Shown here: piece after piece, positions 1 through 64,000 of the stretch | How the letters are laid out: every line of letters begins with the position of its first letter | How positions within the stretch are numbered: the stretch's first letter is position 1 | NCBI RefSeq assembly: GCF_000803645.1 | Contig: NZ_CP009122.1 | Location: 2,580,501-2,644,500, forward strand | Direction: 5' to 3' | From: Sphingopyxis fribergensis | Lineage (GTDB): Bacteria > Pseudomonadota > Alphaproteobacteria > Sphingomonadales > Sphingomonadaceae | DNA length: 64,000 nucleotides | Translations under genes and position numbers: made by a program | Notes under the pieces: model-generated | Seen by the model: the letters and a program-made list of their open reading frames with translations, nothing else | Database searches by the model: none | Told to the model about the DNA's origin: nothing

Positions 1-684
1 CGGGCGAACCGCACCATAATTGCCCTGCGTGGGCAAAGGCGCGGCAAAGACGGTCCGGCGGAAATTCTTTTCGAGACGGTCGTTCATATAAGTCCACAGC
101 TGGCGGATTTCGTCGGCGGAGCGCCCGTTCGGGTCGACCTCCATCACCGTGCGGCCGTCGATCATCGACGCGGCATAGTCGGTGCGGTGATGCAGCGTGA
201 TCGGCGCGACGGTGCCGTGCTGCGACAGCGCAACCGCGGCTTCGCTGGTGATCTTCGCCTTCGGCGTCGCGCCGTTGACGACGAACACCAGCGGCTTGCC
301 GGCGCGCTCGCACAGGTCGACGGTGGCGCCGACGGCGCGCAGATCATGCGGGCTCGGCCGGGTCGGGACGACGATCAGTTCGGCGACCGAAATCACGCTC
401 TGGATCGCCATGGTGATCGCCGGCGGCGTATCGATGACCGCCAGCTTAAAGCCTTGCTGGCGCAGGATTTCAAGGTCGGATGCCAGCCGCGCGACCGTGG
501 TCTGGGCGAACGCCGGCAGGTCGGTCTCGCGCTCGTTCCACCAGTCGGCGAGCGAGCCCTGCGGGTCGATGTCGATCAGAACGACGGGGCCGGCGCCCGC
601 GAGCTGCGCCTGCACCGCGAGGTGCCCCGACAGCGTGGTCTTTCCCGACCCGCCTTTCTGTGAAGCCAATGCCAATACGCGCAC
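1..684 (-). CDS. ParA/MinD-like P-loop ATPase, C-terminus cut by window edge
   Basis: The first 228 codons are present and the 3' end lies outside the window. The protein opens with VRVLALASQKGGSGKTT, the deviant Walker A motif of the ParA/MinD/Soj family (KGGxGKT), followed by VVLIDIDPQGS (Walker A' aspartate region) and LAVIDTPP (Walker B-like). Such ATPases position chromosomes, plasmids or protein complexes by ATP-dependent dimerisation on DNA or membrane. No ParB lies beside it, so it is more likely an orphan ParA-like protein than the chromosomal Soj. The GTG start is supported by a GAGGGGG Shine-Dalgarno about 6 bases upstream. It is divergent from the SPOR protein gene. Confidence 0.85.
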   Translation of the reverse strand, partial: MRVLALASQKGGSGKTTLSGHLAVQAQLAGAGPVVLIDIDPQGSLADWWNERETDLPAFAQTTVARLASDLEILRQQGFKLAVIDTPPAITMAIQSVISVAELIVVPTRPSPHDLRAVGATVDLCERAGKPLVFVVNGATPKAKITSEAAVALSQHGTVAPITLHHRTDYAASMIDGRTVMEVDPNGRSADEIRQLWTYMNDRLEKNFRRTVFAAPLPTQGNYGAVRP

Positions 685-952
685 TGCGTTACCCCCTCGG
701 AAATCCAAAATTCGGCGAAGGGATGCCATGCGGGGCGCTAAAATTGGGTTAACGATGATAAAATGAGGGTAAACGACTTCCCCACCGACATGGTAAACGA
801 TGCCCTAACGCACACTTGTCCCAGAACGGATCAAATTCGGCGGACCCTATTTTGTCGCTAACGCCGTGTTAGCCTATTCGCGCTATAAAGCATGCGGGGA
901 CTGCAGCCGCCGGGTCATGGCTTTGGGGCGGCGCAAGTCATTGGAGAATAAG
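685..952. promoter_or_regulatory. Divergent intergenic region with a perfect 6-5-6 palindrome
   Basis: This 268-base spacer must hold promoters for both flanking genes. The one clear structure is GCTAAC-GCCGT-GTTAGC at 857-873, a perfect inverted repeat of six bases around a five-base spacer, which could be an operator. Several TTAAC/TAAAC-like words occur at 750-800, but I could not find a spaced pair that makes a convincing CtrA box. No RNA gene is visible. Confidence 0.3.
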
Positions 953-2200
953 ATGCGTTCATTCCGCGCCGCCCTTTTTCTGGCTCTGCCGCTCACTGCG
1001 GCATCGCTGCTCGCCGTGCCTGCCCATGCCGACGTCAAGGATGGCGTCGATGCGTGGCAGGCCGGCAATTATCAGGCCGCGGTCGCCGAATGGCGTCCGC
1101 TCGCGCTCGCCGGCGACGCCGATGCGCAATTCAATCTGGGGCAAGCGTATAAGCTCGGCCGCGGCGTTCCCGCCGATCTCACCCAGGCCGAAGCCTGGTA
1201 TCGCCGCGCCGCGAAGCTGGGGCATTTGCAGGCGGAAGACAATCTCGGCCTCGTGCTCTTCACCGCGAACCGCCGGCAGGAGGCGATGCCCTTCATCATC
1301 AATTCGGCGGCGCGCGGCGAACCGCGCGCGCAATATGTCCTCGGCACCGCGCACTTCAACGGCGATCTCGCGACGAAGGACTGGCCGCTGGCTTATGCGC
1401 TGACGAAGCGCGCCAGCGACGCCGGGCTCGACATCGCCTCGGCGCGTCTCGCCCAGCTCGACGGACTGATCCCGCTCGACCAGCGCCGGCGCGGGCTCGC
1501 GATGCTTCCCGAAATCGAACGCAGCGAACAACAGGCGCGCCTCGCCGCAGTGAACGCCGCCGCGCCGCCCGCGCCCAAACCCGTACCCGCCACCTCGCCG
1601 GTAAAGGTCGCCAGCGTGCCCGCCTCGACCCCCGGCACCCGCTACACGCCGCCGCCGGTGATCGACACGCCGCCGTCCGTCGCCGTACGCCCGTCCGCCG
1701 TGCCCGAACCCATCCGCAGCGTCTCGGTGCCATCCTCACCCGTCGCCAGCGCCGCCGCGGCCGCCGCCGCCGAAGCGACCGCCAACGCCGTCGCCGCGAC
1801 CGCCCAGCCGGGTACGACCTACGCCGCGCCGCCGGAAAGCGGCAAACTGCCTCCCAAGCCCGAGCCGGCAAAAGCCGCGCCCAAGCCCGCACCGGCGACG
1901 GCCGCGCCGGTCGCGGCCGTCGCGACCGCCGCGACGCCAGCGCCGGCCCGCGTCCACAACGGCACCGGCAACCCTTGGCGCGCGCAGCTCGGCGCCTTCG
2001 GCGTCGAAGCCAACGCCCGCAATCTCTGGGCCTCGCTCGAAAAGAAAAATCCCGCCTTCGCCGGCCGCCCCCCCTATCTGGTGAAAAGCGGCAAACTCAC
2101 CCGCCTCCAGGCCGGCGGCTTTGCGACCAAACGCGAAGCCGAAAGCTTCTGCGCCGCCGTGAGCAAGAGCGGGCAAGCCTGTCTGGTGGTGGACAAATAG
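953..2200 (+). CDS. Secreted Sel1-repeat and SPOR-domain protein
   Basis: 415 residues from ATG 953, chosen because it starts a clear signal peptide (residues 1-26, ending VPAHA) and has GGAG about 8 bases upstream; the open frame begins further upstream without such support. Residues about 33-170 contain Sel1/TPR-like helical repeats (LGQAYKLGRGV, EAWYRRAAKLGH). A long Ala/Pro-rich linker spans about 185-335. The last 76 residues, from NPWRAQLGAF, form a SPOR domain, which binds denuded peptidoglycan at division sites. A periplasmic or cell-envelope role in septal wall metabolism is inferred from the domains. Confidence 0.85.
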   Translation: MRSFRAALFLALPLTAASLLAVPAHADVKDGVDAWQAGNYQAAVAEWRPLALAGDADAQFNLGQAYKLGRGVPADLTQAEAWYRRAAKLGHLQAEDNLGLVLFTANRRQEAMPFIINSAARGEPRAQYVLGTAHFNGDLATKDWPLAYALTKRASDAGLDIASARLAQLDGLIPLDQRRRGLAMLPEIERSEQQARLAAVNAAAPPAPKPVPATSPVKVASVPASTPGTRYTPPPVIDTPPSVAVRPSAVPEPIRSVSVPSSPVASAAAAAAAEATANAVAATAQPGTTYAAPPESGKLPPKPEPAKAAPKPAPATAAPVAAVATAATPAPARVHNGTGNPWRAQLGAFGVEANARNLWASLEKKNPAFAGRPPYLVKSGKLTRLQAGGFATKREAESFCAAVSKSGQACLVVDK

Positions 2201-2215
2201 CCGGTCGCCGCGCGA

Positions 2216-3322
2216 TCAGTCGGTCGCCGGCAGCTCTTCATCCACCCAAAAATCGTCGGTCGGCATCATGAAATTGACCGTTTTGACGCAGCCCGACGCC
2301 CCCTGCGGCGAGGGGACGACGCGCGCGCCGCGCACGATGAAGGTCGCCTGCTGGCCGAAATCGGCCGACGGCTGCGCGTCCAATATCTTCACATTGCCGA
2401 TCTCGCCCCATGGCGCGACGTCGAACGAAACGATCGCCCACCCCTCGATCGCGCGCTTGCGATAGGCGGGCGGATAATAGCTGTTGGGCCGGACCGCCCA
2501 TTCGATCTGCCCCGGACAGACGGCGTTCGCGGGCCGCAATTCCTGCTCTGCGGGCCGCTTGGGCGGGGCGAGCTTGGCCGCCGCGCGCCAATAGGGATAG
2601 AGGCACCCGGTGCGCGCGCCGCGGGTAAAGCGCGAAGCCTGCACCGCCGCCACCGCCGCCGCGTCGAGTTCGGCATTGCCTGTGCTGTGCGCGATCCTGG
2701 CGTTGACCGGCCGACCCGTATCGTCGGTGTCGTAACCGACCAGCGACCAGTCGCGGCTCCCGGGCGTCGGCGTCACCTTCGAAAAATCGGGATAGGCGCG
2801 CAGCAGCGTCGCCGGGCGTGGCTTGTCGCGGCAATTCCCCACGGGGGCAAATAGGTCCCATCCCTCCAGCGGCAGCTTTGCACCCGTGGGATGGATCGAA
2901 TAGGCGACCAGATCGGCGATCGGCGCGCTGGCCAGCGGATCGATTTTCGGGGTGTAGTCGATTTCGCAATTCTCGCGCTTCGCGCCCGCGGGAAAGCGAC
3001 TCGCGGCCAGCGCGGGGCCGATATCTTGCCCAAAGGGATGCCCGCTGTTGTCACGCATGATCGAGCGCGTCCGCCCATCCAGATCGATGGCAAAGCGATA
3101 GGTCGCCGCTTTCAGCCGTTGCGGATCCATCAGCGCCAATTCGGCCGCGGGGCGTTGCACTGCCCCGCCCTGAACCGCGACCCCGTCGCAGCGGACCTCT
3201 CCCGGATTCCACGACAGCATCTGCTGCGACGACGTCGCGCGATCGCCGGATACCGGCGGCGGGGCAGGCGGCATGTTGGCCACGATCGACAGCAAGGTGA
3301 TCAGAATACCCGTTTCCAACAT
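2216..3322 (-). CDS. TonB C-terminal-domain protein (energy-transducer-like)
   Basis: 368 residues with a hydrophobic N-terminus (METGILITLLSIVANM) that acts as a signal or anchor. Two regions resemble TonB C-terminal domains: about 175-235 (GRPVNARIAHSTGNAELDAA) and the last 85 residues (YPPAYRKRAIEGWAIVSFDV, with the typical 'YP..A...GI.G.V.V.F.V' pattern). Such proteins contact outer-membrane receptors. However, the usual proline-rich stalk and a neighbouring exbBD are absent, so it may be a periplasmic TonB-fold protein rather than a working transducer. Its ribosome binding site lies in a long hairpin (3328-3371). Confidence 0.7.
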   Translation of the reverse strand: MLETGILITLLSIVANMPPAPPPVSGDRATSSQQMLSWNPGEVRCDGVAVQGGAVQRPAAELALMDPQRLKAATYRFAIDLDGRTRSIMRDNSGHPFGQDIGPALAASRFPAGAKRENCEIDYTPKIDPLASAPIADLVAYSIHPTGAKLPLEGWDLFAPVGNCRDKPRPATLLRAYPDFSKVTPTPGSRDWSLVGYDTDDTGRPVNARIAHSTGNAELDAAAVAAVQASRFTRGARTGCLYPYWRAAAKLAPPKRPAEQELRPANAVCPGQIEWAVRPNSYYPPAYRKRAIEGWAIVSFDVAPWGEIGNVKILDAQPSADFGQQATFIVRGARVVPSPQGASGCVKTVNFMMPTDDFWVDEELPATD

Positions 3323-3327
3323 GATCG

Positions 3328-3371
3328 AGCCCCCGCAATTTCACGCCCAGATTAGCGTTATTGCGGGGGCT
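3328..3371 (-). promoter_or_regulatory. 12-bp perfect inverted repeat covering the ribosome binding site of the TonB-like gene
   Basis: Arms 3328-3339 and 3360-3371 are perfectly complementary over 12 bases (AGCCCCCGCAAT on the plus strand) with a 20-base loop. On the minus-strand mRNA the 3' arm contains GCGGGGGCT, the only purine-rich Shine-Dalgarno candidate, and ends 5 bases before the ATG at 3322. A folded leader would therefore hide the initiation site. It could alternatively be a palindromic repeat with no regulatory role. Confidence 0.45.
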
Positions 3372-3401
3372 TACAAGGTTGAAAAGCAACGGGATTGAAC
3401 G

Positions 3402-4274
3402 CTATTTCGTGCCGGAACGCTCGTCGGCGAGCCTCTTTTCCAGCTTCTTGCGACCGCGGTCGGCGTAGGCGCTGCACGCCCCGGGCGTTTCGTCATACCG
3501 CCCCGGTCCGGCATTGTCGGGATGCGCCGCGATCAGCACGTCGCACGGCATCGCCTCCATCTTGCGATAGCTTTCGGCAAAGCCCTTGACGAACGACGCT
3601 CCGGCCTTCGAGCTGAAGCGATAGCCGTCCGCCGACACCGGGTTCAGGCTCGATGCAAAGACGATCGCCTTGCAGACTTCTCCCTCGCACGCCTGCCAGC
3701 GCCAGCTCATGCTGCCCATCGTGTGCCCCGGCGTCGCGACCGCGGTGATCGCCGCCTTGCCCAGCTTCAACACCTCGCCATCCTTGACGACGCGCAGCCG
3801 CGTCACGGCGGGCCAGCTGCCGCCATAGGCAAGTTGCGGGTCGTCCTTGGCGTGCATGCCTGTGCGCAGCCCCTCGGCGCCGCGGGCGCTCGCGACGACC
3901 GTTGCGCCGGTATCGCGCGCCAGTGCCGCGAGCCCGCCGGCATGGTCGAAATGCGGCTCGGTGCTCAGAATAAATTTGATGTCTTTGGGGTCGAAGCCCA
4001 GCTTGCGGACATTGGCGAGGATCGCCGGCGCCGCCTGCGGCAGCGCGCCGTCGATCAGCACCAGCCCGTCGCCCGTATCGATCAGCGCGACGCTCAGCCC
4101 GCCAAACCCGACCAGATAGCTGTTACCGAAAATCTTCTCGGGCGGCAGCGGCGCGAGCCACTCCTTGGCGCGCTCGACCGCCAGCGGCCGCGTCAACGGG
4201 TCGTCGGCCGCGGGCACCGAAACCCCGCTCACTCCCGCGAGCCATGCGGCGATAGTGATTGTTGCGATCATCAT
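3402..4274 (-). CDS. Subclass B3 metallo-beta-lactamase, E116-type zinc site
   Basis: 290 residues from the first of two adjacent ATG codons; AAGGGAG sits 5 bases upstream, which rules out the longer open frame. A signal peptide (residues 1 to about 22) suggests a periplasmic enzyme. The B3 zinc ligands are visible: H108, D110 and H111 in EPHFDHAGG, H184 in GHT, and H251 in AAHPD. The residue that is normally the first His (B3 position 116) is Glu106, so the motif reads E-x-H-x-D-H. Variants with Glu or Gln here are known in B3 enzymes. It lies divergent from an AmpR-like regulator, which fits inducible beta-lactam hydrolysis. Other MBL-fold lactonase activity is possible. Confidence 0.85.
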   Translation of the reverse strand: MMIATITIAAWLAGVSGVSVPAADDPLTRPLAVERAKEWLAPLPPEKIFGNSYLVGFGGLSVALIDTGDGLVLIDGALPQAAPAILANVRKLGFDPKDIKFILSTEPHFDHAGGLAALARDTGATVVASARGAEGLRTGMHAKDDPQLAYGGSWPAVTRLRVVKDGEVLKLGKAAITAVATPGHTMGSMSWRWQACEGEVCKAIVFASSLNPVSADGYRFSSKAGASFVKGFAESYRKMEAMPCDVLIAAHPDNAGPGRYDETPGACSAYADRGRKKLEKRLADERSGTK

Positions 4275-4329
4275 TCGTCTCCCTTCATCGCCGGGATGCC
4301 AATCCACACCACGCGCGAAAAGCCATGAT

Positions 4330-4350
4330 TTCTCGACAAAGACATGAGAA
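4330..4350. promoter_or_regulatory. LysR-type operator candidate TTCTC-N11-GAGAA
   Basis: In the 92-base spacer between the B3 lactamase and the AmpR-like gene, TTCTC (4330-4334) and GAGAA (4346-4350) form an inverted repeat separated by exactly 11 bases. This is the T-N11-A geometry typical of LysR-family binding sites. It is placed where AmpR sites normally lie, between divergent regulator and target. Confidence 0.5.
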
Positions 4351-4366
4351 TAATTGATGACGTGCC

Positions 4367-5239
4367 ATGGATCGCGCCCAACTTCCGCTCAACGCCCTCC
4401 GCGCCTTCGAGGCCGCGGCCCGCCACCTCAATTTCACCCGCGCCGCAATCGAGCTCTGCGTCAGCCAGGGCGCGGTCAGCCATCAGGTCGCGCAGCTCGA
4501 ACGCCGGCTCGGCACCCGCCTCTTCCACCGCCTGCCTCGCGGCCTCGCGCTCACCGACGAGGGCCATGCGCTCGTCCCCGTCCTTGCCGAGGCGTTCGAC
4601 CGCGTCGCCGCGACGCTCGATCAGTACGCCGACGGCCGGTTCCGCGAGGCGCTCAAGGTCGGCGTCGTCGGCACCTTCGCGACCGGCTGGCTGCTCCCGC
4701 GCCTCGATGCCTTCGCGCGCGCGCACCCGTCGATCGATCTGCGCATCTCGACCAACAACAACCGCGTCGACCTCGCGGGCGAGGCGCTCGACTATGCGAT
4801 CCGTTTCGGCGACGGCGCGTGGCATGGCACCCATGCCGAACCCTTGCTCGCTGCCCCGATGGCGCCGATCTGCGCGCCCGCGATCGCCGCGCGGCTCAAG
4901 ACTCCCGCCGACCTGATCCACGAGCGGCTGCTGCGCTCGTACCGCGCCGACGAATGGGCGCTCTGGTTCGCCGCCGCGAGCGTCCCTGTCCCCATGCTCC
5001 GCGGTCCCATCTTCGACAGCTCGGCGCTGATGGCGACCGCCGCCGCCGCAGGCCAGGGCATCGCGCTCGCACCGCCCGCGATGTTCTCGCGCGAGCTTGC
5101 CGCCGAACTGCTCGTCCAACCCTTCGCCCTCACGATTGACGCAGGCCGCTACTGGCTCACCCGCCTGATGTCGCGCCCCGAAAGCGACGCGATGCAGCGG
5201 TTTCGCGACTGGCTGGGCGAAGAAATCGCGACGACCTAA
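4367..5239 (+). CDS. LysR-family regulator, AmpR/GcvA-like
   Basis: 290 residues. The N-terminal winged HTH (PLNALRAFEAAARHLNFTRA, then QGAVSHQVAQLERRLGTRLF) closely follows the AmpR/GcvA pattern. The remainder is a periplasmic-binding-protein-like effector domain (LKVGVVGTFATGWLLPRL; EALDYAIRFGDGAW). AmpR proteins sense muropeptides and activate a divergently transcribed beta-lactamase, and the divergent neighbour here is a B3 metallo-beta-lactamase, so the pair is probably an inducible resistance unit. The upstream sequence shows no strong Shine-Dalgarno, as expected for a low-level regulator. Confidence 0.85.
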   Translation: MDRAQLPLNALRAFEAAARHLNFTRAAIELCVSQGAVSHQVAQLERRLGTRLFHRLPRGLALTDEGHALVPVLAEAFDRVAATLDQYADGRFREALKVGVVGTFATGWLLPRLDAFARAHPSIDLRISTNNNRVDLAGEALDYAIRFGDGAWHGTHAEPLLAAPMAPICAPAIAARLKTPADLIHERLLRSYRADEWALWFAAASVPVPMLRGPIFDSSALMATAAAAGQGIALAPPAMFSRELAAELLVQPFALTIDAGRYWLTRLMSRPESDAMQRFRDWLGEEIATT

Positions 5240-5276
5240 AGCTCAAATAATGGATCATAATTAGCCATTTTTCGTC

Positions 5277-5297
5277 ATCCCGGACTTGATCCGGGAT
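5277..5297. repeat. Palindromic repeat, ATCCCGGA-type
   Basis: Stem ATCCCGGA / TCCGGGAT around a five-base loop, preceded by CGTC and followed by a T-rich run (ATATTTT). It belongs to the 'CGTCATCCCGGA-TTGA-TCCGGGAT' palindrome family also seen at 6347. It could double as a terminator for the LysR gene. Confidence 0.6.
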
Positions 5298-5317
5298 CGA
5301 TATTTTCCATACGCAGT

Positions 5318-5373
5318 GTTGACATCGTAAACATCATCCCCATCTGGCCGCCGTCAATGTTAACGACGTCAAC
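5318..5373. promoter_or_regulatory. Imperfect dyad upstream of the SnoaL-like gene
   Basis: 5318-5334 (GTTGACATCGTAAACAT) and the reverse complement of 5353-5373 (GTTGACGTCGTTAACATT...) match over about 17 positions with one indel. The dyad sits 18-75 bases before the ATG at 5392 and includes a TTGACA word at 5319. It looks like an operator for a dimeric repressor. The regulator is unknown. Confidence 0.3.
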
Positions 5374-5391
5374 TTGAGCAGGAGAAATATC

Positions 5392-5847
5392 ATGTATCAC
5401 GCGATCGTCCGCCATCAGGTCCGCAAGATCTTCGGCGGCCTCAGCAAAGGCGACTGGGAGACCGCGCTCGGCGGCATGGCCGACCGCTTCGAACATATCT
5501 TCCCCGGCGACCACGCCCTCGGCGGCACGCGCCACACCAAGGCGGGCTTACGCGCCTGGTTCCAGCGCCTGTTCGCGGTCCACCCGGTCCTCAAATTCGA
5601 AATCAAGCATATCGCATCCAGCGGCACGCCGTGGGACACCACCGCGGTGATCGAATGGCGCGACCGCGCGGTGATGGCCGACGGCGACACCAGCTACGTC
5701 AACGACGGGGTCCACATCATCCGCCTGCGCTGGGGAAAGATCGTCAGCCTGCATCCCTATCTCGACACCGCGAAATATGCGGCGGCGTTGAAGCGGCTTG
5801 CCGATACAGGATTTGCCGAAGCGGGCGCCGCGCCGATCGAGGATTGA
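5392..5847 (+). CDS. SnoaL-like / NTF2-fold protein
   Basis: 151 residues from ATG 5392, preceded by AGGAGA 6 bases upstream; an in-frame TTG at 5374 lies within that ribosome binding site and is rejected. The sequence (GDWETALGGMADRFEHIFPG, then DTTAVIEWRDRAVMADGDTSYVNDGVHIIRLRWGKI) has the cone-shaped NTF2/SnoaL pattern with the typical 'G.H..R...GKI' strand. Members bind or isomerise small hydrophobic molecules, and the substrate cannot be read from the sequence. It stands alone between a regulator and DUF2200. Confidence 0.75.
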   Translation: MYHAIVRHQVRKIFGGLSKGDWETALGGMADRFEHIFPGDHALGGTRHTKAGLRAWFQRLFAVHPVLKFEIKHIASSGTPWDTTAVIEWRDRAVMADGDTSYVNDGVHIIRLRWGKIVSLHPYLDTAKYAAALKRLADTGFAEAGAAPIED

Positions 5848-5881
5848 GGTGCGGTTTAAGGTTGAGGAGCCGCATCCCATT

Positions 5882-5913
5882 TTCGTCATTCCCGCGAAAG
5901 CGGGAATGACGAA
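5882..5913. repeat. Perfect 14-bp palindrome, CGTCATTCCCGC family
   Basis: TTCGTCATTCCCGC and its exact complement flank a GAAA loop. This single-hairpin unit recurs, usually in opposed pairs, between many genes in the window. It lies between two convergent genes and may act as a bidirectional terminator. Confidence 0.75.
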
Positions 5914-5953
5914 GGCAAGAAAGAGTGCAGCTGCAATCGGTCGAAACTGGCCG

Positions 5954-6304
5954 TCACCCCCGCAAAATCTTATCCATCTTCTTGCCCTTCGCCAGCTCGT
6001 CGATCAGCTTGTCCAAATATCGCAGCTCGCGCATCAGCGGGTCTTCGATATTTTCGACCCGGATGCCGCAGATCACCCCGGTGATCAGCTCGCGTGCCGG
6101 GTTCAGCTTCGGCGCCCGCGCAAAGAAGTCCTCAAACGTCGTGCCCTTCGCCAGCTCGCTCTCAAGCGCCGTCTGGCTATACCCCGTCAGCCAGCGAATA
6201 ATCTCATCGACCTCGGCCTTCGTCCGCCCCTTCTTCTCCGCCTTGGCGATATAATGCGGGTACACGCTCGCAACGCTGGTCGAAAAGATGCGGTGTTTGG
6301 TCAT
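5954..6304 (-). CDS. DUF2200-family protein
   Basis: 116 residues from the ATG preceded by GGAGG (6-base spacing); the open frame extends further upstream without a ribosome binding site. The sequence ([71 protein letters not shown]) matches the compact, widely conserved DUF2200 family. The function is unknown. It is probably a cytoplasmic soluble protein, since there is no signal peptide or membrane segment. Confidence 0.85.
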
Positions 6305-6346
6305 GGGGGCCTCCACGTCGGACACCATAACCATCGCCCTCCCCTT

Positions 6347-6420
6347 CGTCATCCCGGATTTGATCCGGGATCCAGACGACGGCTCCGTTCATGGATGCCG
6401 GGTCAAGTCCGGGGCGACGG
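6347..6420. repeat. Paired palindromic repeat, CATCCCGGATTTGA type
   Basis: CGTCATCCCGGA-TTTGA-TCCGGGAT at the left is followed by a diverged opposite-facing copy ending GGGTCAAGTCCGGGGCGACG. It belongs to the same family as 5277. It lies between the serB 3' end and the DUF2200 start. Confidence 0.6.
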
Positions 6421-6506
6421 GAGCATGCTCGCTTGGGGGTGGGGAGCGGACGTTAGCCTCTACTGTGTACCCCGGCTAATTCCGGTCGATACCGGCCGAC
6501 ATAACC

Positions 6507-7391
6507 CTACCCCAGCACCCAGCTCCGCCGCGGATAACCTTGCGCCCACAAAAGCGCGGTCAGATCATGATGCCGGATCACCGCCGCCGCCGCCTCGCCC
6601 GCGGCGGGATGCGGATAATAGCCGACCCCGAGCCCCGCGCTCGTGATCATCGGGATATCATTCGCGCCGTCCCCCACCGCCAGCGTTTCGGCGAGCGGAA
6701 GGCCGTGCTTGGCCGCCTCGGCCTTCAGCGTCTCCAGCTTTGCCGAACTGTCGACGATCGGCTCGCGGACCTTGCCGGTCAGCTTGCCGCCGGCAATCTC
6801 CAGCTCATTCGCGACCACCTTGTCGAACCCGATCGCTTCGCCCACCGGCCCGGCAAAGGCGGTAAAGCCGCCCGAAATCAGGATCGAATGCGCGCCATGC
6901 GCCTTCATCGTCTGCACCAGCGTGCGCGCGCCGCGCGTCAGCCGCACGCGCTCCATCCGGCACTCTACCAGCGTCGTTTCGGGCATCCCCGCGAGCAGCC
7001 CGACGCGCTCCTCCAGCGCCGCGCGGAAATCGAGCTCACCCTTCATCGCACGCTCGGTGATCGCCGCGATCTGCGGCTTCAGCCCCGCATAATCGGCGAG
7101 TTCGTCGATGCACTCGACCGTGATCATCGTCGAATCCATGTCGGCGATGAACAATTTCTTCGTCCGGTCGCCCAGCGGCTGCACGACGATATCGAGCGAA
7201 CCATGGTCCATCAGCGCGAGTTCCTTGCGCGCACTCACCAGGCTGCCGTGAAAGACAATATCCGCCGCGTCATGCTCGTCGATCCAGTGCGGAGCGCCGA
7301 CATCATGCCCCGTCGCGGCCAGCCGGTCGATCCCTTCGCGAACCACCTCGTCGGTCAGCTTTCCTGCTGCTATCAGCGTCGCGACGAACAT
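6507..7391 (-). CDS. serB: Phosphoserine phosphatase
   Basis: 294 residues; ATG at 7391 with AAGGAGA 5 bases upstream. HAD-superfamily motifs: DMDST (D84, D86; the nucleophile and acid of IADMDSTMI), ISGGFT with the motif II serine, and the Mg-binding GDGANDIPM near the C-terminus. It removes phosphate from O-phospho-serine, the last step of serine synthesis, in the cytoplasm. The N-terminal 75 residues are the usual SerB accessory region. Its start codon overlaps that of the divergent miaA by two bases. Confidence 0.95.
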
Positions 7392-8352
7392 GGCATCTCC
7401 TTCTTTCTCGACCGCCCAGACGCGGCAGCCCGTGGCACTTATCGCCGGACCCACCGCCAGCGGCAAGAGCGCTTTGGCGGTCGCGCTCGCAAAATCGCTC
7501 AAAAAAGGGATCGTCGTCAACGCCGACGCAAGCCAGGTCTACGCCGACCTCCGCATCCTCTCGGCGCGCCCGACCGACGCAGAGATGGCGGGCATACCCC
7601 ACCGCCTCTTCGGCCACATCGACGCCGCCGAAGCGCACAACGCTGTGCGCTGGGCGGACGAAGCGCGCGGCGTGATCGCCGAAGCGCGTGCCGCGGGGCA
7701 AATCCCGATCCTCGTCGGCGGCACCGGCCTCCACATGCGTACGCTTCTTTACGGCATCGCGCCGGTGCCCGAGATCGACCCCGACATCCGCGAGGCCGTC
7801 CGCGCGCTTCCCGTGGCCGACGCCCATGCCGCGCTCGCCGCCGCCGATCCCGACGCAGCCGCGCGCCTCAACCCCGCCGACACCACCCGCGTTGCACGGG
7901 CACTCGAAGTCGTGCGCTCGACCGGCCGCACCCTCGCCGACTGGCAGCGGGCGATCGCGGGCGGCATCACCGACGAAATCGCCCTCGCCCCGCTGATCCT
8001 CCTGCCCCCGCGCGAGTGGCTGCGCGACCGCTGCGACGCGCGCCTCGTTCAGATGTTCGACCATGGCGCGATCGAAGAAGTCGAAGCCTTGCTCGCACGC
8101 AATCTCGACCCCGACCTCCCCGCGATGCGCGCGATCGGCGTCCCCCAGATTGCCGGCCACCTTCGCGGCGAGATCAGCCGCGCCGGCGCGCTCGAGCAGA
8201 CGCAGGCTGCGACCCGCCAATATGCAAAGCGCCAATATACGTGGTTCCGCAACCAGCCGCCCGCCGATTGGCCGCGCCACCCAGAGTCATTAAACAATGA
8301 ATCCATCAATCAATTAGCAATAATATTACGTGATAGACTGTTGACAGGATAG
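7390..8352 (+). CDS. miaA: tRNA dimethylallyltransferase
   Basis: 320 residues. P-loop GPTASGKS at 20-27, [32 protein letters not shown] and [14 protein letters not shown] are MiaA signatures. The enzyme prenylates A37 of tRNAs reading UNN codons. The ATG overlaps the divergent serB ATG in a shared CATG, and I see no Shine-Dalgarno, so leaderless or weak initiation is possible. The last 20 residues (from PESLNNES) are AT-rich and use rare codons (TTA, ATA, ATA, TTA, AGA), unlike the rest of the gene. Their Leu/Ile content sits just upstream of the ilvB terminator hairpin. Confidence 0.93.
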
Positions 8353-8369
8353 AATCATACACCTATTGC
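8341..8369 (+). promoter_or_regulatory. Possible ilvB promoter
   Basis: TTGACA at 8341-8346 is a perfect -35 word. With a 17-base spacer the -10 would be TATTGC (8364-8369), a weak match. It overlaps the last codons of miaA and precedes the ilvB leader hairpin. Read-through from miaA is the alternative source of ilvB transcripts. Confidence 0.35.
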
Positions 8370-8381
8370 CCGCACCCTGTT

Positions 8382-8406
8382 GCAGCGCACAAGCGCTGCC
8401 CTTTTT
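8382..8406 (+). terminator. Intrinsic terminator / attenuator in the ilvB leader
   Basis: GCAGCGC and GCGCTGC pair perfectly over 7 bases with an ACAA loop, followed by CC and five T residues. This is a textbook Rho-independent terminator, but it lies between the upstream promoter-like sequence and the ilvB start at 8428. It therefore either ends miaA transcripts or works as an attenuator of the ilv genes. Attenuation of ilvBN is established in Caulobacter. Confidence 0.65.
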
Positions 8407-8427
8407 GTATTCGGAGGGAGTTTCGTC

Positions 8428-10182
8428 GTGACGGAAATGAGTGGTGCCGACATGGTGGTTCAGGCGCTGGTCGACCTCGGGGTCGATACAGTGTTCGGCT
8501 ATCCGGGCGGCGCGGTGCTTCCGATCTATGACGCGCTCTATAAACACCCGACGATCCAGCATATTCTCGTCCGCCACGAACAGGCGGCGACGCACGCGGC
8601 GGAGGGTTACGCGCGCTCGACCGGCAAGCCCGGCGTCGTGCTCGTGACGTCAGGCCCCGGCGCGACCAACGCCGTCACCGGCATCACCGACGCGCTGCTC
8701 GACAGTATCCCGATGGTCGTGCTGACGGGGCAGGTTCCGACGACGTTGATCGGCACCGACGCCTTTCAGGAATGCGACACCGTCGGCATCACGCGCCATT
8801 GCACCAAGCATAATTATCTCGTCATGGACCCCGACCGTTTGGGGCCGATCATGCACGAGGCGTTCCACATCGCGACGCACGGTCGCCCCGGCCCGGTGGT
8901 GATCGACATTCCGAAAAATGTGCAGGTCGCGACCGGCACTTACAGCGTGCCCGAATTCATCCAGCACAACAGCTATCGCCCGCAGGTCGAACCCGACGCC
9001 GACGCCATCGCCCAGGCGATCGACATGATCGCCGCGTCCGAACGCCCGATCTTCTACACCGGCGGCGGCGTCATCAACGCCGGTCCCGATGCCAGCGCGG
9101 CGCTGCGCCAGCTTGTCGCGCTTACCGGGGCGCCCGTGACCTCGACCTTGATGGGGCTCGGCGCCTTTCCCGCCGACGATGACAAATGGCTCGGCATGCT
9201 CGGCATGCACGGCACGTACGAAGCAAATATGGCGATGAACCGCGCCGACCTGATCATCGCCGTGGGCGCGCGCTTCGACGACCGCGTCACGGGGCGCCTC
9301 GACGCCTTCTCGCCCGATTCCAAGAAAATCCATATCGACATCGACCGCAGCTCGATCAACAAGATCGTCCCCGTCGACCTCGCGATCGTCGGCGACGCCG
9401 GCCGCGCGCTCGATGCGATCATTACGGGCTGGCAGGATGCGGGCCACAAAGCACGCGACCTGGGCGAATGGTGGCGCCGCATCGACGGCTGGCGCGCAAC
9501 GCGCTGCCTCGACTTCCCCGAAAAGAAGGAGCCGGGCGCCGACATCATGCCGCAGCGCGCGGTGAAGGCGCTGTTCGACGCCACCCGCGGCATGGACCCG
9601 ATCATCACGACCGAGGTTGGCCAGCACCAGATGTGGGCAGCGCAGCACTTCGGCTTCGCGGCGCCCAACCGCTGGCTCACCAGCGGCGGACTCGGCACGA
9701 TGGGCTATGGTTTCCCTGCCGCGGTCGGCGCGCAGATCGCGCATCCGGGCCGCCTCGTCATCTGCATCGCGGGCGAAGCCAGCCTCCAGATGAACATTCA
9801 GGAAATGGGCACCGTCGCGCAATATCGCCTGCCGGTGAAAATCTTCATCCTCAATAATGAGTGGATGGGGATGGTCCGCCAGTGGCAGGAACTGACCTAC
9901 GAAAGCCGCTATTCGAACAGCTATTCGGACAGCCTGCCCGATTTCGTGAAGCTCGCCGACGCCTATGGCTGGACGGGCCTGCGCATCGACACGCTCGGTC
10001 AGCTCGATGACGGTATCCAGACGATGTTGGGCACCCCCGGCCCGGTGATCGTCGACTGCCGCGTCGCACAGCTCGCCAACTGCTTCCCGATGATCCCCTC
10101 GGGCGCGGCGCACACCGAAATGCTCCTCCAGCCGAGCGACGTCACCGGCACGATGGACGACGAAGCCAAGGCGCTGGTGTGA
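8428..10182 (+). CDS. ilvB: Acetolactate synthase, large catalytic subunit
   Basis: 584 residues from GTG 8428 (VTEMSGADMV), with GGAGGGAG 7 bases upstream; the open frame runs back through the terminator hairpin and that part is not coding. Catalytic Glu51 lies in RHEQAATHAAEGYAR. The thiamine-diphosphate/FAD enzyme makes acetolactate or acetohydroxybutyrate, the first common step of Val, Leu and Ile synthesis. The ThDP/Mg motif reads GEASLQMN (E450) where GDGS or GDAS is usual, a conservative Asp-to-Glu change. The partner small subunit follows after a repeat-filled 163-base gap. Confidence 0.95.
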   Translation: MTEMSGADMVVQALVDLGVDTVFGYPGGAVLPIYDALYKHPTIQHILVRHEQAATHAAEGYARSTGKPGVVLVTSGPGATNAVTGITDALLDSIPMVVLTGQVPTTLIGTDAFQECDTVGITRHCTKHNYLVMDPDRLGPIMHEAFHIATHGRPGPVVIDIPKNVQVATGTYSVPEFIQHNSYRPQVEPDADAIAQAIDMIAASERPIFYTGGGVINAGPDASAALRQLVALTGAPVTSTLMGLGAFPADDDKWLGMLGMHGTYEANMAMNRADLIIAVGARFDDRVTGRLDAFSPDSKKIHIDIDRSSINKIVPVDLAIVGDAGRALDAIITGWQDAGHKARDLGEWWRRIDGWRATRCLDFPEKKEPGADIMPQRAVKALFDATRGMDPIITTEVGQHQMWAAQHFGFAAPNRWLTSGGLGTMGYGFPAAVGAQIAHPGRLVICIAGEASLQMNIQEMGTVAQYRLPVKIFILNNEWMGMVRQWQELTYESRYSNSYSDSLPDFVKLADAYGWTGLRIDTLGQLDDGIQTMLGTPGPVIVDCRVAQLANCFPMIPSGAAHTEMLLQPSDVTGTMDDEAKALV

Positions 10183-10203
10183 TGATCGCGAACGCTTTCC
10201 ATC

Positions 10204-10334
10204 CCCTCCCGCCTGCGGGAGGGGCAGCGAGGCTTGCGAACTTGTTCGCTAGCCGCAGCGGGGTGGGCACCGCCACGCCGTCTGCTCGCTTCGCTCGCGC
10301 CCACCCCTCAATCCCCTCCCGCAAGCGGGAGGGG
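10204..10334. repeat. GC-rich double-hairpin repeat between ilvB and ilvN
   Basis: Two near-identical perfect hairpins, CCCCTCCCGC-ct-GCGGGAGGGG (10204-10225) and CCCCTCCCGC-aa-GCGGGAGGGG (10313-10334), flank about 87 bases with further dyads (GCTTGCGAAC/GTTCGC, GGGTGGGC/GCCCACCC). The right hairpin ends directly against the ilvN ribosome binding site. It resembles dispersed intergenic elements of the CCCTCCC-GGGAGGG type. Confidence 0.65.
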
Positions 10335-10345
10335 AAGGAATAACA

Positions 10346-10861
10346 ATGAAAATAAAAACCGAAGCCGGCGAGCGCCATGTGCTCGCCATCACCGTCGATA
10401 ACGAGGCCGGGGTGCTCGCCAAGATCACCGGGCTGTTCACCGCGCGCGGCTATAATATCGAAAGCCTGACCGTGGCGGACATCAGCTCCGACCACGCGCT
10501 CAGCCGCATCACGATCGTCACCTCGGGCTCGCCCGCGATCATCGACCAGATCATCGCGCAGCTTGACCGCCTCGTCCCCGTGCACAAGGTCATCGACCTT
10601 GCCGACGGCGGCGCGCATGTCGAACGCGAGATCGCGTTGGTCAAGGTCGCGGGCAGCGGCGAAAAACGCATCGAGGCGCTGCGCATGGCCGACGTGTTCC
10701 GCGCCAAGGTCGTCGACACGACGCTCACCAGCTTCATCTTCGAAATCACCGGAACGAGCGACAAGGTCGACCGCTTCGTCGCGCTCATGCGCGAATGCGG
10801 GCTGGTCGAGGTCGGCCGCACCGGCGTCGTCGCCATCGCCCGCGGGGCGGAGGCGGTTTAA
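10346..10861 (+). CDS. ilvN: Acetolactate synthase, small regulatory subunit
   Basis: 171 residues (also named ilvH in some genomes). An N-terminal ACT domain (HVLAITVDNEAGVLAKITGL, FTARGYNIESLTVADIS) binds valine for feedback inhibition. The C-terminal half (REIALVKV, FRAKVVD, FIFEITGTSDKVDRF) is typical of the AHAS small-subunit family. AAGGAA lies 5 bases before the ATG and immediately after the repeat hairpin. It follows ilvB and precedes ilvC on the same strand. Confidence 0.95.
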   Translation: MKIKTEAGERHVLAITVDNEAGVLAKITGLFTARGYNIESLTVADISSDHALSRITIVTSGSPAIIDQIIAQLDRLVPVHKVIDLADGGAHVEREIALVKVAGSGEKRIEALRMADVFRAKVVDTTLTSFIFEITGTSDKVDRFVALMRECGLVEVGRTGVVAIARGAEAV

Positions 10862-10880
10862 AAACATATCTTTTAACTCT

Positions 10881-10952
10881 CGTCATCCCCGCGAAAGCGG
10901 GGACCCAGCGAGCAAGCGTTGCAACTGGGTTCCCGCTTTCGCGGGAATGACG
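10881..10952. repeat. Opposed palindrome pair, CGTCATCCCCGCGAAAGCGG type
   Basis: A 72-base unit made of two inward-facing hairpins, CCCCGC-GAAA-GCGGGG and CCCGC-TTTC-GCGGG, joined by CCCAGCGAGCAA...TTGCAACTGGG. The same architecture recurs at 12040, 13872, 21205, 22371 and 50710. It fills the ilvN-ilvC gap. Confidence 0.8.
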
Positions 10953-10977
10953 ACCAAATAACCATCGAAGGGGTTAA

Positions 10978-12021
<1,044 letters not shown>

Positions 12022-12039
12022 TCTGACCATCCCCAACTT

Positions 12040-12111
12040 CGTCATCCCCGCGAAAGCGGGGACCCTGCGAGCCAATGATGCAGCTGGGTTCCCGCTTTCG
12101 CGGGAATGACG
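12040..12111. repeat. Opposed palindrome pair between ilvC and bioF
   Basis: Same 72-base architecture as 10881 (CCCCGCGAAAGCGGGG ... CCCGCTTTCGCGGG). It ends just before the bioF ribosome binding site (GAGGAG). Confidence 0.8.
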
Positions 12112-12125
12112 AAAGAGGAGAAAAC

Positions 12126-13262
12126 GTGCCGAACTCTCCCTTCGACACCCACCGCGCCGACCTCGACGCGCTCGCCGCCGACAGCCGCCGCCGCACCCTC
12201 GCGCCGCGCGCCGGCCGCGATTTCGCGTCGAACGACTATCTCGGCCTCGCCGATAGCGAAGCACTCCGCACCGCGCTCGTCGCAGGCATCGAGCGCGGGC
12301 TTCCCGCGGGCTCGGGCGGCTCGCGTCTCCTCCGCGGCAATCACGCCGAGCATGAAGCGCTCGAAGCCCATGCCGCGCGCCATTATGGCAGCGAGGCCGC
12401 GCTCTTCTTCGCCACCGGCTTCGCCGCCAACGCCGCGCTATTCGCCACGCTCCCGCAGCGCGGCGACCTCGTCGTCCACGACGAACTCATCCACGCGAGC
12501 GCGCACGACGGCATGAAACTCGGCCGCGCCGGCAGCATCGCCGCCGCGCACAACGACGCGCAGTCGTTCGACGACATCATCGCGCGCTGGCGCGCTGGCG
12601 GCGGCATGGGCACCCCCTGGATCGCGGTCGAAAGCCTCTACAGCATGGACGGCGACCGCGCCCCACTCGCCGACCTTGCCGACGTCGCCGACCGCCACGA
12701 CGCCGTCCTCGTCGTCGACGAGGCGCACGCCACCGGCGTGTTCGGCCCCGGCGGCGCTGGCCTCGCCCACGCCCTGCCGCGCCGCGACAACCTCATCACC
12801 CTCCACACCTGCGGCAAGGCTTTGGGCGCCGAAGGTGCACTGCTCTGCGCCCCCCGGATCGCGACCGACTTCCTCGTCAACCGCGGCCGCCCCTTCATCT
12901 TCTCGACCGCCCCCTCGCCCTTGATGGCGTGGCTCGTCCGCCAGGCGATCGAGATTGTCGCGAACGAACCCGAACGGCAGGCGCGCCTCCACGCCCTTGT
13001 CCGCCACGCCGCCGAACGCCTCGTGCCCCTCGGCATCCCCGCCAGCGGCACGCAAATCCTGCCCGTCATCATCGGCGACAACGACCGCACGATGCGCATC
13101 GCAGGCCAGCTCCGCGATGCCGGCTTCGACATTCGCGGTATCCGCCCGCCCACGGTGGCACAGGGAACCGCGCGCCTCCGCATCGCGATCACGCTCAATG
13201 TTGACGAAGCTAACATCGACGATATGGCCGACGCTTTGGAACAAGCGATGGCCGCCGCATGA
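12126..13262 (+). CDS. bioF: 8-amino-7-oxononanoate synthase
   Basis: 378 residues from GTG 12126 (VPNSPFDTHRA), with GAGGAG about 8 bases upstream; the open frame extends into the repeat and that part is rejected. An alpha-oxoamine synthase of PLP fold-type I: FASNDYLGLA, GSGGSRLLRGNHAEHEALE, DEAHATGVFGPGGAGL, and the Schiff-base lysine in THTCGKALGAEGA. It condenses pimeloyl-thioester with alanine. It is translationally coupled to bioD (ATGA overlap). CAI synthases share the fold, but the bio context settles the call. Confidence 0.93.
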   Translation: MPNSPFDTHRADLDALAADSRRRTLAPRAGRDFASNDYLGLADSEALRTALVAGIERGLPAGSGGSRLLRGNHAEHEALEAHAARHYGSEAALFFATGFAANAALFATLPQRGDLVVHDELIHASAHDGMKLGRAGSIAAAHNDAQSFDDIIARWRAGGGMGTPWIAVESLYSMDGDRAPLADLADVADRHDAVLVVDEAHATGVFGPGGAGLAHALPRRDNLITLHTCGKALGAEGALLCAPRIATDFLVNRGRPFIFSTAPSPLMAWLVRQAIEIVANEPERQARLHALVRHAAERLVPLGIPASGTQILPVIIGDNDRTMRIAGQLRDAGFDIRGIRPPTVAQGTARLRIAITLNVDEANIDDMADALEQAMAAA

Positions 13263-13867
13263 CCCGCTTCGTCGTAACCGGCACCGACACCGGCATCGGA
13301 AAAACAATCTTTTCCGCCGCTTTGGCGCAGGCGACCCGCGCGCCTTACTGGAAACCGATCCAATCGGGCCTCGAAGAAGAAACCGACAGCGAGGTCGTCG
13401 CACGCCTCGCCGGCGTGCCGATCCATCCGGAAGCCCACCGCCTCTCCGCCCCGGCCTCGCCGCATATCGCGGCCGAAATTGACGGCGTTAACATCGACGT
13501 CGAAACGCTCACCCCGCCGCCCGGCAACCTCATCGTCGAGGGTGCCGGCGGCGCGCTCGTCCCCGTCACGCGCACCACGCTCTACGCCGACCTGTTCGCT
13601 AAATGGCAAATCCCCGTCATCGTCTGCGCGCGCACCAGCCTCGGCACGATCAACCACAGCCTGCTCACGATCGAGGCCTTGCGCGCGCGCGGCGTCCCGA
13701 TCCACGGCCTCGCCTTCCTCGGCCACGCGGTGGAGGACAGCGAGGCGATCATCACGACCATATCGGGCGTCCGCCGCCTAGGCAGGTTACCGATCATAGA
13801 TCCGCTGACGCCGGAAAAGCTGTCGGAGGCGTTCGCCGATAACTTCGACCGCGCCAATTTCCTCTAA
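13259..13867 (+). CDS. bioD: Dethiobiotin synthetase
   Basis: 202 residues, overlapping the bioF stop by four bases (ATGA). P-loop GTDTGIGKT (8-16) is diagnostic for BioD; YWKPIQSG carries the substrate-binding lysine, and VEGAGGALVPVT follows. It carboxylates and cyclises 7,8-diaminononanoate using ATP and CO2. In this window it precedes its substrate-producing partner bioA. Confidence 0.95.
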   Translation: MTRFVVTGTDTGIGKTIFSAALAQATRAPYWKPIQSGLEEETDSEVVARLAGVPIHPEAHRLSAPASPHIAAEIDGVNIDVETLTPPPGNLIVEGAGGALVPVTRTTLYADLFAKWQIPVIVCARTSLGTINHSLLTIEALRARGVPIHGLAFLGHAVEDSEAIITTISGVRRLGRLPIIDPLTPEKLSEAFADNFDRANFL

Positions 13868-13871
13868 TTTT

Positions 13872-13980
13872 CGTCATCCCCGCGAAAGCGGGGACCCAGT
13901 CCAAAAAAAGAACTCCACCCGCAGGGTGACAATCCGAAACGCGACGGCAGAACTGGGTTCCCGCTTTCGCGGGAATGACG
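13872..13980. repeat. Opposed palindrome pair with long centre, between bioD and bioA
   Basis: The left hairpin CCCCGCGAAAGCGGGG and right hairpin CCCGCTTTCGCGGG are as in the other copies. The joining segment is longer (about 109 bases overall) and differs in sequence, though it keeps CCCAGT and AACTGGG next to the hairpins. Confidence 0.75.
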
Positions 13981-13999
13981 AAGGTGTAAGGAGCGCACG

Positions 14000-15256
14000 A
14001 TGAGCACCCCCACTTCCCCCGTCTGGCACCCCTTCACCCAGCACGGCCTCGGCGACCCCATCCCGCTGATTTCGCACGCCAAAGACGCCAAACTCTACGC
14101 CGCCGACGGCACCAGCTGGATCGACGCCATCTCGAGCTGGTGGGTCACCACCCACGGCCACGCGCACCCGCGCATCATGGCCGCGATCCGCGACCAGTCC
14201 GAAAAGCTCGACCAGCTCATCTTCGCCGGCTGGACGCACGAACCCGCCGAGACGCTCGCCGCCGAACTGATCCGCATCACCCCCGCCCCGCTCACCCGCG
14301 TCTTCTTCTCGGACTCGGGCTCGACCAGCGTCGAGGTCGCGCTGAAAATGGCGCTCGGCTATTGGTACAACATTGGCGAGCCGCGCAGCCGCATCCTCGT
14401 CCTCGACCACAGCTATCATGGCGACACGATTGGCACGATGTCGGTCGGCGAGCGCGGCGTCTATAACCGCGCCTGGCAGCCTTTGCTCTTCGACGTCGAC
14501 ACCATCCCCTTCCCGCACGAAGGCATGGAACAAGCCACGCTCGACGCGCTCGAAGCCGCGTGCCGACAAAAACCTGCCGCCTTCATCGTCGAACCGCTGA
14601 TCCTCGGCGCCGGCGGCATGCTCATCTACCCAGCGTGGGTGCTCGCCGAAATGCGCAGCATCTGCGCACGCCACGACGTCCTCTTCATCGCCGACGAGGT
14701 GATGACCGGCTGGGGGCGCACCGGCACACGCTTCGCCTGCGACCAGGCGGGGGTCATCCCCGACATCGTCTGCCTGTCGAAAGGCCTCACCGGCGGCGCG
14801 CTCCCGCTCGCGGTCACTCTCTGCATCGAGCCGATTTTCGCAGCGCATTATTCGACCGACCGCGCGAAAACCTTCTATCATTCGTCGAGCTACACCGCGA
14901 ACCCGATCGCCTGCGCCGCCGCCGCCGCCAATCTCGCCATCTGGCGCGACGAGCCCGTCCAGCAGCGCATCGACACGCTCGCCGACGCACAGGCGGCACA
15001 CCTTTCGCTGCTTTCGCAGGACCCGCGCGCCCAAAACCCCCGCCGCCTCGGCACAATCGCCGCGCTCGACATCGTCGTACCCGACGCAGGCTATCTCTCG
15101 ACCCTCGCCCCGCGCCTGATCGCCTTCTACCGCGACCGTGGCGTCCTCCTCCGCCCGCTCGGCAACACGCTCTACGTTATGCCGCCCTATTGCATCACGC
15201 CCGACGAGCTGGAGCAGGTGTGGAGCGCGATAAAGGCATCGCTCGGCGCCGTATAA
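14000..15256 (+). CDS. bioA: Adenosylmethionine-8-amino-7-oxononanoate aminotransferase
   Basis: 418 residues, with GGAG upstream of the ATG. A class III PLP aminotransferase: WHPFTQHG at the N-terminus and ISSWWVTTHGHAHP are BioA hallmarks; FSDSGSTSVEVALKMA, DEVMTGWGRTG and the PLP lysine K261 in CLSKGLTGG complete the fold. It uses SAM as amino donor to make 7,8-diaminononanoate. It is the last gene of a bioF-bioD-bioA unit; bioB is not in the window. Confidence 0.95.
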   Translation: MSTPTSPVWHPFTQHGLGDPIPLISHAKDAKLYAADGTSWIDAISSWWVTTHGHAHPRIMAAIRDQSEKLDQLIFAGWTHEPAETLAAELIRITPAPLTRVFFSDSGSTSVEVALKMALGYWYNIGEPRSRILVLDHSYHGDTIGTMSVGERGVYNRAWQPLLFDVDTIPFPHEGMEQATLDALEAACRQKPAAFIVEPLILGAGGMLIYPAWVLAEMRSICARHDVLFIADEVMTGWGRTGTRFACDQAGVIPDIVCLSKGLTGGALPLAVTLCIEPIFAAHYSTDRAKTFYHSSSYTANPIACAAAAANLAIWRDEPVQQRIDTLADAQAAHLSLLSQDPRAQNPRRLGTIAALDIVVPDAGYLSTLAPRLIAFYRDRGVLLRPLGNTLYVMPPYCITPDELEQVWSAIKASLGAV

Positions 15257-15265
15257 GGCGGCTTG

Positions 15266-15754
15266 CTAAGAAGCCAGCGCGCTCGCGATGCGCGCGATAA
15301 GCGCCTCGGCCCCCGCTTCGTCGGCGGCGGTAAAGCGTCCGGCAACCGGGCTGTCGAGGTCGAGCACGCCGACCAGCCGGTCGCCCGCGATCACCGGCAC
15401 CACCAATTCGCTGCGGCTGTCGGCGTCGCACGCGATATGGCCGGGAAAGGCGTGGACATCATCGACGCGCTGGGTGGAACGAAGCCGCGCCGCAGCGCCG
15501 CACACGCCCTTATCGAGCGGAATACGGATGCACGCCGCCTTGCCCTGGAACGGGCCGAGCACCAGTTCCTGCCCGTCAAACCGATAAAAGCCCGCCCAGT
15601 TGAGGTCGGGGATCGCCTGCCAGATCAGCGCCGCGACATTCGCCATATTGGCAATGCCGTCGGGCTCGCCCGCGACGAGCGCCGCGGCGGCATCGCCCGC
15701 CTCGGCCCAGAGTGCGGCGGGATCGGTGGCCGAGAAGGACAGCGCGAAGCTCAT
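15266..15754 (-). CDS. msrC: Free methionine-(R)-sulfoxide reductase, GAF-domain type
   Basis: 162 residues. The whole protein is a GAF domain with the three catalytic/resolving cysteines of the fRMsr (YebR/MsrC) family: C75 in AACIRIP, C85 in KGVCGAA and C109 in GHIACDADSRSELVVPV. It reduces free methionine-R-sulfoxide. The ATG overlaps the stop of the upstream prolyl oligopeptidase gene by four bases (ATGA), so the two are translationally coupled. This could fit methionine salvage from oxidised peptides. Confidence 0.9.
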   Translation of the reverse strand: MSFALSFSATDPAALWAEAGDAAAALVAGEPDGIANMANVAALIWQAIPDLNWAGFYRFDGQELVLGPFQGKAACIRIPLDKGVCGAAARLRSTQRVDDVHAFPGHIACDADSRSELVVPVIAGDRLVGVLDLDSPVAGRFTAADEAGAEALIARIASALAS

Positions 15755-17913
15755 TTTTCGACGCTCAGCCCCGTCCATTTCGCCGCAAAGGCATATTTGT
15801 CGGCCGCCTCGGCGATGATCTTGTCGGTCGGTTTGCCCGACCCGTGGCCGGCGCGCGTTTCGACGCGGATCAGGTGCGGCTTGTCGCCCGCCTTCGCATG
15901 CTGGAGCGCGGCGGTATATTTGAAGCTGTGCCCCGGCACGACGCGGTCGTCGGTGTCGGCGGTCGTCACCAGCACCGCGGGATAGGCCGTGCCGTCCTTG
16001 ATATTATGGTACGGCGAGTAAGCGAGCAGATTCTTGAAATCGCTTTCCTTGGACGGATAGCCATAATCGTCGACCCAGTAACGCCCCGCAGTAAAGCGGT
16101 CGAAGCGCAGCATGTCCATCACGCCGACCGCGGGCAGCGCCGCAGCGAACAGGTCGGGGCGCTGGTTGGTCACCGCACCGACGAGCAGCCCGCCGTTCGA
16201 CCCGCCCTCGATCGCGACCTGGCCCTTGCCCGCGATCCCTTGCGCAATCAGATATTCGCCCGCGGCGATGAAATCGTCGAAGACATTCTGCTTCTTGTCG
16301 AGCCGCCCCGCGTCGTGCCACGCCTTGCCATATTCGCCGCCGCCGCGCAGGTTCGCGATCGCCAGCACGCCGCCCTTGTCGACCCACGCGAGCCGCGTCG
16401 GCGAAAAGCCGGGGGTCATCGAAACATTGAAGCCGCCATAGCCATAGAGCAATGTCGGCGACCCCTTGCTGCGGTCGAGGCCCTTTTTCATCACGACGAA
16501 CATCGGCACCTCGGTACCGTCTTTCGACTTATAGAAGCGCTGCTCGACCGAGAAGTCGGCGGGGTTGAAGGTCAGCTTGGGCTCGGCGAAAATCTCGCTC
16601 TTCCCCGTCTGCGTGTCGAAGCGATAGATCGTCGTCGGGCGCGCATAGCTCGAGAAGCTGTAGAAGGTTTCGGGATCGCTCGACTTGCCGCCGAACCCCG
16701 TCGCCGCGCCAATGTCGGCGAGGTTGATATTGGCGATCGGCTTGCCGTCGAGTGCGACCATGCGCGCCTCCGACTTGGCATCGCCGAGGTAGGACAGGAT
16801 CAGGCGATTGCCGACGCGCGACGCGCCGACCAATGTCGCCTCATTCTCGCCGACGAGCTGCGTCAGTTCGGCGGGTTTGCGGATATCCAGCGAAACGATC
16901 CGCCCGCGCGGCGCGCCCTTGTTTGTGACAAAGGTAAAGCGCGTCCCTTCGTTGGTCACATATTCCCAGTTGTTCGCAAAATCGTCGACCAGCACGATCG
17001 GCTTCGCGCCGGGCTTGCCCACCGGATGCAGCGTCAGGCCATAGCGATCGTCGGTCCCCTCGGACGAGACAACGAGCAGATATTTGCCGTCGTCGGTGAC
17101 GACCGCGCTGTTGTTGAGCTTGGGCTTGTCGGGGGTCGCGTGGATCAGCACGTCGGCGCTCTGCGGCGTGCCGAGCTTGTGGAAATAGACGCTGTGGTTT
17201 TCGTTCAGCGACTGGAACGCTGCGCCCTTGGCGGGCTCGGGAAAGCGCGAATAATAAAAGCCGCTGCCGTCCTTCGCCCAGTCGAGCGCCGAAAATTTCA
17301 CCCAGCGCACCTCGTCGGACAGGTCCTCGCCGGTCGCGACATCCTTGACGCGCACGATGCGCCAGTCGGTGCCGCCGTCCTGCACCGAATAGAGGAGATG
17401 CTTGCCATCCTCCGACGGGTTCCATTCGCCGAGCGCGGTCGCGCCGTCCTTCGCCCATGCGTTCGGGTCGATCAGCACGCGCCCTTCGCCCTTCAGCCCC
17501 TCGCGGACATAGAGCACCGACTGCGGCTGCAGCCCGTCGTTGCGCGTATAGAAATAGCGGCTCCCCGCCTTGGTCGGCAGCCCGAAGCGTTCGTAATTGT
17601 AAAGCTCGGTCATCCGCTTTTTGAAGCTGTCACGGCCGGGGAGCGTTTCGAGATAGGTGTCGGTGACCCTGTTCTGCGCCGCGACCCAGTCTGCGACCTT
17701 CGGATTGACGCGAACATCATCCTCCAGCCAGCGATAGGGATCGGCAACATCGACCCCGAACTGCGGGTCGACCGTGTCGCCGCGCGCCGTGTCGGGATAG
17801 GCAAGCGCCTTGACCGTGGCCGACGCCGCCGCGGCATCGGCCGCCTGCGCTGTTCCCGGAATCATCGTCATAAGGGCGAGCGCCAGCGGCGCGGACGGGG
17901 TTTTACGGGGCAT
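15751..17913 (-). CDS. Secreted prolyl oligopeptidase (S9A)
   Basis: 720 residues from the ATG that opens a signal peptide (MPRKTPSAPLALALMTMIPG, then TAQA), with GAGG upstream; the open frame extends 61 codons further without support. An N-terminal beta-propeller (DPYRWLEDD onward) is followed by an alpha/beta-hydrolase domain. The catalytic Ser572 lies in EGGSNGGLL, the Asp in TADTDDRV, and His690 in RAGHGSGKP. It cleaves short proline-containing peptides in the periplasm. It is coupled to the downstream methionine sulfoxide reductase gene. Confidence 0.93.
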   Translation of the reverse strand: MPRKTPSAPLALALMTMIPGTAQAADAAAASATVKALAYPDTARGDTVDPQFGVDVADPYRWLEDDVRVNPKVADWVAAQNRVTDTYLETLPGRDSFKKRMTELYNYERFGLPTKAGSRYFYTRNDGLQPQSVLYVREGLKGEGRVLIDPNAWAKDGATALGEWNPSEDGKHLLYSVQDGGTDWRIVRVKDVATGEDLSDEVRWVKFSALDWAKDGSGFYYSRFPEPAKGAAFQSLNENHSVYFHKLGTPQSADVLIHATPDKPKLNNSAVVTDDGKYLLVVSSEGTDDRYGLTLHPVGKPGAKPIVLVDDFANNWEYVTNEGTRFTFVTNKGAPRGRIVSLDIRKPAELTQLVGENEATLVGASRVGNRLILSYLGDAKSEARMVALDGKPIANINLADIGAATGFGGKSSDPETFYSFSSYARPTTIYRFDTQTGKSEIFAEPKLTFNPADFSVEQRFYKSKDGTEVPMFVVMKKGLDRSKGSPTLLYGYGGFNVSMTPGFSPTRLAWVDKGGVLAIANLRGGGEYGKAWHDAGRLDKKQNVFDDFIAAGEYLIAQGIAGKGQVAIEGGSNGGLLVGAVTNQRPDLFAAALPAVGVMDMLRFDRFTAGRYWVDDYGYPSKESDFKNLLAYSPYHNIKDGTAYPAVLVTTADTDDRVVPGHSFKYTAALQHAKAGDKPHLIRVETRAGHGSGKPTDKIIAEAADKYAFAAKWTGLSVEK

Positions 17914-18081
17914 GGCAAGGCGACCTCTTTTCTGGGGAAATTTTCGTGCGCCGATATGTAAGCATCGGCAAGGGACGGGCAAGAGGATTTGCGCGCATTT
18001 CCAATTCGGATCGATGTCCGGCAACGACCGGTTGCGGCCATTGGCGCGCAGCGGCAAGATGAGTGGCGAACGGATAAAGCA

Positions 18082-18369
18082 ATGCGCCAACGCCAACGAT
18101 TTTGTTCCCTGCGGTTCCTGCTGGAACTGGCGATCATCCCGATCAGCCTAATCGCGGCTTATGCACTGTTCGTTGGGGTGACGTTCGGATTTAACCTTTG
18201 GCGTGCGGAGGCACCCTTAGTTACCGCCGTATGGCTGATGATCGTGACGTCTCCGCTATGGTTCTACCTTCTTCTCAAATGGTCTCAGACATCCGCAACT
18301 AGAACGGCGTTCCTCGCCGCAGGAGTGGCCATCCCTGCGAGCTATTTTGCATTTCAAGTGTTCGCCTGA
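18082..18369 (+). CDS. Small multi-pass membrane protein, unknown
   Basis: 95 residues from ATG 18082 (MRQRQRFCSLRFLLELAIIP). Three hydrophobic stretches, at about 12-35, 42-63 and 70-92, suggest an inner-membrane protein with a basic N-terminus. I do not recognise the family. The ribosome binding site is weak (a GGAT about 9 bases upstream). The region is a little less GC-rich than its neighbours. It is divergent from the prolyl oligopeptidase. Confidence 0.5.
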   Translation: MRQRQRFCSLRFLLELAIIPISLIAAYALFVGVTFGFNLWRAEAPLVTAVWLMIVTSPLWFYLLLKWSQTSATRTAFLAAGVAIPASYFAFQVFA

Positions 18370-18624
18370 TCATGCCCGGACGACGTCCGCTTCCCACCCC
18401 AAAGCGAACCTTCCCGACCATCTCCCCACATTTCGCATCCACGGCGAGCCACAACATAGAGCCTTGGTTTTTCCCGCTCGATACCCATCTGAAAGCCAAC
18501 GCCCCGTCGGCCAGGCCCTCGCCCCTCCCCCTTTCCCGCCTCGGCGCGAAGGACAGGCAAGGCAGGTTCGGCTTAGGTTCATCTCGGCACGCCAATCTGC
18601 GCCGCGGGGATATGGGGCCTTGGA
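18370..18624. other. Intergenic region, nothing recognised
   Basis: This 255-base stretch has no convincing open frame with a start, no strong hairpin and no match to the repeat families of the window. A promoter for the following secreted protein gene is presumably here but cannot be placed. Confidence 0.4.
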
Positions 18625-19047
18625 ATGCGATTGATAATGAAGAATAAAGCCGGCCTCCTCCTCCCCCTCTTCGCGGCGCTCGCCTTCGCCGCCCCCGCGC
18701 TCGCGCAGAATGACAGCTCGCTCGCGCAATCGAGCGAGCCGCCGCAGCGCACCTCGGTCCTTTACACCTATGGCGACGAACCCTGCCCCGAGCCCAAAGG
18801 CGATGAGATCGTCGTCTGCGCGCAGCAGCCCGAAACCGAACGCTACCGCGTACCCAAGGAATTGCGCGAGGAACTGAAGGACGACGCCCCCGTCGGCGGC
18901 GGCAGTTGGGCCTCGGCGGTCGAGGGCTATGACAATGTCGCGCGCGCGACGCGCCCGGGCAGCTGCTCGCCCGTCGGCAGCTACGGCTTCACCGGCTGCG
19001 CCGCCGCCGCGATGCGCGAATGGTTCGAAGCGCGCCGCGCGCCCTGA
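18625..19047 (+). CDS. Small secreted protein, unknown
   Basis: 140 residues if started at ATG 18625; ATG 18637 (MKNKAGLLLPLFAALAFAAP) is an equally good start. Both give a clear signal peptide ending ALAQ. The mature part has four cysteines (PCPEPKGDEIVVCAQQ and SCSPVGSYGFTGCAAAAM), suggesting disulfides in the periplasm. The PKGDEIVVCAQ..E..RYRVP pattern is common in sphingomonad secreted proteins, but no function is known to me. Confidence 0.7.
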   Translation: MRLIMKNKAGLLLPLFAALAFAAPALAQNDSSLAQSSEPPQRTSVLYTYGDEPCPEPKGDEIVVCAQQPETERYRVPKELREELKDDAPVGGGSWASAVEGYDNVARATRPGSCSPVGSYGFTGCAAAAMREWFEARRAP

Positions 19048-19083
19048 GCGTTCGCGCGCCCGATCAAACTCGGCTCGTCGCAT

Positions 19084-19101
19084 ATACCCCGCACGGGGTA
19101 T
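19084..19101. terminator. 8-bp perfect hairpin between convergent genes
   Basis: ATACCCCG-CA-CGGGGTAT lies between the converging secreted-protein and LuxR-type genes. There is no T-run on either side, so a terminator role is only suggested by position. The rest of the gap (19102-19264) shows nothing I recognise. Confidence 0.3.
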
Positions 19102-19264
19102 GCCACCGTCGTAAATCGCTGATAACCGGCCCGCCAGAGGGATTTGATTGTGTGGGGGCAATCGAAAACCGGGCGTGGCCGCACCCGTGGCACGAACGTC
19201 CGGCTGGGGGATATCGGCGGCTAGCGACCCGCCGTCGGTATCCTTTCCCGCTCAGGACCCTAAC

Positions 19265-20371
19265 CTAACGCAACAACCGGTTCACCAGCGCCGTCAATTC
19301 GGCCTCGCGGGCGACATCGCTCTTGCGCAGGATCGATTTGATCTGCGTGCTCAGCGTCTGCGCGCTCGTACCGCGCGTCGCAGCTATATCCTCGCGCGCC
19401 TCACCATTCGCCAGCCGCACCGCGATCGCGGCCTCGGCTGCGGTCAGGCCCAACGCGGCGCGCAGCGGTGCGATCCGCGTCGCGGGAATATCCGCCGCGC
19501 GCCGCGCGACGACCAGCACGCGCGGGTCGAACCCGAAATCCCATTCGCGCCGCGGCAGGCGAAAGATTTCGCAAAGCAGGCCGGCCCCGCCCTCAAGCGG
19601 GGACCCGATCCAATATTGCTGCATCACCGCGCCGCTCTGCGCCCGGCCAAGCGCCGCCTGAAGCACCGCATCGGCATCGCGCCGCGCCGCGCCCAGCCGG
19701 CCCCGGCGCACGCACAACGCGCCGCCCGCCCGGTCGCCGACGATCGCCTCCGCCGACCCCGACAGCGCCGCGACGGCGCCATGCCGGTCGATCAGGAACG
19801 CCGCGACACCGATCGCATCGAACGCCCCGACGGTCATCGCCGCGCCGCGCCGCGCCATCGCCTGCTGCATCCTGACCGCCGCCAGCGCATAGCTCGCCCC
19901 CGCCGCGAACATCTTCTGGTCGCGCTCGTCGCTCCGTCCCTCGCGCTCGGACCGCAGCGACGCCAGCCCGACGAGCAGCCCTTCGCCCTCGACCAGCACC
20001 GTCTGGCAGCCGTGGACGCCGTCCCACTTGCGGACATGCTCCTCATAATCGTCGGTGCCGCTGTGTTGGCGCGCGATGTCGTAATGAACCTCGCTCAAAA
20101 TCTCCATCGGCCGCCCGGATGCTGCGACGCGCCAGTTGACCTCGGGCCGCCATCCCTCGATTTCCAGGAACTCGCGCTGATAGGCGGCGTCGATATCGGG
20201 CATGAAATTGAACAAAGTCGCCTCATCGCCGAGCCCCAGCAATTGCGCGCGCGACGAGCCGGTCCGGCGCGCGAACAGACGCAGCGCCATGTTCCAGCCG
20301 TCCTCCTCGAACGGCGCCGCCAGAAAGGTATTTTCGACCTCGCCCGCTTCGCGGGCAAACAGGCTATCCAT
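19265..20371 (-). CDS. LuxR-type HTH transcriptional regulator
   Basis: 368 residues from the ATG at 20371 (MDSLFAREAGEVENTF); the much longer open frame upstream is antisense to yceI. The C-terminal 65 residues form a GerE/LuxR HTH (LGLTAAEAAIAVRLANGEAR, EDIAATRGTSAQTLSTQIKS). About 300 N-terminal residues form an unidentified sensory region, without the response-regulator Asp pocket or an obvious autoinducer domain. This architecture is common among orphan sphingomonad LuxR-type regulators. The target is unknown; divergent yceI is the nearest candidate. Confidence 0.8.
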   Translation of the reverse strand: MDSLFAREAGEVENTFLAAPFEEDGWNMALRLFARRTGSSRAQLLGLGDEATLFNFMPDIDAAYQREFLEIEGWRPEVNWRVAASGRPMEILSEVHYDIARQHSGTDDYEEHVRKWDGVHGCQTVLVEGEGLLVGLASLRSEREGRSDERDQKMFAAGASYALAAVRMQQAMARRGAAMTVGAFDAIGVAAFLIDRHGAVAALSGSAEAIVGDRAGGALCVRRGRLGAARRDADAVLQAALGRAQSGAVMQQYWIGSPLEGGAGLLCEIFRLPRREWDFGFDPRVLVVARRAADIPATRIAPLRAALGLTAAEAAIAVRLANGEAREDIAATRGTSAQTLSTQIKSILRKSDVAREAELTALVNRLLR

Positions 20372-20470
20372 AGACGTCGGCCCCCCAGCCTTCGTGCTTC
20401 GCCGCGTTGCAGCATGAAACCGGGTGCGACACAAGCGCCTTGCGACGACGTGCGCACCGCGACCCGAACC

Positions 20471-20485
20471 GAAACGCTGCGTTTC
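20471..20485. promoter_or_regulatory. GAAACG-CTG-CGTTTC palindrome between LuxR-type gene and yceI
   Basis: A perfect 6-3-6 inverted repeat about 67 bases before the yceI start and 100 bases before the divergent regulator start. It could be an operator for the LuxR-type protein. Confidence 0.3.
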
Positions 20486-20551
20486 AGTGGGGCTTATTGA
20501 CGCCGCCGGGCGCCTTCGCCTAGCTTCCGCCTCCCCAACAGGAGATTTTCC

Positions 20552-21193
20552 ATGCGCCGCATCGTCCCCTACGCCGCCGCCGCTCTCGTCGCCGTCGTCG
20601 CGACCCCGATCGTCCTCGCACAGGGCGGTTCCGCCCCCGGCGCGCCCGACAAGACGCGCGTCACCGCGGGCACCTACGCCGCCGACGCCGGCCACACGAT
20701 GGTCGTGTGGGAAGTCGATCATCTCGGCTTCAGCAAATATACCGGCATCTTCGGTGACGTGACCGGAACGCTCGTCATCGATCCCAAGAACCCCGCTGCG
20801 GCCAAGGTCGATGTGACGATCCCGGTGGCAAAGGTCACGACCGCCAGCGCCGGGCTCACCAGCCACCTCCTCCGCGCAGGCAAGGACGGCGGCAAGCCCG
20901 ACTTCTTTGGCGCCGCCCCCGCCGACGCCAAATTCGTCTCGACCAGCGTCGTCCTTGACGATGACGGCGACGAAGCCAAGGTTACGGGCAACCTCACCCT
21001 CAACGGCGTGACCAAGCCGGTCACCCTCGACGTCGATTTCCACGGTGCCGGCGTCGGCATGAACAAGAAGGAAACCGTGGGGTTCGAGGCCGAAACCACG
21101 ATCAAGCGCAGCGACTTCGGCATCAACATGGGCATCCCCTATGTCAGCGACGCTGTCGAACTCGAAATCCACGCCGCGTTCGAAAAGCAGTAA
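20552..21193 (+). CDS. YceI-family periplasmic lipid-binding protein
   Basis: 213 residues with a signal peptide (MRRIVPYAAAALVAVVATPI, cut near VLAQ). The YceI lipocalin-like barrel is clear: AGTYAADAGHTMVVWEVDHL, FSKYTGIFGDVTGTL, VTGNLTLNGVTKPVTLDVDF and IKRSDFGINMGIPYVSDAVE. Members bind polyisoprenoids or related lipids in the periplasm. CAGGAG lies about 8 bases before the ATG. Confidence 0.93.
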   Translation: MRRIVPYAAAALVAVVATPIVLAQGGSAPGAPDKTRVTAGTYAADAGHTMVVWEVDHLGFSKYTGIFGDVTGTLVIDPKNPAAAKVDVTIPVAKVTTASAGLTSHLLRAGKDGGKPDFFGAAPADAKFVSTSVVLDDDGDEAKVTGNLTLNGVTKPVTLDVDFHGAGVGMNKKETVGFEAETTIKRSDFGINMGIPYVSDAVELEIHAAFEKQ

Positions 21194-21204
21194 GAAAAAA
21201 TACT

Positions 21205-21275
21205 CGTCATTCCCGCGAAAGCCGGAACCCAGCGAGCAACCGTTGCAGCTGGGTCCCCGCTTTCGCGGGGATGAC
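21205..21275. repeat. Opposed palindrome pair downstream of yceI
   Basis: Same architecture as 10881, with one base change in the left hairpin (GCGAAAGCCGGAACCC) that weakens its stem, and CCAGCGAGCAACCGTTGCAGCTGGG as the linker. Confidence 0.75.
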
Positions 21276-21382
21276 AAGAAATGGGGGAGCGTTCACTCCC
21301 TCACGCCAATCTGTCACACGCGCCGACTATGCGGGGGCGGGACCAGCGATGGCCCCGCCCCTTTTCGTACAGGAGCTATGCG

Positions 21383-21736
21383 ATGAGCGAACTGGTACGC
21401 GAAATTGTCGAAGTGGACGCCTCGATCGACGGCGACGAGGAAAACCCGCTGCTGGTCGTCGAGGCCGAGGGTCTTGCCCCCACCGCGGGCTGGAACAATG
21501 TCCGGCTCGATCCCCATGTCTACATCACCCCGCCCGAGGACGGCGTACAGGACTTCGACCTTGTCGGCGACCGCCCTTCGGACGCCGGCGCCGACGCGCT
21601 CGCCGAAGTCGAGGCTGCATGGGAAGGTCCGCTTCAGGACTGGTGCATCGCCGTCCGCGTCCACGCGATCGACAATCTGATCGAGGACGAGATTTTCGAA
21701 CCCTGGGACGAGGACGACGAGAGCGAAGCCGCCTGA
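21383..21736 (+). CDS. Small acidic cytoplasmic protein, unknown
   Basis: 117 residues from ATG 21383, with AGGAG upstream. Strongly acidic throughout (IVEVDASIDGDEENPLLVVE; C-terminus EPWDEDDESEAA), with no signal or membrane segment. GWNNVRLDPHVYITPPEDGV suggests a compact fold. I do not recognise the family; it lies alone between a repeat and the rhodanese gene. Confidence 0.65.
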   Translation: MSELVREIVEVDASIDGDEENPLLVVEAEGLAPTAGWNNVRLDPHVYITPPEDGVQDFDLVGDRPSDAGADALAEVEAAWEGPLQDWCIAVRVHAIDNLIEDEIFEPWDEDDESEAA

Positions 21737-21865
21737 CGCTCGCCCCTCGACGATCCCCTGCACTGCGCCGGGCCGCCGCATGCCGCGCGGCCCGGCGACA
21801 TTTTCGGTTCATCGCAGAGCCAGCCAGCGCGGCGTAGCGTCCCTCGGCTTCAAGGGAGGATCCTC

Positions 21866-22351
21866 ATGCGCACCCCGCTTCTCGCTCTCGCCCTCACCGC
21901 CACCCCCGCGCTGGCCCAGGCCAACCCGCAAATCGACTATCCCGCCTTCCAGGCGCTCACCGCCAGCGTCGCCCCCGAACGCGCGACGCGCCTCGTCAGG
22001 TTCGACGCGTTCAAGGCCGAGGCCGCGAAACCCGACACCCTCCTCCTCGACGCCCGCTCGAAGGACGCCTTCGCCGGCGGCCATATCAAGGGCGCGGTCA
22101 ACCTCCCCCTCACCGACTTCACCGCCGAAAGCCTCGCCGCGGTGATCGGCGCCAACCCCGACCGCCCCATCCTCATCTATTGCAACAATAATTTCTCGAA
22201 CCACCGCAGCCCCGTGCCGCTCAAATCGGCGCCGCTCGCGCTCAATATCCAGACCTTCATCAACCTCGTCGGCTATGGCTATCCGAACGTCCTCGAACTC
22301 GCCGACGTCGTCGATTTCACCGATCCCAAGGTGGAATGGGTCACGGGCTGA
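21866..22351 (+). CDS. Periplasmic rhodanese-domain protein
   Basis: 161 residues with a signal peptide (MRTPLLALALTATPALAQ). The rhodanese core is TLLLDARSKDAFAGGHIKGA (CH2A-like) and the active-site loop is IYCNNNFSNHRSPVPLK. The catalytic Cys is present, but the loop is longer than the usual six residues. Such proteins transfer sulfane sulfur or bind metals. GGGAGG lies 6 bases before the ATG. Confidence 0.85.
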   Translation: MRTPLLALALTATPALAQANPQIDYPAFQALTASVAPERATRLVRFDAFKAEAAKPDTLLLDARSKDAFAGGHIKGAVNLPLTDFTAESLAAVIGANPDRPILIYCNNNFSNHRSPVPLKSAPLALNIQTFINLVGYGYPNVLELADVVDFTDPKVEWVTG

Positions 22352-22370
22352 GCCCCTCACAAACAAACCT

Positions 22371-22442
22371 CGTCATTCCCGCGAAAGCGGGAACCCAGCG
22401 AGCTACCGTTGCAACTGGGTTCCCGCTTTCGCGGGAATGACG
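22371..22442. repeat. Opposed palindrome pair upstream of the leuA leader
   Basis: 72-base copy of the 10881-type element (CCCGCGAAAGCGGG ... CCCGCTTTCGCGGG) between the rhodanese gene and the leuA leader. Confidence 0.8.
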
Positions 22443-22514
22443 AAGGCAAGAGGATGACGCAATTTTCCCACTCCCCCCTTGCCAAGCACGACATTTTGCA
22501 TCACTAGAGCGCCC

Positions 22515-22565
22515 ATGCGCGGCAACGCCCTTCTTCTTCTGCGACTTACACGCCCTTGGGCGTGA
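22515..22565 (+). CDS. leuL: leuA leader peptide (Leu-rich attenuator peptide)
   Basis: A 16-codon open frame, MRGNALLLLRLTRPWA, ends 83 bases before leuA. Four consecutive Leu codons (CTT CTT CTT CTG) and a fifth two codons later are what a leucine attenuator peptide needs: ribosome stalling at low Leu-tRNA changes downstream RNA folding. It is too short for automatic gene calls. Leu leader peptides before leuA are well known in proteobacteria; the assignment here is from the sequence pattern and position. Confidence 0.8.
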   Translation: MRGNALLLLRLTRPWA

Positions 22566-22613
22566 CACTGGCTGCGCGCTAGTCGCGGCCACCCGCTCAA
22601 GGGTCCGATCGAC
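22549..22613 (+). promoter_or_regulatory. leuA leader: mutually exclusive hairpins
   Basis: Three hairpins follow or overlap the Leu-rich peptide: CACGCCC-TT-GGGCGTG (22549-22564, spanning its stop codon); GGCTGCG/CGCGGCC (22570-22590, one G-U pair); and a longer stem 22582-22613 (GTCG, GG, ACCC pairing with GGGT, CC, CGAC). The second and third share 22584-22590 and cannot coexist, as expected of an antiterminator/terminator pair. No T-run follows the last hairpin, so the mechanism may be Rho-dependent or translational. Confidence 0.5.
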
Positions 22614-22648
22614 ACAGCACCGCAACCACCAGAAGAAGTTACCTCACC

Positions 22649-24316
22649 ATGACCATGCTCCGCGACCCCTCGGTCAAATATAGCGCCTTTCCGCAGATTC
22701 CCCTGGGAACCCGCGAATGGCCCGGCCGCACGATCACCCAGGCGCCGATCTGGCTCTCCACCGACATGCGCGACGGCAATCAGGCGCTGATCGACCCGAT
22801 GGATGCCGAGAAAAAGGCACGCTTCTTCGACCTGCTCGTCCGCATCGGCCTCAAAGAAATCGAAGTCGGCTTCCCCAGCGCCGGCGCGACCGAGTATGAC
22901 TTCATCTCGGGCCTCGTCCGCGATGGCCGCATCCCCGACGACGTCACCCCGCAGGTGCTGACCCAGAGCCGCGCCGACCTCATCCGCACCAGCTTCGACA
23001 GCCTCGCGGGCGCGAAAACCGCGATCGTCCACGTCTATAACGCGGTCAGCCCCGCGTGGCGCAAGATCGTCTTCGGCATGGACATGGCCGACATCAAACA
23101 GATCGCGATCGACGGCGCCAAGCAGCTGCGCGACAATGCCGCGCGCCTGCCGCAAACCAACTGGCGTTTCGAGTACAGCCCCGAAACCTTCTCGACCGCC
23201 GAACTCGATTTCAGCATCGAAGTATGCGCCGCGGTGATGGACATTCTCCAGCCCACCACCGACAACCCGATCATCCTCAACCTGCCCGCAACGGTCGAGG
23301 CCGCGACCGCGAACATCTACGCCGACCAGATCGAATATTTCGGCAAGAACCTGCCGAACCGCGACCGCGCGCTGATATCCTTGCACACCCACAACGACCG
23401 CGGCACCGGCGTCGCGGCGGCCGAGCTCGGCCTGCTCGCGGGCGCCGACCGCGTCGAGGGCTGCCTGTTCGGCAATGGCGAGCGCACCGGCAACACCTGC
23501 CTCGTCACCATCGCGCTCAACATGTACACACAGGGCGTCGACCCCGAACTCGACTTCTCGAACATCGACGAGGTCATCCAGACGGTCGAATATTGCAACC
23601 AGCTCCCCGTCCACCCGCGCCACCCCTATGGCGGCGAACTCGTCTACACCGCTTTCTCGGGCAGCCATCAGGACGCGATCAAGAAAGGCTTCGCCGCGCG
23701 CGAACGCCAGAATGACGAGCGCTGGGAAGTCCCCTACCTGCCCATCGACCCCGCCGACCTCGGCCGCAGCTATGAAGCGGTGATCCGCGTCAACAGCCAG
23801 TCGGGCAAGGGCGGCGTCGCATGGGTGCTCGAACAGGACAAGGGCCTGAAACTCCCGAAGAAAATGCAGGCGAGCTTCAGCCATGTCGTGCAGGCGCTCG
23901 CCGACGAGACGAGTCGCGAGCTCGGCGCCGAGGATATCTGGGGCGCCTTCGACCACGCCTATCTCGTGACCGAGGGTAAGCGCTTCCAGCTCGTCGACTG
24001 GTCCGAAACGCACTCGGGGCCCGACCGCATCTTCGCCGGCAAGCTCACCATCGACGGCGCCACCCGCAGCGTCAGCGGCCGCGGCAACGGCCTGATGAGC
24101 AGCGTCATCGCCGCGCTGGCCGAAAGCGGCGGCCCGATCATGGACATCGTCGATTACAGCGAGCACGCGATCGGCCAGGGCAGCAAGGTGCAAGCCGCCG
24201 CCTATGTCGAATGCCGCACCGCCGACGGCAAAAGCATCTTCGGCTGCGGCCTCGACACCGACGTTGCGACGGCGAGCGTGCGGGCGATTTTGTCGGCGGC
24301 GAATGGGGCGGAGTAA
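22649..24316 (+). CDS. leuA: 2-isopropylmalate synthase, LeuA2-type
   Basis: 555 residues, with the long-form (fungal/actinobacterial-like) N-terminus: YSAFPQIPLGTREWPGRTIT and APIWLSTDMRDGNQALIDPM. The catalytic TIM barrel carries metal-binding LISLHTHNDRGTGVAAAE and GCLFGNGERTGN. The C-terminal LeuA dimer domain ends VASVRAILSAANGAE-like (actual TASVRAILSAANG) and mediates leucine feedback. It makes isopropylmalate from acetyl-CoA and ketoisovalerate, the first committed leucine step. The stop is one base from the stop of the convergent RelA/SpoT-fold gene. Confidence 0.95.
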   Translation: MTMLRDPSVKYSAFPQIPLGTREWPGRTITQAPIWLSTDMRDGNQALIDPMDAEKKARFFDLLVRIGLKEIEVGFPSAGATEYDFISGLVRDGRIPDDVTPQVLTQSRADLIRTSFDSLAGAKTAIVHVYNAVSPAWRKIVFGMDMADIKQIAIDGAKQLRDNAARLPQTNWRFEYSPETFSTAELDFSIEVCAAVMDILQPTTDNPIILNLPATVEAATANIYADQIEYFGKNLPNRDRALISLHTHNDRGTGVAAAELGLLAGADRVEGCLFGNGERTGNTCLVTIALNMYTQGVDPELDFSNIDEVIQTVEYCNQLPVHPRHPYGGELVYTAFSGSHQDAIKKGFAARERQNDERWEVPYLPIDPADLGRSYEAVIRVNSQSGKGGVAWVLEQDKGLKLPKKMQASFSHVVQALADETSRELGAEDIWGAFDHAYLVTEGKRFQLVDWSETHSGPDRIFAGKLTIDGATRSVSGRGNGLMSSVIAALAESGGPIMDIVDYSEHAIGQGSKVQAAAYVECRTADGKSIFGCGLDTDVATASVRAILSAANGAE

Positions 24317-24317
24317 T

Positions 24318-25307
24318 CTAGCCGTCCGCACTTTCTCCGATGTCATTTAGGAGCGGCTCTAACTGGCTCGTGGTCATGGGCCAGTCCCTGATAGCCTCTC
24401 GGTAATTCGCGGAAGCGGCCAAGTAAACTAGAAGCACCGATGGCTGAGAGAATATCGGATTTCTCTCAGCCAAATGATCCCTGATCTTCTGAGGGATGTA
24501 AGGTTTTGATCTTACAAGATCATTTATCTGCTCTGAAAACTCATTAGTGAAAAATTTCTCGAATGAACCAGCAAGTAGACCCTCTATTGCGTTCGGCTTT
24601 GGCGCGACTCCGACGATCGCCTGATAGACCTCAGACGCCTTTCGGGTAAGCTCTCTTACAGAGGCAAGCGCCTTGTTCACGTCTTCTGTGACGCGTTCAA
24701 AATAGTCGTTCGTCGCCTCCAGCAAAGCCATGCTCTTTGCAGCATTTCTTTGCATAATTGGCGTTGCAGCGACTTGAGGCTTATATATAGTATCATGCGT
24801 CAATTCGCTATACGCATGCTGAAGTATTGTCTTAATTTGTACTTCACACGGTATATCTTTCGGTACGACTATGTCGCCGTAGGAAAATTCTTCATTCGGT
24901 CGAACAACGTAGTGGAATGCCGCGTAGTCAAACTCGATTGGTCGCGCTTTTCGCTCCTCCTCATGGTCCCTATCTTTCGAGAACGACCATCCTTGGATCG
25001 AGGTCAGCACCTCCTGAACCAACTTCATGTCGGAGCCCAAAAGGACAACCAACCGAATGCCGACCTTGTCGGTTATCTCTTCATATGGGTTCTGATAGTT
25101 TTTTCCCGGTCTGTAAAACGCCTTTTCGACCAGTTTGTGCCCGTCCTTCAATCGAGGGGTCACGTGAATCTTGAGGAAATAATCTACATCGACAGACAAA
25201 CGCCCACGAAGGCCATCCTTGACCGCGTCGGCAATGCAGTGCCCCCAAGCAAGGTAAGCATCCTTTTCAACATTCCAACGATCGAGCAAATCACTTTCAC
25301 GGGTCAT
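24318..25307 (-). CDS. RelA/SpoT nucleotidyltransferase-fold protein (alarmone-synthetase-like)
   Basis: 329 residues. Residues about 45-180 follow the RelA/SpoT synthetase pattern: PRLKDGHKLVEKAFY, EEITDKVGIRLVVLL (catalytic-type D80), EFDYAAFHYVV (usual GYxSxH, here DYAAFH) and CEVQIKTILQHAYSEL (E155 of the ExQ motif). The C-terminal 150 residues are helical and unassigned; no HD hydrolase, TGS or ACT domain is seen. It could make (p)ppGpp, (pp)pApp or modify tRNA, as toxSAS toxins do. Its ATG overlaps the upstream NA37 gene by four bases. Codon use is much more AT-rich than in the surroundings, so it is probably acquired. Confidence 0.8.
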   Translation of the reverse strand: MTRESDLLDRWNVEKDAYLAWGHCIADAVKDGLRGRLSVDVDYFLKIHVTPRLKDGHKLVEKAFYRPGKNYQNPYEEITDKVGIRLVVLLGSDMKLVQEVLTSIQGWSFSKDRDHEEERKARPIEFDYAAFHYVVRPNEEFSYGDIVVPKDIPCEVQIKTILQHAYSELTHDTIYKPQVAATPIMQRNAAKSMALLEATNDYFERVTEDVNKALASVRELTRKASEVYQAIVGVAPKPNAIEGLLAGSFEKFFTNEFSEQINDLVRSKPYIPQKIRDHLAERNPIFSQPSVLLVYLAASANYREAIRDWPMTTSQLEPLLNDIGESADG

Positions 25308-26365
25308 TCCGGATTTTCGATCCCACCCTTAATGGTAATGTGCGTAACAACACCGCCATCCGCCGCCTCGACAGTTTCCATGGTCACCATTTCAGCAAAC
25401 GCCTGCGGCGGCCCGGATAGTGTGACCTTATTCCCAAACCTCACCTGACGCACCTTAAGGCTCCCTTGAACCTCCCGCAGATCCTTGTCCACGGCCCGCG
25501 CTGGGAACCCCTGACCTCGCATAAACGCGACGTAGTTGTTCGCTACATCGTTTGGAAGATAGTTATCGGCAAATTGCTGAACCTGAATGGTCGGAGATTG
25601 ATCGACCTTAAGATAGGTGTAGAGGCCATTAAACAGGTCTACTTTTTGGTCTCGGGGAAGGTTCGAAGATCTTATGTAACCCTTTGTTTGCTCAAAGAAT
25701 TGCTTCACCCTGTGTGCGCTATCTTCTGGAATATCCAAACCAAGAAAGTTACTATAAAAATAGTTAGCAGCACCATCCCGGCGAGAAGCCGTGAGCAGCT
25801 GGTCAAAGAGCAAGGGGGACCAACCATCAGGAAAATCTGCGCCGTCGGCCGCGCCCTCATCCATAAACAGGCCGATTTTGTATAGCTTTGTCCCCTTGCT
25901 GAGAAACAAATCACTAACAAATCTAGCTTGGAGATTTCCTGTTTTCTGAAACGCCTCGTGAAGCTCTGCCTTCATAACCGCAAAAAATCGGTTTGCCGGC
26001 TGACCTACCGATCCCTCGAATACGACAACAACACCGCCAGGGATTCTCTGCGATGTCTGCGAGGCAGCAAGCTTATCAGCAAAATGTCGCGACTGGATAA
26101 TGAAGTCACCGTCATTTGCAGCATTCAACAACTCTGCCCCGGCAGCTACAGCCGAACCCGCTCCAGAGTCCCTGATAGCCATCTCCATGCAGTGTCCATC
26201 GCTCTTAAATGCTGCGAGAACCCGACTTCGAAAAGCATTCAAAGCTGCTCCTTGCAGCTGAAATAGCCCCTGAGCATATTGGGGTTGCACAACATTACCG
26301 GCATCGTCACGTACGTAAACTTCATGCAGACAAACTCGGCCAACCGTAAGGTTTTCTAACGCCAT
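25304..26365 (-). CDS. NA37/NdpA (YejK-like) nucleoid-associated protein
   Basis: 353 residues. The pattern VYVRDDAGNVVQPQYAQGLF near the N-terminus, ANRFFAVMKAELHEAF (K132) and LSKGTKLYKIGLFMDE resemble the 37-kDa nucleoid-associated family (PF04245), known in E. coli as YejK. These proteins bind the nucleoid. In many genomes extra copies sit in accessory regions. The gene is AT-rich relative to its surroundings and is translationally coupled (ATGA) to a RelA/SpoT-fold protein. A Shine-Dalgarno-like GGAGGG lies about 4 bases upstream of the ATG. Confidence 0.75.
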   Translation of the reverse strand: MALENLTVGRVCLHEVYVRDDAGNVVQPQYAQGLFQLQGAALNAFRSRVLAAFKSDGHCMEMAIRDSGAGSAVAAGAELLNAANDGDFIIQSRHFADKLAASQTSQRIPGGVVVVFEGSVGQPANRFFAVMKAELHEAFQKTGNLQARFVSDLFLSKGTKLYKIGLFMDEGAADGADFPDGWSPLLFDQLLTASRRDGAANYFYSNFLGLDIPEDSAHRVKQFFEQTKGYIRSSNLPRDQKVDLFNGLYTYLKVDQSPTIQVQQFADNYLPNDVANNYVAFMRGQGFPARAVDKDLREVQGSLKVRQVRFGNKVTLSGPPQAFAEMVTMETVEAADGGVVTHITIKGGIENPE

Positions 26366-26580
26366 ACCCCCTCCATCATACTAAACCACGCCCCGCTTCG
26401 TCACGATCATAGAAGCTTGCCACATATTGTAAGCTACATTGAAGTGGTGATTTTTCATATCAAAGAAAAGACCGTATTTGAGGCACTCCGGCCTTAGCCG
26501 ATCCGACCAAATTTTCTCTTTCCTACAATTCACCCATATGGTTCATTCTATCGGTTTCACCTAACCGAAAGGACGAATCG
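26366..26580. promoter_or_regulatory. AT-rich spacer upstream of the NA37/RelA-fold operon
   Basis: 215 bases, clearly lower in GC than the flanking core genes. It must hold the promoter of the minus-strand NA37 operon and of the plus-strand HTH-like gene. CCGAAAGGACG just before 26581 supplies the latter's ribosome binding site. I could not place a -35/-10 pair confidently and see no flanking direct repeat that would mark an insertion target. Confidence 0.4.
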
Positions 26581-27564
26581 ATGGACGACGCCGCGCATAA
26601 CCCCGCCACCATCCCCGCCCCCGGCAGCTATCACTGGACCCCCAAACTCCAGCGCGAGTTTCTCAAGGCCTTCGCCACCAACGGGTCGGTGAAGATTTCC
26701 GCGGCCAAGGTCTGCATGTCGCCGTCCGCCGTCTATCAGCTGAAGCAGCGGCCCGAGGGCGCGGCGTTCCGGCTCGGCTGCGCCGCGGCGACGCTGATCG
26801 CGCGCGGGCGGCTGGTCGACGAGCTGCTCGACCGCGCGATCTGGGGCTATGAGGAAACGAGCACGATCATGCGCGAGGAGGGACGCAGCTTCGTCAAGCG
26901 CCAACGCCTCGACCCGCGCCTCGGCCTCGCGATGCTCGCGCGGCTCGACAAGATGGTCGAAACCCGCGCCCGCGAAGGAGAAGAGATGCTGGCGCAGATC
27001 ATCGCCGGCGACTGGCCGGGCTTCCTCTCGCTCTTCGACGCGACCGAAGTTTTGGCGCCTGACGGCGCCGGGCCCGAAAGCACCGACGCCGAGGGGGACC
27101 AAAAGAGCGGGATGGCGGCCGCCCTCGCCCTCTGGCTCGCCGCGCGCGACAACCGCGCCAACCCGCTCGCCACCCTGTGGCGCGGAACCGCAATCGCGAA
27201 TGAAGTTGCGCAGTTTTCCGCCGATTCCGACGCCGAACCCGAACGCGCTGACGAGGAGCCGACCCCCGAGGAACAGGCCGCGCAAATGACCATCTGGCAC
27301 GACGAGGAAAGCGGCGAATGGCGCACCGACTTCCCGCCGCCGGACGATTATGTCGGGATCGAGGAAGGCGTGTTCGGCGACGAGCATTATGAACGCACCC
27401 TCGACGCCGAGGAAGAAGAAGCCTGGAACGCCGCGCATACCGAGGCCGTCGAACCGCTGCGCCGCGCCGGCGAAGCCGCCCGCCGCGCCTTCTTCGCCCT
27501 CCCCGACCCCGCGAACGATCCCGAGGCCGAAGGCGGCAAAGTGCGGAAATCGGCGAGCGGTTGA
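26581..27564 (+). CDS. HTH-like protein with acidic C-terminal half, unknown
   Basis: 327 residues. Residues about 20-60 (WTPKLQREFLKAFATNGSVK, then ISAAKVCMSPSAVYQLKQRP) look like a helix-turn-helix of the kind found in terminase small subunits and some regulators. The central part is helical (RLVDELLDRAIWGYEET), and the C-terminal 130 residues are Glu/Asp-rich. GC content returns to the core level here, so it seems not to belong to the AT-rich operon upstream. Probably a DNA-binding protein; the target is unknown. Confidence 0.65.
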   Translation: MDDAAHNPATIPAPGSYHWTPKLQREFLKAFATNGSVKISAAKVCMSPSAVYQLKQRPEGAAFRLGCAAATLIARGRLVDELLDRAIWGYEETSTIMREEGRSFVKRQRLDPRLGLAMLARLDKMVETRAREGEEMLAQIIAGDWPGFLSLFDATEVLAPDGAGPESTDAEGDQKSGMAAALALWLAARDNRANPLATLWRGTAIANEVAQFSADSDAEPERADEEPTPEEQAAQMTIWHDEESGEWRTDFPPPDDYVGIEEGVFGDEHYERTLDAEEEEAWNAAHTEAVEPLRRAGEAARRAFFALPDPANDPEAEGGKVRKSASG

Positions 27565-27592
27565 GCGATGGCAGGAGGAGAAACGGAAGCCG

Positions 27593-27738
27593 TAGCTTCT
27601 GTCGATATTTGGTTCAGGGTGAGCCGAAAATGGTGATTTTTCGTGACCCGGAGCGCAGCGTACTTCTGTACGTGAGCACCGGAAGCGCGGGAAATCGCCA
27701 TTTGCAGGCCGCCATGGGCCGAATATCGATAGAAGCTA
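27593..27738. repeat. 146-base long imperfect hairpin element
   Basis: Terminal arms 27593-27609 and 27722-27738 match over 17 bases with one mismatch (TAGCTTCT-TCGATATT). Complementarity continues inwards (AAATGG-GATTT near 27628 and 27691) up to an apex GTAC-TTCT-GTAC at 27659-27670. The whole segment can fold as one stem, like a miniature inverted-repeat element or a large REP unit. Its right end includes the TAG stop codon of the AraC-type gene. Confidence 0.65.
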
Positions 27739-28647
27739 AACCGCCCCGACCCCCGCCTGCACCATCCCGCGCAACCTTTCGGCATCGCGCGAGGGCGGCA
27801 TACCGAACGCGCGCGCATATTCGCGGCTGAACTGCGACGCGCTCTCGTAGCCAACGGAGTAAGCCGCGCGGCTCGCCTCGCTGCCGCTGGCCAGAAGCCG
27901 CCGCGCCGCGTGCAGGCGCAGCGTCTTCTGGAACTGCAGCGGGCTCATCGCGGTCGCGGCCTTGAAATGACGATGGAAGGACGCAACGCTCATCCCGGCA
28001 ATCTCGGCCAGCGCCGACGTGCGCAGCATCTCCTGATAATGATCGTGCATCCACAGGATCGCCCGCCGCACCCGCGACAGGCGGCTGTCCTCCTGCGCAA
28101 TCGCGCACAGCTGCCCGCCGAGCGGCCCCTGGAGCAGGCGATAGAGGATCTCGCGCTCGCGCATCGGGGCGAGCATCGCGATGTCGCCCGGCTGGTCGAG
28201 CAATGCGAGCAACCCAGCCCACGCCTCGAGCATCTCGGGCGTCACCGCGGAGACCGCAAAGCCCGTCATCTCGCCGCGCGACGCCGCGTTGCCGATCGAT
28301 GCGGGGTCCATGCTCGCGATCAGGTCGGCAAGCACAGCGCGGTCGAGGCGCAGCGCCGCCGCGACATAGGGTTTTTCGGCGGTCGCCTCGACCACGCGGC
28401 CCACCGCGGGCAGGTCGAGCGAGGCGACGAAATAGCTCGACGCATCGTATCGCAGCACCGCGTCGCCGATCACGACCTGCTTCGTTCCTTGCAGGATCAG
28501 GCAGGTGACGGGCTCGTAAACCGTCGCGACCCCGCTCGTCGGCGCGCATTGCGTCGCGACGACCAGCCGCGGCACCGGCGACTCATAATAGGGGGAAACC
28601 GCGTGCCGCAGCACCTGAGCGCATATCGAGTCGAGCCTGTCCTGCAT
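27736..28647 (-). CDS. AraC-family regulator with AraC_N-type sensor domain
   Basis: 303 residues from the ATG at 28647 (MQDRLDSICAQVLRHAVSPY); upstream codons in the open frame are unsupported. The N-terminal cupin-like region (TVYEPVTCLILQGTKQVVIG) matches the AraC_N type. Two C-terminal HTH motifs follow (LAEIAGMSVASFHRHFKAAT; YSVGYESASQFSREYARAFG). It is divergent from a short-chain dehydrogenase, a very common pairing in which the regulator controls the dehydrogenase. The stop codon lies in the adjacent hairpin element. Confidence 0.88.
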   Translation of the reverse strand: MQDRLDSICAQVLRHAVSPYYESPVPRLVVATQCAPTSGVATVYEPVTCLILQGTKQVVIGDAVLRYDASSYFVASLDLPAVGRVVEATAEKPYVAAALRLDRAVLADLIASMDPASIGNAASRGEMTGFAVSAVTPEMLEAWAGLLALLDQPGDIAMLAPMREREILYRLLQGPLGGQLCAIAQEDSRLSRVRRAILWMHDHYQEMLRTSALAEIAGMSVASFHRHFKAATAMSPLQFQKTLRLHAARRLLASGSEASRAAYSVGYESASQFSREYARAFGMPPSRDAERLRGMVQAGVGAV

Positions 28648-28823
28648 CGCCCCCACATCGGTCTTCGCGCGCCCGCGCGCAAGAAGCGCCCGCCCGCCCG
28701 CTTTCGTTTTGAGAGGAATGGGCAAGCAGATGCCATGATCGGGCAGCGAAGCGGCGGCCGCACCGCCTATCTTGCCGGGGTCAGGGCACTCCCCTCCGCC
28801 CTGCATCATCCAAGGAGTTTTCC

Positions 28824-29786
28824 ATGACCCAGTTCAACGCCAAATCGACCACCGACGACGTCCTCACCGGGGTCGACCTGTCGGGGCAGCGCTTCCTCGT
28901 CACCGGCGTCTCGGCCGGGCTCGGCGTCGAAACCGCCCGCGCCCTCGCCGCGCATGGCGCCGATGTCGTCGGCGCGGCGCGCGACCTGACCAAAGCCGAA
29001 GGCGCAACCGGCGCCGTCCGCGACGCGGCAAAGGCCGGCGGCGGCAGCTTCGAACTGATCCAGCTCGACCTCGCCTCGCTCGCCAGCGTTCGCGCCGCCG
29101 CCGATGCGCTCAATGCCGATGGCCGCCAATTCGACGTCGTCATCGCCAACGCCGGCGTGATGGCCGCCCCCTTCGGCAAGACCGAAGACGGCTTCGAGAC
29201 GCAATTCGGCACCAATCACCTGGGCCACTTCACCTTCGTCAATCGCATCGCTTCGCTGATCAAGGACGGCGGCCGCTTCGTCAGCCTCGCCTCGTCGGGG
29301 CACCGCTTTTCCGACGTGAACCTCGAAGATCCGAACTTCGACAATGGCGATTATGAGCCCTGGGCCGCCTATGGCCGTTCGAAGACCGCGAACATCCTCT
29401 TCGCGGTCGAGTTCGACCGCCGCCACAAGGCCCGCGGCGTGCGCGCCACCGCGCTCCACCCAGGCGGCATCCACACCGAGCTCGCCCGCCACCTCGACGA
29501 CGGCGCGATCGAGGCGCTGCTCGAACAGATCAACGCGACCGCGAGGGAAGCGGGCGGCGAGGAATTCGAGTTCAAGTCGATCCCGCAGGGCGCGGCCACC
29601 TCGGTCTGGGCCGCGGCGGTCGCCGATCCGGCCGAGGTCGGCGGGCGCTATCTCGAGGATTGCCACGTCGCCGAACTGGCCGACGACGATGGCCTGCGCG
29701 CCGGGGTCCGCGCCTATGCGATCGACCCCGACAACGCCAAGGCGCTGTGGGCAAAGAGCGAGGAGATGGTCGGCGAGCGTTTCTGA
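28824..29786 (+). CDS. Short-chain dehydrogenase/reductase
   Basis: 320 residues. The Rossmann glycine motif TGVSAGLG lies at about 27-34, then NAGVMAAPF (NNAG-like), the catalytic Ser region LASSGHRF, and YGRSK (YxxxK). The length and HLGHFTFVNRI resemble the retinol-dehydrogenase/WW-oxidoreductase-like SDR subgroup. Substrate unknown. CAAGGAG lies about 7 bases before the ATG. Probably controlled by the divergent AraC-family gene. Confidence 0.88.
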   Translation: MTQFNAKSTTDDVLTGVDLSGQRFLVTGVSAGLGVETARALAAHGADVVGAARDLTKAEGATGAVRDAAKAGGGSFELIQLDLASLASVRAAADALNADGRQFDVVIANAGVMAAPFGKTEDGFETQFGTNHLGHFTFVNRIASLIKDGGRFVSLASSGHRFSDVNLEDPNFDNGDYEPWAAYGRSKTANILFAVEFDRRHKARGVRATALHPGGIHTELARHLDDGAIEALLEQINATAREAGGEEFEFKSIPQGAATSVWAAAVADPAEVGGRYLEDCHVAELADDDGLRAGVRAYAIDPDNAKALWAKSEEMVGERF

Positions 29787-29841
29787 CGCCTCGACAATGA
29801 CAAGCGAGCGGGCGGCCATGCGCCGTCCGCTCTGCGTCGTT

Positions 29842-30126
29842 CTAGTCGACGACCCAATAGTCGGCGGCTCCGCCGGGTTCGAACCCGCGGCGGCAAATCA
29901 CATTTCCATCGTGCGTCAGTTCCGCCCACGCCCCGATCGGCTCACGCTCCATCATCACCAGCGCCGCCGAGACATCTTCCGCCTCGAACGCGACCCGCTT
30001 TTCCATCCCGAACCAGGCATCCTGGTATCGCAGGACAAAGGTGGTCAAAGCCGGGGTTTCCGGGCGCGGCAGACAGTCACATTCGCCGTCGCTGGAGCCG
30101 CTGGGATAGTCTTGGGGGAGCTTCAT
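29842..30126 (-). CDS. Small hypothetical protein
   Basis: 94 residues from the ATG at 30126, with GAAGG upstream; the open frame beyond this overlaps the metE regulatory region and is rejected. The sequence FVLRYQDAWFGMEKRVAFEA and ISAALVMMEREPIGAWAEL-like text (actual VSAALVMMEREPIGAWAEL) suggest an alpha/beta cytoplasmic domain. Family not recognised. Confidence 0.55.
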   Translation of the reverse strand: MKLPQDYPSGSSDGECDCLPRPETPALTTFVLRYQDAWFGMEKRVAFEAEDVSAALVMMEREPIGAWAELTHDGNVICRRGFEPGGAADYWVVD

Positions 30127-30395
30127 GGGGAGACCTTCGGTGGGGGAAACGAAGGGGGCAGTCCCGACGGCCTGTTCGGCCGTGACCGCCGCCAGGGCGA
30201 AAGGATTTTGGTCGGCGATGCATCTCCTGCGCCCCGCGGGCGTGCGAACGGCACCGCGAAAAGCGACGCAAGGCGTCCGAAAACTATGCCATATCATTGC
30301 CATACGCCCCGGCATCGGCCCCTTTCCGTTCGACGGGCCGCCCGTTCGAATCGACAAACGACTTGACGATTGCATCGCGAGCAGCAGCCTCCGAT

Positions 30396-30421
30396 CAGAT
30401 ATAAAGAATTCTTTATATCTG
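30396..30421. promoter_or_regulatory. 26-bp perfect palindrome, metE operator
   Basis: The sequence from 30396 to 30421 is a perfect 26-base palindrome centred on GAATTC, with half-site CAGATATAAAGAA. It ends two bases before the -35 hexamer of the metE promoter. The ATAAAG...CTTTAT core resembles, from memory, operators of ArsR-type methionine-cycle regulators (SahR-like) in proteobacteria. The identity of the regulator is inferred; the palindrome itself is unambiguous. Confidence 0.7.
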
Positions 30422-30423
30422 TA

Positions 30424-30451
30424 TTGACACGCATCGCCGCTGCGCTATGTT
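30424..30451 (+). promoter_or_regulatory. metE promoter
   Basis: TTGACA (30424-30429), a 16-base spacer and TATGTT (30446-30451). The predicted start near 30458 falls just before the first conserved bases of the cobalamin riboswitch, and the palindrome abuts the -35 box, so the placement is internally consistent. Confidence 0.6.
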
Positions 30452-30460
30452 CCAGGCTGT

Positions 30461-30646
30461 CGAGGTTCTCCGCGCCCGTTGCACGGCATGGAGCTAAGAC
30501 GGGAAGCCGGTTCAAAGCCGGCGCTGCCCCCGCAACTGTAAGCGGTGAGCGATGGTCGCTACGTGTCACTGGTCCGGCAAGGGATCGGGAAGGCCAGACC
30601 ACCGCGTCGATCCGTGAGCCAGGAGACCTGCCTCGTCAGATACGTC
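30461..30646 (+). promoter_or_regulatory. Cobalamin (adenosylcobalamin) riboswitch upstream of metE
   Basis: Conserved blocks in order: GAGGTTCTCCG; GGGAAGCCGGTTCAAAGCCG; GCTGCCCCCGCAACTGTAAG; GTCACTGG; GGGAAGGCC; and the B12 box GAGCCAGGAGACCTGCC (30616-30632). This is the classical Cbl riboswitch. It precedes metE, the B12-independent methionine synthase, so B12 should switch metE off in favour of MetH. The 3' boundary is approximate. Confidence 0.95.
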
Positions 30647-30736
30647 CTCCGGCGGGGTGTCCGGTCAGGCCGCATGCATGGCTGCGCCCGACCTTGCTTC
30701 GTGGGCGTCGACGCGTGCCTGCTCGTCTGCCCGGCG

Positions 30737-30753
30737 CCTTGCCCCTTGCAAGG
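30737..30753 (+). promoter_or_regulatory. Hairpin sequestering the metE ribosome binding site
   Basis: CCTTGC-CCCTT-GCAAGG pairs perfectly over six bases. Its 3' arm contains AAGG, the only Shine-Dalgarno candidate, 9 bases before the metE ATG. This looks like the expression platform of the cobalamin riboswitch acting on translation. TGTTT follows, so a weak terminator is an alternative reading. Confidence 0.5.
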
Positions 30754-30762
30754 TGTTTAAAA

Positions 30763-33075
30763 ATGACTGTCAGCGTCGCCACCCTCGGCTTCCCCCGCAT
30801 TGGCCTTCGCCGCGAACTCAAATTCGCACTCGAAAGCTATTGGGCGGGCAAATCGACCCTCTCCGAATTGCAAATCTCGGCCGCGGGCCTCCGCGCCCTG
30901 AACTGGACACGGCAGAAAGCGCTCGGCGCCGACATCCTGCCCTCGAACGACTTCTCGCTCTACGACCATGTTCTCGACACCAGCGCAATGATCGGCGCGG
31001 TCCCCGCCCGCTTTGACTGGGACAGCGACACCGTCGATAGCGACCTTTATTTCGCCATGGCCCGCGGCGCCCAGGGCCCCTCAGCGTGCGGCCACAGCCA
31101 CGACACTACCGCACAGGAAATGACAAAATGGTTCGACACCAACTATCATTTCATGGTCCCCGAACTCACCGCGGGCCAGACGTTCAGAATCGCGTCGACC
31201 AAGATTTTCGACGAATTTGAAGAAGCGAAGGCGCTCGGTTACACCACCCGTCCCGTCCTCCTCGGCCCCGTCTCCTATCTGATGCTCGCCAAGGGCAAGG
31301 CGGTCGAACCGCTCGCGCTGCTACCGCAGCTCCTCGATACCTACGCCGAAATCCTCGCCCGCCTCGCTAAGGCCGGCGCCGAATGGGTCCAGATCGACGA
31401 GCCCTGCCTCGTGCTTGATCTCACCACCGAACAGCGCACCGCATTCGAACGCGCCTACGCCCGCCTCGCCACCCGCGGGCCCAAGCTCATGCTCACCACT
31501 TATTTCGGCGGCCTGGGCGACAATCTCGACCTCGTCGCCGATCTGCCCGTCCACGGCCTCCACCTCGACCTCGTCCGCGCGCCCGAGCAGCTCGAACCGG
31601 CCGTGGCAAAGCTCCAACCGCACGTCCTGCTCTCGCTCGGCGTCATCGACGGCCGCAACATCTGGCGCTCCAACCTCCCCGACCTCTATTGGCGCCTCAA
31701 GGAACTCGCCGGCAAACGCGACCTCATCCTCGCGCCGTCCTGCTCCTTGCTCCACACGCCCGTCGACCTCGCGCTCGAAACCGGCCTCGACCCCGAAATC
31801 GCCCAGTGGCTGAGCTTCGCGGTGCAAAAAATCGAGGAACTTGCCGCGCTCGCCAAGGCGCTGAACGAAGGCGAGGACGCCAGTTTCGCTGCCTTCTCCG
31901 CCTCGCGCATCGCCGCAGTCGCGCGCCAGACCTCGGCGAAAATCCATAACGCCGAAGTCGCTTCTCGCCTTGCCGCGCTCGACGAACGCGCCACCCACCG
32001 CACCTCGTCCTTCGCCGCGCGCCGCGAAGTCCAGCAAGCCCGCCTCGCCCTCCCCGCTTACCCCACCACCACAATCGGCAGCTTCCCGCAGACCCCGGAG
32101 GTTCGCAAGGCCCGCTCCGCGCACATCAAGGGCGAGATCGACGACGCCGCCTACGAACAATATCTCCGTGTCGAAACGCGCGCCGCGGTCAAATGGCAGG
32201 AGGAGATCGGCCTCGACGTCCTCGTCCACGGCGAGTTCGAGAGGAACGATATGGTGCAATATTTCGGTGAGCAACTCGCCGGCTTCGCCTTCACCCGCGC
32301 CGGATGGGTACAGAGCTATGGCTCGCGCTGCGTCCGCCCGCCAATCCTCTACGGCGACGTCTCGCGCCCCTATCCCATGACCGTCGATTGGTGGCGCTAT
32401 GCGCAGGAACAGACCGACAAGCCGATGAAGGGCATGCTCACCGGCCCCGTCACCATCCTCAACTGGTCGTTCGTCCGCGACGATCAGCCGCGCGAGACGA
32501 GCTGCCGCCAGATCGCCCTCGCGATCCGTGACGAGGTGCAGGACTTGGAGGCTGCCGGCGCCGCGATCATCCAGATCGACGAGGCCGCGCTCCGCGAAGG
32601 CCTCCCCCTTCGCCGCTCAGAGTGGCAGCACTACCTCGATTGGGCGGTCGAAAGTTTCCGCATCACGTCATCGGGCGTCCGCGACGACACGCAGATTCAC
32701 ACCCATATGTGCTATTCGGAGTTCAACGACATCATCCGCGCAATCGGTGCGATGGACGCCGACGTCATCTCGATCGAGACGGCCCGCTCGCAAATGGAAC
32801 TGCTCGACGCCTTCGCCAGCTATGCCTATCCCAACGAGATCGGCCCCGGCGTTTACGACATCCACAGCCCGCGCATCCCGGCCGTGCGCGAGATGACCGA
32901 TCTCCTCACCCTCGCGGGCAAGCATGTCCCGCCACAGCAAATCTGGGTGAACCCCGACTGCGGGCTCAAAACGCGCAAATGGGATGATGTGCGTCCGGCG
33001 CTCGTCGCGATGGTGGCCGCAGCTCAGGCGATGCGCACGAAAGTACGGATCAAGGAGGCTTATGATGCCAATTGA
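30763..33075 (+). CDS. metE: Cobalamin-independent methionine synthase
   Basis: 770 residues, the usual MetE length (MTVSVATLGFPRIGLRRELK). Two barrel halves are present. The second carries FPQTPEVRKAR and the zinc ligands: His and Cys in THMCYSEFND, Glu in the middle of the barrel and Cys in NPDCGLKTR. It transfers a methyl group from methyl-THF-polyglutamate to homocysteine in the cytoplasm. Control is by the upstream palindrome, promoter and cobalamin riboswitch. The 3' end overlaps the start of a thioesterase gene. Confidence 0.96.
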   Translation: MTVSVATLGFPRIGLRRELKFALESYWAGKSTLSELQISAAGLRALNWTRQKALGADILPSNDFSLYDHVLDTSAMIGAVPARFDWDSDTVDSDLYFAMARGAQGPSACGHSHDTTAQEMTKWFDTNYHFMVPELTAGQTFRIASTKIFDEFEEAKALGYTTRPVLLGPVSYLMLAKGKAVEPLALLPQLLDTYAEILARLAKAGAEWVQIDEPCLVLDLTTEQRTAFERAYARLATRGPKLMLTTYFGGLGDNLDLVADLPVHGLHLDLVRAPEQLEPAVAKLQPHVLLSLGVIDGRNIWRSNLPDLYWRLKELAGKRDLILAPSCSLLHTPVDLALETGLDPEIAQWLSFAVQKIEELAALAKALNEGEDASFAAFSASRIAAVARQTSAKIHNAEVASRLAALDERATHRTSSFAARREVQQARLALPAYPTTTIGSFPQTPEVRKARSAHIKGEIDDAAYEQYLRVETRAAVKWQEEIGLDVLVHGEFERNDMVQYFGEQLAGFAFTRAGWVQSYGSRCVRPPILYGDVSRPYPMTVDWWRYAQEQTDKPMKGMLTGPVTILNWSFVRDDQPRETSCRQIALAIRDEVQDLEAAGAAIIQIDEAALREGLPLRRSEWQHYLDWAVESFRITSSGVRDDTQIHTHMCYSEFNDIIRAIGAMDADVISIETARSQMELLDAFASYAYPNEIGPGVYDIHSPRIPAVREMTDLLTLAGKHVPPQQIWVNPDCGLKTRKWDDVRPALVAMVAAAQAMRTKVRIKEAYDAN

Positions 33076-33472
33076 CCAAGCGACCATGCCCGACGGCCAG
33101 CCCGCCGTCCGCGTCACTGCAATGCCCGCCAACGCCAATGTCTATGGCGACATCTTCGGCGGCTGGCTGATGGCGCAGATGGACCTCGCGGCCTCATCCG
33201 TGGCCTCGCGCCACGCACGCGGGCGCGCGGTAACGATCTCGGTGGAAGGCATGTCCTTCCACCGCCCCGTCTTCGTCGGCGACGAGGTATCGGTGTTCGG
33301 GCGGCTGGTAAAAGTCGGCCGTACCTCGATGCACGTCGAGGTCGAAGCCTGGGCGCGCGATCGCCATGCCGACGAGGACAACAAGGTCACGCAAGCGGTC
33401 TTCATCTTCGTAGCGGTCGGCCCCGACCGCCGCCCGCGCGCCGTCCGCCCGCTCGCTGAAAGCATTATCTAA
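33065..33472 (+). CDS. Acyl-CoA thioesterase, YciA-like hotdog fold
   Basis: 135 residues from the second of two adjacent ATG codons; AAGGAGG lies 6 bases before it (3 bases before ATG 33062). The start lies inside the last codons of metE. The hotdog core reads NVYGDIFGGWLMAQMDLAAS, with the catalytic-type Asp after GGW, then VGDEVSVFGRLVKVGRTSMH. It hydrolyses acyl-CoAs, with broad specificity in YciA homologues. Coupling to metE suggests co-transcription rather than a shared pathway. Confidence 0.88.
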   Translation: MPIDQATMPDGQPAVRVTAMPANANVYGDIFGGWLMAQMDLAASSVASRHARGRAVTISVEGMSFHRPVFVGDEVSVFGRLVKVGRTSMHVEVEAWARDRHADEDNKVTQAVFIFVAVGPDRRPRAVRPLAESII

Positions 33473-33480
33473 CCAAAAAC

Positions 33481-33509
33481 GCATCGCCGGGGACCATTCC
33501 CGGCGGTGC
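33481..33509 (+). terminator. Strong hairpin after the metE-thioesterase unit
   Basis: GCATCGCCGGG pairs with CCCGGCGGTGC over 11 bases (one T-G wobble) around a seven-base loop, 8 bases after the thioesterase stop and preceded by AAAAA. Only CTT follows, so it is a terminator-like structure with a poor U-tract. Confidence 0.5.
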
Positions 33510-33622
33510 CTTACAATGTCCCGACGGCGTCCCCATATACCGCTCACCACGGCACACGTTTTTCGTAGGCCGCCGCGGCTGAGAGACATGCGCGCTCCCG
33601 CTTACAAGGAGGATCCGCGCCC

Positions 33623-33934
33623 ATGAGCCCCACGACCAGCCCCAGCGACCCGATTGTCCCCGACGAGACCCCGTCCCCTACCAAGACGCGGTCGAACAGC
33701 TTCTTTCGCCAGAAACGCACGCCGCTGCCCCGCGACGATGCGCGCCGACAGGGCGACATCAGCCAGCTCGCCTTCCTGACCATGGGTGGGCGCGATCCCG
33801 CAATCGCCTTCCTCAACACTGAAAACGCCGAACTCGGCGGCCGCCCGCTTGCCGTCGCGACCGCCAGCGACACCGGCTATGAACAGGTCGCCACGGCGAT
33901 CCGTGCGTGGACCCGCGATCCGGGCTTCGAATGA
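33623..33934 (+). CDS. ParS/MbcA/Xre-type toxin-binding-domain protein
   Basis: 103 residues. A disordered basic N-terminus (about 1-45) is followed by AIAFLNTENAELGGRPLAVA and GYEQVATAIRAW, the 'fLn..n..LgGr.Pl......G...V...i' pattern of the DUF2384 domain that binds RES toxins in Xre-RES, MbcTA and ParST systems. No RES-domain toxin is adjacent; the downstream coupled gene encodes only 77 residues. AAGGAGG lies 11 bases upstream. It may be a solitary family member with another role. Confidence 0.6.
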   Translation: MSPTTSPSDPIVPDETPSPTKTRSNSFFRQKRTPLPRDDARRQGDISQLAFLTMGGRDPAIAFLNTENAELGGRPLAVATASDTGYEQVATAIRAWTRDPGFE

Positions 33935-34164
33935 GCCGCGCGATGAACCTCGCGCTTCCCGAAGCCGAGGTGAAGCAAATCTGCCTGTCGCAAGGCGTCA
34001 GCATCAGCGCTATCGAGCCGCTGCACTCGGGCGGCACCCGTCTCATCTGCACCACCCCCGCCGGCGCCGAGGAAATGCGCCTGCGCCTGCGCAGTCACAT
34101 CATCGACGGCGCGGTCACTCGTCATCGCTTCTATCGTCCGCCGGGCGCACAGGGGGGCTATTAG
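33931..34164 (+). CDS. Small protein coupled to the ParS-like gene, unknown
   Basis: 77 residues, overlapping the preceding stop by four bases (ATGA). MSRAMNLALPEAEVKQICLS then GVSISAIEPLHSGGTRLICT and AEEMRLRLRSHIIDGAVTRH suggest an alpha/beta domain with a basic C-terminus. Not recognised. Its last 50 bases overlap the convergent PEP-CTERM gene. Confidence 0.6.
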   Translation: MSRAMNLALPEAEVKQICLSQGVSISAIEPLHSGGTRLICTTPAGAEEMRLRLRSHIIDGAVTRHRFYRPPGAQGGY

Positions 34165-35221
34165 CCCGACGCCGCCGCCACAATATCAGCCCCGCCACGC
34201 CCAACCCGAACAGTCCGACCATTCCCGGTTCGGGCACGGGTACCGCGCCGCCGCCGGTCGAACTGTCGCCGCCGCTCGACCCACCGCCGGACGGCGACGT
34301 CGAATATCCGCCCGTGAACGTCCCGATACGCATTGCGCCATTCTGCTTGAGGTTGCCGAACACCGCTGACCCCTGGATATAGTTGCGCGTCTCGGCATCG
34401 GCGAGCGGCGCAAGCACCGATCCGCCCCACGCTGTGGTCAGCGTCAGATCCTCGGCCTCGGGGAAATTCCAGATCACCCTTTCGCCGAGGTTGTTGGTGC
34501 CGCCGAGGAAATTGTCGTTGAGGTTGATCGACCGGCCGCTGACATTGACGATCGCGGTGTCGGCGCCATTGAGGTTGAACTGTATCTCGCCAATCTTGTC
34601 GAGGTCGGCCGCGCTGATGTTGAACACCGCCAGCCCCTGCGCATTCGGCTGTGCAGTGAACGTGCCGCGGTTGCCCTGCACCGTCAGCTGGCTGTTCAAC
34701 TTGAGCGTACCCATTTCGAACGACAGGCTGCCCATGCTGCCCTTCAGATCGGTTTTCTGCTGTTGCAGCCCCAGCCCGAACGCCGGATTGCTCGCGTCGA
34801 GGTTCGACAGGACGCTGTTCTGGTTGACGTTGGTGTTGCGGATCATCCCGCCAACCTGGACCGTCTGGTTCGGGCCGTTGAGGTTGAAGCCGCTCGTCAC
34901 ATTGCCGCCGATGGCCGCTCCCGATCCGTTGTTGAGGTTCTTGTGGCTGCCCGTGACATTGCCGACGACGGTCAGCCCGGGCTGCCCGTTCGGCGAGGTC
35001 GTCGCGCGGATGCCATAATTCGACGAACTGCCGGTGAGGTTGCCGCCGACGAAGGTCCGCCCTTCGACTTCGGACGAGGATTCGAGGTTGCCAAGTACGA
35101 CGAGGTTCCACGCGCGCAGCGCATCGACGCCGGTGATCGCCTTGCCTTGCGCAAGAGCGGGCAGTGTCAGCGCTATCGCCACGATTGCGGCGGGGAACAG
35201 AATGCGGGTCGAAGGGGCCAC
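34115..35221 (-). CDS. Choice-of-anchor A family protein with PEP-CTERM anchor
   Basis: 368 residues, with a GTG start giving a signal peptide (MAPSTRILFPAAIVAIALTL, cut near PALAQG). The body is a repetitive Asn/Gly-rich beta domain beginning WNLVVLGNLESSSEVEGRTF and NLTGSSSNYGI, typical of choice-of-anchor A proteins. The C-terminus has a Gly/Ser linker, then VPVPEPGMVGLFGLGVAGLI and a basic tail: a PEP-CTERM signal cut by exosortase. The mature protein would be exported, possibly to the extracellular matrix. No exosortase gene lies in the window. The 3' end overlaps the convergent small gene. Confidence 0.85.
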   Translation of the reverse strand: MAPSTRILFPAAIVAIALTLPALAQGKAITGVDALRAWNLVVLGNLESSSEVEGRTFVGGNLTGSSSNYGIRATTSPNGQPGLTVVGNVTGSHKNLNNGSGAAIGGNVTSGFNLNGPNQTVQVGGMIRNTNVNQNSVLSNLDASNPAFGLGLQQQKTDLKGSMGSLSFEMGTLKLNSQLTVQGNRGTFTAQPNAQGLAVFNISAADLDKIGEIQFNLNGADTAIVNVSGRSINLNDNFLGGTNNLGERVIWNFPEAEDLTLTTAWGGSVLAPLADAETRNYIQGSAVFGNLKQNGAMRIGTFTGGYSTSPSGGGSSGGDSSTGGGAVPVPEPGMVGLFGLGVAGLILWRRRRANSPPVRPADDRSDDE

Positions 35222-35371
35222 AGCTTATCGTCCAGTCTTCAAAGGGAAGGCGCGGGTCCATAGGGCGTCCGTCGTACCACCTACACCGAAGCGCGATGGG
35301 CCTTTGTCCCGTTCCGGAACAGCAGCCCCAAACCGTCGCACAGTCGTGCCAAAATCGCGGCGGGCGCGCGT

Positions 35372-36043
35372 CTATCCTATCGAAAAGAAGCCAGTGACCG
35401 TCAGCCGCCCGTCGTCGGCGTTTGCGGATAGCGCATTGTCTGGCGCGATCGCCCCGCTGTGAAGGTTCCAGCTGCGATAGAGCAGCGCGCGATTGTAGCG
35501 CGCCGGCTCGGTGGTGATGCATTCAAACAACGGCGTGTCGCCCAGCAAATAACCGGGCGGCGGCGGCCCCCGATGACGCAGTTCGGTGTCGAGGTGGCGA
35601 AAGAAAAGGTCGCGCCGCCGCTCGTCAACCGTCTCGAACCCCGTTGCGCGGTGGCGAAAGAAAGCCGTGCCGTCGCCTCCCTCGGGCGACAGATAATGGA
35701 CGAGCGCGATGCGATCCTCGGTGAAGGCGTCGATGTGCGGCAGACGTTGTGGAATGGTCAGATCGCCCACCGGGGTCGAGACGATCGAAAAGCTCGCATC
35801 GACGACCCTGATCGGCCCGGTCCGCCCGAACGCTTCAGCCGCGGCCGCAGCAACGATCGGTAGCTGGGTCGCGAGATAGGAAGGCGGGAGATCGGCTCGA
35901 ACGCCGGGATAATGGTTGAGCGCCGGCGCGAAATCGGCCGTCATGGCAAAACGCCGCAAGCCTTCAGGATCGGGCACGAAGTCGTCAAGGATGGCCAGCG
36001 GTTGCGCTTCGACCCCGATGCTCTCGACCGTGACCGTCGTCAT
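35372..36043 (-). CDS. DUF6445-family protein (2-oxoglutarate/Fe(II)-dioxygenase-like)
   Basis: 223 residues; the ATG overlaps the upstream sigma factor stop by four bases (ATGA), with an in-frame GTG nine bases earlier as an alternative. LPHIDAFTEDRIALVHYLSP and GDGTAFFRHRATGFETVDE resemble the DUF6445 family, which looks like a double-stranded beta-helix with an HxD-type motif (H..D in PHID). Function unknown. Coupling to an ECF sigma factor suggests it belongs to that sigma factor's unit. Confidence 0.65.
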   Translation of the reverse strand: MTTVTVESIGVEAQPLAILDDFVPDPEGLRRFAMTADFAPALNHYPGVRADLPPSYLATQLPIVAAAAAEAFGRTGPIRVVDASFSIVSTPVGDLTIPQRLPHIDAFTEDRIALVHYLSPEGGDGTAFFRHRATGFETVDERRRDLFFRHLDTELRHRGPPPPGYLLGDTPLFECITTEPARYNRALLYRSWNLHSGAIAPDNALSANADDGRLTVTGFFSIG

Positions 36044-37302
36044 TCGGCGCACGCCGCCGCGCGCGCGAGTAGGAAGTCGCGTTCGCGCTCGTTTCCCGAC
36101 AGCGCGGCCGCCGCCTCGAACTCTGCTCTCGCCTCGCCCGGCCGCCCGGCGCGCAGCAGGAAATCGCCGCGCGCAGCGGGCAGCGGTGCATAGTTGCGCA
36201 GCGCCGCCCCATCGGCGATCGCATCGACGAGCCGCAACCCGGCCTCGGGGCCGAACGCCATGCTATACGCGACCGCGCGATTGAGCTCGACCACCGGCGA
36301 CGGCATCGCCTGCCGCAAGCGGTCATAGAGAGCGGCAATGCGGACCCAATCGGTGTCCTCGGCAGAGTGCGCCCGCGCATGACAGGCCGCCAGCGCCGCC
36401 TGCAACACATAGGATCCATCCGCCCCGCCGAGCGCCTCGGCGCGGTCCAGCGCATTCAGCCCGCGGCGGATCAGCAACTGGTCCCACCGCGCCCGGTCCT
36501 GTTCGGTCAGAGGGACAAACCGCCCATCCGGCCCTGCCCGCGCCGCCAGCCGCGATGCCTGGATTTCCATCAGCGCGAGCAACCCCAGCACCTCGGGCTG
36601 CTCGGGCATCAACCCGGCGAGGATGCGCCCCAGGCGCTGCGCTTCGCCGCACAGCGGCGGACGCACGAGCGACGGCCCGACGGTCGCGGCATAGCCTTCG
36701 TTGAAGATCAGATAGACGACCTCGAGCACCGACCCGAGCCGCGCCTGAAGCTCGGCCCCGCGCGGCACCTCGAACGCCACCCCCGCCTTGGCGATCGCCT
36801 TCTTGGCCCGCGTAATCCGTGCCGCGATCGCGGCCTCGTTCGACAGGAAGGCGCGCGCAATCTCTTCGACCGTCAGCCCGCCAACCAGCCGCAGCGTCAG
36901 CGCCGCGCGCGCCTCGGGCGCAATCACCGGATGGCATGCGGCAAAGATCAGCCCGAGCAGTTCGTCGCCCAGCGGATCGTCGAGCGCCGCCTCGACCGCC
37001 TCCGCGCTCATGTTGCGCTCCTCATCCAATTCACGGGCGATTTCGGCATGTTTTCGCTCCCGCATCGCATGGTGCCGGGCCCCGTCGATCGCACGCCGCT
37101 TCGCCGCCGCAGTCAGCCAGGCGCCCGGATTGCCGGGCACGCCCGACGTCGGCCACTCGGTCAGCGCAATCAGCAGCGCCTCCTGTGCCAATTCCTCGGC
37201 CCGGTCGACGTCGCGCGTCAGTCGGGCGAGCGCGGCGATCAGCCGCGCCTGCTCGATCCGGAACACCGCCTCGATCGCCCGGTGGGTTGGGTCCGCCGCC
37301 AT
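36040..37302 (-). CDS. ECF sigma factor of the ECF42 type with TPR-like C-terminal extension
   Basis: 420 residues from the ATG at 37302. Residues about 1-75 are sigma region 2 (RDVDRAEELAQEALLIALTE; AWLTAAAKRRAIDGARH), and about 105-165 are region 4 (LRLVGGLTVEEIARAFLSNE, then AAIAARITRAKKAI). The remaining 240 residues form the helical extension found in ECF42 (VYLIFNEGYAAT; ARWDQLLIRRGLNALDRA). ECF42 members lack a classical anti-sigma factor and are controlled through this extension. A DGPF-domain gene directly upstream is the family's hallmark partner. Confidence 0.9.
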   Translation of the reverse strand: MAADPTHRAIEAVFRIEQARLIAALARLTRDVDRAEELAQEALLIALTEWPTSGVPGNPGAWLTAAAKRRAIDGARHHAMRERKHAEIARELDEERNMSAEAVEAALDDPLGDELLGLIFAACHPVIAPEARAALTLRLVGGLTVEEIARAFLSNEAAIAARITRAKKAIAKAGVAFEVPRGAELQARLGSVLEVVYLIFNEGYAATVGPSLVRPPLCGEAQRLGRILAGLMPEQPEVLGLLALMEIQASRLAARAGPDGRFVPLTEQDRARWDQLLIRRGLNALDRAEALGGADGSYVLQAALAACHARAHSAEDTDWVRIAALYDRLRQAMPSPVVELNRAVAYSMAFGPEAGLRLVDAIADGAALRNYAPLPAARGDFLLRAGRPGEARAEFEAAAALSGNERERDFLLARAAACAE

Positions 37303-37342
37303 GCGCAAACGTTAGAGGCGCATGGCGGGCCGGACAAGCGAA

Positions 37343-37774
37343 TCAGCGGTTCGCAAGTTTCTCGCCCACGCCGTCGTGGATCTCGGCGGCTTCGGCCGGA
37401 ATGACATCGACGAAATCCTCCATCTCGTAGAAGGGTCGAATCTCGATCTCGCTCGGGCCGAACATCGGGTTGGGGCAGCGCTTCACCCATTCGACGGCCT
37501 CATCCATGTCCTTGACCTCCCAGATCCAGTAACCGGCGACCAGTTCGCGGGCTTCCGCGAAAGGCCCGTCGATCACGGTCCGCCTCGAACCGTCGAACGC
37601 CACACGCTTGCCGAACGACGAAGGCTTGAGACCGTCACCGGCGACCAGCACCCCGGCATTGACCAATTCCTCATTGAATTTGCCCATGTCGATGAACATC
37701 TGGTTGAGCTCGGGCGAGGGCTGCATGCCTTGTTCACTGTCTTCGGTCGCCTTTACGAACACCATCACGCGCAT
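37343..37774 (-). CDS. YCII/DGPF-domain protein, ECF42 partner
   Basis: 143 residues, with GAGGAGA 6 bases before the ATG. MRVMVFVKATEDSEQG opens a YCII-like ferredoxin fold; IDGPFAEARELVAGYWIWEV contains the DGPF signature, and FYEMEDFVDVIP is typical of the family. DGPF proteins are conserved next to, and are often targets of, ECF42 sigma factors; their biochemical function is unknown. It is transcribed just ahead of the sigma gene with a 40-base gap. Confidence 0.9.
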   Translation of the reverse strand: MRVMVFVKATEDSEQGMQPSPELNQMFIDMGKFNEELVNAGVLVAGDGLKPSSFGKRVAFDGSRRTVIDGPFAEARELVAGYWIWEVKDMDEAVEWVKRCPNPMFGPSEIEIRPFYEMEDFVDVIPAEAAEIHDGVGEKLANR

Positions 37775-37864
37775 TTTCCATCTCCTCGTTACCGGGCCAA
37801 CGGCGGCCTCGTATCTTTACGACGAACGAGCCATCACCAAATCGACACGAGGCAAGAAAAAATT

Positions 37865-38875
37865 TCAGGCGACCTCGGCCAGCGACCGCGGCGTCGAGAA
37901 ACGCTGGCGATACTCATGCGGCGACAGGCCGATGATACGGTGGAACAATTTGCGGAACGCCGCCGCATCCTCATAGCCAACGCGCCATGCGATCTGGTCG
38001 ACCGTCCGCTTGGTAAACTCAAGCAGTTCGCGCGCCTTGCCGACGCGGATATGCTGGACATATTCGACCGGGGTCATTCCCGTCGCGGCCTTGAAGCGGC
38101 GCTGAAAGGTGCGCTCCTCCATCCCCGCCTCGCCCGCCATCTCGGGCACCGCAACCGGACCCGCGCCCTTCGCCTGCAACCAGTGCTGCACCTTCAATAT
38201 CGCCTCGTCGCCATGGTTGAGCCTCGGCGCAAAGCTCGCATAATTTTTCTGCTCGCGTCCCGACGGGTCGATCAGCAGGAAACGCGCCGTCTCCATCATC
38301 ACCGTCGGCCCGAGCAACCGTTCGACGATGCGTAGCCCGAGATCGGTCCACGCCATCAGTCCGCCCGCGGTGACGATGTCGCCATCGTCGACGACCATCC
38401 GATCGGTCTCCATCCTTACGTCGGGAAAGCGCGCCCTGAACTCCTCGGCGAAGAACCAGTGTGTCGTCGCCGGCCGCCCCGCGAGCAATCCCGTCGCCGC
38501 CAGCGCGAACGCCCCGCCGCAATTCGACGCGAGCACCGTGCCCTGCGCGTGCCGGTCGAGCAGCCAGCGCGCATAGGGTTCGACCTCGCCCGGTTCGAGC
38601 AATTTGTGCAGGCTGCCCGGCGCGATCAGCACCGCCGGCGAATTGGCCGCGCGTTCCTCGGCATGACTGTCGTAACAGCGGGCAAATCCGCCGCCCTCCT
38701 GCAGCCGCCAATGGCTGACGCGGATCGGGCTGCGACCATGATCGACCGCGAAACGCCCGGCGACGTGGAACAGGTCGGTGATGCCATGCACCATCCCGGT
38801 CTGGCAGTCGGGGTACAGCATCATCCCGACCTCGACCAACGCGGGCGCGGCGTCGGGCACCTTCAACTTGGGCAT
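37865..38875 (-). CDS. GlxA-type AraC regulator (DJ-1/PfpI plus AraC HTH)
   Basis: 336 residues from the ATG at 38875, with GGGAGG upstream. The N-terminal 190 residues are a DJ-1/PfpI-like glutamine-amidotransferase fold (VLASNCGGAFALAATGLLAG, with the nucleophile-elbow Cys), and the C-terminus has two AraC HTH motifs (EAGMEERTFQRRFKAATGMT; IAWRVGYEDAAAFRKLFHRI). It is divergent from an alpha/beta-hydrolase gene, its likely target. Confidence 0.9.
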   Translation of the reverse strand: MPKLKVPDAAPALVEVGMMLYPDCQTGMVHGITDLFHVAGRFAVDHGRSPIRVSHWRLQEGGGFARCYDSHAEERAANSPAVLIAPGSLHKLLEPGEVEPYARWLLDRHAQGTVLASNCGGAFALAATGLLAGRPATTHWFFAEEFRARFPDVRMETDRMVVDDGDIVTAGGLMAWTDLGLRIVERLLGPTVMMETARFLLIDPSGREQKNYASFAPRLNHGDEAILKVQHWLQAKGAGPVAVPEMAGEAGMEERTFQRRFKAATGMTPVEYVQHIRVGKARELLEFTKRTVDQIAWRVGYEDAAAFRKLFHRIIGLSPHEYRQRFSTPRSLAEVA

Positions 38876-39013
38876 CTCGCCTCCCCCTAATTGCACATAT
38901 GTCGGATTTGACCCGCATAATGTCGCGTCCGCCAATCCCGCGCAAGGCCGGGCCGGTCTATTTCCAGATCACCGGGACGGACACCCGCCCTTCAAGTTGA
39001 AAGGAACCATATC

Positions 39014-39841
39014 ATGACCACCATCACCACCAAGGACGGCACGAACATCTTCTTCAAGGATTGGGGCCCGAAGGATGCCCAGCCGATCGTCTTCTCACAC
39101 GGCTGGCCGCTCAGCGCCGACGCATGGGACGCCCAGATGGTCTTCTTCGCGAACCAGGGCTTCCGCACCATCGCCCACGACCGCCGCAGCCACGGCCGCT
39201 CGGACCAGGTCTGGGACAACAACAATATGGACCAATATGCCGACGACCTCGCCGAACTGATCGAACAGCTCGACCTGAAAGACGTCATCTTCGTCGGCCA
39301 CTCGACCGGCGGCGGCGAAGTCACCCGCTATATCGGCCGCCATGGGACCAGCCGCGTCGCCAAGGTCGCCCTCATCGGCGCCGTTCCCCCGCTGATGCTC
39401 AAGACCGAAGCCAATCCGGACGGCCTGCCGATCGACGTCTTCGACGGCATCCGCAAGGGCACTTTCGACAACCGCCCGCAGTTCTTCAAGGATCTGACCT
39501 TGCCCTTCTACGGCTACAACCGCGACGGCGCGGCGGTTTCGGAAGCGGTGCGCGACGAATTCGTGCGGCAGGGCATGAACGGCGGCCTCAAGGGCCTGCT
39601 CGACAGCATCCGCGCCTTTTCCGAAAGCGACTTCAACGAAGATTTGAAGAAGTTCGACAAGCCGACGCTCGTCCTCCACGGCGACGACGACCAGATCGTG
39701 CCGATCGGCGCCGCGGCGCTCTCGACCGTCAAGATCGTCAAGCAGGCGGTGCTCAAGGTCTACGAGGGCGGTAGCCACGGACTGACCATCACCGAGCAGG
39801 ACCGGTTCAACGCCGATCTTCTCGAATTCATCAACAGCTGA
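39014..39841 (+). CDS. Alpha/beta hydrolase, cofactor-free haloperoxidase-like
   Basis: 275 residues. The oxyanion [13 protein letters not shown], nucleophile Ser97 in [13 protein letters not shown], acid Asp in HGDDDQIVP and His in GGSHGLTIT form the catalytic triad. [20 protein letters not shown] and [11 protein letters not shown] match the non-heme chloroperoxidase/esterase (BpoA-like) group. It probably acts as a perhydrolase/esterase in the cytoplasm. AAAGGAA lies about 6 bases before the ATG. Confidence 0.9.
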
Positions 39842-39897
39842 TGGGTAAGAGGCGCGGGCCCCCGACCGCGCCTCCTCGCCTTTTAAGGAGACGTGCC

Positions 39898-40392
39898 ATG
39901 ATCCTCGGTCTGACCATCCCGCAATTCACCACGCTTCACGTGCTGATCAGCTTCGTCGGTATTATCGCCGGCCTCATCGCGCTCCCCGCTTCCGCCCGCG
40001 GCCGCCTCCTGCCCCGCACCAACATCATCTTCCTCTGGTTCACGCTGCTCACCAGCCTCACGGGTTTCCTCTTCCCGATCCTCGCCTTCACCCCGGCGCT
40101 CGGCACGGGAATCGTCTCGATGCTGGTGCTCGCAGTCGCCTTCTGGGCTTGGTACGCCCGCAAGCTCGCCGACCGCGCCGCACCGATCTATGTGGTCACC
40201 GCGACGATGGCGCTCTGGCTCAACCTGTTCGTGCTGGTCGTCCAGTCGTTTCTGAAAGTACCCGCGCTCAACGCGCTCGCCCCCAATGGAACCGAACCGC
40301 CATTCGCAGCGGCACAGGGCGCACTGCTGATCGTCATGATCGGCCTTGGCTATCTTGCCTTCAAGGCCAGCCGGCGGCGCCTAATGGTCTAG
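39898..40392 (+). CDS. Four-helix inner-membrane protein, unknown
   Basis: 164 residues from ATG 39898 (AAGGAGA 6 bases upstream). Four hydrophobic helices lie at about 8-30, 42-62, 68-88 and 98-120, with a fifth near the C-terminus (ALLIVMIGLGYLAFKA) and a basic end. No cofactor motif is visible. It follows the hydrolase by 56 bases and may be co-transcribed. The family resembles small conserved membrane proteins of unknown function. Confidence 0.7.
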   Translation: MILGLTIPQFTTLHVLISFVGIIAGLIALPASARGRLLPRTNIIFLWFTLLTSLTGFLFPILAFTPALGTGIVSMLVLAVAFWAWYARKLADRAAPIYVVTATMALWLNLFVLVVQSFLKVPALNALAPNGTEPPFAAAQGALLIVMIGLGYLAFKASRRRLMV

Positions 40393-40807
40393 GATATAAG
40401 CCTCATACAAATGGGGATGGCGGAATGGCGGCTAGCGACCGATAGCGGCCATAAAGCCCTCTCCCTTTGGGAGAGGGTTGGGTGAGGGTGTCTGAGGTTC
40501 GTTTTCGTCGTCGAGTGCCGATCCCTCACCCAACTTCGGCTAGGTTGCTGCGCAACCAAGCCTGCGTATCCCTCTCCCGACGGGAGAGGGTGAATGGCAG
40601 CTCACCACCCCAAAAACGGACATTCCATCTTCGCCATGCCGGCGTCGGCCGCCCGGACCCGGATCATGTCGGAGTGACGAAGTGGCGCGGGATGACGAAG
40701 CATGGAGGTCGACCGCTCACCCTAATCCCACAAACCGCCCCCTCACCCCTTGCACCACTTTCCGTTTACGTTAAGGTCAGTTTCAAACTGCTACCGGAGA
40801 GTGATTC
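40393..40807. other. 415-base intergenic region with repeat and possible operator
   Basis: The left part is a dispersed repeat (40426-40531) extended by hairpins (TTGGTTGCGCAGCAA-type dyad near 40540 and CCCTCTCCC-GA-CGGGAGAGGG at 40570-40590). The right part is ordinary, with TTTACGTTAAGG at about 40769-40780, which looks like half of an acyl/isovalerate-type regulator site, before the nitronate monooxygenase ribosome binding site (CCGGAG). No coding frame is convincing. Confidence 0.4.
40426..40531. repeat. 106-bp dispersed repeat, copy 1
   Basis: Nearly identical to 56409-56514 (four differences over 106 bases), in the same orientation. It contains a hairpin CTCTCCC-TTT-GGGAGAG and a conserved non-palindromic tail (GTCTGAGGTTCG onward to CCCTCACCC). 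Its length and identity mark it as a recently copied intergenic element. Confidence 0.85.
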
Positions 40808-41779
40808 ATGGCCCTTCCCCCGATTTTCGACCGCCTGCGCCTGCCCGTGATCGGCTCGCCGCTGTTTATCGTTTCGGGGCCCGAACTCGTCATCGCCCAG
40901 TGCAAGGCGGGCGTCGTCGGCAGCTTCCCGGCGCTCAACGCCCGCCCGCAATCGTTGCTCGACGAATGGCTGCACCAGATCACCGAAGAACTCGCCGCGT
41001 GGGACCGCGCCAATCCAGACCGCCTCTCGGCGCCCTATGCGGTCAACCAGATCGTCCATAAATCGAACGACCGGCTGCTCGACGACATTGCGACCTGCGA
41101 AAAATGGAAAGTGCCGATCACCATCACCTCGCTCGGCGCACGCGAAGAGCTCAATCAGGCGGTGCACGGCTGGGGCGGCATCACGCTCCACGACATCATC
41201 GACGACCGCTTCGCGCGCAAGGCGATCGACAAGGGCGCCGACGGCCTCATCCCCGTCGCCGCGGGCGCCGGCGGCCATGCCGGCCGCCAGTCGCCCTTCG
41301 CGCTCGTGCAGGAAATCCGTGAATGGTTCGACGGCCCGATCGCGCTGTCGGGCGCGATTGGGCACGGCCGCTCGATCCTCGCGGCGCAGGCGTGCGGCGC
41401 CGATCTCGCTTATATCGGCAGCGCGTTCATCGCCACGGCCGAAGCCAATGCCGATGAGAGCTACAAGAACGGCATTGTCGAAGGGCGCGCGGGTGATATC
41501 GTCTATTCGAACCTCTTCACCGGGGTGCACGGCAACTACCTGCGCCAGTCGATCGTCGCCGCGGGCATGGACCCCGACAACCTTCCCGAAGGCGATCTCA
41601 AGACGATGAATTTCGGCTCGGGCGGCAACACCAAGGTCAAGGCGTGGAAGGATATCTGGGGTTCGGGTCAGGGCATCGGCCCGGTCACCGCGGTGCGCCC
41701 GGTCGCCGAATATGTCGCCGAACTTGAAGCCCAATATCTCGCCGCACGCCGTGAACTAGAGGCCAAGGTCCGGCTTTGA
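40808..41779 (+). CDS. Nitronate monooxygenase family flavoprotein
   Basis: 323 residues. A TIM-barrel FMN enzyme: PVIGSPLFIVSGPELVIAQC and KAGVVGSFPALNARP at the N-terminus, AGAGGHAGRQSPFALVQEIR (phosphate-binding loop) and SGAIGHGRSILAAQACGADL. It oxidises nitronates or related substrates; sphingomonad homologues are often of uncertain substrate, including fatty-acid-linked 2-nitropropane-dioxygenase-like enzymes. It stands alone on the plus strand. Confidence 0.9.
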   Translation: MALPPIFDRLRLPVIGSPLFIVSGPELVIAQCKAGVVGSFPALNARPQSLLDEWLHQITEELAAWDRANPDRLSAPYAVNQIVHKSNDRLLDDIATCEKWKVPITITSLGAREELNQAVHGWGGITLHDIIDDRFARKAIDKGADGLIPVAAGAGGHAGRQSPFALVQEIREWFDGPIALSGAIGHGRSILAAQACGADLAYIGSAFIATAEANADESYKNGIVEGRAGDIVYSNLFTGVHGNYLRQSIVAAGMDPDNLPEGDLKTMNFGSGGNTKVKAWKDIWGSGQGIGPVTAVRPVAEYVAELEAQYLAARRELEAKVRL

Positions 41780-41849
41780 GCCGATCAACTGGGTCGCTTG
41801 CCAAGCCGTTTAACAATGTCCGCTTTGGGTAGGGAACAGTCCTTAACCT

Positions 41850-41953
41850 CGTCATGCTGAACTTGTTTCAGCATCCATGGACGACCTTCTCGTCCAATGC
41901 GGCGGCTGATCAAACGGCAGGCCATGGACACTGAAACAAGCTCAGGGCGACGA
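41850..41953. repeat. Opposed palindrome pair, ATGCTGAACTTGTTTCAGCAT type
   Basis: CGTCATGCTGAA-CTTG-TTTCAGCAT at the left and an opposite-facing CTGAAACAAGCTCAGGGCGACG at the right, with CCATGGA next to each. It is a distinct family with the same two-hairpin, CGTC/GACG-bounded layout. Confidence 0.7.
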
Positions 41954-41993
41954 GAGAAGGAACGTCCCAAATCGGCCGAAAGCCGATATCACC

Positions 41994-42470
41994 CTACGCA
42001 CCAAACAGCATTTCGATCGCTTCATCGAGATAGGGGCGATCGACGAACAGCCGCATCGGGTCGCGCCGGTTCAGCCAGAATCCTGCACCATGCCGGTCGG
42101 TCAGCGCGCGGCGTGTCGTGTCCTGTAACAGGCGCAGCCGCATCACCGCGGTGCGCCGTGCCGCTCGCAGATCGGCCGACGCGTGCAGCGTGAAATGCGC
42201 CCTGATCCGTTCGACCCGCGCCGTGATGACGTCGCTATAGCCATGGTGTGGGCCGCGATGCAGCGCATGGCCGGAGCGCAAAGCCGCCGGCTCGCTCGCG
42301 GGAAGCATCAACCCGTTGCGCCCGAAATTCTGGAGCGCAAATCCCTCCGTATGCAGTTCCTCGAACATTGCTTCCATTTGCGGTCGTTGCATCAGCGCGA
42401 AGGGGATCAAATGATGCCGCTGGAAGCCAGTTTGCGGCGGTGGTGCCCCATACCAGCCGCGTCCCGGCAT
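41994..42470 (-). CDS. AHH-type HNH nuclease-domain protein
   Basis: 158 residues. QRHHLIPFALMQRPQMEAMF, NFGRNGLMLPASEPAALRSG and HALHRGPHHGYSDVITARVE follow the AHH nuclease pattern (H-H at the start, N-G-L-x-L-P, then H-x-G-x-H-x-x-Y) of the HNH/EndoVII superfamily. AHH domains are usually tips of secreted polymorphic toxins; here the domain stands alone, without signal peptide or RHS/adhesin body. The ATG overlaps the previous stop (TGATG), so it is translated with the unknown gene upstream. Confidence 0.7.
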   Translation of the reverse strand: MPGRGWYGAPPPQTGFQRHHLIPFALMQRPQMEAMFEELHTEGFALQNFGRNGLMLPASEPAALRSGHALHRGPHHGYSDVITARVERIRAHFTLHASADLRAARRTAVMRLRLLQDTTRRALTDRHGAGFWLNRRDPMRLFVDRPYLDEAIEMLFGA

Positions 42471-43315
42471 CAACTATCGCGGCCGAAATCGACGACCACC
42501 GTCGACCGCTGGCTCGCGCCGCCCGCGCTTGGCAACAGGTCGATCCATTCGCCGGCCTCCAGCCCGCGCATCGTGCGCGCATGGCGGATCGGGCCGTTGA
42601 GCATCATGTCGAGAGCCAGGCGCGAGAGCCGCCGGACCATTTCGGCGACGGTCCAGCCTTCGGGAATCCGCGCTTCCAGTTCCTGACCCGCGAAAAGCAC
42701 CAGCCCCCGCGTCCCCACACTGGCGCCCGCGCCATTGTCCTGGCGTCGGAACGCAACGAGGTGGAGCACCGGCGGCATGCCGCTCGCCAGCATTTCAGCG
42801 ATCGACGCCCGAAATTGCGGCGCATCCGACCACAGCCGCGCCGGCGACCAGAAAATATGGCTGGCATCGAACAGGTCGATCAGCAGCACCATCATCTTGA
42901 AAAATTCGCGCATCCGCGTCGGTTGCTCGCTCGATGACGCCGCCGCGCCGTCGCCTCCGGGCTCGCGTTCTGGAATAAAAACCCAGCACGCCCCGCGCTC
43001 GCGCCATCGTCGCGGCAAGCTGGCAGCCAGCAGGCTGGTCGACGGATGATCGGGGTCGGCCAGGTCCAGCGCGGCACCTGCCGCGGGGCCGGCCAGCACC
43101 GACACCGCGCCGAACGTCAAACGAAAGCGCGGTTCCGCAATGCGCGCAGCGACATCAGCGCCGTCGCCGTCAATCCGTTCGGGCTTCAGCCCCATCCGGC
43201 GGAGGGAGGCTTCGGCGGCCTCACTCGACCCGCCCTCCATCCCCGCGCCGACGATCAGGGCAAAGGGTTCCGGGGGAACCGGCAGGATCAGAGCGTCAAG
43301 ATTGCCGACATCCAT
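42470..43315 (-). CDS. Hypothetical protein coupled to the AHH nuclease gene
   Basis: 281 residues from the ATG at 43315; ATG 43348 is an alternative. MDVGNLDALILPVPPEPFAL, LFDASHIFWSPARLWSDAPQ and LVLFAGQELEARIPEGWTVA show a soluble alpha/beta protein with no signal. The layout is vaguely like DUF4261-type proteins but I cannot assign it. Its stop shares a base with the AHH gene's ATG, so the two products are probably made together. Confidence 0.6.
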   Translation of the reverse strand: MDVGNLDALILPVPPEPFALIVGAGMEGGSSEAAEASLRRMGLKPERIDGDGADVAARIAEPRFRLTFGAVSVLAGPAAGAALDLADPDHPSTSLLAASLPRRWRERGACWVFIPEREPGGDGAAASSSEQPTRMREFFKMMVLLIDLFDASHIFWSPARLWSDAPQFRASIAEMLASGMPPVLHLVAFRRQDNGAGASVGTRGLVLFAGQELEARIPEGWTVAEMVRRLSRLALDMMLNGPIRHARTMRGLEAGEWIDLLPSAGGASQRSTVVVDFGRDS

Positions 43316-43413
43316 AGTTGCACGGCCTTTATTGGGTCGCCCCTGCATCGCAAGACCGGCCCCGATGTTCAAACGCTTATTTTCACATGTCGCGAAGTTA
43401 ACCTTCGCCGTGC

Positions 43414-45375
43414 TCAGATGGCGACCTGACTGCCCAGTTCGACGACGCGATTGGTCGGCAGGCGGAAATATTCCATAGCGCTTTCCGAATTGCGCAGCAT
43501 CCACGCGAACAGCTTTTCGCGCCAGATCGGCATACCCGGCTTGCTCGCCGCGATCAGCGTTTGACGCGACAGGAAAAAGCTCGTTTCCAGCATCTTGAAC
43601 TCGCCGCCGCAGCTCGTGACGCGGGTCAGTGCCTCGGGCACGTCGATCGGCTGCATGAAGCCGTAGTTGAGGACCAGCCGGTGGAACCCCTGCCCCAGAT
43701 CCTCGAGCAGGCAGAATTTCTCCTCGGGGACGAAGGGCACGTCGGCGATCTTGATCGTCAGCAGGATGATCCGCGCGTGCAGCACCTTGTTGTGCTTGAG
43801 GTTGTGGAGCAGCGCGTGCGGCACGCCGTCGCTGCTCGACGTCATGAACACTGCGGTCCCGGGAACGCGCGTCGCGCTGTTCGCCGCCGATTTGACGAAC
43901 ACCGGGATCGGCATCGCGCCCTCGGCCATTTCCTGCTGCATCAGCTTGCGCCCGCGCGACCAGGTGGTGAGAAGCGTGAAGATGGTGAGGCCGATCGCCA
44001 GTGGCACCCACCCGCCGTCGGGCACCTTGATCAAATTCGCGCCGAAATAGGCGATGTCGACGATGAAGAAGATCGCAAGGAGCGGCAGCGCCTTCCACGC
44101 CGGCCATTTCCACAGCGTGAAGAGCACGACGCTGAGCAGGCAGGTGTCGATGAACATCGCCCCGGTCACCGCAATGCCATAGGCTGCGGCGAGGTTGCTC
44201 GACGATCCGAAGAAGAGGACGAGGATGATCACCATCACCATCAGCCCCCAATTGACCACCGGGATATAAATCTGCCCCGCCGCCGACGCGCTGGTGTGCT
44301 CGACGCGCAGCCGCGGCATAAAGCCCAATTGGATCGCCTGCTGGGTCAGCGAGAAGGCGCCCGAAATCACCGCCTGGCTCGCGATGATCGTCGCGAGGAT
44401 CGCGAGAATGACGACGGGCACCTGCCACGCCTCGGGCATCATCTGGAAAAAGGGGTCGGCGATCAGGTCGCCGCGCGGCCCCATGTCCGCCTCGAGCACC
44501 ATCGCGCCCTGCCCCATATAATTCAGCATCAGCGCGGGCAGTACGAAGGTCATCCAGCTCAGCCCGATCGGCCCGCGCCCGAAATGCCCCATGTCGGCAT
44601 AAAGCGCCTCGGCCCCGGTCACCGCGAGCACGACCGCGCCGAGCGCGATGAACGCCGTAAACCCATCGACGTAGAAGAAACGCAGCGCGTTCACCGGGTT
44701 CAGCGTTTCGATGACGATCCCCGGATGATCGACGATATGGATCATGCCGAGGATCGCGAGCATCGTGAAATAGGCGAGCATGATCGGCCCGAACAGCGCC
44801 CCGACCTTCGCCGTCCCGCGCGCCTGGATCGCGAACAGCCCGATCAGGATCGCGAGCGCGATCGGCACGATATAGGGCTCGAACCCCTTGTTGACATAGC
44901 TCAGCCCCTCGGTCGCCGAGAGCACCGACATCGCGGGGGTGATCATGCTGTCGCCATAGAAGAGCGCAGTCGCGAACACGCCGAGCAGGATGATCGGCCA
45001 CGTCCAGCGCTTCTCGCCCGACGAGCGGCTGATCAGCGCGAGCAGCGCCAGGCTGCCCCCCTCGCCCTTGTTGTCCGCCTTCATGATCGTCAGCACATAT
45101 TTGAACGTGACGACCAGCATCATCGACCAGAAGACGAGGCTCAGCACGCCATAGATGTGCAGCCTGTCGGCCTCGATCGGATGATGTCCCGCAAAAGTCT
45201 CGCGAAACGCGTAAAGCGGGCTGGTCCCGATGTCGCCGAACACGACGCCGATCGCGCCGACGGCGAGCTTCAGCCTGCCATCGCTGTGATGTCCGTGCCC
45301 GTAATGGGCCGTTTCGGCGGCAGCAGTCGCGACGCCCCCGGCGCCGCCTGCCGCCTGTTGCGACTCAACAGTCAT
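43414..45375 (-). CDS. kup: Low-affinity potassium uptake protein, KUP family
   Basis: 653 residues, with AAAGG upstream. About 12 membrane helices begin at [20 protein letters not shown], the KUP signature; [20 protein letters not shown] and the cytosolic C-terminal domain (about 480-653) are typical. It imports K+ driven by protons across the inner membrane. The N-terminal 35 residues are His/Ala/Gly-rich. It lies downstream of the ccm cluster on the same strand, with a 39-base gap from ccmI. Confidence 0.95.
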
Positions 45376-45414
45376 GGCGGGCCTTTAGACGAGCCTGAGC
45401 CTTTGTAATAGGTT

Positions 45415-46080
45415 TCAATTTGGGACGTCCGCGGGCGGCACGTCGACCGGGGCTTCGGCGGGCAGCCCACGCGCGTCACGCAATCGCGCCAATCGCATTT
45501 CCAGATCGGGCCGCCACGGCGCATCGGCGGGACTGCGCGCGAGCAGCTGGCTCCACACCGCCTCGGCGCCCTTCAGGTCGCCGCCCTGCGCCAGCGCCAG
45601 CCCCGCGAAGAAAGGCGGTGCGGGATGCGTCGGATCGCGCTTCGCCGCCTCGTCGAAAGCCAGCGCCGCCGCGGGCGACATCGTTCCGCCGCCATGCTGC
45701 GCCAGCGCATTGCCCAGCCCGACCCACAGGTCGACATTGTCGGGATATCGCTCCAGCCCCTTTTCGAGCGTCTTTGCCGCGAGTTCGGTCTTGCCGGTGC
45801 GCGCGAAACCGTCGGACATGCCGAGCCATTGCGCCGCGGGGCCGAAGCGTTCGGACATGCCCTGCCGTTGGTCGGTCAGCGCTTTGCCGAAATTCTCGGG
45901 CTCCTCGATCGTAGCGACCGGCTTGCCGGGCAGCGACGGATGGCCCTGCAACGCATAGCCCGCCAGCCCCAGCATCACCGCCGCTCCCGCCAGCGGCCGC
46001 GCCGCGGCGGGCAGCTTGCCGAGCCAGAAGATGCCGCCGATCGTCAGCAGCGCGGCGAGCAGGACCCACAGCCAGATCAT
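45415..46080 (-). CDS. ccmI: Cytochrome c biogenesis TPR protein, CcmI/CycH-like
   Basis: 221 residues. Two N-terminal membrane helices (MIWLWVLLAALLTIGGIFWL; AAVMLGLAGYALQG) are followed by a periplasmic TPR domain (AAQWLGMSDGFARTGKTELA; YPDNVDLWVGLGNALAQHGG). CcmI chaperones apocytochrome c to the haem ligation complex. The start overlaps the ccmH stop by four bases (ATGA). It is shorter than two-domain CcmI proteins. Confidence 0.85.
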   Translation of the reverse strand: MIWLWVLLAALLTIGGIFWLGKLPAAARPLAGAAVMLGLAGYALQGHPSLPGKPVATIEEPENFGKALTDQRQGMSERFGPAAQWLGMSDGFARTGKTELAAKTLEKGLERYPDNVDLWVGLGNALAQHGGGTMSPAAALAFDEAAKRDPTHPAPPFFAGLALAQGGDLKGAEAVWSQLLARSPADAPWRPDLEMRLARLRDARGLPAEAPVDVPPADVPN

Positions 46081-46550
46081 GCCGCCTCCTCCTCGTCATC
46101 ACGCGCCCCGCGGCGGAAACGGCCAAAGGCCAGCCACCCGCCGAGCGCGAGGAAGAGCAAAGGCCCGAGCCAGAGCAACGCCGTGGCACCATCGAACGGC
46201 GGGTCATAGCTGACCCAGTTCCCGTAACGCGCGACGAGCCATGTCTTGATTTCGGCCGGACTTTCCCCCGCCGCGATCTTGCTGCGCACCTCGTGCCGCA
46301 TATCGCCCGCGAGCGGCGCATCGCTGTCCGCAATCGACTGCCCCTGACAGACGAGGCAGCGCAGTTCCTCCATCAGCGCCTTTGCCTTCGCTTCCTGCGC
46401 CGGATCCCGTAGCTGCTGATAGGCGTAAGGCGCGGGCGGCAGGCGATCCTGCGCGGCGGCGGGCGGTGCGAGGCCAAGGAAAAGGATGGCGAGCCCAAAA
46501 AACCACGTGCCCCTGCCAAGGCACGGGCCCATCTCCGGTCGGCGGGCCAT
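46077..46550 (-). CDS. ccmH: Cytochrome c biogenesis thiol-reductase CcmH
   Basis: 157 residues from the ATG at 46550; a GTG overlapping the dsbE stop would read through a hairpin and is less likely. A signal peptide is followed by the CcmH redox motif LRCLVCQGQSIADSDAPLA, and a C-terminal membrane helix (ALLWLGPLLFLALGGWLAFG). It reduces the apocytochrome CxxCH disulfide in the periplasm. No strong Shine-Dalgarno is seen at either start. Confidence 0.92.
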   Translation of the reverse strand: MARRPEMGPCLGRGTWFFGLAILFLGLAPPAAAQDRLPPAPYAYQQLRDPAQEAKAKALMEELRCLVCQGQSIADSDAPLAGDMRHEVRSKIAAGESPAEIKTWLVARYGNWVSYDPPFDGATALLWLGPLLFLALGGWLAFGRFRRGARDDEEEAA

Positions 46551-46596
46551 GGAACGGCCATAGGCTCGGAATCGCACGGGCAGATGAAGGGCCCCT

Positions 46597-46618
46597 GCCT
46601 TCGCAGGGGCGCGGCGGC
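46597..46618. repeat. Short hairpin between dsbE and ccmH
   Basis: GCCCCTGC-GAAG-GCAGGGGC-type stem (CCCTGCCTTCGCAGGGG on the plus strand) directly after the dsbE stop. It probably causes the spacing that breaks the otherwise overlapping ccm gene chain. Confidence 0.5.
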
Positions 46619-46633
46619 TTTGAAACAGGGGAC

Positions 46634-47164
46634 TCACTTCATTGCCTCGAGCTTGGCGACAATCTCGGGCACCTGATCCGCCAGGATCACGCCCTGAATC
46701 TGCTCGCGGATAATCCCCTTGCCGTCGATCAGGAACGTCTCCGGCACGCCCGACGACCCCAGCGCGATCTGGACGCTGCTCTGCATGTCCGATCCGATGC
46801 GGTCGAACGGATTGCCATATTCGCGCAGGAACATCGCGACATCGTCGGGCCGGTCGCGGATTGCGATGCCGTCGATCGGCACGCCCGCGGCCTTCAGCGC
46901 CTCGAGTTGCGGCGCCTCGGCACGGCACGGGATGCACCAGCTCGCAAAGACATTGACCAGCCGCGGCCGGCCGTCGGCGAGCTGACTGCTCTTCAAGCCC
47001 TCAACGCCGGCGGTTGCCGGCGGCAAGTCGAAGAGCGGCATCGGCTTGTTGATCCACTGCGACTGGATCAGCGTCTCGGCGGGTGTCACCAGCCGATAGA
47101 CAAAGGCGCCGAACAGCAATCCCATGATCGCCAGCGGCACAAACAGGACCCAGCGGTTCTTCAT
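46634..47164 (-). CDS. dsbE: Thiol:disulfide interchange protein DsbE/CcmG
   Basis: 176 residues (also ccmG). An N-terminal membrane anchor (RWVLFVPLAIMGLLFGAFVY) is followed by a periplasmic thioredoxin fold with WCIPCRAEAPQLEAL as the WCxxC active site and the cis-Pro loop SSGVPETFLID. It reduces CcmH/apocytochrome in haem attachment. The ATG overlaps the ccmF stop by four bases. Confidence 0.95.
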   Translation of the reverse strand: MKNRWVLFVPLAIMGLLFGAFVYRLVTPAETLIQSQWINKPMPLFDLPPATAGVEGLKSSQLADGRPRLVNVFASWCIPCRAEAPQLEALKAAGVPIDGIAIRDRPDDVAMFLREYGNPFDRIGSDMQSSVQIALGSSGVPETFLIDGKGIIREQIQGVILADQVPEIVAKLEAMK

Positions 47165-49131
47165 GGCGCGAAACGCTCCTGCGATTTGCGGCTGCGTCGC
47201 GCGCGCCAGATGTTCGGCAATTGGGCGCGGCCCAGCAGCGACAGAGATGCGCCCACCGCGATCAGCGCGCCGCCCAGCCATATCCACCATACCAGCGGCT
47301 TCCACCACAGCCGGATCTGATAGCGGCCGGCGCTGCCATCCTCGTTTGCTACCGGCTGTCCCAGCACGGCATAGAGCTGCCCGCCCGGCCGCGTCAGCAG
47401 CGCTGCCTCGTTGGTCTCAACCGGCGCACTGCCCATAAGGCCGGGAAACGTGCGGGCTTCCGGCCGCATGGTGAAGCTGCTGTCCGACGATGTCGTCGCA
47501 ACCAGCGTGCCTTCGATCGCAGTATAATTCGGCCCCGCCACCGGCCTCACACCCACGAACTTCACCGCAAAATCGCCGATCTTGATTATCTCGCCGGGTG
47601 CGGCTGCAACCAACCGCTCCTTGATGAAGGCGCTTTCCGCCCCCATCCCGGCGAGGCAGACCGCTACGCCGAAATGCGCGACCACCATGCCCCAGGTCGG
47701 GAGCGGCGTGCGGCGCAGGTTACGGCCCCACAAGGGCGCAAGGCTGGCGACCGCGACGACGCCCGCGACGGTCATGCCCAAGAGCGGCAATATGCCGACC
47801 TTGCCGCCGAACAGAATCAGCGCGAACAGCACCGCCGCCCCGGCAAAAATCGCCAGCGGCAACCGCGACCACAGCCGCTTCCCGTCATCCTTGCGCCAGC
47901 TCAAGAGCGGCCCGGCGACCATCACAAGGCAGAGGATCAGCGCGAGCGGCCCCGCGACCTTGTTATAATAGGGCGGCCCGACCGAAATCTTCTCCCCCAT
48001 TGCCTCGGCGACGATCGGATAGAGCGTGCCGAGCAGCACGAGCGCAAGGATCGTCGTCAGCAGCAGATTGTTGATGACGAGCGAACCTTCGCGGCTCAGC
48101 AGCGCGAATTTTTTGCCCTCCGCCACGCTCCCCGCACGCAAGGCGAACAGGGTCAAGGCGCCGCCGATATAGATCGCCATCAGCGCGAGCAGGAAGGTCC
48201 CGCGTTCGGGATCGACAGCAAAGCTGTGCACGCTGGTGAGCAGCCCCGACCGCACGATGAAGGTGCCGACCATCGACATCGAAAAGCCGATCACCGCCAG
48301 CATCACCGTCCACGCGCGCAAGGCGTTGCGCGTCGCCGTCACCGCCACTGAATGGAGCAAGGCTGCACCCGCAAGCCACGGAACGAGCGAGACATTCTCG
48401 ACCGGGTCCCAGAACCACCAGCCGCCCCAGCCAAGCTCATAATAAGCCCAGTAACTGCCAGCAGTGATACCGAGCGTCAGGAAAATCCAGCTGCCGAGCA
48501 CCCACGGCCGCATCGCGCGGGCGAACGCAGGTCCGATCTCGCGCGTGATCAGCGCGCCGACGGCAAAGCTGAACGCGACCGAGAGGCCGACATAGCCGAC
48601 GTAAAGCGTCGGCGGATGGAAGGCGAGCCCGATGTCCTGCAGCAGCGGGTTCAGCCCCTGCCCGTCGGGCGGCGCCACCGGCAACCGCTTGAACGGGTTC
48701 GACGAGAAGAGAAGAAACGCGAAAAAGCCGAGGCTCAGCGCCGCTTGCGCCGCCAGCGTCGCGACCAGCGTATCTTCGCGCAGCCGCTTCTCGAAAATCG
48801 CGATCAGCCCGCCCGACAAGGACAGGATCATCAGCCACAGCAGCATCGACCCTTCGTGATTGCCCCACGCCCCCGCGACCTTGAAGATCATCGGCTTCAA
48901 GCTGTTGCTGTTGCGCGCAACCAGCTCGACCGACATGTCGGACCGCACGAACAGCGCGATCAGCAGGCCGAATGCGGCGGCGGTCAGCACACCCTGCGCC
49001 ACGCTTGCCGGGCGAACGAGCGCTGCCAGATCCTTGGACCCGCCGCGAAGGAACAAGGTGCCCGCGACGAGCGACAGGCACGCGAGCGCGGCCGCGATCC
49101 ACAGCAGTGCGAGGCCCAGTTCGGCGATCAT
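47161..49131 (-). CDS. ccmF: Haem lyase subunit CcmF
   Basis: 656 residues, full length, polytopic. The WWD haem-handling motif is GWGGWWFWDPVENVSLVPWL, and WGNHEGSMLLW is also conserved. With CcmH/I it attaches haem to apocytochrome c at the outer face of the inner membrane. The Shine-Dalgarno is weak (GAGAT). A 142-base gap with a palindrome pair separates it from ccmE. Confidence 0.96.
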   Translation of the reverse strand: MIAELGLALLWIAAALACLSLVAGTLFLRGGSKDLAALVRPASVAQGVLTAAAFGLLIALFVRSDMSVELVARNSNSLKPMIFKVAGAWGNHEGSMLLWLMILSLSGGLIAIFEKRLREDTLVATLAAQAALSLGFFAFLLFSSNPFKRLPVAPPDGQGLNPLLQDIGLAFHPPTLYVGYVGLSVAFSFAVGALITREIGPAFARAMRPWVLGSWIFLTLGITAGSYWAYYELGWGGWWFWDPVENVSLVPWLAGAALLHSVAVTATRNALRAWTVMLAVIGFSMSMVGTFIVRSGLLTSVHSFAVDPERGTFLLALMAIYIGGALTLFALRAGSVAEGKKFALLSREGSLVINNLLLTTILALVLLGTLYPIVAEAMGEKISVGPPYYNKVAGPLALILCLVMVAGPLLSWRKDDGKRLWSRLPLAIFAGAAVLFALILFGGKVGILPLLGMTVAGVVAVASLAPLWGRNLRRTPLPTWGMVVAHFGVAVCLAGMGAESAFIKERLVAAAPGEIIKIGDFAVKFVGVRPVAGPNYTAIEGTLVATTSSDSSFTMRPEARTFPGLMGSAPVETNEAALLTRPGGQLYAVLGQPVANEDGSAGRYQIRLWWKPLVWWIWLGGALIAVGASLSLLGRAQLPNIWRARRSRKSQERFAP

Positions 49132-49178
49132 GCAAAAATCTCGAGCGTATCGCGGCTCTTCGCCGTCTCCACCTTTTT

Positions 49179-49257
49179 CGTCACCCCGGCGAAGGCCGGG
49201 GTCTCACCCTCCGCTTTCATACGCACCGGCGAGATCCCGGCCTTCGCCGGGATGACG
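49179..49257. repeat. Opposed palindrome pair, CCCCGGCGAAGGCCGGGG type
   Basis: CGTCACCCCGGC-GAAG-GCCGGGGT at the left and ATCCCGGC-CTTC-GCCGGGATGACG at the right, in the ccmE-ccmF gap. Same layout as the GCGAAAGC family but with a different stem. Confidence 0.75.
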
Positions 49258-49273
49258 ATGAAAGAGGGATGCC

Positions 49274-49708
49274 TCACGCCTTCGGCGCCTTCATATTCTT
49301 CGGCATATCGCCCATCTGCGGCGGCATATAGCGCTCGTCATGCTTGGCAAGGATGCGGTCGGCGACGAAAGTCCCGTCGGCGCGCATCCGGCCGTCGGCG
49401 ACCATGCCGCTCTCCTCGCCGAACAGGTCGGGGACGATGCCCTTATATTCAACCGGCACCGACGCCTTGCCATCGGTCGCGACGAACCGGATCGTCAGCC
49501 CATCGGCCTGCCGGGCGATACTGCCCTTTGCGACCATGCCGCCAAGCCGCATCGCTTCGCCGACCGCGGCCTTGCCGCCCTCGATCTCGACCGGCGTGCG
49601 GAAATAGGCCGCCTCGTCGCGCAGCGCGCTTGCCGCGAGCACGCCTGCACCCGCAACGCCGCACAGCGCGACCAGCGCCAGAATCAGCCGTTGATGCTTG
49701 GCCTTCAC
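49274..49708 (-). CDS. ccmE: Haem chaperone CcmE
   Basis: 144 residues from a GTG that overlaps the ccmD stop (GTGA). A single N-terminal membrane helix (LILALVALCGVAGAGVLAAS) is followed by an OB-fold periplasmic domain with the haem-attachment histidine in LAKHDERYMPP and VPVEYKGIVPDLFGEESGMV. It carries haem from CcmC to CcmF. Confidence 0.95.
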   Translation of the reverse strand: MKAKHQRLILALVALCGVAGAGVLAASALRDEAAYFRTPVEIEGGKAAVGEAMRLGGMVAKGSIARQADGLTIRFVATDGKASVPVEYKGIVPDLFGEESGMVADGRMRADGTFVADRILAKHDERYMPPQMGDMPKNMKAPKA

Positions 49709-49860
49709 TTGCGGTCCTTCCGCAGCGCGTCGCTGCGCCTCTCGGCCTTTTTCATCGCATGCCAGCTATACCATAGCACCGCCCCGGTCAGTACGACCGT
49801 CAGCCCATAGGCCGCGGCGACAAACGCCCATTGCCCGCCCCCGCTGATTACCCCCGTCAC
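49705..49860 (-). CDS. ccmD: Haem exporter small subunit CcmD
   Basis: 51 residues from GTG 49860, a gene short enough to be missed. VTGVISGGGQWAFVAAAYGL is followed by TVVLTGAVLWYSWHAMKKAE and a basic tail: one membrane helix then a charged cytoplasmic end, as in CcmD. It stabilises the CcmABCD/CcmE complex. It starts three bases after the ccmC stop and overlaps ccmE by four. Confidence 0.88.
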   Translation of the reverse strand: MTGVISGGGQWAFVAAAYGLTVVLTGAVLWYSWHAMKKAERRSDALRKDRK

Positions 49861-49863
49861 GCG

Positions 49864-50598
49864 CTAAATCCCCTCGTCGTCCGCGAGCCGTCGCAATCGC
49901 GCCGCAACGCGGTTGTCGGCAATGATCCGCCGCATCCGCATCAATACGATCGCACCGAATAGCAAAGAAAAGCCGAACACGGTCAAGCCCAATGGCCACA
50001 AGAGCGCCCCGTCGATGCTCGATCCGCCCAGCGTGATGCTCGGCCCTTGGTGCAGGCTGTTCCACCACACGACGCTCCTGTTGATGATCGGAATATTGAT
50101 CGCCCCGACCAACGCATAGACCGCCGCGCCCCGCGACAGCGAGCCGCCTTGCCTTTGCCCGTCGTCGCCGCTCGTCAGCGCAATAAAGCCTGCATAGAGA
50201 AAGAGGAGAATGAGCATCGAGGTCATCCGCCCGTCCCATTCCCACCAGGTCCCCCAGGTCGGGCGGCCCCAGATCGATCCGGTCGCAAGGCACAGCGCGG
50301 TAAACAGCATCCCCGGCACCGCGATCGCGCGCGCCGCGATGCCCGACAACGGATGCCGCCACACCAGCTGCACCAACCCGGCGATCGCCAGTGACGTCCA
50401 GCCTCCCATGCCGAGCCACGCCGAAGGGACATGCACATAGAGAATGCGCGCGGTCTCGCCTTGCTTGTAATCCCCCGGTACCATCGCGAGCCCGGCCCAG
50501 CCGCCAGCGAGAACGAGCAACAGCCCAACGCCCAGCAGCCACGGTGTCAGCGGCTTGGCAATCGCAAGAAAGCGCGTGGGATTAGCGTAAGCGTGCAT
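49864..50598 (-). CDS. ccmC: Haem exporter subunit CcmC
   Basis: 244 residues, six membrane helices. The tryptophan-rich haem-binding loop WGTWWEWDGRMTSMLILLFL and LYVHVPSAWLGMGGW match CcmC, which loads haem onto CcmE. It is the first ccm gene here; ccmA and ccmB are not in the window. Confidence 0.95.
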   Translation of the reverse strand: MHAYANPTRFLAIAKPLTPWLLGVGLLLVLAGGWAGLAMVPGDYKQGETARILYVHVPSAWLGMGGWTSLAIAGLVQLVWRHPLSGIAARAIAVPGMLFTALCLATGSIWGRPTWGTWWEWDGRMTSMLILLFLYAGFIALTSGDDGQRQGGSLSRGAAVYALVGAINIPIINRSVVWWNSLHQGPSITLGGSSIDGALLWPLGLTVFGFSLLFGAIVLMRMRRIIADNRVAARLRRLADDEGI

Positions 50599-50709
50599 CG
50601 GGTCGCGTCGTCCTTAGGCGAGCCGGAGAAAGCGGTCCAGCAATTTGCCCGGTGCCCGCATCGGCGGATGACCGGCTTCGACCAGAAGTTGCCGTCCCAC
50701 TTGCTACTT

Positions 50710-50781
50710 CGTCATTCTCGCGAAAGCGGGGACCCAGCGAGCTGACGTCGCAACTGGGTTCCCGCTTTCGCGGGGATGACG
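50710..50781. repeat. Opposed palindrome pair upstream of ccmC
   Basis: 72-base copy of the 10881 architecture, with CCCAGCGAGCTGACGTCGCAACTGGG as its centre. It lies between the ccmC start and the DUF454 gene. Confidence 0.78.
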
Positions 50782-50822
50782 AAATTGGAGATGTACGCTC
50801 ACCACCCCAAATCCGACGAAAC

Positions 50823-51176
50823 TCAACCCTCCGGCCGCGTCCATATCCAGCTCCCGGTGACGGCGGCAGCAATCACCGGGATCATCAGCCAGGGCCAGGG
50901 CGCAAAGATCGCGGCAAGCATGATACTGAAGGCAAAGGCGGCCGTCGCGGCGATCTTGCCCTTTCGGCTGATCGCCCCCTTCTCGCGCCACGCGGCGATA
51001 TGACGCCCGAAATGCGGGTGCGTCAGCAGCCAAGTCTCGAGCCGCGGCGACGATCGCGCAAAGCAAAAGGCCGCCAGGATCACGAACGGCACCGTGGGCA
51101 GCAGCGGCAGGAAAGCGCCGATCGCGCCAAGCCCCAACGATGCCCAGCCCGCGATCAGATAGAAATGCCGTTTCAT
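50823..51176 (-). CDS. YbaN-like DUF454 inner-membrane protein
   Basis: 117 residues. The sequence LIAGWASLGLGAIGAFLPLL, PTVPFVILAAFCFARSSPRL and WLLTHPHFGRHIAAWREKGA matches the DUF454/YbaN family exactly in layout, with a membrane hairpin at each end. Function unknown. Confidence 0.9.
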   Translation of the reverse strand: MKRHFYLIAGWASLGLGAIGAFLPLLPTVPFVILAAFCFARSSPRLETWLLTHPHFGRHIAAWREKGAISRKGKIAATAAFAFSIMLAAIFAPWPWLMIPVIAAAVTGSWIWTRPEG

Positions 51177-51218
51177 CGGGAATGAGGCTTAGCGAATTCC
51201 AAGCTCGGCGCTAGCCCC

Positions 51219-51310
51219 TACCCCGTTCCCCGGCGAAGTCCGGGGTCCAGAGCGTTTGAGAGCCAGCATTGAGTTAGACCGCTCTGCGCCCCGGCCTTCG
51301 CCGGGGCGCA
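51219..51310. repeat. Opposed palindrome pair, GTTCCCCGGCGAAG type
   Basis: TTCCCCGGCGAAGTCCGGGGTCCAGAG at the left and CTGCGCCCCGGCCTTCGCCGGGGCG at the right, the 49179-type family, just after the leucine-dehydrogenase stop. Confidence 0.65.
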
Positions 51311-51318
51311 GCTGGAGC

Positions 51319-52368
51319 TCAACCCCGCCCGATCAGCTTCTGCGCCATCCGATCGGCAACCGACGAAGCGGGCGTGCCACTCGCCTTGCTTTCGGCCCAG
51401 ATTTCCGCAAGCCGGCCGGGGATCAGGTGGATGCGGCTCTCGACTTCTTCGCGGCTGCCCTGTCCCAGATATTCGAGCGCGACGTTGATGATGCCGCCCG
51501 CGTTGATCACATAATCGGGGGCATAGACGATGCCGCGATCGTGGATACGCTGGCCGTCGAGTGCGGTCGCCAGCTGGTTGTTCGCGCCGCCCGCGACGAT
51601 CGGCACGCGCAGCTTTTCGATGCTCGCCTCGGTCAGGATCGCGCCCAGCGCATTGGGGCTCAGCACGTCGGCCTCGACCTCCATGATCGCCGCCGAATCG
51701 GCGAGTTCGGCTCCGAGCTCGTCGGCCAGCTGCTTCGCGCGCGCCAGATTGACATCGGCGAGCGTCAGCTTCGCGCCCTCGGCCGCCAGCCGCCGCGCAA
51801 CGCCGCCACCGACGCTGCCGACTCCCTGAATCGCGATCCGCACATCCTTCGCGCTGTCGGTGTTCAGCCCCTCGCGAATCGCCGCCTTGATCCCGAGATA
51901 GACGCCCAGCGCGGTCAGCGGGCCGGGATCGCCGCCCGCCTCGCCGCTCGCCACGGGCAGGCCGCTGACATGCTTCGTGTGCTGCGAGATCTGGACCATG
52001 TCGGCGTCGGTGATGCCGACATCCTCGGCGGTCACATAGGCGCCGCCAAGCGATTCGACCGCGCGGCCGAACGCCGCGAGCAATTCGGGGGTCTTCGCGG
52101 CGCCCTCGTCAGCGAGAATCACGCCCTTGCCGCCGCCCATCGGCAGCCCCGCCATCGCATTTTTATAGCTCATGCCGCGCGACAGGCGCAGCGCATCGGT
52201 GATCGCCGCCGCGCGCTGCGGGTAATGCCAGTAACGCACGCCACCGGCGCCGGGGCCGAGGTGGGTCGAGTGGACGGCGATTACCGCCGTCAGCCCGCTG
52301 GCGCGATCGCGGAACATGTGAACATGTTCATGATCGTCGAAATCGGCGAAATCCCAGACTGCGGACAT
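51319..52368 (-). CDS. Glu/Leu/Phe/Val dehydrogenase, leucine-dehydrogenase-like
   Basis: 349 residues; the ATG at 52368 has GATGGAG 4 bases upstream, and ATG 52377 is less well placed. HSTHLGPGAGGVRYWHYP and LPMGGGKGVILAD carry the substrate-binding Lys region, and the Rossmann motif is IQGVGSVGGGVARRLA. The short length and lack of a Glu-specific loop suggest a branched-chain amino acid substrate. NAD-dependent oxidative deamination of Leu/Val/Ile is likely. Confidence 0.9.
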   Translation of the reverse strand: MSAVWDFADFDDHEHVHMFRDRASGLTAVIAVHSTHLGPGAGGVRYWHYPQRAAAITDALRLSRGMSYKNAMAGLPMGGGKGVILADEGAAKTPELLAAFGRAVESLGGAYVTAEDVGITDADMVQISQHTKHVSGLPVASGEAGGDPGPLTALGVYLGIKAAIREGLNTDSAKDVRIAIQGVGSVGGGVARRLAAEGAKLTLADVNLARAKQLADELGAELADSAAIMEVEADVLSPNALGAILTEASIEKLRVPIVAGGANNQLATALDGQRIHDRGIVYAPDYVINAGGIINVALEYLGQGSREEVESRIHLIPGRLAEIWAESKASGTPASSVADRMAQKLIGRG

Positions 52369-52467
52369 TGGCTCCATCCTCGCATAAGAAAATTACGTAA
52401 GGGCGCAATAATGCAACGGACGCCACGAGTCATCCCAAAAGCGCTTGTGCGCGATGATCATAGAAAA

Positions 52468-52544
52468 TGGGGCGACCAACGGGGCTCGAACCCGCGACCT
52501 CCGGTACCACAAACCGGCGCTCTAACCAACTGAGCTATGGTCGC
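52468..52544 (-). tRNA. tRNA-His (anticodon GTG)
   Basis: The minus strand folds as a complete cloverleaf: acceptor GCGACCA/TGGTCGC, D-arm AGCTCAGTTGGTTAGAGC, anticodon loop TTGTGGT within CCGGT/ACCGG, T-arm GCGGG-TTCGAGC-CCCGT, then C73 and an encoded CCA. A G at -1 opposite C73, the histidine tRNA hallmark, lies at the 5' boundary. Confidence 0.96.
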
Positions 52545-52658
52545 CACATAAGCGAAGAGCGGCGCACGAAGCACCCTCGACAGCGCGCGGCGAATAGGCG
52601 CGCATCCCCCCGCTCGTCAAGCATTGTTCGCACGCGCTTCCCTGCTAAAAAGCGCGCC

Positions 52659-53339
52659 ATGGCTGCGAATGAACATGTCGACATGGCGACCTCGGGCGCC
52701 GACCGTACCGCCGAACGGCTCGCCGCCGTGCCGGGTATCCGCCGCGCGCCGACACCAAAGCTGCAACAGTTCATGCTGCCCGGCTTCCTCGACACCGAAA
52801 CTTGCGCTGCGCTGATGGCGCAGATCGACCGCGACGTGCGGCCGTCGACGATCGCCGACCCGAACGGCGACAAGACGTTTCGCACCAGCACGACCTGCGA
52901 CCTCGACCACCGCGACCCGATCGTGGTCGCAGTCAACAACCGCCTCCACGACCTCACTGGCATCCCGCGCGAATATGGCGAACCGATGCAGGGCCAGCGC
53001 TACGACGTCGGGCAGGAATTCAAGGCGCACACCGACTATTTCGACCCGCACGGCGCCGATTGGGAAACCTATTGCGCGATCCCCGGCCAGCGCAGCTGGA
53101 CGCTGATGATCTATCTCAACGAACCCGATGCCGGCGGCGCGACGCGCTTCCTTGCGACGGGCAAGATGCACCAGCCCGAAGCCGGCAAGCTGCTCGCGTG
53201 GAACAATGTCCATCTTGACGGCACCGCGAACCCCGACACGCTCCACCACGGGATGAAAGTCCGCAAGGGCCGCAAATATATCATCACCAAATGGTTTCGC
53301 GAACGCCCATGGCCGTGGGCCGAGGGGGATCTGGGCTAG
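52659..53339 (+). CDS. Prolyl 4-hydroxylase-like 2-oxoglutarate/Fe(II) oxygenase
   Basis: 226 residues from ATG 52659; upstream codons in the frame run through the tRNA and are rejected. Iron ligands H124 and D126 (KAHTDYFDP) and H196 (LHHGMKV), with the 2-oxoglutarate-binding K206 in KGRKYIITKWF, match the P4Hc family. RTSTTCDLDHRDPIVVAVNN is also typical. Soluble, no signal peptide. The protein or peptide substrate is unknown. Confidence 0.9.
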   Translation: MAANEHVDMATSGADRTAERLAAVPGIRRAPTPKLQQFMLPGFLDTETCAALMAQIDRDVRPSTIADPNGDKTFRTSTTCDLDHRDPIVVAVNNRLHDLTGIPREYGEPMQGQRYDVGQEFKAHTDYFDPHGADWETYCAIPGQRSWTLMIYLNEPDAGGATRFLATGKMHQPEAGKLLAWNNVHLDGTANPDTLHHGMKVRKGRKYIITKWFRERPWPWAEGDLG

Positions 53340-53357
53340 GCCCACCAAATAAAATCC

Positions 53358-53435
53358 GCTCGCATCGAGCGAAGTCGAGATGCCCATCGGCATTTTGCAC
53401 CTTCAGGGTGTCTCGACTTCGCTCGACACGAACGG
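53358..53435. repeat. Opposed palindrome pair, TCGAGCGAAGTCGAGA type
   Basis: TCGAGCGAAGTCGAGATG at the left faces TCTCGACTTCGCTCGA at the right, with CCATCGGCATTTTGCACCTT-like filler between. It lies between two convergent genes. Confidence 0.7.
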
Positions 53436-53448
53436 GATAGGTCGATTA

Positions 53449-54189
53449 TTATTTCACCAACCGATACTGGAAGTTCAACGTCAACGTGTTGCCGACCTGA
53501 CCCGGCTCGACCGGCGTGGCCTTTGCGTCCATCGCCTGAACGCGCACCATCGGCATCGGTGGATTGGGGCCAAAGCTGCCGCCCTCGCTGATCGACACCA
53601 GCTCGACGCCGCGGAAGCCCGCAAGACGCGCATAATCCTGCGCCTTCGCTTCAGCCGCCTTGATCGCGGTGCCGCGCGCGCCGACCAGCTGGGCATCGGG
53701 ATCCTTCATGCCGAACGACGGGCCGTCGATGTTGGTGCCACCCGCGGCGACCAGCGCATCGAGCAGCGGACCGATATCTTCGATCTTCGACGTCGTCACG
53801 CGGACGCTGTTCGACACCTGATAGCCCAGAAAGCGCGGCGGCTGGCCGTCGGTGCGGTTGTTATAGTCGTACTGCGGCGCCAGATTGATGCCGCTCGTCT
53901 GGATATCCTCGGCCTTGATCCCGCGTGCTTTCACGGCGGCGATCAGCTTGTCCATCGCGGCGGCATTGGCGCGCATCGATTCGACCGCGGTCGGCGCGGT
54001 CGTCGTGACGCCGGCGCCGACGGTCGCCTGGTCGGGACGCGAACGCACTTCCTCGCTGACCGAGAAGGTCAGGATCGGACCCTGGGTCGTTGCTGCTGTC
54101 ACCGTCGAACCTCCCTGCTGCGCGAGCGCGGGCGTTGCCGCCATCAGCGCCAGTCCGCTTGCCATAACGGCGAACATTTGCTTCGTCAT
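53449..54189 (-). CDS. SIMPL-domain (DUF541, YggE-like) periplasmic protein
   Basis: 246 residues from the ATG at 54189 (AGGAGA upstream). A signal peptide (MTKQMFAVMASGLALMAATP, then ALAQ) is followed by a SIMPL domain: ISVSEEV-type strand (FSVSEEVRSRPDQATVGAGV), LIAAVKARGIKAEDIQTSGI and YQVSNSVRVTTSKIEDIGPL. YggE homologues affect oxidative-stress tolerance; the mechanism is unknown. Confidence 0.92.
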   Translation of the reverse strand: MTKQMFAVMASGLALMAATPALAQQGGSTVTAATTQGPILTFSVSEEVRSRPDQATVGAGVTTTAPTAVESMRANAAAMDKLIAAVKARGIKAEDIQTSGINLAPQYDYNNRTDGQPPRFLGYQVSNSVRVTTSKIEDIGPLLDALVAAGGTNIDGPSFGMKDPDAQLVGARGTAIKAAEAKAQDYARLAGFRGVELVSISEGGSFGPNPPMPMVRVQAMDAKATPVEPGQVGNTLTLNFQYRLVK

Positions 54190-54322
54190 TTCATTCTCCT
54201 GTGAACCGGGGTTCCGGCCGTTTCGATCTCCGCCCCGTAACGCAGACGGAACAGACCCGTTCCGGCCTTTGTGCGCAGCGCGCTTGCATGATGCTGAACG
54301 TGTCGGTAGCGCGCCGTTCATA

Positions 54323-54588
54323 TGGGTCAGGGTCTGTTTCTTGCGCGTCCGAGGTTTGAAGCGATTTCGTTCAGGGCGAGGAAGCGGGGCGCAGGCATAT
54401 GACTATATTCCAAGGCGCGCTGACGCTGCCATGGACGAAATCGATCAAATCCCGCAGGGACGTCGAAATGGCTTCGATCTCGACTCCGTGCGCCCTTGCA
54501 GATGGAACCACCATCCGCGGCGGCCGCACGAAGCCGATATCTTCGCCATTTCGACGCCTCGGACGCGCAAGAAGCAGACCCTGACCCA
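54323..54588. mobile_element. 266-bp segment bounded by 32-bp inverted repeats, abutting uup
   Basis: Left arm 54323-54354 (TGGGTCAGGGTCTG onward) and right arm 54557-54588 are inverted copies with 31 of 32 identical bases. The segment carries no convincing gene and no obvious target duplication. It fits a miniature inverted-repeat element, or alternatively a long leader hairpin. The right arm ends on the base before the uup ATG. The remaining gap (54190-54322) shows nothing recognised. Confidence 0.6.
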
Positions 54589-56364
<1,776 letters not shown>

Positions 56365-56408
56365 CCCGCATCGTCATCCCGGTCCCCTCTTCTCTTTCAT
56401 GGACGCCG

Positions 56409-56514
56409 TGGCCGCTAACGACCGATAGTTGCCATAAAGCCCTCTCCCTTTGGGAGAGGGTTGGGTGAGGGTGTCTGAGGTTCGTTTTCGTCGTCGAGTG
56501 CCGATCCCTCACCC
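56409..56514. repeat. 106-bp dispersed repeat, copy 2
   Basis: Matches 40426-40531 in the same orientation with four differences. Its end overlaps the last codons and stop of the minus-strand DUF6456 gene. Confidence 0.85.
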
Positions 56515-56991
56515 CGTCCCGTAAAACCGCGCCAGCCGGTCGAGCGCCAACCCCAGCACCAGCTTCCCCGACCGCGCCGGCCACCCCAACGCCTTCTCTG
56601 CACCCCCAATCCCTTCGCCGCCGCAGATCACGCGCCAGCAGATATCCGCCAGCCCCGGCCCCACGGCGTCGAGCGCCGCATGAAAACGCCGGTGCGCGTC
56701 GATCCGCGCCAGCGACGCGTCCGAAGCCTGCGCCCCGCCCCGGCTCTTCCCCGGCGGCGCGGCATCCCAGCGCATCGTCACCCGCGCCGACAGCCCTGCG
56801 CGCTCATAATCGGCGCGGAGCCTCTCCCCCGCACTCAACTGCGCCGCGCTAAGCAACCCCCGCGATGCCAGCCACGCAATTGGGCTTTCACCGACATTCA
56901 CCGTCACATGCCGCATCACCTGCGGCCCCGTCTTGCCCGGATCGATCCGGTCGTCGGGGTGAAGGCGGGTTTCGAGGCGGCGTGCGGTCAT
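56509..56991 (-). CDS. DUF6456-family protein
   Basis: 160 residues from the ATG at 56991, with AAGGAGA 6 bases upstream. NVGESPIAWLASRGLLSAAQ, LSAGERLRADYERAGLSARV, DAVGPGLADICWRVICGGEG and ALGWPARSGKLVLGLALDRL match the DUF6456 pattern. The C-terminal part looks like a recombinase/terminase-type HTH. Function unknown. The stop codon and last codon lie within the dispersed repeat. It is divergent from an XRE regulator. Confidence 0.85.
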   Translation of the reverse strand: MTARRLETRLHPDDRIDPGKTGPQVMRHVTVNVGESPIAWLASRGLLSAAQLSAGERLRADYERAGLSARVTMRWDAAPPGKSRGGAQASDASLARIDAHRRFHAALDAVGPGLADICWRVICGGEGIGGAEKALGWPARSGKLVLGLALDRLARFYGTG

Positions 56992-57079
56992 GCGATTCTC
57001 CTTGGTTTGCACGCCGCACTTGACACTGGAATATTTTGTAGGAAAGAAGAAACCGATTTGGTTATTTGAGGGTTTTGCG

Positions 57080-57640
57080 ATGATCAACAGCATCCGCTCG
57101 GTCCGCCGCGCCAAGGGCCTGACGCTCGAAGAAGTCGGGCATCGCTGCGACCCGCCGACCACCGCCCAGACGATCGGCCGCCTCGAAACCGGCACGCGCA
57201 CCCTCACGCTCGGCTGGATGAACCGCATCGCCATCGCGCTCGGCGTCGATGCCGCTGAACTGGTGCAACTCCCCCAAGACACCCAGCTTACTATCACCGC
57301 ACTCCTCGGCGCCGAGGGGGCTCAAGCGCCGACGCGCGTCGAACAGGCGCTCACCGCGCGCCCGGGCGAAGATATGGTAGCGGTGCGCGTCACCTCATCG
57401 ATCGGTGACTATCGCGCCGGCGACGAAATCTGGTGCCGCCGGATCGAGGGCGACTGGACGAACGCGCTCAACCGCGACCTGCTCGTCCCCCGCCCCGCCG
57501 GCCGTTTCTTCTTCGCCCGCCTGCTCAACGTCGACGGCGAGAAACTCCACCTCCTCCCGCTCGGCACCGGACAGCGCCAGCAGGTCGTCAGCAATCCGCC
57601 CTGGGCCGCGGTCGCCGTCCGTCTGTTCCGCACCCTCTGA
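57080..57640 (+). CDS. XRE-family HTH regulator
   Basis: 186 residues from ATG 57080 (GAGGG upstream). HTH at about 4-58: IRSVRRAKGLTLEEVGHRCD and TAQTIGRLETGTRTLTLGWM. The C-terminal 120 residues resemble a LexA/S24-like effector fold (GDYRAGDEIWCRRIEG) without visible Ser-Lys dyad. The GTG of the downstream glycosyltransferase follows its stop with no gap, so the genes are co-translated. The spacer to DUF6456 is AT-rich and contains TTGACA at 57020. Confidence 0.82.
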   Translation: MINSIRSVRRAKGLTLEEVGHRCDPPTTAQTIGRLETGTRTLTLGWMNRIAIALGVDAAELVQLPQDTQLTITALLGAEGAQAPTRVEQALTARPGEDMVAVRVTSSIGDYRAGDEIWCRRIEGDWTNALNRDLLVPRPAGRFFFARLLNVDGEKLHLLPLGTGQRQQVVSNPPWAAVAVRLFRTL

Positions 57641-58816
57641 GTGCCCACCGCAACGCCCTTGCGCGTCCTGTCGATCGCAACGCTTTTCCCCGACGCCGCG
57701 CGGCCGAACTTCGGCCTGTTCGTCGAGAAAAGCCTGCGCGCGCTCTCAGCGCAGCCGGGCATCGACCTCACGATCGTCGCGCCGGTCGGCTTGCCGCCCT
57801 TTCCGCTCTCGCTTCACCAACGCTACCGGGCGCTGCGCGACCTGCCGCATAGCGAACAATGGAACGGCCTGACCGTCCTCCGCCCGCGCTTTACGCTGAT
57901 CCCGCGCTACGGCGCCCGTTTCAACCCCGCGCAAGTTGCGCGCTCGGTTCTCGCGGCCGTGCGCGGCCAGTGCTTCGACGTGATCGACGCGCAATTCTTC
58001 TACCCCGACGCCCCCGCCGCGATGCGCGTCGCAGCGACACTGAGCCTCCCTTTCTCGGCCAAGGCGCGCGGCGCCGATATCAGCCACTTCGGCCATGACC
58101 CGGCAACGCGCTCGCAGGTGATCGAAGCGGGCGCGAAGGCAGCTGGCCTCCTCGCCGTCTCCGAAGCGATGCGCGGCGACATGGCCGCAATCGGCCTCGA
58201 TCCGGCCAAGATCGCCGTCCACTACACCGGCATCGACACCGCGCGCTTCCACCCCGGCGACCGCGCCGCAGCGCGCGCGGCGCTCGGAGTGCACGGTGCC
58301 GCGACGATCCTCACCGTCGGCGCGCTTATCGCGCGCAAGGGACAAGCGCTCGTGATCGAAGCCATGCCGGCGCTACCCGGCGTCGACTATTGGCTCGCCG
58401 GCGCGGGCGAAGAGGAGGGCCGCTACCGCGCGCTCGCGCAGAAACTCGGGGTCGGAACGCGCGTTCATTTCATGGGCCCCGTGGCGAACGCCAACCTCCC
58501 CCAGCTCTATCGGGCAGCCGACGTGGTCGTCATGCCCTCAGCCAGTGAGGGGCTCGCCAATGCCTGGGTCGAGGCGCTCGCCTGCGGCACGCCCATCGTG
58601 ATCAGCGATGCGGGCGGCGCCTACGAACTGCTAACAACGCCGGTTGCGGGCCGGATCGTCGATCGCACACCAGGCGCGATTGCCGAAGCCGTGCAGGCCA
58701 TTCTCGCAAACCCGCCCGCGCCTTCGGACGTCGCGGCGACCCTCGGCGGGCGGTTCGACTGGGATCGCAATGGCCGCGAATTCGCCGCGCATCTGCGCCG
58801 CTGCGCCGACCTCTAG
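57641..58816 (+). CDS. Glycosyltransferase family 4 protein
   Basis: 391 residues from GTG 57641 directly after the XRE stop. A GT-B fold: RVLSIATLFPDAARPNFGLF at the N-terminus, the sugar-nucleotide domain from ILTVGALIARKGQALVIEAM, and the EX7E-type motif PSASEGLANAWVEALACGTP. It probably builds an exopolysaccharide or lipid-linked sugar at the inner membrane. No other polysaccharide genes are nearby. Confidence 0.9.
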   Translation: MPTATPLRVLSIATLFPDAARPNFGLFVEKSLRALSAQPGIDLTIVAPVGLPPFPLSLHQRYRALRDLPHSEQWNGLTVLRPRFTLIPRYGARFNPAQVARSVLAAVRGQCFDVIDAQFFYPDAPAAMRVAATLSLPFSAKARGADISHFGHDPATRSQVIEAGAKAAGLLAVSEAMRGDMAAIGLDPAKIAVHYTGIDTARFHPGDRAAARAALGVHGAATILTVGALIARKGQALVIEAMPALPGVDYWLAGAGEEEGRYRALAQKLGVGTRVHFMGPVANANLPQLYRAADVVVMPSASEGLANAWVEALACGTPIVISDAGGAYELLTTPVAGRIVDRTPGAIAEAVQAILANPPAPSDVAATLGGRFDWDRNGREFAAHLRRCADL

Positions 58817-58825
58817 ATACGGCAA

Positions 58826-58854
58826 CGCCGGCCCACCTCGAAAGGGGACCGGCG
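58826..58854. terminator. Hairpin between convergent glycosyltransferase and secF
   Basis: CGCCGG (58826-58831) and CCGGCG (58849-58854) with internal CC/GG pairs form a stem in the 63-base gap between the two gene ends. There is no clear T-run on the plus strand (CCAATTTC), so it is only a probable terminator. Confidence 0.35.
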
Positions 58855-58879
58855 CCAATTTCACCCGAATGAAGCCGGC

Positions 58880-59860
58880 TCAGACGACCGCACCGTCGTC
58901 CTTGCGTTCAACGCGCTCGCCGCCGTCCATCCCCGCCGTCGTGCGCGGCACGAAGCTGTGCGGACCGACCTTCAGCCACACCAGCACCGGCGTCGACATC
59001 AGCACCGACGAATAGCCGCCGATAAACACGCCGAACAGCATCGCCGCGGTAAAGCCGAAAATCACGTCCGGGCCAAAGAGCAACAGCATGCCGAGCGCCA
59101 GGACCATGGCGACCGTCGTCATGACCGTGCGCGACAGCGTTTCGTTGATGCTGAGATTGAGTAGCGGAACGATCTCCATCTTGCGATATTTTTTCAGATT
59201 TTCTCGAATGCGGTCGTACACGACGATCGTGTCGTTGAGCGAATAGCCGACGATCGTCAGCAGCGCCGCGACGCTGTTCAGGTCGAACTGCATCTGCGTC
59301 ACCGCGAACAGGCCGAACGTCAGCGACACTTCGTGAAACAGGCGGCCAAGCGCGCCGACACCGAACTGCCACTCGAAGCGTATCCATATATAAATGGAAA
59401 TGCCGAGGATCGCGAGGCCCAGGCTGATCGCCCCGGTGCGGATCAATTCGCCCGACACCTTGCCCGAAACGGTTTCGACCGAACCGGTCTTCGCGGTCGG
59501 GAAGGCCTTTTGAATGCCCGATACCAGCTGTTGCCCCGCGCGCTCGGCGGCGGACTTGTCGCCGTCGGGAAGTGCGGTGCGGATCGACACCGCCTTGTCC
59601 GACCCGAACTGCTGGATCGTCGCTTCACCAAGGCCGATGTCGCCGACCTTTTCGCGAATTTCGTCGATCGGCGGCATCCCCTGGGTGAATTCGACGCGGA
59701 CCGACTGGCCGCCGACGAAGTCGACGCCGAGGTTCAGCCCCTTCACCGCGACCAGTGCAATCGACACCGCCACGAGGAAAAAGCTCATGAACGAGGCGAC
59801 TTTCCGCCAGCGCAGGAAGTCGATATTGGTGTCGTCGGGGACGAGTTTCAGCAAGCGCAT
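58880..59860 (-). CDS. secF: Protein translocase subunit SecF
   Basis: 326 residues, six membrane helices with a large periplasmic loop after the first. NLGVDFVGGQSVRVEFTQG at the loop start and VGYSLNDTIVVYDRIRENLK in helix 4-5 are SecF signatures. With SecD and YajC it uses the proton gradient to help SecYEG export. It follows secD by 12 bases. Confidence 0.96.
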   Translation of the reverse strand: MRLLKLVPDDTNIDFLRWRKVASFMSFFLVAVSIALVAVKGLNLGVDFVGGQSVRVEFTQGMPPIDEIREKVGDIGLGEATIQQFGSDKAVSIRTALPDGDKSAAERAGQQLVSGIQKAFPTAKTGSVETVSGKVSGELIRTGAISLGLAILGISIYIWIRFEWQFGVGALGRLFHEVSLTFGLFAVTQMQFDLNSVAALLTIVGYSLNDTIVVYDRIRENLKKYRKMEIVPLLNLSINETLSRTVMTTVAMVLALGMLLLFGPDVIFGFTAAMLFGVFIGGYSSVLMSTPVLVWLKVGPHSFVPRTTAGMDGGERVERKDDGAVV

Positions 59861-59872
59861 CGTTTCGCTCCC

Positions 59873-61486
59873 TTAAATATTGATCGACGTCGGGCGCTTG
59901 GTCCGCAGCCAATGGGCTACGAACATGCGCGTGACGGTGACGGCGGTGAAAACGCTGGTGACGATGCCGATGGTCAAAACCACGGCAAAGCCCTTGATCG
60001 GGCCGGAACCGAACCAGAACATCAGCGCGGCGGCGATGACGTTGGTGACGTTAGCGTCGAAAATTGCGCGGCTGGCTTCGGAATAGCCAAGCTCCACGGC
60101 CTGGAATATCTTTCGACCGCGCTTCAGCTCTTCGCGTATGCGTTCGTTGATGAGCACGTTGGCGTCGACCGCGGCGCCGATGGTGAGCACGAAGCCCGCG
60201 ATGCCCGGCAGGGTCAGCGTCGCGTTGAACGCCGCCATCGTCGCGATAATCAGGAAGACGTTGAAAGCGAGCGCGATGCAGGCATAGACGCCGAAGCGGC
60301 CATAGACGACGAGCATCAGCACCAGCACCGAAACCGTTGCGATAATGCCCGCGATCGCGCCCTTGCGGATCGAATCGGCACCAAGCTCCGGCGTCACCGT
60401 GCGTTCTTCGACAACGGTCATCTTCACCGGGAGCGCACCCGAACGGAGCGAAATCGCCAGCGCATTGGCGCTCGCGACGCTGAAGCTGCCCGAAATCTGC
60501 GCGCTACCGCCCAGGATCGGCTCGTTGATCGACGGCGCCGACAGCACTTTGCCGTCGAGGACCATCGCGAAACGCTTGCCGACGCTCTGCGCCGTCACCT
60601 TGGCAAAGGTGCTCGAACCGCCCGAATCGAACCGGATCGACACGACCGGCTGGTTGTTCTGCGGGTCATAGCTTTGCTTGGCGTCGATCAACTGCTCGCC
60701 GCTGATCATCACCTGGCGGCGCAATACCTCGAACGGCGCCCCGCTGCCCTCGCCCTCGGCATAGGGGACGATCTCGCTGCCCACGGGAACGCGGCCCGCG
60801 GCGGCTTCGGCTGGATCGGCGTTGGCGTCGACCATGCGGAATTCGAGCCGCGCGGTCTTGCCGATCAATTCCTTGAGCGCCGCAGGGTCATCGAGCCCGG
60901 GGACCTGCACAACGACGCGGTCGTCGCCCTCACGGATGATCGTCGGTTCGCGCGTGCCGAGCGCGTTGACGCGCTTGTCGATGATGTCGCGCGCGGTATC
61001 CATGGCGTTCTTGACCGCCTGCGCCTGTCCGGCGCTGGTCGGGGTCATCACGATCCGCGCCGAATCGATGACGTTGATGCTCCAGTCGCGCTGCCCGGTC
61101 AGCCCGGCGCCCTGCGTCTCGCTGAACAAACGCTCGCGTGCAGCGTCGAGCTTCGTCTGGTCGCGAACGAGGAAGCTGATCTTGCCGCCCGCAGTCGACA
61201 GTTCGCCGATCGCGATATCGTCGTCGGGGCCGCTCTCGCCGCGCATCGCGGTGCGCACGGTCTTTTCCATATTCGCCAGCTGCGTCTTGCGCAGGTCGAC
61301 GATGTCGGCCTCGAGCAGCAAATGGCTCCCGCCAGCAAGATCGAGGCCCAGATTGACCTTCGCCTGCAGGAAGGACGGCAGGCTATCCATCGTCTTCTGG
61401 GGCAAGAAAGTGGGGATCGAGAAGATGATACCGAGCAGCAAGATGATGCTGATACCGATGGTCTTCCAGCGCGGGAAATCGAGCAT
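59873..61486 (-). CDS. secD: Protein translocase subunit SecD
   Basis: 537 residues. The first helix (TIGISIILLLGIIFSIPTFL) is followed by NLGLDLAGGSHLLLEADI, the D1 periplasmic signature, a long P1 domain, and the C-terminal six-helix core with GAAVDANVLINERIREELKR. It works with SecF in late export steps. It lies between yajC and secF, the usual order. Confidence 0.97.
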   Translation of the reverse strand: MLDFPRWKTIGISIILLLGIIFSIPTFLPQKTMDSLPSFLQAKVNLGLDLAGGSHLLLEADIVDLRKTQLANMEKTVRTAMRGESGPDDDIAIGELSTAGGKISFLVRDQTKLDAARERLFSETQGAGLTGQRDWSINVIDSARIVMTPTSAGQAQAVKNAMDTARDIIDKRVNALGTREPTIIREGDDRVVVQVPGLDDPAALKELIGKTARLEFRMVDANADPAEAAAGRVPVGSEIVPYAEGEGSGAPFEVLRRQVMISGEQLIDAKQSYDPQNNQPVVSIRFDSGGSSTFAKVTAQSVGKRFAMVLDGKVLSAPSINEPILGGSAQISGSFSVASANALAISLRSGALPVKMTVVEERTVTPELGADSIRKGAIAGIIATVSVLVLMLVVYGRFGVYACIALAFNVFLIIATMAAFNATLTLPGIAGFVLTIGAAVDANVLINERIREELKRGRKIFQAVELGYSEASRAIFDANVTNVIAAALMFWFGSGPIKGFAVVLTIGIVTSVFTAVTVTRMFVAHWLRTKRPTSINI

Positions 61487-61541
61487 GGTCTAAAGATCCG
61501 ATAGCAAGAGCGGGACCGCAACGGGCGCGGGCTCCGCCGCG

Positions 61542-61871
61542 TCAGTCGTTGGCGGGCTTGCCACCGGGCTGCAGGACGTCGGCGAGAGTCGACTTGACGA
61601 CCTTGATCTTCACCCCCTGCGCGATTTCGACATCGACGAACTCATCGTCGACGCGCGTGACCTTACCGACGATACCGCCGCCGGTCACGACCTGGTCGCG
61701 CGGCTTGACCGCCGCGACCTTGTTGCGATGTTCCTTTGCGCGAACCTGCTGCGGGCGGATCAGGAAGAACCAGAACACCGCAAAAATCAGCAGATAGGGA
61801 ACCAGCATCAGGAAACCGGCAGCCCCGCCGCCCGATCCGGCCGCCTGGGTCAGAAGCAATTGCGTCGACAT
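61542..61871 (-). CDS. yajC: Preprotein translocase accessory subunit YajC
   Basis: 109 residues from the ATG at 61871. A single membrane helix (FLMLVPYLLIFAVFWFFLIR) ends in the typical RPQQ motif, followed by a small cytoplasmic domain (VVTGGGIVGKVTRVDDEFVD). It is the first gene of yajC-secD-secF. Confidence 0.95.
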   Translation of the reverse strand: MSTQLLLTQAAGSGGGAAGFLMLVPYLLIFAVFWFFLIRPQQVRAKEHRNKVAAVKPRDQVVTGGGIVGKVTRVDDEFVDVEIAQGVKIKVVKSTLADVLQPGGKPAND

Positions 61872-62149
61872 GGATGAAAAACTTTCCGTTCGTAAGCAGC
61901 GCCAAATTCCCCTCCGGAACCGGCACGCAAATATGGCGCGGCGCCTATCACGCAGGGAAGATGCGCGCAACCGGTCGCTGCGCTCCTCCCCGCGCGCCCA
62001 AGGCCAAGAACTTGGGGAAGCGCCGCCGAAATGGGAATCATGCCCGCCATATCAAGACTGCGGGCCCGATCGATCGAAAGCAAGCCATCGCCGCTTGCAT
62101 CGCCCGCCAACCCGCGCTAGGGGCCTCGCCTGCCCTTAAGGGGGCCGGT
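61872..62149. other. Spacer between yajC and tRNA-Pro
   Basis: 278 bases that must hold the yajC-secDF promoter and the tRNA promoter on opposite strands. I see no strong hairpin, repeat or convincing small gene. An open frame crosses it but lacks a ribosome binding site and runs into the tRNA. Confidence 0.35.
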
Positions 62150-62226
62150 CGGGACGTAGCGCAGCCTGGTAGCGCATCACACTGGGGGTGTGGGGGTCGG
62201 AGGTTCGAATCCTCTCGTCCCGACCA
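62150..62226 (+). tRNA. tRNA-Pro (anticodon GGG)
   Basis: A complete cloverleaf on the plus strand: acceptor CGGGACG/CGTCCCG, D-arm GCGCAGCCTGGTAGCGC, anticodon loop TGGGGGT, T-arm GGAGG-TTCGAAT-CCTCT, then A and encoded CCA. The proline-specific C1-G72 pair is present. Confidence 0.96.
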
Positions 62227-62254
62227 ATTTTACCGTCACCAAAGGCGAGGAACG

Positions 62255-62998
62255 ATGCAGGCAAGCGCGCTGATCGTAATCGCCGCCTTCCTCACATCGA
62301 TCGTGTCGGGCGTTTTCGGGATGGCCGGCGGCATCATCTTCATGGGTGTGCTGACGTGGTTACTGCCCGCCGCACTCGCGCTGGCGCTGCACGGCGTCAT
62401 CCAGTTCGCGTCGAACCTATGGCGCTTCCTGATCCATCGGCGGCACGTCGTCTGGTCGGTTCTCATCTGGTTCGGGCTCGGATCGGTCGCTTCGCTCGGC
62501 TTTTTCTCGCTGGTGCTCTTCGCGCCAACCAAATTCCTCGTTTTCCTGGGGCTGGGCCTCACGCCGATCCTAGTCTGGCTCCCCGAAAGATGGCTGCGGC
62601 TCGATGCGAGCAATCGTTGGCATGCGATCGGCGGCGGTTTCGTATCGAACGGCCTGTCGCTCGTCTCGGGAGTGTCGGGTCCGGTGACCGATCTGTTGTT
62701 CGTGAATACCACGCTCAATCGCCATCAGGTCGTCGCTACCAAGGCGGTGATGCAGGCGATGGGCCACGCATCGAAGATCCTCGTCTACGGCGGCCTGCTG
62801 CTGGGCGCCGCGGCGCGCGAGGCCATCGCGCTTCCCGCGACCCTCATCGCCGTCGCGGCGTCGATGGCGGGCATCATGGTCGGCGGCTATATCCTCCACC
62901 GGATCAGCGACGCACAATTCCGCAGCAGCCGCCGCTGGATCGTGACCATCGTCGGCGCCGCCTTCCTGTTTCAGGCGATCCGGATCGCGCTGGCCTGA
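62255..62998 (+). CDS. TauE/SafE-family membrane transporter
   Basis: 247 residues from ATG 62255 (GGCGAGG upstream); the frame upstream passes through the tRNA. Seven to eight membrane helices; SGVFGMAGGIIFMGVLTWLL and SNGLSLVSGVSGPVTDLLFV are the two inverted half-repeats typical of the TauE/SafE family. It probably exports or imports a sulfur-containing or other organic anion; the substrate is unknown. Confidence 0.88.
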   Translation: MQASALIVIAAFLTSIVSGVFGMAGGIIFMGVLTWLLPAALALALHGVIQFASNLWRFLIHRRHVVWSVLIWFGLGSVASLGFFSLVLFAPTKFLVFLGLGLTPILVWLPERWLRLDASNRWHAIGGGFVSNGLSLVSGVSGPVTDLLFVNTTLNRHQVVATKAVMQAMGHASKILVYGGLLLGAAAREAIALPATLIAVAASMAGIMVGGYILHRISDAQFRSSRRWIVTIVGAAFLFQAIRIALA

Positions 62999-63035
62999 CA
63001 AGGCGGGGCGACCAAAAGGCCGCCCCGCACAACAG

Positions 63036-63368
63036 TCAGTTCGCGTCTAGCGGCGCATCTTCGGGCGGCGGCGGCGCGGCGCGGGCATTGCGCATCGCTT
63101 CCATTTCGGACTTTTCGATCGCGCCGTCGCCGTTCGAATCGATATGCTTGATGAAGGCGTCGACCTTCTCCGGCGAGGCCATCGAGGGATCGCCCTGCCG
63201 CTGTGCCCGCATTTCGGCCATTTTGGTGATCTCGGCCTTGTCGAGCTTGCCGTCGCTGTTGCTGTCCAGCATCGCAAAGATGCGGCCACCGTCCTGCGGC
63301 GGCTGCGCGGCCGCGATGCCCGGCACAGTCAGGCCGATCAAAGCGGCCATCATCGTCAATTTCTTCAT
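63036..63368 (-). CDS. Secreted EF-hand calcium-binding protein
   Basis: 110 residues from the ATG at 63368 (AAAGGA upstream). A signal peptide (MKKLTMMAALIGLTVPGIAA, then AQ) is followed by two EF-hand loops, DSNSDGKLDKAE and DSNGDGAIEKSE, each with Asp/Asn at 1, 3 and 5 and Glu at 12. A periplasmic Ca2+-binding role is likely. Such small proteins are common in sphingomonads. Confidence 0.88.
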   Translation of the reverse strand: MKKLTMMAALIGLTVPGIAAAQPPQDGGRIFAMLDSNSDGKLDKAEITKMAEMRAQRQGDPSMASPEKVDAFIKHIDSNGDGAIEKSEMEAMRNARAAPPPPEDAPLDAN

Positions 63369-63465
63369 TCCATGTCCTTTGGTCATATCGGCAATAGCGC
63401 CGGGACGCCCCGGAGCGGACATGGCATTTCGCGTGTCGCAAAACTATGGCAGCGGTTTCGGCTCG

Positions 63466-64000
63466 TCACGGTTTCAGCACGACCTTGCCCACCACCTCGC
63501 GCCGCTCGAGCATCGCAAAGCCCTCGCGCCAGTCGGCAAGGTCGAGTGACGCATGGACGTGCGGGCAGATTTTCTCCGCCGCCGCCAGCGCGTCGATCGC
63601 GGCGATATTCTCCGCGCCCTGCTCGGGAAAGCGCCGTCCATATTCGCCGGCGCGCACCCCGACGACCGAGAAGCCCTTGATCAGGGGCATGTTCACCGAC
63701 AGCTCGGGGATGCGGCCCGATGCAAAGCCGACGACGAGCAAGCGGCCGCCAAAGGCGATGCAGCGTGTCGACTCGTCAAATATATCGCCGCCGACGGGAT
63801 CGAAGATGACGTCGGCGCCCGCCCCGCCGGTCAATAGCTTCACCGTCTCGCGAAACCCCGGCGCGCCGTCGATCACCGCATCGGGACCATAGAGCCGCGT
63901 GATCGCCGCGCGCTTCTGTGCGCTGCTCGCCACTGCGATCACCCGCGCGCCCATTGCTTTGGCAAGATCGACCGCCGCCAGCCCGACACCCCCCGCCGCG
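63466..64000 (-). CDS. NADPH:quinone oxidoreductase-like (MDR family), N-terminus cut by window edge
   Basis: Only the C-terminal 178 codons are present; the start lies beyond 64000. AAGGVGLAAVDLAKAMGARV is the cofactor-binding AxxGxxG loop of the zinc-independent medium-chain dehydrogenases. VIFDPVGGDIFDESTRCIAF and GFASGRIPELSVNMPLIKGF match the quinone-oxidoreductase group. Substrate unknown. Confidence 0.85.
   Translation of the reverse strand, partial: AAGGVGLAAVDLAKAMGARVIAVASSAQKRAAITRLYGPDAVIDGAPGFRETVKLLTGGAGADVIFDPVGGDIFDESTRCIAFGGRLLVVGFASGRIPELSVNMPLIKGFSVVGVRAGEYGRRFPEQGAENIAAIDALAAAEKICPHVHASLDLADWREGFAMLERREVVGKVVLKP

Follow-up and report, generated by a model that had tools for sequence, protein, structure and literature searches.

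The window analysed here is the whole stretch of 64,000 nucleotides from Sphingopyxis fribergensis, and the subject of this study is a pair of overlapping genes lying between leuA and a gene which we call the right-flank gene (Table 1). An initial annotation, made from the letters alone, had described two open reading frames, AT-rich compared with the neighbouring genes and joined by a four-base ATGA overlap, and this description was borne out. Over 24500-26499 each of the four 500-base windows has a GC content of 0.46-0.53, while 37 of the 38 other 500-base windows lie at 0.608-0.744 and one at 0.562. Alignments (blastn) with leuA of other strains stop 3-28 bases short of the leuA stop codon, and the 63-base element on the other side, where genus mates have it, shows 80-97% identity. 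The product of the right-flank gene matches no Pfam family up to E 1; the gene is multicopy in many genus mates. Two promoter-like matches on the minus strand (26433-26375) equal the chance frequency for the scanned region, and the promoter and terminator scans around the pair gave no signal above the chance level.

Table 1. Features of the locus (positions in the window) and of two related leuA slots (positions in the fetched pieces L094 and L103)
Feature	Position	Strand	Basis
leuA, coding for 2-isopropylmalate synthase; conserved flank left of the slot	22649-24316	+	
Left junction of the cargo	24310-24320	none	blastn against leuA of other strains
RelA/SpoT-fold pyrophosphokinase gene (rel), SAS-like, 329 aa	24318-25307	-	ORF, Pfam
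ATGA overlap, 4 bases, NA37 stop/rel start	25304-25307	-	sequence
NA37/YejK-fold gene, 353 aa, first gene of the operon	25304-26365	-	ORF, Pfam
Intergenic stretch 5' of the NA37 gene	26366-26517	none	sequence
63-base element before the right-flank gene; right boundary of the cargo	26518-26580	+	
Right-flank gene, 327 aa	26581-27564	+	
Copies of the leuA 3' end, 82-83% identical	L094 985-1226; L103 996-1222		

The fold assignments of the initial annotation hold for both proteins, with Pfam scores above the gathering cut-offs. The 353-residue protein matches NA37 (PF04245) at 1.4e-10 (41.5 bits, cut-off 24.6) and no other Pfam family above cut-off. It differs in sequence from the NA37/YejK (NdpA) nucleoid proteins and is paired with a synthetase: the NCBIfam YejK equivalog scores 13.3 bits against a cut-off of 341, the identity to YejK is 12%, and when the PDB sequences were searched by the NA37 profile, YejK came up only at E 0.33. 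The 329-residue protein matches RelA_SpoT at 1.1e-11 (45.5 bits, cut-off 27), and the hydrolase, TGS and ACT domains, said from the start to be missing, gave no Pfam match in it, so the synthetase domain stands alone. It is not the housekeeping Rel, since the genome (5.2 Mb) codes for one further RelA_SpoT protein in a 702-aa frame; a second NA37 match was not found there.

The synthetase domain covers about residues 1-180 and is followed by a long helix (183-232) and a helical C-terminal part (240-322). The structure of residues 183-322, which had been expected to be helical, is predicted as such with no strand, the ten-residue means of pLDDT being 80-98. This rules out a fused CapRel, where the C-terminus carries a pseudo-zinc finger with a three-stranded beta sheet. 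Eight residues (R52, K54, K62, D80, R85, Y128, H132 and E155) are invariant in 70 aligned sequences, among them the Asp and Glu which the initial annotation had singled out as catalytic, and a degraded active site is thereby ruled out. Six of the eight match the donor, catalytic and acceptor residues of FaRel2 quoted in an excerpt of PMC11782079. The acceptor motif is of the YAAxH type and not GYRSxH; at the arginine position of the latter the 70 sequences have Ala in 64, Gln in four, Ser in one and Arg in one. The MNFW/MDMW segment of RelQ and RelP is replaced by a QHAY-type segment. To judge from these residues the active site is intact, with an acceptor motif unlike that of the (p)ppGpp synthetases. 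The nearest matches in sequence and fold are RelQ/RelP-type enzymes over about residues 1-217, the fold comparison being thin beyond about residue 210. The NCBIfam YjbM equivalog scores 26 bits, below its cut-off of 320. The only toxSAS structures among the matches listed are entries of CapRel, FaRel and Tas1, and the absence of others from such a list means little.

How often the two genes occur together was followed in 17 fetched loci: 13 from a scan of genome contigs with patterns limited to close relatives, three from the plasmid collection and one from a Bacteroides plasmid. The NA37 gene lies directly upstream of the synthetase gene in 16 of them (tblastn), counting one locus cut by a contig end (L001), one with NA37 in two frames (L012) and one with the synthetase in two pieces (L016). 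The exception (L017) has no NA37 gene, and its synthetase is 33% identical over 217 aligned positions. An ATGA or GTGA stop/start overlap is present in 14 of 15 loci (L006 differs), which supports the translational coupling proposed in the initial annotation; in E. coli the junction is a one-base overlap or an eight-base gap. The gene order is kept in relatives down to about 30% identity, and together with the overlap in 14 of 15 loci this puts the pairing beyond chance.

The same picture was obtained in larger collections. Among viral contigs ten loci match, with NA37 upstream in 7/7 where at least 200 residues are matched and in 0/3 of the short ones. The synthetase was matched in 13 of 72,556 plasmid records and covered to at least 80% in four, and these four are exactly the records with an NA37 match (E up to 1e-5). 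Three of 5426 E. coli genomes carry the synthetase, all three with NA37 upstream, and further searches add none. In the same-family sample NA37 (E up to 1e-8) is found in 7 of 397 genomes, own genome included, and the synthetase adjoins it in all seven, although the pair of G030 is divided between two contigs and NA37 of G910 is read in two frames. Of 398 genomes sampled from the phylum, 25 have a synthetase match at E up to 1e-20. The three above 300 bits, own genome included, have NA37; among the 22 weaker ones (about 76-132 bits) none has it within flanks of about 1.5 kb, two of these lying on pieces of about 2 kb. The class sample of 385 genomes gave the own genome and six weak synthetase matches, the six without NA37. 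One genome of the same genus (G019, L024) has a short and divergent version of the pair, with a 27-bit NA37 match and a synthetase frame of 220 aa.

When the best 120 of 687 synthetase protein clusters were compared with the best 120 of 236 NA37 clusters, 58 were equal in the length of their longest contig; the chance expectation from jittered lengths is 1.8. Over 23 pairs the distances among the synthetases correlate with those among the NA37 proteins (r = 0.937; maximum of 5000 permutations 0.455). This correlation includes shared ancestry and therefore supports co-inheritance, not contact. Operon order and overlap are thus conserved, the pair is inherited together, and the recurrence in other genomes, plasmids and viral contigs rules out a pair unique to its own genome, a possibility which had been raised at the outset.

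The pair is mobile and moves horizontally among unrelated bacteria. Carriers include plasmids, integrase elements and viral contigs, and the full family is found in only 2 of 36 genomes of the genus, own included. The pair is poorer in GC than the rest of the locus in 24/24 loci; the difference is 0.01 in two of them (L013, L133) and at least 0.03 in the other 22. In a quick tree of the synthetase, with long branches at L136 and L138, Sphingomonadales, Hyphomicrobiales and Acetobacterales are interleaved; for the 11 rows with known order this amounts to 5 order changes against a shuffled mean of 4.7.

The stretch from leuA to the right-flank gene (window 24310-26580) is a slot for variable cargo in the genus. 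A match to leuA was found in 60/60 genomes sampled, and the downstream pieces of 40 were fetched. Both flanks are present in 29 of the 40, a share which is biased since the first 20 pieces were picked mostly for a right-flank gene nearby. Between the flanks lie 0.5-3.2 kb which differ from strain to strain, with a GC content of at most 0.58 in 24 of the 29 inserts. In 11 pieces a full right-flank gene is missing. One of them comes from G030, whose slot contains this same pair, interrupted by a contig break; among the ten others the GC content after leuA is at least 0.63, except for 0.57 in L112. In two further genomes, G007 and G013, less than 0.1 kb lies between leuA and what remains of the right-flank gene, which has lost its start or diverged there. 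A second copy of the leuA 3' end, 227-253 bases long, lies within the insert of two genomes (Table 1), which suggests that cargo arrived by recombination at leuA.

A recognised defence-type gene is found in 12 of the 29 inserts, or 13 when L107 is counted, in which AbiJ_NTD4 and HEPN_Swt1 both score below cut-off. The inserts hold GmrSD_N with HEPN (L092, L108) or alone (L120), a Dazbog-like DzbA at 2e-45 (L091), a retron-type reverse transcriptase (RT_VI, 7.5e-62) with an HTH gene (L093), an OLD-like ATPase (L095, with a 574-aa homologue in L100 scanned in the pool only), AAA_15 (L115), an ImmA-like peptidase (capP, 2e-46; L109), HipA_2 kinases (L113, L125) and a SmaI-type endonuclease with an N6/N4 methylase (L116). 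The other 16 inserts gave no match that could be assigned: individual scans found only DUF7946 and DUF6932 in L086 and L099 and nothing in L087, and the remaining inserts were scanned as a pool of ORFs with GC up to 0.575. They may contain undescribed modules, and the slot offers a route to further small defence modules in the genus. With PADLOC at 1e-5, 56 AT-rich insert ORFs (L112 included) matched 179 families, and 54 window ORFs selected on codon composition matched 16; this contrast is illustrative, the pool being selected for low GC, many of the 179 being ATPase models that overlap, and some ORFs likely spurious. One of the 54 window ORFs matched the mad3 model (9.8e-53), and ten ORFs checked singly were not its source. 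The right-flank gene was also considered as a marker of cargo elsewhere and was dropped after 11 further loci (L145-L155): only L153 and L154 are clearly AT-rich beside it, the former being the leuA slot of G030 split by its contig break and the latter lying near a contig end, and L145 has one 500-base window at 0.55.

The enterobacterial carriers are four loci, one on a Klebsiella plasmid and three on E. coli chromosomes, and in 4/4 a gene annotated as DUF4231 or SLATT lies directly upstream of the pair. Three of these SLATT-type genes were scanned: two have DUF4231 above cut-off, and the third matches SLATT_4 at 22.8 bits, below the cut-off of 27. Two of the three match PADLOC models named 'Effector, 2TM' (4e-6 and 2.5e-4), and one has no match. 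The stretches around the E. coli copies contain an integrase gene, located at the tRNA-Thr adjoining proBA; one of the integrases is marked as a pseudogene. In strain SCU-102 (L143 7145-13322) the SLATT-type, NA37 and synthetase genes stand beside PsyrTA (PsyrT E 0, PsyrA 7e-170) at the tRNA-Thr integrase site.

The pair is thus placed among defence genes, both by the cargo of its genus mates' leuA slots and by PsyrTA in E. coli, and its status as a candidate defence system is well supported by the genomic evidence. In the initial annotation the pair was a candidate defence or toxin-antitoxin system; the defence or conflict context of that proposal is strengthened by the cargo slot and by the SLATT-type and PsyrTA neighbours in E. 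coli. That annotation had noticed neither the leuA slot nor the change in the acceptor motif, nor the third gene of SLATT type. Beyond this we infer a shared transcript, toxicity of the effector, its acceptor, control by NA37, a trigger and protection against phage. The reading we favour, and which we hold to be somewhat probable, is that of a mobile two-gene conflict module controlled by NA37, most likely of the abortive-infection or toxin-antitoxin type and directed against phage. The RelA-fold protein would be the effector and would transfer pyrophosphate from ATP to an acceptor, either the 3' end of tRNA or a purine nucleotide, and the infected cell would thereby stop growing. NA37, made ahead of the effector from one shared transcript, would restrain it and would release or activate it upon a change in the state of the DNA or of some component of phage or host. 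If this is right, NA37/NdpA proteins, commonly classed with the nucleoid proteins or the regulators of mobile elements, can also serve a defence enzyme as its control or sensor subunits. The alarmone-synthetase fold would then have a partner, and probably an acceptor, that are new to it.

A different course of events, possible but in our judgement unlikely, is that the RelA-fold enzyme, once activated by NA37, produces a nucleotide messenger and that this opens a SLATT pore with two transmembrane segments; in the two-gene versions the messenger would itself be toxic or the effector would be encoded elsewhere. The DUF4231/SLATT-annotated gene upstream in 4/4 enterobacterial loci, two of which match the two-transmembrane effector models, is what one would expect from such signalling, and PMC7159879 predicts that SLATT proteins form pores in response to nucleotides. 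Against it speaks that no SLATT-type gene lies between leuA and the right-flank gene in the window, and that in the alphaproteobacterial loci a simple hydropathy scan found no small two-transmembrane ORF immediately next to the pair; L011 and L013 have an ORF with four transmembrane segments 0.5-0.8 kb downstream. A fuller form of this proposal, likewise unlikely, is a three-part immunity in which NA37 reads incoming or stressed DNA and turns on the RelA-fold enzyme, the enzyme uses a non-canonical acceptor, and its nucleotide product opens the SLATT pore in enterobacteria or directly poisons the cell in two-gene versions such as that of the window. Were it true, another enzyme superfamily would have given rise to CBASS-like signalling, and NA37 proteins would sense DNA for immunity.

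It appears rather improbable that the pair serves the regulation or maintenance of mobile elements, a reading in which NA37 is a nucleoid protein similar to NdpA and (p)ppGpp is tuned by the enzyme for the transfer or stability of the element. The occurrence on plasmids, integrase elements and viral contigs fits this, as does the stimulation of transfer of ICE PAPI-1 by NdpA2 reported in an excerpt of PMC9927451; however, the pair is alone in its slot in the window, other inserts of the slot are of defence type, and the acceptor motif departs from that of (p)ppGpp synthetases. That the enzyme is an ordinary accessory synthetase of the stringent response with a nucleoid protein as neighbour by happenstance is very improbable, for although RelQ/RelP-type enzymes are its best matches in sequence and fold, the strict pairing, the correlation of distances, the patchy spread, the placement in the slot and the low YjbM score (26 bits, cut-off 320) all argue otherwise.

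Returning to the proposed two-gene conflict module, its closest parallel in presumed working is found among the toxSAS (FaRel2, PhRel2, CapRel, FaRel), with which it shares a stand-alone synthetase fold, most of the donor, catalytic and G-loop residues, a conserved adjacent partner gene and mobility; some toxSAS members are anti-phage. It differs in having a helical C-terminus in place of the fused pseudo-zinc finger and in its NA37 partner, which is outside the antitoxin types, namely pseudo-zinc finger, PanA and Tis1-type domains or hydrolases, described in excerpts of PMC11782079, PMC9712102 and PMC8832971. We therefore place the pair among the conflict modules with an alarmone-synthetase fold, as presumably toxSAS-like in working, and claim no membership of toxSAS; the partner is undescribed. 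The initial annotation knew of no system with this pair, and in line with that, none of the matches listed in openly licensed papers (a set to which bioRxiv does not belong) for NA37 or nucleoid-associated proteins together with toxSAS, alarmone synthetases or phage defence deals with this pair; one of them, the review PMC12593503, mentions both subjects. RelQ and RelP (YjbM/YwaC) are closest in sequence and fold over the first 217 or so residues; the enzyme studied here differs from them by the replaced arginine of GYRSxH, the QHAY-type segment, the longer helical C-terminus, the NA37 partner and the mobility.

SLATT proteins and other proteins with two transmembrane segments are effectors of CBASS-type systems, and the enterobacterial form resembles these in putting a nucleotide-pyrophosphokinase fold beside a SLATT-type protein. 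It differs by the RelA fold: the curated matches of the pair are RelA_SpoT and NA37 only, with no CD-NTase (SMODS), and the two-gene versions have no two-transmembrane gene. Kiwa consists of a membrane protein (KwaA) and a DNA-binding protein (KwaB); the fold Z scores of this comparison lie within the common range of the tool, and KwaA is not seen at the pair, where a synthetase is found instead. The candidate defence model PDC-S33 of PADLOC matches part of the synthetase domain, about 90-135 residues at 2e-9 to 5.5e-4 (window protein 5.5e-4, residues 76-167; E. coli 2e-9 and 5e-8).

Two minor observations concern individual carriers. In Neisseria gonorrhoeae (L016 4916-6959) the NA37 frame is open and the synthetase lies in two reading-frame pieces; although entered as a plasmid, the record is 2.17 Mb long and resembles a chromosome. 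On one of the viral contigs an ORF 1.1 kb upstream of the pair (L137 3280-3783) codes for what we take to be a DUF4065/Panacea domain.
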